From an uncultured Flavobacteriales bacterium (GTDB lineage: Bacteria; Bacteroidota; Bacteroidia; Flavobacteriales; Crocinitomicaceae): a stretch of DNA of 25,801 nt. A program made the position numbers and the translations under genes. The stretch lies in contig CAMLIF010000052.1 of NCBI GenBank assembly GCA_946479985.1, forward strand, positions 1 through 25,801. Reading direction: 5' to 3'. Shown in pieces: positions 1-25,801 of this stretch. A model generated the notes under the pieces. That model saw only the letters and a list, made by a program, of their open reading frames with translations, had not been told where the DNA came from and made no database searches. Positions within the stretch are counted from its first letter, which is position 1; each line of letters starts with the position of its first letter.

Positions 1-1524
1 CCGAACGGAGATACACTTTCCACAACTTCAACCTGCTGGGTTTACGACATCGGTGACTATACCGTTACCGTTACCGACAATTCGGGCTGTGTCCTGGTAT
101 CTAATGCCTTTGAAGTACTTGAGTATTCAACTCCGTCTGTAAGCGCCGAACCGGGAACAGTTCTTTGTGCCAATCAGGATATTGTTATCAGCGTTACCTA
201 TTCCGGGAATGCTACTTTTCATTGGCTTAACAATAATTCAACGGCAGATAGTATTGTTGTCAATCAACCCGGAACCTACGTTGTAGAAATTACGCAATGC
301 GGCGTAACAGTGACCGATAGCGTTGTTATTATGAACGGAAGTTTCAATGTGAACCAGATTCTCGGAGATTTGACCATTTGTAATGGACAAGACGGCGTTT
401 TCTTTGTAAATACAGGAACCTCTGCAGCTCAATTTGAATGGCTGATAAACGGAGCTCTGGCAGACACAGTGAATCCGTTAAACATTCCGTTCAGTGACCT
501 GATTGATAATTCACAGATCTCGGTTACCTTAACGAACGACTGTTATACCACTACAATTGTAGATACCATTCATATACTTCCGTTAACCGTTATTTCACTT
601 TCCGAAGACTCGCTTGAACTTTGTCAGGATGATGAGGTAATAGTAGAAGTTTCACCGGATGATTTAACGTCTTACACCTGGTCGGCACCATTTGAAAACG
701 AAACCGGGACTGAGATCACAGTGAACGGAGCTGTTTCTTACCCGGTAATAACAGTTATCGCTCTCGACAATAATGAATGTCCGACAAACACCGATACGCT
801 CGTAGTTTTCAGCTCCGATCACACCATGGACATTGCCATCAATTTCCCGAATTTCTGCCCGGGAACAGAAGGTGAGATTGTGGTTACAACCAATTCCGAC
901 AGTATTCAATGGCAAACTCCTTTTGGTTATTATGAAACCTATTCCCTGCAGTTCCCAATAGATGAAGCTCACGAAGGAACTCAGAGCATTGTAACCTGGG
1001 ATAGTTTCGGTTGTTCGTATACCGACAATTTTATGCTCACTTTAGCAGAAACACCAAACACCTCCCTCCTTCCCGACACCATTTTCTGCGCGAACGATAT
1101 TTACACATTTTATTTTCCCAACGACACCAATACCTATACCTGGCTCACATACGGAAACAGCACCAGCATTCCGATTATTTCGAACCAGGACCTGATTCTG
1201 CAAATTACAACGCCTCAGGGTTGTGTTTTCACGGATACACTAAACGTTCAAACGGTAGATTGCAGTAATCCGTTGCCAAACGTTATTACACCGAACGGAG
1301 ACGGAGTGAATGATTTCTTCTATCTGGATGATGCAACTTCGCAGCTGAAGAACGAAATTTTCATTGTTAATCGCTGGGGCGAGCAGGTTTTCTATGCTGC
1401 TCCGTATCAAAACAACTTCTCCGGTGAAGAACTGAGTGAAGGAGTTTATTTCTACATCTATTATCCGAATGGCAGAGAGCAAACCGACAATCTGAGACAT
1501 GGCTTCCTGCATCTGATTGAATAG
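1..1524 (+). CDS. T9SS type B (gliding-motility-associated) surface protein, 3' part
   Basis: The frame is open from the first base of the window, so 507 C-terminal residues are visible and the start lies outside. The visible part is a series of beta-sandwich, Ig-like or SprB-like modules. The first shows the typical ending 'GDYTVTVTDNSGC', and later ones carry a repeated pattern of 'C..D...V.V' followed by 'YTW'. The last 85 residues begin 'NPLPNVITPNGDGVNDFF' and include 'NRWGEQVF' and 'EGVYFYIYY', the hallmarks of the gliding-motility-associated C-terminal domain (TIGR04131), the type B signal for outer-membrane export by the type IX system. The protein is therefore probably exported and surface-held or released; adhesion is the usual guess but no ligand is evident. 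A hairpin overlaps the stop codon. Confidence is high for the class and low for the function. Confidence 0.92.
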   Translation, partial: PNGDTLSTTSTCWVYDIGDYTVTVTDNSGCVLVSNAFEVLEYSTPSVSAEPGTVLCANQDIVISVTYSGNATFHWLNNNSTADSIVVNQPGTYVVEITQCGVTVTDSVVIMNGSFNVNQILGDLTICNGQDGVFFVNTGTSAAQFEWLINGALADTVNPLNIPFSDLIDNSQISVTLTNDCYTTTIVDTIHILPLTVISLSEDSLELCQDDEVIVEVSPDDLTSYTWSAPFENETGTEITVNGAVSYPVITVIALDNNECPTNTDTLVVFSSDHTMDIAINFPNFCPGTEGEIVVTTNSDSIQWQTPFGYYETYSLQFPIDEAHEGTQSIVTWDSFGCSYTDNFMLTLAETPNTSLLPDTIFCANDIYTFYFPNDTNTYTWLTYGNSTSIPIISNQDLILQITTPQGCVFTDTLNVQTVDCSNPLPNVITPNGDGVNDFFYLDDATSQLKNEIFIVNRWGEQVFYAAPYQNNFSGEELSEGVYFYIYYPNGREQTDNLRHGFLHLIE

Positions 1525-1554
1525 GCATTTAGATTTAAGACCGTATTGCCTATT
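1520..1554 (+). terminator. Hairpin over the stop codon, possible terminator
   Basis: AATAGGCA (1520-1527) and TGCCTATT (1547-1554) are perfect 8-base inverted arms with a 19-base loop. The left arm includes the stop codon of the preceding gene. Only a short, broken T run follows, so termination is plausible but not strong. Confidence 0.4.
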
Positions 1555-1638
1555 TATGATTCTTTAATTCCCCGATTCAGAGCCGATTCGTTTAAAATGC
1601 TACCTTGCTAAAAATAGCAGCACAATAATCATCTTTCT

Positions 1639-2337
1639 ATGAAAACGAGCCAGCTCAGCAAAAAGGAAATAGAACACGGCGAAGACGTCAGATGCCGGGA
1701 TATTCGCGAAGGGATTTTTAATTTGATGAAATCAGACCATCCTGAACTGAAGAAAGAAGATCACGTTTCACTCAGTGAATTAAACCAGTACAGAAGGCTT
1801 TATCTTACTTCACTGATTGTACAGGAAAAAGGAGAAATCGCAACCATCGACAAAGACGTTATGGAGGCGATTAAAAACAATTCCATTTTATCTGAAAACA
1901 TCCAGGATCTGAAGGAACCGAATCCGGATTTAGGTCAGCAATTAGCCGATAAAATTGCAGTATTTGGCGGAAGCTGGACATTTATTATCGTCTTTTTCTC
2001 ATTCATTTTGATCTGGATGGCCATTAACATTGTCATTCTTACAACAAGAGCATTCGATCCATATCCGTTTATTTTACTGAACCTGATTCTTTCCTGCCTG
2101 GCAGCAATTCAGGCTCCCATTATTATGATGAGCCAAAACAGACAAGAGCAAAAAGACCGTCAGCGCGGCGAACAGGATTATAAAGTAAATCTGAAAGCTG
2201 AACTGGAAATCAAGTTGCTCAGCGAAAAAATAGATCATCTGCTGATCAATCAGAATAAAAAACTTCTTGAAATTCAGGAGATACAAACCGATTATCTGGA
2301 AGATCTGCTCAGGGAAATTAAAAAGACGAAGGAGTAA
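1639..2337 (+). CDS. DUF1003 family inner-membrane protein
   Basis: This 232-residue protein matches the DUF1003 family (Pfam PF06210), whose function is unknown. The family core is visible: 'FGGSWTFI' at about residue 108, a first membrane segment at about 112-133, 'FDPYPFILLN' leading into a second membrane segment at about 142-163, then 'AAIQAPIIMMSQNRQ' and 'KDR'. The N-terminal 100 residues are soluble and charged, and the C-terminal 50 residues are a probable coiled coil ('KAELEIKLLSEKIDHLL'). The start ATG at 1639 gives the expected family N-terminus. It stands alone, with a terminator-like hairpin directly after it and a signal-peptide gene 100 bases downstream. Family assignment is firm; cellular role is not known. 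Confidence 0.93.
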   Translation: MKTSQLSKKEIEHGEDVRCRDIREGIFNLMKSDHPELKKEDHVSLSELNQYRRLYLTSLIVQEKGEIATIDKDVMEAIKNNSILSENIQDLKEPNPDLGQQLADKIAVFGGSWTFIIVFFSFILIWMAINIVILTTRAFDPYPFILLNLILSCLAAIQAPIIMMSQNRQEQKDRQRGEQDYKVNLKAELEIKLLSEKIDHLLINQNKKLLEIQEIQTDYLEDLLREIKKTKE

Positions 2338-2357
2338 AACCCGTTCCCGGTTTTTTT
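2336..2357 (+). terminator. Rho-independent terminator after the DUF1003 gene
   Basis: AAAACC and GGTTTT arms, with one bulged C and a further G-C pair, close a small loop and are followed by a run of seven T residues. The hairpin begins inside the TAA stop codon. It should end transcription from the DUF1003 gene. Confidence 0.6.
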
Positions 2358-2440
2358 ATGACGCTCATCTGAATAATTTTTCAGGAAACACTTTCTACTG
2401 GAATGGTTCTTTTATCTTTATCAGGTAAAGTACCTTAATT

Positions 2441-3592
2441 ATGAAGTTGATCAGCTTGCTTGCCCTATTGGGATTCTCTCTTTCCGCATACGCTCAGATG
2501 AAATCAGGAGCAGTTACCTACAAAACATCTGTAGTCTCCAACCAGGAAACGGAAGAATATGAAGGACTAGGTGATTTGAGCGATTATTCATTCACTTACA
2601 CCACTCAGTTTAACGAAAACTACTTTTTGTCGAAGAGCGAACTGGGTATGATCAACTATACATCATTGGTTGACAGGAAAACGGGGTCAATGATTTATTC
2701 CATGACTTCTGAAATTTCTAAAACCATTGAATTTATTGACCTTACCAAGTCAATGAACCAAATAAAAGAGATGACCGAGTATAATGATTATGGCCCTTAT
2801 TCGGATGAAGAAGAACCAGATATTGAAGAAACCAATCCGGACGGTTATCACGAAGATTTCTACAAAGAACTCCTGAGTATGAAGCCAAAGGATACAGTAA
2901 TAGTGAGTACCACGGAAACCAAGCAAATTCTCGGTTATAACTGTAAAAAAGTAATCCTGAAAATCAAAGGCGGCATAATTGAAACAGTTTGGTATACCGA
3001 AGAACTGCCGGAATTAAACGATCTTTTTAAAATTCATTCCTCCATCAGAGGATTGGCTCTATATGTACATATTAAAACCGAAATGTATACAACACTGAGT
3101 GAAGTAACAGAAATAAGCGCAGCCAACGGTTTAAATGAAGTGGAATCATTCACCGTTCAGGAAGGCTATAATCTGGATTTAGGTTCTATTTACGTCAGTG
3201 ATGGAGAAGTGAGCGAATTTGCTAATTCATATTTCACTTTCCCTGACTTTGTTTTGTTCCAGGATCGCGAAAAATTGATTCAGCAGCTTACTGCAGAGTT
3301 AGAGAAGACCATAAAGGAATCCAGTTCAAAAGAAGACAGATACCACTATTACTATATTGATCTGGAAATTAAGATCAGCGACCAGGGAAGAATTACCGAA
3401 ATAAATTTCGAAGAAGATGCCACGGATATCCCTGAAAAAAAGATGAATGCCATGGTAAACCGCCTGAAAAAGAACGTGAAAATTGATCCGGCTACAGTTT
3501 ATGGGAAGCCTGTGGCGAGTAAACTGGATTTGAACTTCTCTGGCTCGGATAATGAAGTTGATCCGGCGCAGTACTACGACGAGGAGAAGTAA
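2441..3592 (+). CDS. Secreted protein, GLPGLI/DUF4412-like front, TonB_C-like end
   Basis: I cannot name this 383-residue protein. A signal peptide is clear: 'MKLISLLALLGFSLSAYA' with cleavage before Gln19. The first half has the pattern seen in Bacteroidota GLPGLI/DUF4412-type periplasmic or surface proteins: 'GAVTYKT' soon after cleavage, then 'ILGYNCKKVILK' at about 161-172 and 'VWYTEELP' at about 182-189. An acidic stretch ('DEEEPDIEE') sits near residue 122. The C-terminal part contains 'KIDPATVYGKPVASKLDLNF', which resembles the end of TonB C-terminal domains ('PA...GKPV.....i.F'), without the proline-rich or membrane parts of TonB itself. It is not obviously in an operon: the gene before has its own terminator and the gene after is 237 bases away. 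The combination of domains is my inference from short motifs. Confidence 0.85.
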   Translation: MKLISLLALLGFSLSAYAQMKSGAVTYKTSVVSNQETEEYEGLGDLSDYSFTYTTQFNENYFLSKSELGMINYTSLVDRKTGSMIYSMTSEISKTIEFIDLTKSMNQIKEMTEYNDYGPYSDEEEPDIEETNPDGYHEDFYKELLSMKPKDTVIVSTTETKQILGYNCKKVILKIKGGIIETVWYTEELPELNDLFKIHSSIRGLALYVHIKTEMYTTLSEVTEISAANGLNEVESFTVQEGYNLDLGSIYVSDGEVSEFANSYFTFPDFVLFQDREKLIQQLTAELEKTIKESSSKEDRYHYYYIDLEIKISDQGRITEINFEEDATDIPEKKMNAMVNRLKKNVKIDPATVYGKPVASKLDLNFSGSDNEVDPAQYYDEEK

Positions 3593-3663
3593 GAAACTGA
3601 AGTGTCTACTGATGAATTAATCGACCTATCTTGTTTTACACCGAAGAAAATTTATTTAACACC

Positions 3664-3680
3664 GTTGTCGCCCCGACAAC
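3664..3680. repeat. Perfect 7-bp hairpin in an intergenic region
   Basis: GTTGTCG (3664-3670) and CGACAAC (3674-3680) are perfect arms around a CCC loop. No T run follows on the + strand, so it is not a classical terminator for the gene ending at 3592; on the - strand the following bases are GGTGTTAAATAAATTTT, also not a clean T run. It is one part of an unusually patterned non-coding stretch between 3593 and 3829. Confidence 0.6.
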
Positions 3681-3739
3681 CACTGCTTCCTGTTCCTGAC
3701 ATGCAACTTCGTGTTTGCGTATTATTGGTTCATGGTCCG

Positions 3740-3779
3740 TGCAGATTGCTTCCGGTTCGCTGCAGATTCGTTCCGGAAG
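3740..3779. repeat. 21-bp-period direct repeat with inverted CTTCCGG arms
   Basis: TGCAGATTGCTTCCGG (3740-3755) is repeated as TGCAGATTCGTTCCGG (3761-3776), 14 of 16 bases equal, period 21. Overlapping this, CTTCCGG (3749-3755) and CCGGAAG (3773-3779) form an inverted pair. It lies about 50 bases before the small secreted gene at 3830, just upstream of its suggested promoter, so an operator or RNA structure is possible. Nothing else was found in the gap. Confidence 0.6.
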
Positions 3780-3785
3780 AGAAAT

Positions 3786-3818
3786 TTTGTTGAATTGAAC
3801 ATTTTACCTGTATTATTG
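3786..3818 (+). promoter_or_regulatory. Candidate Bacteroidota promoter for the small secreted gene
   Basis: TTTG at 3786-3789 and TATTATTG at 3811-3818 (one base away from TAnnTTTG) are separated by 21 bases, a little longer than the usual 19. The -7 element ends 11 bases before the ATG at 3830. Spacing and the mismatch make this only moderately convincing. Confidence 0.4.
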
Positions 3819-3829
3819 TAAGCAGAACT

Positions 3830-4210
3830 ATGAGAAAAATCCTTTTTTTAATCCTGTTTAGTCATTCGTGCACTTTACATTCCCAGGAGAATCTAAAAAA
3901 CACTTACTGGGTAATGACAAACGAATCGCCTTTCATGATTCCAATGAGTGAGCTGCCCGTTTTGGTTTTTACGAAATGTGCAGACCTAAGTCAAATTCAA
4001 ACCGAAGGAAGAACTATTTTGTCTTTCGAAGATTTTGTGTTTGTTTACACCTATCATCCAGCAACACAAACACAAAATATGCTTACCAGTTTCAGGTATG
4101 AATTTCTTCCTGACAAAAACCAGTTGCACATTCAATATGATCTGAACCGTTCGGGTTATTACACTTTTAAAGTTTCGGAAAACATATTGGAACTTACTTT
4201 AGTTCAGTGA
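3830..4210 (+). CDS. Small secreted protein, paralogue of the gene at 6578
   Basis: The 126-residue product starts with a signal peptide ('MRKILFLILFSHSCTLHS', cleavage before or after Gln19). I do not recognise the family. It is about 62% identical (my hand alignment, 78 of 125 positions) to the 125-residue product at 6578-6955. The most conserved blocks are 'QENLKNT.W', 'IPMSE', 'TKC.DLS.IQTEGR.ILSFEDF', 'TYHPATQ' and 'SFRYEF'. Alternating hydrophobic residues in the last 40 positions suggest a small beta-barrel or lipocalin-like fold, but that is inference. The mature protein has one conserved Cys in 'FTKC'. Its stop is followed by a hairpin shared with the convergent gene. The 10-base sequence TGAATTGAAC lies 29 bases before the ATG, exactly as before the paralogue, which supports both starts. 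Confidence 0.85.
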   Translation: MRKILFLILFSHSCTLHSQENLKNTYWVMTNESPFMIPMSELPVLVFTKCADLSQIQTEGRTILSFEDFVFVYTYHPATQTQNMLTSFRYEFLPDKNQLHIQYDLNRSGYYTFKVSENILELTLVQ

Positions 4211-4226
4211 CCTTATTATACTGAAT

Positions 4227-4252
4227 AAAAAAAGGAGACTTTCGCCTCCTTT
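4227..4252 (-). terminator. Shared terminator between convergent genes
   Basis: AAAGGAG (4231-4237) and CTCCTTT (4246-4252) form a 7-base stem. On the - strand the stem is followed by seven T residues, a classical intrinsic terminator for the T9SS gene that ends at 4275. On the + strand only three T residues fall in the arm, then CTTACAAC, so it is weaker for the gene ending at 4210. Confidence 0.7.
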
Positions 4253-4274
4253 CTTACAACTATTTTTCTGTGCG

Positions 4275-6410
4275 TTAATGAAGCACAACTATCTTTTGGC
4301 GCGACTGTACGTCTGTTGTCTGAACCACTAACCAATAAGCTCCGTTACTCAATTGGCTGACATTGATATGAATGAATTGCGACTCCTGGAAAACAGGAAC
4401 TTTCACCAGTTTTCCAGTCATGTCAGTTAATGTCAGTACTGCATTCACAGAAGAAGTTCCAAGATCAATAGTGACATCTGCACTTGCCGGATTCGGGAAA
4501 ACAACTCGTTCAGCCAGCAAAGTTTCGTTAACCGATAAACAAGAATCAATTGTAATTACCACACTTGCAACATTCGTACACCCGGTAGAACCATCTGTAT
4601 AGGTATAATCAACCGTGTTGTTCCCGGTATTTAAGCCCGACGGGGCAAAAGTATCTCCGGTAACTCCGGGTCCGCTATATAAACCTCCCGCAGGCGAGCC
4701 GGTTAGCGTGATTGGCCCGTCATATACACATAAATCGGTATCCGAAGCACCAACTAAAACAACAGGAGCCGGCACAACCGTTACATTTATCGAAGTTGTA
4801 TCGCTACATCCGTTAACGTCAACGTAAGAATATTCGTAAACATGTACTCCTACCCCAATTACAACCGGATCAACCGTTCCTGAAGGAACAAATGTTCCTC
4901 CGGCAGGTATTCCGTTCAGGTTTACCGGATCGCCGTTCGAACACAAATCAGTAACAGGATCAACAGTTGCAGCAGTTACCGCGAAGATTTCAATAATCAC
5001 CGTATCTTCCGAAGAACATCCGTTGGCATCCGTATAGGAATAAATCACAGTATCCATACCCGGCAATGAAGCTGCGGGATCAAACTGGTTTCCAACAGAG
5101 CCGGTAAATGTTCCACCGGCAGGAGATTCCGTGAGCTGAACCAAATCTCCGTTATTACAAACAGATGCAACCGGTGAGCTCAAAGTAACAACAGGCAAGG
5201 CAAATTCAACAACAGTAATTCCTGTAGAAGCCGAATCAGTACAGCCATTTGTATTCGTTTTAGTCATGTTGTACACACCCGGTGCACTTACTGACAACGT
5301 GTTTGCAGTTTCACCTGAAATCGGTGCACCATTCAGATACCATTGACTCGTACCGCCTGAACTTCCTGTTAAAGTAACAGGTGTTCCCGTACAATAAATT
5401 ACTGAGCCGTTTACGTTTACTATCGGAAGTGGATTCTGCTGAACGGCAAATGAAGTAGAAACTGAATCAGTACCACACACGTCATGAACCTGGCAATTAT
5501 ATATTCCTGCCTCCGAAGCGTAATAAGTTTGTGCCGTTTCACCGGAAATTGCAACACCATTTTTATACCATTGATATGAAAAGGCCGGCGACATGGACAA
5601 CAAAGTAGAATCTCCGATACAGAAATGATCAGTTCCCGACACCTCGCGGTCACAGGTGATAAACGCCAGACCTCTCAAATCGTCGGGCATACTGCCAGTT
5701 GGTCCGGTGACCGTTCCATTCGCATTCCAATGATTGAAGCCGGAACCGATATTTGAAGTAAGGAAATTATTATTTCCGATATATACCGATCCGAAGGTTT
5801 CACCGTTAGTAGCTCCAACAATAGGAATTCCGGTAACCGGTAATGCCGCATTATCAGGAGAAAACTTTTCATACACCATTGTTCCGTTACCTGACCAGTG
5901 GTAAATCATATCATCAGCCGGATTGTAACAAATAACTTCCCCATCTGCACCATTTCCCAAAGCACGGTATACCGTTTTTGAAGCATCCGTTGTATTAATC
6001 AAATAAACCGTTTCAGGAACTGTTGCTCCGTCGCCGGTAACACCGAAAAGAGAATCTCCGCAAAATGTGATGGATGAAAAATTATCACCGAGATTACCAA
6101 TTATGGTAACCAATCCGGTTTGAACGTTTAACGTTCCAAGTACGCGACCTGAAACTGCACTTTGTTTAACAATTACGTAGATATCTCCTGTATTCGGATG
6201 CTTGGCAATACCATTTGTTCCGGTAATTGACCCGCCGGATGAAGGGTTCGGCGCAAGACGATGAGTAACTGACATATTAGTGGTATCAACCACCCAAAGT
6301 GAATCCTGAAACGGAGATGCACCAATCAGGCGCGATATTACATCTTGTGCAACAAGGTTTGTTTGAACGGCCATTAACGCCATTGTAAGTAATAGTATTC
6401 TTTTTATCAT
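4275..6410 (-). CDS. T9SS type A sorted protein with propeller-like and Ig-like domains
   Basis: The start is placed at the ATG at 6410 because it begins a good signal peptide (MIKRILLLTMALMAVQTNLVAQ without the last two residues, about 22 in all) and because a perfect promoter lies just before it; a longer frame upstream would cover that promoter. The 711-residue product has, in order: a beta-propeller-like region at about 25-255 ('GIAKHPNTGDIYVI', 'ICYNPADDMIYHW'), two Ig-like domains at about 257-400 ('YQWYKNGVAISGET', 'SQWYLNGAPISGET'), three similar modules of about 80 residues ('PAGGTF.G' then 'YTD.NGC'), and a C-terminal T9SS type A signal from about 632 ('VVFPNPASADV', 'NGAYWLVVQT'). 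It should be exported through the type IX system and held at the surface or released. Its ligand or substrate is unknown. Confidence 0.93.
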   Translation of the reverse strand: MIKRILLLTMALMAVQTNLVAQDVISRLIGASPFQDSLWVVDTTNMSVTHRLAPNPSSGGSITGTNGIAKHPNTGDIYVIVKQSAVSGRVLGTLNVQTGLVTIIGNLGDNFSSITFCGDSLFGVTGDGATVPETVYLINTTDASKTVYRALGNGADGEVICYNPADDMIYHWSGNGTMVYEKFSPDNAALPVTGIPIVGATNGETFGSVYIGNNNFLTSNIGSGFNHWNANGTVTGPTGSMPDDLRGLAFITCDREVSGTDHFCIGDSTLLSMSPAFSYQWYKNGVAISGETAQTYYASEAGIYNCQVHDVCGTDSVSTSFAVQQNPLPIVNVNGSVIYCTGTPVTLTGSSGGTSQWYLNGAPISGETANTLSVSAPGVYNMTKTNTNGCTDSASTGITVVEFALPVVTLSSPVASVCNNGDLVQLTESPAGGTFTGSVGNQFDPAASLPGMDTVIYSYTDANGCSSEDTVIIEIFAVTAATVDPVTDLCSNGDPVNLNGIPAGGTFVPSGTVDPVVIGVGVHVYEYSYVDVNGCSDTTSINVTVVPAPVVLVGASDTDLCVYDGPITLTGSPAGGLYSGPGVTGDTFAPSGLNTGNNTVDYTYTDGSTGCTNVASVVITIDSCLSVNETLLAERVVFPNPASADVTIDLGTSSVNAVLTLTDMTGKLVKVPVFQESQFIHINVSQLSNGAYWLVVQTTDVQSRQKIVVLH

Positions 6411-6428
6411 AAGGTCTGATTTACCCGG

Positions 6429-6459
6429 CAAAGGTATAAAATCATTGTTAGTAACCAAA
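6429..6459 (-). promoter_or_regulatory. Consensus Bacteroidota promoter for the T9SS gene
   Basis: On the - strand TTTG (6456-6459) is followed after exactly 19 bases by TACCTTTG (6429-6436), a full match to the known TTTG-N19-TAnnTTTG promoter of this phylum. The -7 element ends 18 bases before the ATG at 6410, which fixes that ATG as the start. Confidence 0.85.
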
Positions 6460-6577
6460 AAACCTGATGTCCGTAAGTAGGAAAGGATTAATTTGGTGAA
6501 GACATTAGGCACTTCCGAAAAACAAAAACTTTCACTCCTGAATTGAACCTTCTCAAACGTTTAGTGTAACTGAAACC

Positions 6578-6955
6578 ATGAATAAAATTCTTTTTTTGCT
6601 TCTAATAACTTTTTCTGGCTGTATACACGCTCAGGAAAATCTAAAAAACACCAAATGGCTGCTGGAAGAATCTGGCTTACTGATTCCAATGAGCGAATAT
6701 TCAGTAATTGTTTGTACAAAATGCCACGATCTAAGCGAAATTCAAACTGAAGGAAGGTCTATTTTGTCATTTGAAGATTTTCTGATAGCAAGTACATATC
6801 ATCCGGCCACACAAAAAGAAAATATACTTTGCAGTTTCAGATATGAATTTATCCCGGAAAAGAATCAGCTGCAGATACAATTCGATTTTTCACGTTCGAA
6901 TTATTATACTGTTGAAGTTTCGGAAGAGAAGATGAGACTTACTTTAATTCAATAG
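6578..6955 (+). CDS. Small secreted protein, paralogue of the gene at 3830
   Basis: The 125-residue product has a signal peptide ('MNKILFLLLITFSGCIHA', cleavage before Gln19) and is about 62% identical to the protein encoded at 3830-4210, with one residue missing near position 35. Shared blocks include 'IPMSE', 'IQTEGR', 'ILSFEDF', 'TYHPATQ' and 'SFRYEF'. It carries extra Cys residues after the conserved 'CTKC'. The family is not one I can name; a small secreted beta-rich fold is likely from the residue pattern. It is on the + strand, divergent from the T9SS gene at 4275-6410, with 167 bases between the two starts. TGAATTGAAC lies 29 bases before the ATG, as in the paralogue, so promoter or leader was probably duplicated with the gene. 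Confidence 0.85.
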   Translation: MNKILFLLLITFSGCIHAQENLKNTKWLLEESGLLIPMSEYSVIVCTKCHDLSEIQTEGRSILSFEDFLIASTYHPATQKENILCSFRYEFIPEKNQLQIQFDFSRSNYYTVEVSEEKMRLTLIQ

Positions 6956-7044
6956 TTTTCATATTATTACTCTGGTATTTAAAAAGTTACGCTCGAAATA
7001 GCATCCAAATTTGTTGGTTTATAGTTTCCGAAGAAAACACTACT

Positions 7045-7360
7045 TTTAAGACAAACTATTCCCGTGAAGCAGGTCAAATACATTCTTCCAATAACGTTTG
7101 CACTACTTGTATTGCTTGGAATAACTGCTGCCTGCAAGGATAAGCCCAAACCTAATGAACCGGCGCCATGTACCTCCTGTGAAACCCGAATGGAAACCAA
7201 AAAATACTTTTTATTTGACGTTGGTTCCTGGTGGGTGTATAAAGAAGAAACTACACATGAAAAGGATTCTATTTATGTAGTTGCATCTGCAAATGATCCG
7301 GCTACACCAAATTTTGATGTGGAATACTACAGCCCATACCAGGATTTTTACTACCACTTT
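7045..7360 (+). repeat. 5' duplicated block, copy 1 (partner 8213-8528)
   Basis: These 316 bases differ from 8213-8528 at only 15 positions by my count (about 95% identical). The block starts just before the GTG at 7064 and covers the signal peptide and the first 99 codons of the lipoprotein gene. Confidence 0.9.
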
Positions 7361-7756
7361 TATCCAATAATTACAGTTTCTACTCAAACGTCAGGTTGCA
7401 GTGATAATGGACTTTCAACGAAGAAATGTATATACATTAAAAAGGAAAAAATAAGACCAAATATTTTTGTGCGTGAAGAACTGTCTTTCTTCAGTCAGTT
7501 TTATAAAGGTGCTGAGACACCAGTTCCGAACATTTATTATTCAGATAACAAACTAATCTTTGAAGAAATTTATAGTAATTATTCCCTTCCTAGTTTAAGT
7601 TTTGGACAAACGTTGAAAGTTCATATTGAACACTCCCAATTGGAAAACGATTCACCGGTTAACCATTATTATGTCAAAGGAGTTGGCCTGATCCGCAAGG
7701 AGATCATAGACAGCAACCAGGTGTGGAACCTGGTAGACTACCACGTAACTCAGTAA
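7064..7756 (+). CDS. Lipoprotein of unknown function, paralogue copy 1
   Basis: The 230-residue product starts at GTG (7064), the only usable start: an in-frame TAG lies at 7022 and there is no ATG or TTG between. It has a lipoprotein signal: Lys2 and Lys5, a hydrophobic core, and 'LGITAAC' with the lipid-bearing Cys at about residue 24. After a Pro/Lys linker comes a 'CTSCETRME' pair of Cys residues, then 'FDVGSWWVYKEE', a motif seen at the beginning of many Bacteroidota lipoproteins of unknown role. The end reads 'YYVKGVGLIRKEI', typical of the same proteins, where it closes a beta-rich domain. It is about 80% identical to copy 2 (8199-8930). The stop is 8 bases from the stop of the antisense XRE gene. 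Surface or periplasmic membrane-anchored location is likely; function is unknown. Confidence 0.88.
   Translation: MKQVKYILPITFALLVLLGITAACKDKPKPNEPAPCTSCETRMETKKYFLFDVGSWWVYKEETTHEKDSIYVVASANDPATPNFDVEYYSPYQDFYYHFYPIITVSTQTSGCSDNGLSTKKCIYIKKEKIRPNIFVREELSFFSQFYKGAETPVPNIYYSDNKLIFEEIYSNYSLPSLSFGQTLKVHIEHSQLENDSPVNHYYVKGVGLIRKEIIDSNQVWNLVDYHVTQ
7666..7756 (+). repeat. 3' duplicated block, copy 1 (partner 8840-8930)
   Basis: These 91 bases differ from 8840-8930 at 3 positions (about 97% identical) and end exactly at the stop codon. The sequence after the stop is not shared. Confidence 0.9.
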
Positions 7757-7764
7757 CTTGTATT

Positions 7765-8007
7765 TTATTTCTTTATCAAAAATTGAATCAAGTCGGCCGG
7801 ATGCATGTCCAATGAATTGGCTAATGCAAATAGAATCTTCAAAGTAATATTCTGTTCGCCTTTTTCAATTCGTTGAATAGTTCGGATGTCAATATCACAA
7901 AGTGAAGACAATGATTGCTGGGTAAGCCCACGACTTAGCCTAATTTCCTTAAGCTTTAAACCGAATTGCTCAACTTCCAATAAATACTTCAACTTGTCCA
8001 CGTTCAA
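7765..8007 (-). CDS. Small XRE-family helix-turn-helix regulator
   Basis: The 80-residue protein is almost entirely one Cro/C1-type HTH domain (about residues 15-75). 'IRLSRGLTQQSLSSLCDID' covers the first helices and 'IRTIQRIEKGEQNITLKI' the recognition helix and following turn; 'LANSLDMHPADL' is the usual end. No other domain is present, so it is likely a simple DNA-binding repressor. No ATG is available in frame: the start is TTG at 8007 or GTG at 8001, right after an in-frame stop at 8011-8013. It sits antisense between two lipoprotein paralogues, and a GACA-N4-TGTC palindrome lies 30 bases before its start, a possible operator. No toxin gene is adjacent. DNA binding is near certain; the targets are unknown. 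Confidence 0.88.
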   Translation of the reverse strand: MNVDKLKYLLEVEQFGLKLKEIRLSRGLTQQSLSSLCDIDIRTIQRIEKGEQNITLKILFALANSLDMHPADLIQFLIKK

Positions 8008-8036
8008 ATCTCAGCATCTGTCAATAAAAACATTAC

Positions 8037-8048
8037 GACATATTTGTC
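8037..8048. promoter_or_regulatory. GACA-N4-TGTC palindrome, possible operator
   Basis: GACATATTTGTC is a palindrome with 4-base arms and a TATT centre; weaker symmetry (CAT/ATG) continues outside it. It lies in the 191-base divergent region between the XRE gene and lipoprotein copy 2, the usual place for an XRE operator. The rest of this region (8049-8198) is AT-rich with nothing else I can support. Confidence 0.35.
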
Positions 8049-8198
8049 ATGTTTGTTTTTATTTTTATATTTACCCTCAAGACATTGAACGTAAATACTT
8101 TATGTTGTTTACACCGTAACTTTGAAAACTGATTTCGAACCTTTGTGTTTTGTTTGCATCATCAAAGAAATAAACCGAACGCACTATTCTTTAGTTCT

Positions 8199-8930
8199 AT
8201 GAAAATTGTACCTTTAAGACAAACTATTCCCGTGAAGCAGTTGAATCACATTCTTCCAATAACGTTTGCACTACTTGTATTGCTTGGAATAACTGCTGCC
8301 TGCAAGGATAAGCCCAAACCTAATGAACCGGCTCCATGTACATCCTGCGAAACCCGGATGGAAACCAAAAAATACTTTTTATTTGACGTTGGTTCCTGGT
8401 GGGTGTACAAAGAAGAAACTACGCATGAGAAGGATTCTATTTATGTAGTTGCATCTGCAAATGATCCGGCTACACCGAATTTTGATGTGAGATACTACAG
8501 CCCATACCAGGATTTTTATTACCACTTTTTTCCTATAATAACCGTGTCCTCGCAAATTTCGGGTTGCAGTGATAATATACTTTCATATAAAAAGTGTATT
8601 TACGTGAAAAATTCGAAATATTCATTAGGAACTGAAACTGATGGTGGTGAAGAAATTTGTTTTTTCAGCCAGTACTATAAAACTGCATCAACCCCAGCTC
8701 CGAATATCCATTTTTCCGACAATAAAATAATTTTTGAGGAAATATATGATACTTATTCATTACCGAGTTTGAGTTTTGGGAAAACACTGAAAGTACATGT
8801 TGAACATTCTCAATTGGAACATGACTCACCAGTCAACTATTATTATGTCAAAGGAGTTGGCCTGATCCGCAAAGAGATCATAGACAGCAACCAGGTCTGG
8901 AACCTGGTAGACTACCACGTAACGCAGTAA
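8199..8930 (+). CDS. Lipoprotein of unknown function, paralogue copy 2
   Basis: This is the paralogue of 7064-7756. From the ATG at 8199 it has 243 residues; the GTG at 8232 (232 residues) aligns with the start of copy 1 and gives a more usual lipoprotein signal, so the true start is open. The lipid-bearing Cys is in 'LGITAAC', followed by 'CTSCETRME', 'FDVGSWWVYKEE' and, at the end, 'YYVKGVGLIRKEI'. The first 99 and last 30 codons are nearly identical in DNA to copy 1, while the middle differs: 'STKKCIYIKKEKIRP' in copy 1 against 'SYKKCIYVKNSKYSL' here, plus a 2-residue net insertion and a 'TDGGEE' segment. No sequence after the stop is shared with copy 1. Location is probably the cell envelope; function is unknown. 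Confidence 0.88.
   Translation: MKIVPLRQTIPVKQLNHILPITFALLVLLGITAACKDKPKPNEPAPCTSCETRMETKKYFLFDVGSWWVYKEETTHEKDSIYVVASANDPATPNFDVRYYSPYQDFYYHFFPIITVSSQISGCSDNILSYKKCIYVKNSKYSLGTETDGGEEICFFSQYYKTASTPAPNIHFSDNKIIFEEIYDTYSLPSLSFGKTLKVHVEHSQLEHDSPVNYYYVKGVGLIRKEIIDSNQVWNLVDYHVTQ
8213..8528 (+). repeat. 5' duplicated block, copy 2 (partner 7045-7360)
   Basis: This is the second copy of the 316-base block. Identity starts abruptly at TTTAAGACAAAC, 14 bases after the ATG at 8199; before that point only scattered matches with copy 1 remain, and the ATG aligns with AAG there. Confidence 0.9.
8840..8930 (+). repeat. 3' duplicated block, copy 2 (partner 7666-7756)
   Basis: This is the second copy of the 91-base block that ends at the stop codon, with 3 differences from copy 1. 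Confidence 0.9.
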
Positions 8931-9032
8931 TCAACAGGCCGCAGCTTTCGATACAAAAAACTCCTATCGTCGTTTTCCACTCAATTTGACGGCTGTTTAT
9001 TGTAAATCTGTAATTTTTAACTAATACACTAT

Positions 9033-12000
9033 ATGAAACACTTACTTTTAGGTGTAGGGCTCTTCCTATGCGCTTACACCACCTATGCACAAACTCCTGA
9101 ACTGAACCAGGAGAAATACTGGAAATTCAGGAACAACTACAAGGAAAAATTCATGAAAATTGGCCCCGGATTCGGAGAAGGACTCCCCGCTAGAGCTTTG
9201 ATTCCTTTCGGCTGCCTGGACAATACTACGGATTCTTTAAATCCAGCCTGGAATAAGGGCATGATGAAATGGGGCGACGGGATGATCCGCCACGGACATT
9301 ACCTGACCTTATTGGCTACCGAATACCGGTTGTTGACGAACAATAGTCAGTATGAACAAGCACAGGCGACCTTGAAGGAATTGTATTATGCCTTATACGC
9401 CGTTTTTAGATTAGACATGAATGCAGAGATAAATCAAGATCAGATTCACGGAACGAATATTGCGGCAACCGAAGATTACAATGGGTTTTTCAACAGGGAA
9501 GATGTTCGGGAAGATTTTGCAAGCGATTATTGGTCAACTGATCCTATGAGCATGGGCTGTACTTACGGAGTATTTTACACCAACAACAACACCGCAAAAA
9601 TAGATAACGGTGCTGATCTGGTTACCAAAGGAAATTCCTACCAAAACACACCGAGCCTGGACCAGGTTTCAAGCTTGCTGGTGGGGTTAGCCATGGTAGC
9701 GAGCCTGGTGGATAATATTACTGTGCAGCCAAGCCCAAATGATCTCCCGCGGGATGTGCGGCTTTGGGCGCGTGAGACTATTTATTGGATCGTTGATAAT
9801 ATTGCCGGTAATAACTGGTTTATGATTGATGTGACCGGCTGGCCGGTAAATAACGGCGGCGGTGATGCAAGCATATTTTCCCTTCCGCTGAAAGCTGCAA
9901 ACACACGTTTTGGTGTTACCAATTCAAACATTCCGAATACTGCAACCCGGAAATTAATGTTGTATAAAGATGCTCAGGCTAAGGCAACCGGCTATGGTTT
10001 AGACGGGCCATGGGATGGTAACCCAATTTCAGGTGCACAGGAACTTATTTATAACGAAATTACGCAGGGTAACAACAATTGCCCTAATTTTTTCTACCAC
10101 CGCAATTCACCTTTCATGCGCTGGCAAAATTGCGGAGTAGATTTTAATGTTTCCGGCACGAGTGTACATTTAGGTTCTCTTTGGAATCATACATTTCCCG
10201 ACAACCTCCCTGACATCTATGCCGATTTTCAAAATGACGGTTTTTTCAATGAAACCTATATCGGAAGCCTTGCCCAGGTTTTCCGGATCAATAAAAATCC
10301 GTTCAAATCCAATAACAATACAATTATATTCAACATGGGAGTTTTACTCGGCACCTGGGGCACTCAAGCCGTTGAAGATTGGGCGGATTTTACCGGGAAT
10401 CGTGAGTTGGACCTGATTAACAGCTTGATCAATAGCCAAACACCTTTGCACCCGGCAAGTTATTACCAGGCTTTTTTGGACCAAATGAATTTTAATGGAC
10501 CCTATAACCTGGTTGCCGCGCATTATGATGGAGCAACAGGAAATTTCACTAATCCAATTGAAGCGTATCATGGCAACGGCTGGGCAGGTGAATACCGCTG
10601 GACAAGTTTGGACGAATCTGTAAACATAGAAGGCGAAAAAGGAATTTACAGCGCTTTGGATTACATGGTGATGTACAATTTATACCACCTGAAATTCGCA
10701 AATTCGCTGCCTGCTTACAAAGAAGGCTGGTCGTGTACTTGTGCCAATCAGGTAATTGTTAATCCGCCTACAAATGATCCAATTGACATTGCAGTAGCAG
10801 CCGATTTGAACAACCAGCTGGCGTTTGTAGAAAATTGCCAGGAAAGCGTCTTCTACCCTGTTACAAACATTGTAGGTGCTGTTTTCAATATAGAACCCAA
10901 ATTCTCAGAATATCCTTCCTGGGGAATTTACACCACCAAATACCAAACGGAGAATGCTACTGTACTTCCGGGCGGGATAATCAATGTGAAAACACGCTTT
11001 GTAGTTTGTAACGGAACGTTAAACATCCAGGCTGGCGGAAGACTGAATACCATCAACAAGGAGATGATCGTAAATACGAACGGAGTTGTGCAGGTGAATG
11101 GAATTCTTGCAGTTGGTGATGGAACAACACTTACATTAAAAAGCGGCTCAAAATTGCAGATTACCAATGGCGGAATTTTGAAAGTAGAAGCCACCGGAAA
11201 ACTGATCGTTGAAGAAGGTGCAACAATCGAATATTTCGATGGCGGTCAATTGATGCTGGACGGAGCAAATTCTGAAATTGAGTTTGGAGGAACTATCCGG
11301 GCAATGAACGCAACACTTTTTACGGTTACCTCTGCCAGCCAGACAGTAAATAAAGGAAAGTTTACGATTACTTCTCCGAATGCAGCCTTTTTAGCCGATG
11401 CTCAATCTTATTTCAGACTAGATGGTTACAGTATGAGCGATCCGTTTTTAAAAATAAACGCAGGTGCCAGATTGTATATTGCCGATCCGGACATTGTCAA
11501 TTTCCGAATCTCTGATTGTTCTGTTGAGTTGATGGAAAATGCTTCCATTCTAGCAGAAGAACCGGTTTTGGCATACCATGTCAAGTTCTTCTCTACCAAA
11601 AACAATGGTGGATTCACGCTTACTGACGGAAATAGTTTCGTTGATTGCAGGTTTACACAAGTTCCGGTAAAAGCAGCAATGAATATTGAAAACAATGCAG
11701 GTTTTTCGGCAACCGACTGTGTTTTTGAAGCTCCATCAGCCACGCTGAATCCTTCAGATAAAGCTTTGCTTAAAGTTAAAGGAATGGGACTTAACGTTGC
11801 AAGAAGCACCTTTACCGCAAACAGTTTGTACTGCATTGAATCGTCTGCGCTAACAAGATCCTCCATGGTAGCCGACTGTAATTTTGCTCAATATGCCCCG
11901 GTTTCAGGCTCCACAATGACCTGTATTTCTGATTTCTCAGATGTAGAATACAAAATTAGTGGTTCTTCCTTCCAAAAAGCAAAATATGGAATTGGCAAAT

Positions 12001-13397
12001 CTTACGGAAAGCTCAGTTTGAAGTGCAACAGTTTTCTGAATAACGATTACTGTAATATCAAGATTTTAAATGGTTGTGCACTGAATATGTCTATTCACGA
12101 CTTAGCCGGTTACAACTTCTTGTATAAATCGCTTCAGAACCGGAGCATAGAAATTACTTCATGCCCTATAAATCTGAAGAGTGGCTTCAACTTTATTGAA
12201 GAGTGTTCGCGAACAATAAGCGGGACCACAAGTTTAAGTTGTACACCTCCCGGTTGTTCAGTTGATTTAACAAATAACCAATGGAATACAGGAAACAGTA
12301 TTCCATCGAATACAAGTTTTCAAATCCTGACTGCCAGTAACAATTACATCGTATTACCGATAACCAATCCTGTAGCAGCACAACCTGCCTGTGGCTTCTA
12401 TGATGGAACCATTGTTATTGGTCCACCAAAAACGAAATCAACACTTGATATTGATGGTATGCCCGTATTCTGGTCAGAAATTGAGCAGGATTCTATTCGT
12501 TTGGACGAAGCAATTGTAGCAGCAATGCAAAAAATGACCTCTTACGACAGTCTTGGAAATGATTTGGAAGCGCTGGAACTATATGGGGAGATTTACAATT
12601 CAGACGTGGATGCAACAGACAGTTTAACCAGAAATTATTTGTGGTTTGCTTTCGATCACATGAAATCTACGTTAGAGCAGGCGTTTACGCAAAATCAAAT
12701 AACCTATACTGCAAATGAAAGTGATTTCGAAGAACATGTAGCCTTATTTGTTGATGCATTGCGCATGATGACAGATTCAGTCATTACTGCCGAAAACTAT
12801 CTGACACAATTCTACCATGAAATAGACAAAGCGCATTTGTTCCGTGTTATTGGTCAGACTCAAATTGGATTAAACATTCTGAACGAACTGGAATATTGCG
12901 GAATCGATTCTACAGAACAGGCAGAATTGAATCATTGGAAAAATGTATTTAGTGAAGATCTGGTAATTGAACAAATAGGGAATGCAGCTTTGGATTCGGT
13001 AATTGGAATTGATACCACAGGTTACATTTTACCGGATTTACAAGTGAATCAGTTTTCATTCGGTGCAATAATCAATGATTTGAACAACATCAGCTATCCT
13101 AATTGTGATTATTACAATACACGTGAGAAAGACATTCTGGCTTCTCAATCCATGCAATTATATCCCAATCCCGCAACGTATGATGTAATGATTTCGTTGA
13201 GCAGAGATGTAGCAAAAGGATTTGGTGAACTAATTATTTATCAAACTGACGGAAGAAAAGTGTTTACCGGGAATGTTGATACAAACAATACGATGCTGTT
13301 TTCAATTAAAGTCAACAATTGGAATAAAGGTGTTTACCACGTGAAGTTTATTGATTCTAAAGGAATGGTATATACCAAGCCCTTGGTAGTGCAATAA
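9033..13397 (+). CDS. Large T9SS type A protein: helical front, beta-helix-like middle
   Basis: The 1454-residue product begins with a signal peptide (MKHLLLGVGLFLCAYTTYA, cleavage before Gln20). Residues about 25-560 are rich in helices and aromatic residues ('MIRHGHYLTLLATEYRLL', 'LKELYYALYAVFRLD', 'WARETIYWIVDNIAGNNW'), as in alpha/alpha-toroid enzymes, but I cannot assign a family or catalytic residues. Residues about 645-1120 are made of short repeated strands ('GRLNTINKEMIVNTNGVV', 'GSKLQITNGGILKVEATG', 'GKLIVEEGATIEYFDGGQ'), typical of a right-handed beta-helix. Residues about 1140-1360 are helical and TPR-like. The end ('LYPNPATYDVMISL', 'WNKGVYHVKFID') is a T9SS type A signal. It is the single largest gene here, with its own upstream region and a strong terminator after it. 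Export is confident; polysaccharide binding or cleavage is only a guess from the beta-helix. Confidence 0.93.
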   Translation: MKHLLLGVGLFLCAYTTYAQTPELNQEKYWKFRNNYKEKFMKIGPGFGEGLPARALIPFGCLDNTTDSLNPAWNKGMMKWGDGMIRHGHYLTLLATEYRLLTNNSQYEQAQATLKELYYALYAVFRLDMNAEINQDQIHGTNIAATEDYNGFFNREDVREDFASDYWSTDPMSMGCTYGVFYTNNNTAKIDNGADLVTKGNSYQNTPSLDQVSSLLVGLAMVASLVDNITVQPSPNDLPRDVRLWARETIYWIVDNIAGNNWFMIDVTGWPVNNGGGDASIFSLPLKAANTRFGVTNSNIPNTATRKLMLYKDAQAKATGYGLDGPWDGNPISGAQELIYNEITQGNNNCPNFFYHRNSPFMRWQNCGVDFNVSGTSVHLGSLWNHTFPDNLPDIYADFQNDGFFNETYIGSLAQVFRINKNPFKSNNNTIIFNMGVLLGTWGTQAVEDWADFTGNRELDLINSLINSQTPLHPASYYQAFLDQMNFNGPYNLVAAHYDGATGNFTNPIEAYHGNGWAGEYRWTSLDESVNIEGEKGIYSALDYMVMYNLYHLKFANSLPAYKEGWSCTCANQVIVNPPTNDPIDIAVAADLNNQLAFVENCQESVFYPVTNIVGAVFNIEPKFSEYPSWGIYTTKYQTENATVLPGGIINVKTRFVVCNGTLNIQAGGRLNTINKEMIVNTNGVVQVNGILAVGDGTTLTLKSGSKLQITNGGILKVEATGKLIVEEGATIEYFDGGQLMLDGANSEIEFGGTIRAMNATLFTVTSASQTVNKGKFTITSPNAAFLADAQSYFRLDGYSMSDPFLKINAGARLYIADPDIVNFRISDCSVELMENASILAEEPVLAYHVKFFSTKNNGGFTLTDGNSFVDCRFTQVPVKAAMNIENNAGFSATDCVFEAPSATLNPSDKALLKVKGMGLNVARSTFTANSLYCIESSALTRSSMVADCNFAQYAPVSGSTMTCISDFSDVEYKISGSSFQKAKYGIGKSYGKLSLKCNSFLNNDYCNIKILNGCALNMSIHDLAGYNFLYKSLQNRSIEITSCPINLKSGFNFIEECSRTISGTTSLSCTPPGCSVDLTNNQWNTGNSIPSNTSFQILTASNNYIVLPITNPVAAQPACGFYDGTIVIGPPKTKSTLDIDGMPVFWSEIEQDSIRLDEAIVAAMQKMTSYDSLGNDLEALELYGEIYNSDVDATDSLTRNYLWFAFDHMKSTLEQAFTQNQITYTANESDFEEHVALFVDALRMMTDSVITAENYLTQFYHEIDKAHLFRVIGQTQIGLNILNELEYCGIDSTEQAELNHWKNVFSEDLVIEQIGNAALDSVIGIDTTGYILPDLQVNQFSFGAIINDLNNISYPNCDYYNTREKDILASQSMQLYPNPATYDVMISLSRDVAKGFGELIIYQTDGRKVFTGNVDTNNTMLFSIKVNNWNKGVYHVKFIDSKGMVYTKPLVVQ

Positions 13398-13428
13398 ATA
13401 CAAACTTTTTACATTCACTCAACTCAAT

Positions 13429-13464
13429 AAAAAAACCCTGACGCCCGCAAGCGGGGTCAGGGTT
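13429..13464. terminator. Strong GC-rich terminator between convergent T9SS genes
   Basis: AACCCTGAC (13434-13442) pairs perfectly with GTCAGGGTT (13456-13464), continued by CCCGC/GCGGG after one bulged G around an AA loop. Seven A residues before it give a T run on the - strand, so it ends the - strand gene best and probably serves both. Confidence 0.8.
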
Positions 13465-13493
13465 CATTAAGTGAATAGCGAACACTACTTACA

Positions 13494-16400
13494 CTATTCT
13501 ACTACAAACTTTTTAGTTGTTGTTTTTCCCTGGTTTGTTACTGTCAGGAAGTAGATTCCACTTTCCCATTCAGAAACTTCTAAAGTTGCTGTACCATAGA
13601 ATGATGTTATTTCTTTCACCTGTGAACCAGACACACTGAAAACGCTGTATGTACTTTCTTCACTGTTCGGAAGAGAAACCGTTACTTGTGTTGATGCAGG
13701 GTTCGGATATAAGTTCAAATCAACCAATTCGTTCTCACCAATTCCTGTGTAATCGATAATGGTGATACTTGTTGTTTCAACTTCGGTACCGCAATCGTTC
13801 GTTAAAGTTACAGTTACTGTAAACGTTCCGTCTTGTGTATACATGTGAGAAACAGAAGCCGGTCCGTTTTGAACAGAGTTTCCGTCGCCAAAGTTCCAAT
13901 CGTAAGAATCAGCATTTTGCGCACCCAGAACAGAGAAGTTCATCATTGGGAAAGATCCCTGAGAATAAATTCCTGTTGCAGTCGGAGCTTCGTTCACATC
14001 CACGTTGATTGTTCCTATTCCCAAACATCCAACAGCGTCAGTTACATAAGCAATGTATGCACCTGCTTCATCTACTTCAATTGTTTGTGTGAATTCGTTG
14101 GAACCACTCCATAAGTATGATGATCCTGTATTTCCTGCATCAAGAGTCAAAGATGTTCCTTCACAAATGGTAGTATCGTTACCCAATTCAACAACCGGAT
14201 TCAAGTTTAAGATCTCGTAAGTTCCGATGTTTTTCATACATGTTCCAGCCTCGTCTTTGGAAATCCAGATATCGTATTCACCAGGTAATAACTGATCGAA
14301 TACGGTTCCTGACTGCCAAGCAGCCGGAGGTGTTGCTGATCCGCCAGCAGTAATTCCATAGTTCAGGTTTCCTGCTGTGATCTCTAAGTTCGAAACCGCC
14401 TGACGTAATGCATCACCACCTGTACCGGCTGAAAACAAATGTTTCCATCCCGTAACATCAGCAGCCATGTAAGCAGCAGGCAACTGAATATCTGTAAACA
14501 CAACTGTTCCGTCAACTGTTACTGTTGCTTTACCATCTGTATCGATTGACAATTCAACCGGTATATCCGTTTTCAATTTCCAAAGTGATGTATTGGAAGA
14601 GTATGCCAGTGTTTGAGGGGTACTTGCCGGACCGAAAGCATTTGTTGCAGTCCATCCGTAAACCAGGTAAATTCCAGCCTGATTGTTATTTTCAGAAGAG
14701 TTACCAGCCGCATCAAAAGACAAACGCAATTTTGTTCCTTTACCGTTATGTCCGGTTCCGTTTCCTGCAGGTGTTGCATCGTCGCCGAAAGAGTACGTCA
14801 ATCCGTCGGCCCCGCCTGTACCATAAGTATTGATTGGCATATCGGCCGTCATATTGAAGGAAACATTCATTGAATTATTCAAACCGGCCGAGAAATTCGG
14901 AACTGTCAGAACAGCATAGCCCGTGTTACCTGTTGCCGAAGGAGTTAATTGAAGTCTTCCATTTGCTACTGAAGCATTTCCGGTTAAAGCAAAATCGGTC
15001 ATTGTGGCCAAATCTGTTAATGGATTTGCGTAAAGCTCTTCAATAGCAATTTGTCCGAATGGATTTGAAAGCGTGATAATTCCCTCTGAGTTACAGTTGT
15101 AATCCAATACAGCCACATCAGCACCAAAACCAATAACGATATCTGTGTAAACAGAATCAATTACATCTGCAATACACGAAGTAGATCTTACCTGGTAAAA
15201 ATGACCATAAGTGCTGTCTTCTGCAGGTGTGAAAGCAAAATCAGATGAAGCGCTCCAATCCTGAAGAACAGTAACTCCATCAGATGCAAGGAAACGATAT
15301 TCCCATGTTCCGCCGTTTGAAATAGTTTCAGGCAAACCAGAAACCGACATTGTAACCAAAGAACCCGCCGCACAGTTTTCTGCAGGATTGTATGAAACAG
15401 AAGAAGGAACCAAAGCCATTGGTGTTACTTTAGCCGATGCAGAAGCGCTGCAACCTGCAGCTGTTGTACCTACAACGGTATAAGTTGTTGTTGCAGTTGG
15501 AACCAGGATTACAGTAGCGTCTGTGGTTGAAGGAGAAAGAAACGTATTCGGGCTCCATAAATATGTATCAGCTCCTGAAGCAGTAATAGTTGCTGTTTCT
15601 CCGTTGCAAATTGCAACATCATCGAAATCAACTGCAACTGTTGGAATTGGATTTAAAACAACATTCACAGAAGCAGCTGTATCTGCTAATCCTGAACTTG
15701 TACAAGTTTGAACAATTCGGTAATCTGATGTTACTGCAGGTGCAGTTGTGTATGACGCTGCTGTCGGACCAGAGATTGTTGACCAACCGGAGCCTGTATT
15801 TTCCTGCCAGATATAAGTTATTCCTGACTCAAATGGTCCGTTGATCATACCAAGGTTCACAGATTGTCCCGGACAAATAGATGCGTCATTAACTGTTGTT
15901 GTAGCATGAGCAGGTGTTCCCGCACAAACCGGAGCGGCTGTCCATTCAAATTGAACATTCGGAGCCCATGTACCACGTGAAATGGCAGTTGGAGGTGTCA
16001 CCGGATCAGGATTTGTTGCATCTGAGTAATAGAATATAGATCTGTTATCCGAACCGTAATTAGAGTATCTCCAGTAGGTTTGAGAACCATAACCAGCTTG
16101 ATTTTCATCAATTCCGATCAAGATATTATCAACACCGTTCCATTGAAAAGGAGTTGACAATGTGATTTCCAACCAATTTCCTGTTGCAGGAAAAGTCACT
16201 GTTCCTGAAAAATTCGTTGACATTCCGGTAGACGAAACCCAATCTGTTGTTGATGTGAAGTTCGTCTTATTCGTATGTGCCATGTGAACTGTCCAATCTG
16301 TTGAATTCGTTGAAGCACCACTATTGAAATAATAGCGAATCTTAGTGATTGTTCCCATAGTAGTTGCACCGGAAGCAACCAAATCTGCCGCGGTATATAT

Positions 16401-16586
16401 ACACTGAGAATAAGAAAAATTATAATACGCCTGAATAGGAGCATTATTAGTAGTTGAGGTACCGGTACCAACTTGTACTGTAGTTTGAGCAGAAGTAATT
16501 CCAATTGTAGACAAGGCGGCAAAGAAAAGTCCGTAGCGCAGTAAGTACAATTTCCAATCACTTCTTAAAAGTAATTTGTTTTTCAT
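13494..16586 (-). CDS. T9SS type A protein with lectin-like and PKD domains
   Basis: The 1030-residue product has a signal peptide ending near 'GITSAQ' (residue 34). Residues about 35-222 form a domain common in flavobacterial exported proteins ('AYYNFSYSQCIYTAADL' to 'GTWAPNVQFEW'). Two Ig-like domains follow ('ASICPGQSVNLG', 'VAICNGETATITASG'). Residues about 500-740 look like an L-type, concanavalin-like lectin domain ('GADGLTYSFGDDATP', 'KGTKLRLSFDAAGN', 'LKTDIPVELSIDTDGKAT'). A PKD domain is at about 880-942 ('SYDWNFGDGNSV'). The C-terminus has the type A signal ('LNLYPNPASTQVTVSL', 'ESGIYFLTVTNQGKTT'). A surface adhesin or glycan-binding protein is likely. The promoter region holds a 16-base box also found before the 1170-residue gene. 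A candidate -7 element, TACTTTAG, is one base off consensus. Confidence 0.94.
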   Translation of the reverse strand: MKNKLLLRSDWKLYLLRYGLFFAALSTIGITSAQTTVQVGTGTSTTNNAPIQAYYNFSYSQCIYTAADLVASGATTMGTITKIRYYFNSGASTNSTDWTVHMAHTNKTNFTSTTDWVSSTGMSTNFSGTVTFPATGNWLEITLSTPFQWNGVDNILIGIDENQAGYGSQTYWRYSNYGSDNRSIFYYSDATNPDPVTPPTAISRGTWAPNVQFEWTAAPVCAGTPAHATTTVNDASICPGQSVNLGMINGPFESGITYIWQENTGSGWSTISGPTAASYTTAPAVTSDYRIVQTCTSSGLADTAASVNVVLNPIPTVAVDFDDVAICNGETATITASGADTYLWSPNTFLSPSTTDATVILVPTATTTYTVVGTTAAGCSASASAKVTPMALVPSSVSYNPAENCAAGSLVTMSVSGLPETISNGGTWEYRFLASDGVTVLQDWSASSDFAFTPAEDSTYGHFYQVRSTSCIADVIDSVYTDIVIGFGADVAVLDYNCNSEGIITLSNPFGQIAIEELYANPLTDLATMTDFALTGNASVANGRLQLTPSATGNTGYAVLTVPNFSAGLNNSMNVSFNMTADMPINTYGTGGADGLTYSFGDDATPAGNGTGHNGKGTKLRLSFDAAGNSSENNNQAGIYLVYGWTATNAFGPASTPQTLAYSSNTSLWKLKTDIPVELSIDTDGKATVTVDGTVVFTDIQLPAAYMAADVTGWKHLFSAGTGGDALRQAVSNLEITAGNLNYGITAGGSATPPAAWQSGTVFDQLLPGEYDIWISKDEAGTCMKNIGTYEILNLNPVVELGNDTTICEGTSLTLDAGNTGSSYLWSGSNEFTQTIEVDEAGAYIAYVTDAVGCLGIGTINVDVNEAPTATGIYSQGSFPMMNFSVLGAQNADSYDWNFGDGNSVQNGPASVSHMYTQDGTFTVTVTLTNDCGTEVETTSITIIDYTGIGENELVDLNLYPNPASTQVTVSLPNSEESTYSVFSVSGSQVKEITSFYGTATLEVSEWESGIYFLTVTNQGKTTTKKFVVE

Positions 16587-16606
16587 GTGTTAATGTTTTT
16601 GGCTAA

Positions 16607-16614
16607 AGTATGAC
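16607..16614 (-). promoter_or_regulatory. GTCATACT octamer upstream of the lectin/PKD T9SS gene
   Basis: GTCATACT on the - strand ends 20 bases before the ATG at 16586 and overlaps the candidate -7 element TACTTTAG. The same octamer lies before the regulator (18398-18405) and before the 1170-residue gene (22023-22030). Confidence 0.35.
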
Positions 16615-16645
16615 TGAAAAGCCCTATTACTAAACTTTTAGGCGA

Positions 16646-16661
16646 GACAAAAACGAGACAA
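16646..16661 (-). promoter_or_regulatory. 16-bp tandem-half-site box, copy 1
   Basis: On the - strand the box reads TTGTCTCGTTTTTGTC: two TTGTC half-sites 11 bases apart, one helical turn. It lies 59 bases before the ATG at 16586. The match with 22054-22069 is 15 of 16. It is too far from the start to be the -33 element, so an activator site is the best reading. The rest of the gap (16662-16734) has only a 5-base CCCTG/CAGGG palindrome. Confidence 0.6.
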
Positions 16662-16734
16662 AACGCATAAAGTGTGAGGGAATTTACACCCTGCTCAGGG
16701 AAAGTTTAAAAATCTTTATGGGAAAGTTGGGGAA

Positions 16735-18396
16735 TCAGAGAGATAGAATAAATTTAACCAGATCTTCAGGATGCTCCATATTCCATTTTTTACGTAAGCG
16801 GAGCCCTGTTTTTCGAACGGAATCAGGTGAAATACCCAGAGTACGGGACATTTCAAGATTAGATAAATTCAATTTAATCAATGTGATCAGGCGCAGTTCT
16901 GCATTTGTTAAATCAGGTGAATGCGTAAGTACTTTTGTGAAGAAATTCGGATTCAGTTTTTCAAACAGACTTTTAAACTCCAGCCAATCATCGTCGGTAA
17001 GTAATGTAAACGACTGAAGTTTATCCAGCATCTTCATACGTTCTTCTGAATACTGCTGATTATCTTCCTGGTTAAACTGTTCGATTTCAGCAGTGAGACT
17101 TTCAATCATGGTGTTTTTCTCCATTAAATTGGAAAGCATTCCGCGGAGTTGTGACTCGGTAATTTCCAGCTCCTGTTGTACCCGCTGCCGTTTCAAATCA
17201 GAAAGTTCTTTTTCTCTTCTGCGTTTCCGTATGTTCAATCGCAGAATCCAGATGAACACAATAACAGACAGAATAGTAACCGCAATCAATCCGTAGATCA
17301 GGATTTCGCTGTACCTTTTATTTGTACGCAGAATACTCAACTCAGCCTGCTTTTGCTCAAAGTGGATCTGGAACTCTGTTTTCTTGAGATTCTCCTGGTT
17401 GGTCAACTGTTGAATACTGTCGGAATACAGTCTCGACAGCTTATAAAATTCCAAAGCATCTTTGTAATTCCCCTTTGCCTGCGAAACCGCCGTTTTTGAT
17501 TGGAAAAGTATCCGGTAATTGGATGCATTGTATTCAAGTGTGCTTATCAAACTATCCATCAGCGCCAGTTTTCTTTCGGCCCGATCCAGCATATTCAATT
17601 CAATTTCAATGCGAATCAATAAGTTTAAAGCAGTGATAGCACTTCCATGTTGATTTGTTTCAATACTGATCTTAAAATCCTCATTACACAAAGCATAAGC
17701 CTTATCCAAATCCTTCTCTAAAAAATAAATGTGCCCTAAGTTCCCGGATAACACACCTATCCAGGGCCGGTTATTTGATTTTTCGGCCAGATGAAGTGCA
17801 TACTGAAAATAGTGTTTTGCAGAATCTGTTTGTTGCAGCTCGCGAAAAATAAGTCCGTAGGTGTTAATCAAACCAATCTTAAAATTAACTGCAATACTTT
17901 TGTCTGCCAGTGCCAGCTTTATTTCTCTCCTGGCTTCATTGAACCGCTTGTAATAGAAGAATGCTAATCCATACGACTCATGAAAAGTAGTCAGGAACTT
18001 CTTGTCTTCCGGAACCTCATCTTTTATTGATTGATCTGCCTTGTACAAATAGTAAAACGCATCTTCGGAGTACCCGTAGTTGAACATGCGCTTTCCAATA
18101 TAGGCGGTTAACTCCGAATAATACTTGCCTTTTACTTTCTCCGCTTCTACCGCACAGTATTTATTGATCCTGTTCCAGACAGTCTTATTTTCAAAAAGAT
18201 GGGCCGGATGTTTTTCCAGATACTTTAAAAGCAAAAACGTGGGATCTGAATTATCCGCAAGAATTTTATTAATTTCGGCCTTTCCATGGTCAAATGTTTT
18301 CTGACCGAATGATCTTTCAGCGAAAAAAAGCAGAAAAACAGCAACTAAAGTTAATGCGGTGAATTTTAGCTGGGGCTTAAAAAAGGTTCTCAACAT
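16735..18396 (-). CDS. TPR - transmembrane - LuxR-like HTH one-component regulator
   Basis: The start is the ATG at 18396 (553 residues); an upstream TTG would add 11 residues of little use. An N-terminal signal or membrane segment ('FTALTLVAVFLLFFAERSFG', about 12-31) is followed by about 330 residues of TPR-like helical repeats ('ALHLAEKSNNRPWIGVLSGN', 'LGHIYFLEKDLDKAYAL'). A transmembrane helix is at about 365-386 ('YGLIAVTILSVIVFIWIL'), then a basic and coiled-coil linker, and a LuxR/GerE-like HTH at about 500-545 ('LTNAELRLITLIKLNLS', 'EMSRTLGISPDSVRKTGLR'). There is no receiver or kinase domain, so it probably senses outside the membrane and binds DNA inside, as in related Bacteroidota proteins. 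It lies between two T9SS cargo genes on the same strand, with its own 84-base upstream region. Confidence 0.92.
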   Translation of the reverse strand: MLRTFFKPQLKFTALTLVAVFLLFFAERSFGQKTFDHGKAEINKILADNSDPTFLLLKYLEKHPAHLFENKTVWNRINKYCAVEAEKVKGKYYSELTAYIGKRMFNYGYSEDAFYYLYKADQSIKDEVPEDKKFLTTFHESYGLAFFYYKRFNEARREIKLALADKSIAVNFKIGLINTYGLIFRELQQTDSAKHYFQYALHLAEKSNNRPWIGVLSGNLGHIYFLEKDLDKAYALCNEDFKISIETNQHGSAITALNLLIRIEIELNMLDRAERKLALMDSLISTLEYNASNYRILFQSKTAVSQAKGNYKDALEFYKLSRLYSDSIQQLTNQENLKKTEFQIHFEQKQAELSILRTNKRYSEILIYGLIAVTILSVIVFIWILRLNIRKRRREKELSDLKRQRVQQELEITESQLRGMLSNLMEKNTMIESLTAEIEQFNQEDNQQYSEERMKMLDKLQSFTLLTDDDWLEFKSLFEKLNPNFFTKVLTHSPDLTNAELRLITLIKLNLSNLEMSRTLGISPDSVRKTGLRLRKKWNMEHPEDLVKFILSL

Positions 18397-18397
18397 G

Positions 18398-18405
18398 AGT
18401 ATGAC
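18398..18405 (-). promoter_or_regulatory. GTCATACT octamer at the regulator start
   Basis: The octamer on the - strand ends one base before the ATG at 18396. It shares GTCATACTCA (10 bases) with the copy at 22021-22030. At this place it would be in the leader, or act as an autoregulatory site if the RNA starts nearby. Confidence 0.3.
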
Positions 18406-18480
18406 TATAGTAAACCGAAAGTACAACAATTTACTAAATGTATAGTCGTACAGTTTTCATACGCTATCAGATCTGAGCCA

Positions 18481-21400
18481 TCAGCGTATCAAATTCACAT
18501 GTCCAACGGCAGTTTCTTTACTGTCGTTCTCAATTAATCCGAATGTCAGTTTCCAGATGTAAGCCCCTTCTTTGGCCAGTTCATTACTGTAGGTTCCATC
18601 CCACCCTTCCGTGATATCAGAGCTTGAGAAAACCAATTCTCCCCAACGGTCATAAATCTCAAGAAGATAATCGTTCTCATCCATTCCAGCCGTCATTACC
18701 GGTCTGAAAACCGGGTTGTATTCATCATCGTCTGGTGTAAACGTATTTGGAACATAATACAGCAGCTGGTCTTTTACCAAAATGGTTTTATAGGTTGTAT
18801 CAGAACAGCCGAAATTGGTTGTAACGATCAATTCGACCAGGTAACTGCCAATTTCTCCAATTGGAAAATCATGAACGGGGTTTTCATTCGCCGAAGTACC
18901 GCCGTCACCAAAATTCCAGGCACTGAAATCATGGTTTTGAGATTCGTTATCGAAATTAACCGTAGGACCGTCGGAGTAAACCTGCTGCGGACCGTAATCA
19001 AATGCGGCAACCGGAACCGGATGAACACAGATCATATCGTTTAATGTTAATGTTGTTGTACACAGTCCATCTGAAACAGCCGTAAGTGTAATGTCGTAAC
19101 AAGCTGCATCGGGATAGTTGTTATTGACATCTGCAAAACTGCCTGAAGTTGCTCCGTTTCCTAAATCCCAGCTATAAATAGTTACACCCTGAACAGTACT
19201 CGCGTTTGTGAAATTAACCTCTAAAGGCTGACATCCTTCGGTTTTATCTGAAATGAAATTAACCACAGGGACAGCAGTTATTTTGACAAGAATGGTGGTT
19301 GTGTCCTGGACACATCCCGGATCTGCAGGCAAAATGTAATTAAAGGAATAATTGTCATGAGAAACATTTGTCAAATCGAAAACATTCGTTGCGGTATTGA
19401 AGTTGCCTACCGGTACATTTGCCGATTGTTCCCAGTACCCCGTAATTGGTTCAAACGGATGATTGATGTAAGGACTGAAATCTTCTGACGTTCCCGATAC
19501 ATTACAAAAATGCAAGCTCTGATCCGGAGCAGCAACGGGTTGTTGATGAATAGTTAAACTCAGTTGAGCCGTATCATTCGGACAATAAGTTCCGTGAACG
19601 ACGTATTCAAAATCAAAAGTTCCTGCATCACCAGTCAAAGTCAAATCGCCATTGCCAGCAAGGGTTCCGTTAAATCCTGCTGACAGACTTTCCCAGGTTC
19701 CACCGGCATCAGCACCTGCAGAAAGCAGACCTGAAAGTGCATAGTTTGTATTCGTTGAACAAGAGAAATCGGTGCTGTCATTACCTGCCAACAATAAATC
19801 CTCAAAAGTTACTGTTGCATTATCTGTTCCGCTGCAGCCAAATTGATTGGTAACAACAACAGTGTGATTTCCTGAAACGGTAACATCTAAAGTCTGTGAA
19901 GTTTCACCTGTATCCCATGAATAAGTCATTCCAGCATTTCCGGCGTCTAATGTAACGACCGTTCCCTCGCAATGATTCTGGTCCGGTCCTAGATTTACTA
20001 CAGGATTCGGGCTATAACTTACAACAATTGTATCATACGAATAGCAAACCGGTCTGAAGGTAATATCGTCCAAGGCAAAATCGTTTCCGGCCCCGTTTAC
20101 GTTCTGATTAACAATACAGATCTGGGCAGAAGTGCTTGCTCCCGATTGCCATACTTGTGTATTTTGTGACCAGCTGCAGCCTGTAATGGACGGTGAAAAA
20201 ATAGGTCCAAGCTGAACATTGTTGATGTTAAACTGCAATTGCGCAACCGGCTGACCGTTTTCAACAGAAGTGACCCATGTTCCGAATTGATATGAAGTAT
20301 TGGGCTGAACAGGAACATTTTGACACCAAACCTGCGTATTGGCAGTGGAAGCGCCATTCACAACAAACTGATTTGTTCCCGGAGCCGCGGTATGATCTGC
20401 ACACGCATTGAAATTGTTATGTACCAAATTAGGCGACGTTGTAATAGCGTATGTCCCCGGATTTGAAAGCAAGCCGTAAGTACCGCCGTTACCCGGAATG
20501 TACTGTGTTGTAAATCCCGAATTTCCGGATTCAAAACCACCATTAACGATCTGGTTTGCTCCGAGTGTACCAACTTTTACCCAGTATGTACCTCCCGGGT
20601 TTGTCACAAACTTATTCGGGCCAGTAGAACCGTTGTTCCATTGATAAGTATCGTAAACTCCCGCGTTCAGGGTTAATGTTTGCCCGATACAAAGCGTGGT
20701 ATCGTTTCCCAAATCTACTTCCGCAATATTCCCGATGATCAATGTGAAATTGGCGACATCGGCCGGGCAAGCTCCATTTGCAGGGAGCGAATAAGAAAAT
20801 GTATAAGTTCCCGGGTTCACTGAATTTGTATTCCAGTTAGCGCTTGCAGGGGTAAATCCTCCGGAAGGCGTTGCAGTTGTTTCCGTCCAGGTTCCGCCAG
20901 CTGTTGCACCGGCTGAAAGAAAACTATTCAGATTAACAACCGGTCCGGGACCGCAATAAGAAGCTCCATTGTCGTTTCCTGCATTTGAAGCGGTTGAAAC
21001 AGTAATAGCAACTGTTTCATTGTCTGAACATCCAACTGCGCCGTCGTAAATGTAAACGGTTTGAGAAGTTGTAATTACTGAACCGGTTGCAAGCATTGTT
21101 CCCGTTCCGTTTGGCCCAGTATAATAATGCTGATTTCCGGAAAGTGAAGTTCCTGTAATTACAGGCAGGGTATATGTTCCACAAACGGAAATTGGGCCAA
21201 GCGGATTAATATTCGGAGTAGCTACTAAATTTACCTGGATTGTTGCTACCGAATCAGGACAGGTTCCGCCGCCATCGATTGTATAAGTATATGTTCCGTT
21301 GGTATTTGTTCCCTGAACAAAAGTCCCTAAATACCCGTTTTGCAGAACCGAAGGACCAGTCCAGGTTCCTGCGTTAGAAAGACCCGAAGTTATTTGAGGA

Positions 21401-21993
21401 TACAAATCTATATTTCCCGTTCCGGCACATTGATTCAAAACGGAGTTGGTAGCTGCAGGAGTACAAACCGAAAGTGTCAATTCATCCAATCCAGCATCAT
21501 TACCCGGCCCGCCAGGCGTATTTGTCAGTATTTGGAAAGAAATGTTCGAAGTAGTTGAAGTAAACGCAGGCATAATAACATTTTGCCAGGTGCTGGTTGT
21601 TACAACCGTTTGCGTTGAGATTACCAATCCATTTCCGTCCAAAACATTGAAAGTCATATTATTGGATGAAGTAAACGCATCTCTTGCCCACATGGAAAAA
21701 CGGTAGCTTGCTCCGGGACAAATATCGGTAAAAGGCTGATTATAAACCAGTCCAGAAACACCGTCTGCAAAATTCAGGTACAATCCGCGGGTTCCGGCAT
21801 GAACACATCCGGCAAAAGTTTGCGGCGTATTCTGATAAGTGGTTCCGGGAATGATGTATGGAATTACCGTTGTGTATTCAAAGTTATCGTAAAAATGTGT
21901 CGACCACGTGCATTGTGCTTTCATCGAAAGTGACCACAAAATGCTCACTATGAAAAGTCCTGTTCTCTGAAAAATATATAATCGTTGCTTCAT
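18481..21993 (-). CDS. Large T9SS type B protein with galactose-binding-like and PKD domains
   Basis: The 1170-residue product has a signal peptide ending 'SLSMKAQ' (about 27). Residues about 28-182 form a jelly-roll, carbohydrate-binding-like domain ('HAGTRGLYLNFADG', 'PGASYRFSMWARDAF', 'DAGLDELTLSVC'), and a second one lies at about 483-650 ('VNGGFESGNSGF', 'QPNTSYQFGTWVT', 'NDFALDDITFRPVC'). Between and after them are Ig-like modules with 'VDLGNDTTLCIGQTLTLNAG'-type starts. Two PKD domains are at about 909-1070 ('IYSWDLGNGATSG', 'FSAWNFGDGGTS'). The end ('VPNTFTPDDDEYNPVF', 'IYDRWGELVFSS', 'GWDGTYSNELAKEGAYIWK') is the gliding-motility-associated type B sorting domain. It is probably a surface adhesin or glycan-binding protein. 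Its promoter region carries a full-consensus -7 element and the 16-base box shared with the gene at 13494-16586. Confidence 0.94.
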   Translation of the reverse strand: MKQRLYIFQRTGLFIVSILWSLSMKAQCTWSTHFYDNFEYTTVIPYIIPGTTYQNTPQTFAGCVHAGTRGLYLNFADGVSGLVYNQPFTDICPGASYRFSMWARDAFTSSNNMTFNVLDGNGLVISTQTVVTTSTWQNVIMPAFTSTTSNISFQILTNTPGGPGNDAGLDELTLSVCTPAATNSVLNQCAGTGNIDLYPQITSGLSNAGTWTGPSVLQNGYLGTFVQGTNTNGTYTYTIDGGGTCPDSVATIQVNLVATPNINPLGPISVCGTYTLPVITGTSLSGNQHYYTGPNGTGTMLATGSVITTSQTVYIYDGAVGCSDNETVAITVSTASNAGNDNGASYCGPGPVVNLNSFLSAGATAGGTWTETTATPSGGFTPASANWNTNSVNPGTYTFSYSLPANGACPADVANFTLIIGNIAEVDLGNDTTLCIGQTLTLNAGVYDTYQWNNGSTGPNKFVTNPGGTYWVKVGTLGANQIVNGGFESGNSGFTTQYIPGNGGTYGLLSNPGTYAITTSPNLVHNNFNACADHTAAPGTNQFVVNGASTANTQVWCQNVPVQPNTSYQFGTWVTSVENGQPVAQLQFNINNVQLGPIFSPSITGCSWSQNTQVWQSGASTSAQICIVNQNVNGAGNDFALDDITFRPVCYSYDTIVVSYSPNPVVNLGPDQNHCEGTVVTLDAGNAGMTYSWDTGETSQTLDVTVSGNHTVVVTNQFGCSGTDNATVTFEDLLLAGNDSTDFSCSTNTNYALSGLLSAGADAGGTWESLSAGFNGTLAGNGDLTLTGDAGTFDFEYVVHGTYCPNDTAQLSLTIHQQPVAAPDQSLHFCNVSGTSEDFSPYINHPFEPITGYWEQSANVPVGNFNTATNVFDLTNVSHDNYSFNYILPADPGCVQDTTTILVKITAVPVVNFISDKTEGCQPLEVNFTNASTVQGVTIYSWDLGNGATSGSFADVNNNYPDAACYDITLTAVSDGLCTTTLTLNDMICVHPVPVAAFDYGPQQVYSDGPTVNFDNESQNHDFSAWNFGDGGTSANENPVHDFPIGEIGSYLVELIVTTNFGCSDTTYKTILVKDQLLYYVPNTFTPDDDEYNPVFRPVMTAGMDENDYLLEIYDRWGELVFSSSDITEGWDGTYSNELAKEGAYIWKLTFGLIENDSKETAVGHVNLIR

Positions 21994-22010
21994 TATCCTG
22001 CTACTAACAA

Positions 22011-22018
22011 CAAAATTA
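22011..22018 (-). promoter_or_regulatory. -7 element TAATTTTG of the 1170-residue gene
   Basis: TAATTTTG on the - strand matches TAnnTTTG fully and ends 17 bases before the ATG at 21993. No TTTG is found at the -33 place, which would fit a promoter that needs an activator. Confidence 0.6.
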
Positions 22019-22022
22019 CGTG

Positions 22023-22030
22023 AGTATGAC
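22023..22030 (-). promoter_or_regulatory. GTCATACT octamer upstream of the type B T9SS gene
   Basis: The octamer lies 29 bases before the ATG at 21993 and 4 bases upstream of the -7 element, close to the place where a -10 extension or operator would sit. See the copies at 16607 and 18398. Confidence 0.35.
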
Positions 22031-22053
22031 GCCAGAGTTGCTTAAATATAAAG

Positions 22054-22069
22054 GACAAAAACGGGACAA
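22054..22069 (-). promoter_or_regulatory. 16-bp tandem-half-site box, copy 2
   Basis: On the - strand it reads TTGTCCCGTTTTTGTC, one base different from copy 1 at 16646-16661, again with two TTGTC half-sites 11 bases apart. It lies 60 bases before the ATG at 21993 and about 35 bases upstream of the -7 element, a typical place for an activator. Confidence 0.6.
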
Positions 22070-22166
22070 CTCTCCTAAACCACTGATAATTAATCTGAAA
22101 AATAACAGTCATATTACGCATTGTTGATTTTCAAACGTTAAATGAAAAAACAAACTGTTGAATCTT

Positions 22167-22196
22167 TTTGTCAGTTGTGAATAATTCGTATGTTAG
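22167..22196 (+). promoter_or_regulatory. Promoter of the GNAT gene
   Basis: TTTG (22167-22170), an 18-base spacer and TATGTTAG (22189-22196, one base off TAnnTTTG) form a good promoter. The upstream in-frame ATG at 22190 lies inside the -7 element, so it cannot be the start; the ATG at 22217 can. Confidence 0.55.
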
Positions 22197-22216
22197 CCTA
22201 CATAAAATTGAATGCC

Positions 22217-22741
22217 ATGTTAGAACAAACAATCAGTATCCGAAATGCAAACGAGAATGAGTTCAAAGATGCCGGACAGCTGGTAGCGGAAGTTTATTCT
22301 CAACTCGAAGGTTTTCCAAAACCGGATGATCATCCGGACTATTACTCCAGTTTATACAATATCGGTACATTCACAACTAAACCCGAAACAGAGCTTTTAG
22401 TTGCTGTTCAAAACGAAAAAGAAATTTTGGGTGCCGTGGTTTATTTTGGAGAAATGGAGCATTATGGTTCAGGAGGAATTGCAACCCGGCAGCAACATGC
22501 AGCAGGAATAAGATTATTGGCTGTTCATCCGGAAGCGCGGGGACTTGGATTAGGAAAACTCTTAACTGAAGTCTGTATCGAAAAAGCTAAAGACAAGCAG
22601 CTTCAGGAAGTAATCCTTCACAGTACAAGCGCCATGCAAACTGCCTGGGGAATGTATGAGCGTATGGGCTTTAAACGATCGGAAGATCTTGATTTCTTAC
22701 AAGGAGAAATGACCGTATTCGGATTTCGATTGGAATTGTAA
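22217..22741 (+). CDS. GNAT-family N-acetyltransferase
   Basis: The 174-residue product is a GCN5-related acetyltransferase, an enzyme class that moves acetyl from acetyl-CoA to an amine. Motif A is clear: 'RLLAVHPEARGLGLGKLL' at about 95-112, with the R-x-x-G-x-G pyrophosphate-binding loop. Motif B is 'ILHSTSAMQTAWGMYERMGF', with the usual Tyr and 'GF' near residue 155. The start chosen is ATG 22217, because an ATG at 22190 is inside the promoter and the shorter form gives the usual N-terminus ('ISIRNANENEFKDAGQL'). The substrate cannot be told from the sequence. It is a single-gene unit, divergent from the type B T9SS gene and convergent, 2 bases apart, with the gene ending at 22744. Confidence 0.92.
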   Translation: MLEQTISIRNANENEFKDAGQLVAEVYSQLEGFPKPDDHPDYYSSLYNIGTFTTKPETELLVAVQNEKEILGAVVYFGEMEHYGSGGIATRQQHAAGIRLLAVHPEARGLGLGKLLTEVCIEKAKDKQLQEVILHSTSAMQTAWGMYERMGFKRSEDLDFLQGEMTVFGFRLEL

Positions 22742-22743
22742 TC

Positions 22744-23733
22744 TTAATGGCGGTTATCACAATTGATGTAGATATCAGGCTCTGATTTATTCAGAAACGA
22801 AATTACCGGACAACCAAATGACTGGTATTCGAACCCGAAAATAACAGGTGGTTTGTTTTTGAATACTTCGCCGGTCCATTGTTCATAAAGGACATTATCC
22901 TCTTCCGTTTCAATTGAATTTAACGGTGTTAAAGCCGTGCTTTCCGATTCCATGTAAACCTGCTCGTAAAGGATTTCATTTGTGCGTTTTTTCATAACCA
23001 GCAAATAGCGACCAACAGGACCAGCCGGAGTTTTATAGTTCGCAAGGTAATAGATGTATTCTTTCGTTTTGAACGAATAAACATCTTCAGAAGTACAAGT
23101 ATAACCAGCCTCAATATCATCAATACGCATAAAGATTAGTGAATCCATTGCTAAAATTTCATCCTCCCAAAACTTAAAGAATTCTTTAGACCCGGTATTC
23201 TTCCATTTGATCGGTTTCAGTTTTCCTGTTACAAACGGACTCTTCTGCCCTATTGCGACAAATGTTCTGTTGTAAAAGAGCCCTAATGTATCCAGCTGCA
23301 TTTCCGTTGGGTGAAACCCGAATTGATAATCATACTGAGAATACGGCCAATCATCATCCGTTGCGTAATTATTCAGCACAGCAGCAATTTCCAAATCTTT
23401 CACGTTGAATGAGATTTCTTTATCAACTTCATAATCATAGATAAACACTTGATCAGACTCAGAAATTCCCATACCTGAGAGCAGCTGTTTTCTATAAACA
23501 TCATCCAGTTTGATGACTTTCAATTCATTTAGATCCTCGTTCTCCAAATTCGGAATGGCCAGTGAATCCGGATGATCGCTCAGCGGATAATTATCGGAAA
23601 GGAAAATAAACGGTGTCAAAATATCCGTGCCATCGTCATAGATCGATACCTGATACAATGGCATGTCCTGAGCTTTCAGCCCAAAATGGATGAACAGGCT
23701 TAGAATAAAAATATAAAACGATTGTGTTTTCAT
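22744..23733 (-). CDS. Secreted protein of unknown function (329 aa)
   Basis: I do not recognise this protein. The ATG at 23733 is chosen over a start 15 bases upstream because it directly begins a signal peptide ('MKTQSFYIFILSLFIHFGLK', cleavage after 'KAQ' at about residue 22). The mature part is acidic and mixed alpha/beta; 'VIKLDDVYRKQLLSG' and 'TFVAIGQKSPFVTGKLKPIK' are the most distinctive parts. Three Cys residues lie at 'YTCTSED', 'SFGCPVIS' and 'INCDNRH' near the end. There is no T9SS signal, lipobox or membrane segment, so it should be periplasmic. It is the last gene of a three-gene - strand cluster, 35 bases after the secreted 193-residue protein, and probably shares its transcript. 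Confidence 0.85.
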   Translation of the reverse strand: MKTQSFYIFILSLFIHFGLKAQDMPLYQVSIYDDGTDILTPFIFLSDNYPLSDHPDSLAIPNLENEDLNELKVIKLDDVYRKQLLSGMGISESDQVFIYDYEVDKEISFNVKDLEIAAVLNNYATDDDWPYSQYDYQFGFHPTEMQLDTLGLFYNRTFVAIGQKSPFVTGKLKPIKWKNTGSKEFFKFWEDEILAMDSLIFMRIDDIEAGYTCTSEDVYSFKTKEYIYYLANYKTPAGPVGRYLLVMKKRTNEILYEQVYMESESTALTPLNSIETEEDNVLYEQWTGEVFKNKPPVIFGFEYQSFGCPVISFLNKSEPDIYINCDNRH

Positions 23734-23768
23734 GAACTGATATGTCATAAAACTAAAAAAGTAACAAA

Positions 23769-24350
23769 TTATTCCGCCCCTAAATGAAATACGGAAACAG
23801 AAACATACTTAATGTATTTAATTCCGCCGGCAGTTTCCGCTGGGCCGTAAAAGAATGCCTGATGAACCGCTAGATTCGTGTCTCCGGAAAAGTCAAAATT
23901 CTTCGAATCAATTATTTTCATGGTTAAAAGCGGAATGCTGTATTCGATTCCCGAATCCTCATCCAAAACCATTGATACGGAGGAAGTAAACGAAGATGAA
24001 ACCAAACACTTCTTGTTTTCATCATAGAATGAAAGTGTTACAAAATAATCGCCCGGAGTTGCCTGATAGCTGCTCTTGAAATTCACCATTTTCAAATCGA
24101 AAGTCAAACGAGCTTCAGTATACCCAACATTGTAAAATTTCAGATTTTTGATAATAAGTGAATCCTTTGATCCTGTTGCCAGTAATTTCACCTCCTTACC
24201 CAAGGTGAACTGTTGACCATTTTCTTTGGTCCCTTTTTCCTTATCAATTACATAACTAATAACACTGGAAGTCAAGGGATAAAACTCCTGGCACAATGCG
24301 GAGGCTGAATATGAAACAGTAATTAGCAAGGTGTAAAACAGCGTTTTCAT
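23769..24350 (-). CDS. Secreted protein of unknown function (193 aa)
   Basis: The start is the ATG at 24350, which begins a signal peptide ('MKTLFYTLLITVSYSASA', cleavage near 'LCQ'); an upstream start would add 11 residues in front of it. The Cys at 'ALCQ' does not make a good lipobox because Leu precedes it. The mature part is probably one beta-sandwich domain: alternating strands such as 'SLIIKNLKFYNVGYTEARL', 'GDYFVTLSFYDENKKC' and 'IKYIKYVSVSVFHLG'. I cannot assign a family. The gene lies 39 bases after the FMN reductase and 35 bases before the 329-residue secreted protein, all on the - strand, suggesting one operon. A role cannot be inferred. Confidence 0.85.
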   Translation of the reverse strand: MKTLFYTLLITVSYSASALCQEFYPLTSSVISYVIDKEKGTKENGQQFTLGKEVKLLATGSKDSLIIKNLKFYNVGYTEARLTFDLKMVNFKSSYQATPGDYFVTLSFYDENKKCLVSSSFTSSVSMVLDEDSGIEYSIPLLTMKIIDSKNFDFSGDTNLAVHQAFFYGPAETAGGIKYIKYVSVSVFHLGAE

Positions 24351-24389
24351 AGTAAACTTATTTAGTCCCAAATTAAGTAACATATTTGT

Positions 24390-24923
24390 TTAAGTAATCG
24401 ATTCAATAAATGCTTTCGTGAACCGATCGAAATCCAGCTTCGTTTGAGCGTCTGTGATTTCACCTTCGACATTTACTTTCCCTTTAATTCCCTGTATCAA
24501 TAAAGTGGTATCATCAGAAAATTTCGCGCCCAGCGTTTCCATAATCAATTGTAATTCTTCATGGCCTTTTATTCCACTTGCGGAAGCGGTAATCAATCCG
24601 GCAGGTTTGTTAGTGAAAACTGTTGTTGAAACGCACCATTCAAGTACATTTTTCAGTCCGCTGGGAATACTGAACACATATTCCGGAGTACAGATTACAA
24701 CACCATCGGCTTTTTCAACGGCTTTCCGAAAAGACAAAACTTCAGGAGGTGTATTCTCAAGCGATAAATCAGGGTCAAAATGTGGCAGCGATTTCAGATC
24801 ATTAAAAACAGAAACCTGCAATGTATTCTCTGTATGACGAACGAACAAATCCATCAATCGCTCATTTGCAGAATGACTGCTTGCACTGCCGATTATTACA
24901 AAGACATTTTTCTTTTCGTTCAT
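24390..24923 (-). CDS. NADPH-dependent FMN reductase family protein
   Basis: The 177-residue product belongs to the NADPH-dependent FMN reductase family of flavodoxin-like proteins, which reduce FMN, quinones or azo compounds with NAD(P)H in the cytoplasm. The phosphate-binding loop is 'IIGSASSHSANERL' (about 8-21), and 'ICTPEYVFSIPSGLKNVLEW' (about 77-96) is the FMN-contacting motif with the usual 'PEY' and 'LKN..EW'. 'LITASASGIKGHEELQLIME' matches the following helix region. The ATG at 24923 is used because the alternative upstream start is a TTG. Length is normal for the family. It is the first gene of a - strand cluster with two secreted proteins of unknown function. No convincing consensus promoter was found in the 155 bases before it. 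Confidence 0.93.
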   Translation of the reverse strand: MNEKKNVFVIIGSASSHSANERLMDLFVRHTENTLQVSVFNDLKSLPHFDPDLSLENTPPEVLSFRKAVEKADGVVICTPEYVFSIPSGLKNVLEWCVSTTVFTNKPAGLITASASGIKGHEELQLIMETLGAKFSDDTTLLIQGIKGKVNVEGEITDAQTKLDFDRFTKAFIESIT

Positions 24924-25078
24924 TATGGATTCAGTCAATTTTGAGTTGAAATTAGGAAAAAGGCAGACCTTTCATCTCAAAAAAGAATCCTTTATTTCAA
25001 AATCAATTACTTTCGTGTAAAACAACTTGAATTGATCGCATTTTACATCATTATTGCCTTAATCAATCACTATAAAAG

Positions 25079-25801
25079 ATGAATTCATTCATTACATTTT
25101 CACTGGTCTCAATTCCACAGGAACCTGTAAATGGTCAAGATCCGGCAACAGTTGCAACTGGTATCATTGCTCTTATTGCAATTCTTGGTTCAGTGGTTTT
25201 TCTTTTTGTCCGTGAAAGCTATGGTCGTTGGGAAGATGGCGTAATCCCGAAGAACTTCCGCAATACACCTAATAATTTATTTCGGATTTACATTGCTGCC
25301 GGCTGTGCTATAATTGCCCGCGATCCGGACAGGAATTATTACAAATTCGGAATGATAAATACCTATCTCCAAAAACATTTTCCGAAACAACATTATGACT
25401 TTTCAGGAGCGTACCGTTCTTCGCTGATTTACCAGATCAAAATGGATTCTTTGACTGCATGGTGCAATAAACACCTGAACACTTCCCAAAAAGCGAAACT
25501 GCTCAATTTCCTGGTTGAACTTTCTGTGAAGGATGGCTTTTTTACAGAAGACGAGAAAAAATACATTTACGTTTTTACGCAAAAACTCCACTTGACATTC
25601 GACCATGTAGAAGAGCAATTCAAAAAATACTTCTACGAGCAGGAAAAGAAAGCAGAAACACGAATTTATTCATCCAAACAACGTTTTTTCGAAATCCTGG
25701 GTTTAGACGAAAACGCATCACTCGAAGCAATTAAAATGGCTTATCGGAAACTGGCGAAAATCACACATCCCGATCGTTTCATGAATGAAAGTATGGAAGT
25801 A
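25079..25801 (+). CDS. Membrane-anchored TerB/DnaJ (DjlA-like) protein, 5' part
   Basis: The frame from ATG 25079 stays open to the window end, giving the first 241 residues. A transmembrane helix is at about 25-44 ('TGIIALIAILGSVVFLFV'). Residues about 70-190 are helical and look like a TerB domain ('LLNFLVELSVKDGFFTEDEK', then 'YIYVFTQKLHLT'). A J domain begins at about 203 ('RFFEILGLDENASLEAIK'), and its key His-Pro-Asp motif is present in 'KITHPDRF', with the helix II motif 'AYRKLAK' before it. This order (membrane anchor, TerB, J domain) is that of DjlA-type co-chaperones, which stimulate the ATPase of DnaK near the membrane. The end of the J domain is outside the window. The upstream 155 bases are AT-rich and hold no clear promoter. 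Confidence 0.9.
   Translation, partial: MNSFITFSLVSIPQEPVNGQDPATVATGIIALIAILGSVVFLFVRESYGRWEDGVIPKNFRNTPNNLFRIYIAAGCAIIARDPDRNYYKFGMINTYLQKHFPKQHYDFSGAYRSSLIYQIKMDSLTAWCNKHLNTSQKAKLLNFLVELSVKDGFFTEDEKKYIYVFTQKLHLTFDHVEEQFKKYFYEQEKKAETRIYSSKQRFFEILGLDENASLEAIKMAYRKLAKITHPDRFMNESMEV

Follow-up and report, generated by a model that had tools for sequence, protein, structure and literature searches.

Two T9SS cargo genes of an uncultured Flavobacteriales bacterium (Crocinitomicaceae; contig CAMLIF010000052.1) are preceded by nearly the same 16 bp, which raises the question of whether this box is an operator and, if so, which protein binds it. The window, i.e., the whole stretch of DNA analyzed, comprises 25,801 nucleotides, and the following features are relevant, all on the minus strand:

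13494–16586: gene of a 1030-aa T9SS type A surface protein (PKD, Por_Secre_tail, weak Ig-like), the second boxed target.
16646–16661: box A, TTGTCTCGTTTTTGTC, between the regulator, whose stop is 73 bp away, and the 1030-aa T9SS gene, whose ATG follows after 59 bp.
16735–18396: regulator gene between the boxed genes, 553 aa from its ATG; the ORF opens at 18429.
18481–21993: gene of a 1170-aa T9SS type B (CHU_C) surface protein with PKD domains, likely the first gene of the unit holding the regulator.
22054–22069: box B, TTGTCCCGTTTTTGTC, with two TTGTC half-sites, 60 bp before the ATG of the 1170-aa T9SS gene.

Both 16-mers were located exactly where the first-pass annotation had placed them, 59 and 60 bases before the genes of the 1030- and 1170-residue proteins, whose ATG codons lie at 16586 (box A) and 21993 (box B). 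The forward-strand letters are GACAAAAACGAGACAA for box A and GACAAAAACGGGACAA for box B; the sequences listed above are read in the gene direction. The TTGTC half-sites are spaced by 11 bp, start to start, in both. The assignment of the two genes as T9SS cargo was borne out by their C-terminal sorting domains: type A for the 1030-aa protein (PF18962, 56.2 bits; TIGR04183, 55.2 bits) and type B for the 1170-aa protein (PF13585, 48.2 bits; TIGR04131, 43.4 bits), all above the cut-offs. No third match with at most three mismatches was found in the window, so the remaining T9SS genes of the window lack the box, as had been claimed.

Taken by itself, the window does not distinguish the pair from coincidence. 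It contains 35 independent pairs of 16-mers that differ at no more than one position (a count on which the duplicated genes of the window also bear), whereas 10 random windows of the Markov-1 type contained 5 to 20 (mean 10.7). At three mismatches or fewer, at least two matches were obtained in 34 of 100 shuffles. Judged on the window alone, a chance match between two AT-rich intergenic regions is within reach, and the significance of the box comes from the relatives. There, its position, its spacing and its distance to the −7 element are conserved in diverged genomes; these comparative data refute a chance origin, to which we assign a negligible probability. A scan for sigma70-type promoters and terminators, which was not made for this phylum, gave no excess over shuffles (12 vs. 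a mean of 20.9, and 8 vs. 7.2). Elsewhere in the window, two closely similar lipoprotein-like genes (7064–7756 and 8145–8930) flank a small opposite-strand HTH_3 gene (7765–8007), and the genes at 3830–4210 and 6578–6955 encode proteins of 126 and 125 aa that resemble each other and are probably secreted.

The comparison covered 28 regulator loci (the window, L001–L010 and L183–L199; L200 repeats L005), which are not independent, since they include close relatives such as L008/L010, L184/L185 and L005/L187. In 25 of the 28 loci, a same-strand TTGTC-N6-TTGTC box lies between the regulator, whose stop it follows by 9 to 161 bp, and the next gene; 24 of these boxes are exact, and that of L003 has one mismatch. 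The link of the box to the neighboring HTH gene (16735–18396), whose HTH domain the first-pass annotation had named for a footprint or gel shift, thus holds in relatives. The gene following the box was a T9SS type A gene of 994–1030 aa in 22 of these 25 loci. In the other three, it was split into two frames (the 1030-type gene in the assemblies of L001, 11044–14077, and L184, seen as adjoining matches) or was a type A gene of 536 aa (L197). The loci without a box after the regulator are L002, where the box only precedes the 1174-aa gene; L198, where the contig end cuts the regulator and the same stretch has a box before a type A gene of 1361 aa; and L199, a second regulator copy in genome G007 with only an imperfect upstream box (one mismatch). 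A profile made from 47 sequences and run against genome contigs yielded 10 loci, all labelled Flavobacteriales, Crocinitomicaceae, Fluviicola, Lishizhenia or Taishania, and boxes were present in these. No box was found at L292, which carries a distant regulator homologue.

The upstream side of the regulator gave a similar picture. The start of an ~1170-type gene was visible there in 15 loci, and an exact box preceded it in 13; the exceptions were L199, with one mismatch, and L196, where the box was missing before both ~1170-type genes. An ~1170-type gene is the immediate same-strand neighbor of the regulator on this side in 14 loci, and in 12 of them the two are 4 to 133 bp apart. These short gaps make co-transcription likely in those loci; the gap in the window is 84 bp. 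Small ORFs were called between the two genes in L001 and L183, and a small opposite ORF in L190. A third cargo gene further on, of the ~660-aa type B, had the box in 3 of 10 loci. The regulator clusters contain one to four boxed promoters. Half-sites repeated three times in 11-bp steps were seen in L193 (8237–8263) and in L003 (4982–5008, the middle one being an imperfect CTGTC), which suggests that the site may be an extendable array.

One spacing of the half-sites stood out. Exact TTGTC pairs at 11 bp, start to start, occurred in 40 of 53 upstream regions of cargo orthologues as compared with 5 of 221 other upstream regions, and any other spacing from 5 to 30 was found at most three times in the same 53. 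The tandem geometry of two TTGTC half-sites 11 bases apart, as first described for the window, therefore recurs in relatives. The five pairs among the other upstream regions all belong to T9SS type A genes (L005, L187, L191, L197 and L198), and the 13 cargo-orthologue regions without a pair are mostly those of ~660-type genes and of L196. The letters following each TTGTC are commonly YC. The conserved core is TTGTC-N6-TTGTC, roughly TTGTCYC-N4-TTGTCYC; this part of the 16-base consensus stood, while its full length turned out to be too narrow.

We also considered that the boxes might be duplication relics of one ancestral T9SS promoter. Tandem ~1030-type genes do occur in some clusters (L189 and L192; two in L074), but the targets differ in type (A and B), the TTGTC pairs persist although spacer and flanks differ, extended similarity around the boxes is absent, and the box also precedes cargo that does not match the 1030-aa protein at 1e-30. 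This origin is very improbable, in keeping with the earlier statement that the pair is not simply a recent duplication.

A second feature, absent from the first-pass annotation, is common to both window promoters, namely a −7-like element exactly 35 bp past the box, on the minus strand in both cases:

16603–16610 (read 16610–16603): TACTTTAG, a −7-like element whose start is 35 bp beyond box A.
22011–22018 (read 22018–22011): TAATTTTG, a −7-like element whose start is 35 bp beyond box B.

The Bacteroidetes −7 consensus is given as TAnnTTTG (PMC7366714). We collected 54 distinct intergenic boxes before T9SS genes and counted a −7 match when at least 5 of 6 letters agreed. The element started 35 bp past the box in 27 of the 54 promoters, with 35 hits at 34–36 bp; in 500 shuffles, the counts reached no more than 6 at any offset. 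A start at 25 bp was found in 7 promoters, which are related ~1170-type promoters (L074, L183, L184, L185, L189, L190 and L192) and not seven independent events. The Bacteroidetes primary-sigma promoter feature, TAnnTTTG at a fixed place, was thus present as a proposed −7 element on the basis of sequence match. The two distances differ by ten bases. As this is roughly one turn of the helix, the box would present the same side to the polymerase in both cases. From the box end to the start codon, 47–73 bp were measured in 43 of the 54 promoters (range 16–172). The box itself was rejected as a −33 element, the distance from its last TTG to the −7 element being 37 bp.

This arrangement bears on the sign of the regulation, which cannot be read from the sequence, so that the TPR-HTH regulator might also bind the box as a repressor. 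The whole of the box, however, is situated upstream of the proposed core promoter, at a constant distance of 35 or 25 bp, as is usual for activators, whereas the sites of repressors are more often found overlapping the core promoter or downstream of it. We consider repression improbable and activation the preferred reading.

An AAGCAAC stretch was observed between the box and a −7 element ~25 bp on in the ~1170-type promoters of L074, L183–L185, L188–L190 and L192; it is also found before the 1170-aa gene of the window, there with the −7 element 35 bp on. Covariation between the half-sites was tabulated for 52 of the 54 promoters (L010_7 and L100_5 left out). The permutation counts were 0 and 3 of 5000 for the 52 rows but rose to 440 and 744 of 5000 when identical combinations were merged, leaving 23; the covariation was then not significant and was not used as evidence.

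To see how far the box extends, TTGTCBN4WTTGTC was counted in ten genomes, which had been selected for carrying the regulator. There were 76 matches, as compared with 62 for the pattern read backwards and 71 for a spacing-12 control; the closeness of the raw counts (76 vs. 71) implies that genome-wide raw matches are mostly noise. The context of the matches was different. When 40 of the 71 spacing-12 matches were examined, 7 were intergenic, as compared with 45 of the 76 spacing-11 matches (Fisher p 1.5e-5), and a same-strand gene start lay within 200 bp of 4 and 39, respectively. The proposed enrichment before T9SS-cargo genes was also confirmed, with 23 of 76 matches vs. 1 of 40 controls (Fisher p 2e-4), the T9SS calls being made with profiles grown from the window's own sorting domains. 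The remaining 31 spacing-11 matches were inside genes. Eight off-cluster T9SS genes with an intergenic box were found, in G001, G004, G008 and G010. A genome-wide regulon was not seen: in four further genomes with the regulator, G061, G072, G091 and G099, five of the six off-cluster strict matches examined lay inside genes. Of the new surface-protein regulon suggested by the first-pass annotation, the T9SS-cargo targets therefore hold, while its extent is small and mostly limited to the regulator's own cluster.

A box also precedes a non-T9SS gene with weak TPR matches at L083:2996–3011 (G003) and L071:2604–2619 (G001, a short ORF). Its product begins MKPS.ELFKL.KSL.KSEKRFFKLS, and in G003 a −7 element follows 36 bp on; the gene is possibly an extra target.

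The distribution of the box across genomes followed that of the regulator. The regulator was detected (E ≤1e-40) in 25 of 200 family genomes, and the strict box (TTGTCYNGNWTTTGTC) was present in 21 of these 25 (39 boxes) as compared with 16 of the 175 others (21 boxes); the Fisher p is about 8e-15, with no correction for the kinship or the size of the genomes. In the regulator-free genomes, 17 of the 21 boxes were coding, and the other 4 had no same-strand gene start (≥80 aa) within 200 bp. The backwards control pattern had 23 matches in the 200 genomes, 15 in the 175 and 8 in the 25. These coding positions and control counts place the box near noise level where the regulator is absent. Among 399 genomes drawn from the order, 26 matched the regulator at 1e-30, these being the 25 already known and the weak homologue of G316, at whose locus no box was found.

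Two dissociations separated the regulator from the cargo. G021, the single regulator-free genome with a full cargo orthologue, carries an orthologue of the 1030-aa protein with 50% identity (E 1e-292). The regulator was not detected in this genome at 1e-40, and the region upstream of the orthologue has no box. A direct search of 18 kb there found 1030-type and 1170-type sequences and did not find the regulator; the only box-like match in this stretch was imperfect and inside the 1030-type gene. Conversely, L005, L187 and L191 have both regulator and box, although their cargo genes of 994–995 aa gave no match with the 1030-aa protein at 1e-30. It is thus the regulator, and not the cargo family, that the box seems to track.

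These observations also weigh on the possibility that the box is a real operator bound by another regulator, e.g., an OmpR/PhoB-family response regulator, with the TPR-HTH gene being a neighbor or co-target. Tandem repeats at 11 bp are typical of OmpR-type binders: PhoB binds direct repeats 11 bp apart, and the OmpR/PhoB and SARP binders are winged-helix proteins. For SARP (OmpR-type), direct repeats 11 bp apart are described upstream of or within the promoter (PMC10936776). Against another binder, no other gene of constant size was found beside the boxes in loci that were chosen by the regulator and whose neighbors were mapped by size and T9SS tail. Furthermore, box and regulator co-occur across genomes, and both are missing beside the G021 cargo gene. 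A different binder is therefore rather improbable, and the TPR-HTH regulator remains the favored candidate.

The structure of this protein was examined by modelling and profile searches. From the N- to the C-terminus, it appears to contain a signal peptide, a TPR solenoid, one membrane helix, a long helix and a C-terminal LuxR/NarL-like HTH. The putative signal peptide and membrane helix were assigned by eye from the sequence and the model, in which the hydrophobic N-terminus ends with FGQ and a hydrophobic stretch lies near 379–399. The model was helical throughout except for isolated bridges. A fold search with the whole model returned TPR proteins only; such a search barely tests the HTH, which was therefore modelled alone and gave a four-helix LuxR/NarL fold. 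The model of the C-terminal domain was all-helical, without strands and hence without the beta wing of a winged helix. Pfam GerE (PF00196) did not match the window regulator and reached 14.4 bits vs. a cut-off of 23.5 in one of four relatives; judged by the model, the HTH would work like PF00196 and is simply not filed there. No NTPase family was found in the Pfam scan of the regulator at E 0.01. The recognition-helix stretch is nearly invariant among 47 aligned regulator sequences. The subclade of L005, L187 and L191 has SV[KQ]RT in this stretch and half-sites reading TTGTCGG rather than mostly TTGTCYC; this single subclade may be taken as a hint that the recognition helix covaries with the half-site.

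With the above results in hand, we propose that the box is most probably the operator of a dedicated, mostly local regulon and the activator site of the TPR-membrane-HTH regulator lying between the two cargo genes. The regulator would be an inner-membrane protein whose TPR sensor faces the periplasm and whose LuxR/NarL-like HTH faces the cytoplasm. On the TTGTC half-sites, two HTH subunits, and sometimes three, would sit side by side, one per 11 bp and on the same DNA face. The bound site, centered about 43 bp upstream of the −7 element, would allow the regulator to recruit RNA polymerase to the promoters of the T9SS surface proteins. As its gene lies close behind the boxed 1170-aa gene, the two are probably co-transcribed, which would give positive feedback. 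More tentatively, the regulator may act as a one-component switch in the membrane that senses the condition of the cell envelope and directly induces the adjacent surface proteins, one subunit per 11-bp repeat, the feedback creating an on/off surface state. Rap and NprR hold signal peptides in a TPR groove, and a peptide in the periplasmic TPR groove, or unsecreted T9SS cargo, could be the input of such a switch.

To our knowledge, the switching of individual T9SS cargo proteins has been little studied, and no literature on the TTGTC box or the regulator was found by title or abstract start in open-licence PMC. An operator, its core promoter and its most likely binder can here be named together from sequence, which makes a cargo-specific regulon directly testable; other TPR-HTH regulators of Bacteroidota might be readable likewise.

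Several known systems share parts of this arrangement. Activators of the ToxR/CadC type have a periplasmic sensor, one membrane helix and a cytoplasmic DNA-binding domain. The putative layout of the regulator is the same, but the chain order is opposite, its HTH being C-terminal, and the HTH fold differs. BT_3442 is described as a multi-domain protein with TPRs, encoded in one cluster with proteins predicted to be at the surface or to form pores (PMC2954219). The NCBIfam profiles of the BT3442 family and of P. gingivalis FimS matched the regulator weakly, with 49.8 of 940 and 40.6 of 600 bits, far below the cut-offs. Both matches span the TPR and the membrane helix, and that of BT3442 also the HTH region; FimS is named a histidine kinase, whereas the regulator ends in a DNA-binding domain. 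PorXY-SigP resembles the proposed system in controlling T9SS-related genes. PorX footprints two sites at porT, for which the retrieved part of the report gives no consensus (PMC8050853). The PorXY-SigP targets described in the retrieved literature are mainly T9SS machinery genes, reached via a response regulator and an ECF sigma factor, whereas we propose a one-component regulator adjoining its cargo genes. The OmpR/PhoB and SARP proteins are the nearest geometric parallel, as 11-bp direct repeats were found in 40 of the 53 upstream regions, although those binders are winged-helix proteins and the modelled regulator HTH is all-helical and LuxR/NarL-like. MalT is a cytoplasmic protein with a LuxR-type HTH. 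Its TPR-type sensor is joined to the DNA-binding domain, and its multimers bind several boxes cooperatively and recruit polymerase (PMC4381067). MalT has a STAND ATPase, whereas no ATPase domain was detected in the regulator, which has a putative signal peptide and membrane helix instead. Going by the profile scan and the model, membership in the MalT/LAL group fails on the STAND NTPase and that in the OmpR/SARP group on the winged helix. Nevertheless, MalT, with its TPR-type sensor, its DNA-binding domain and its multiple boxes, is the nearest functional parallel of the regulator.
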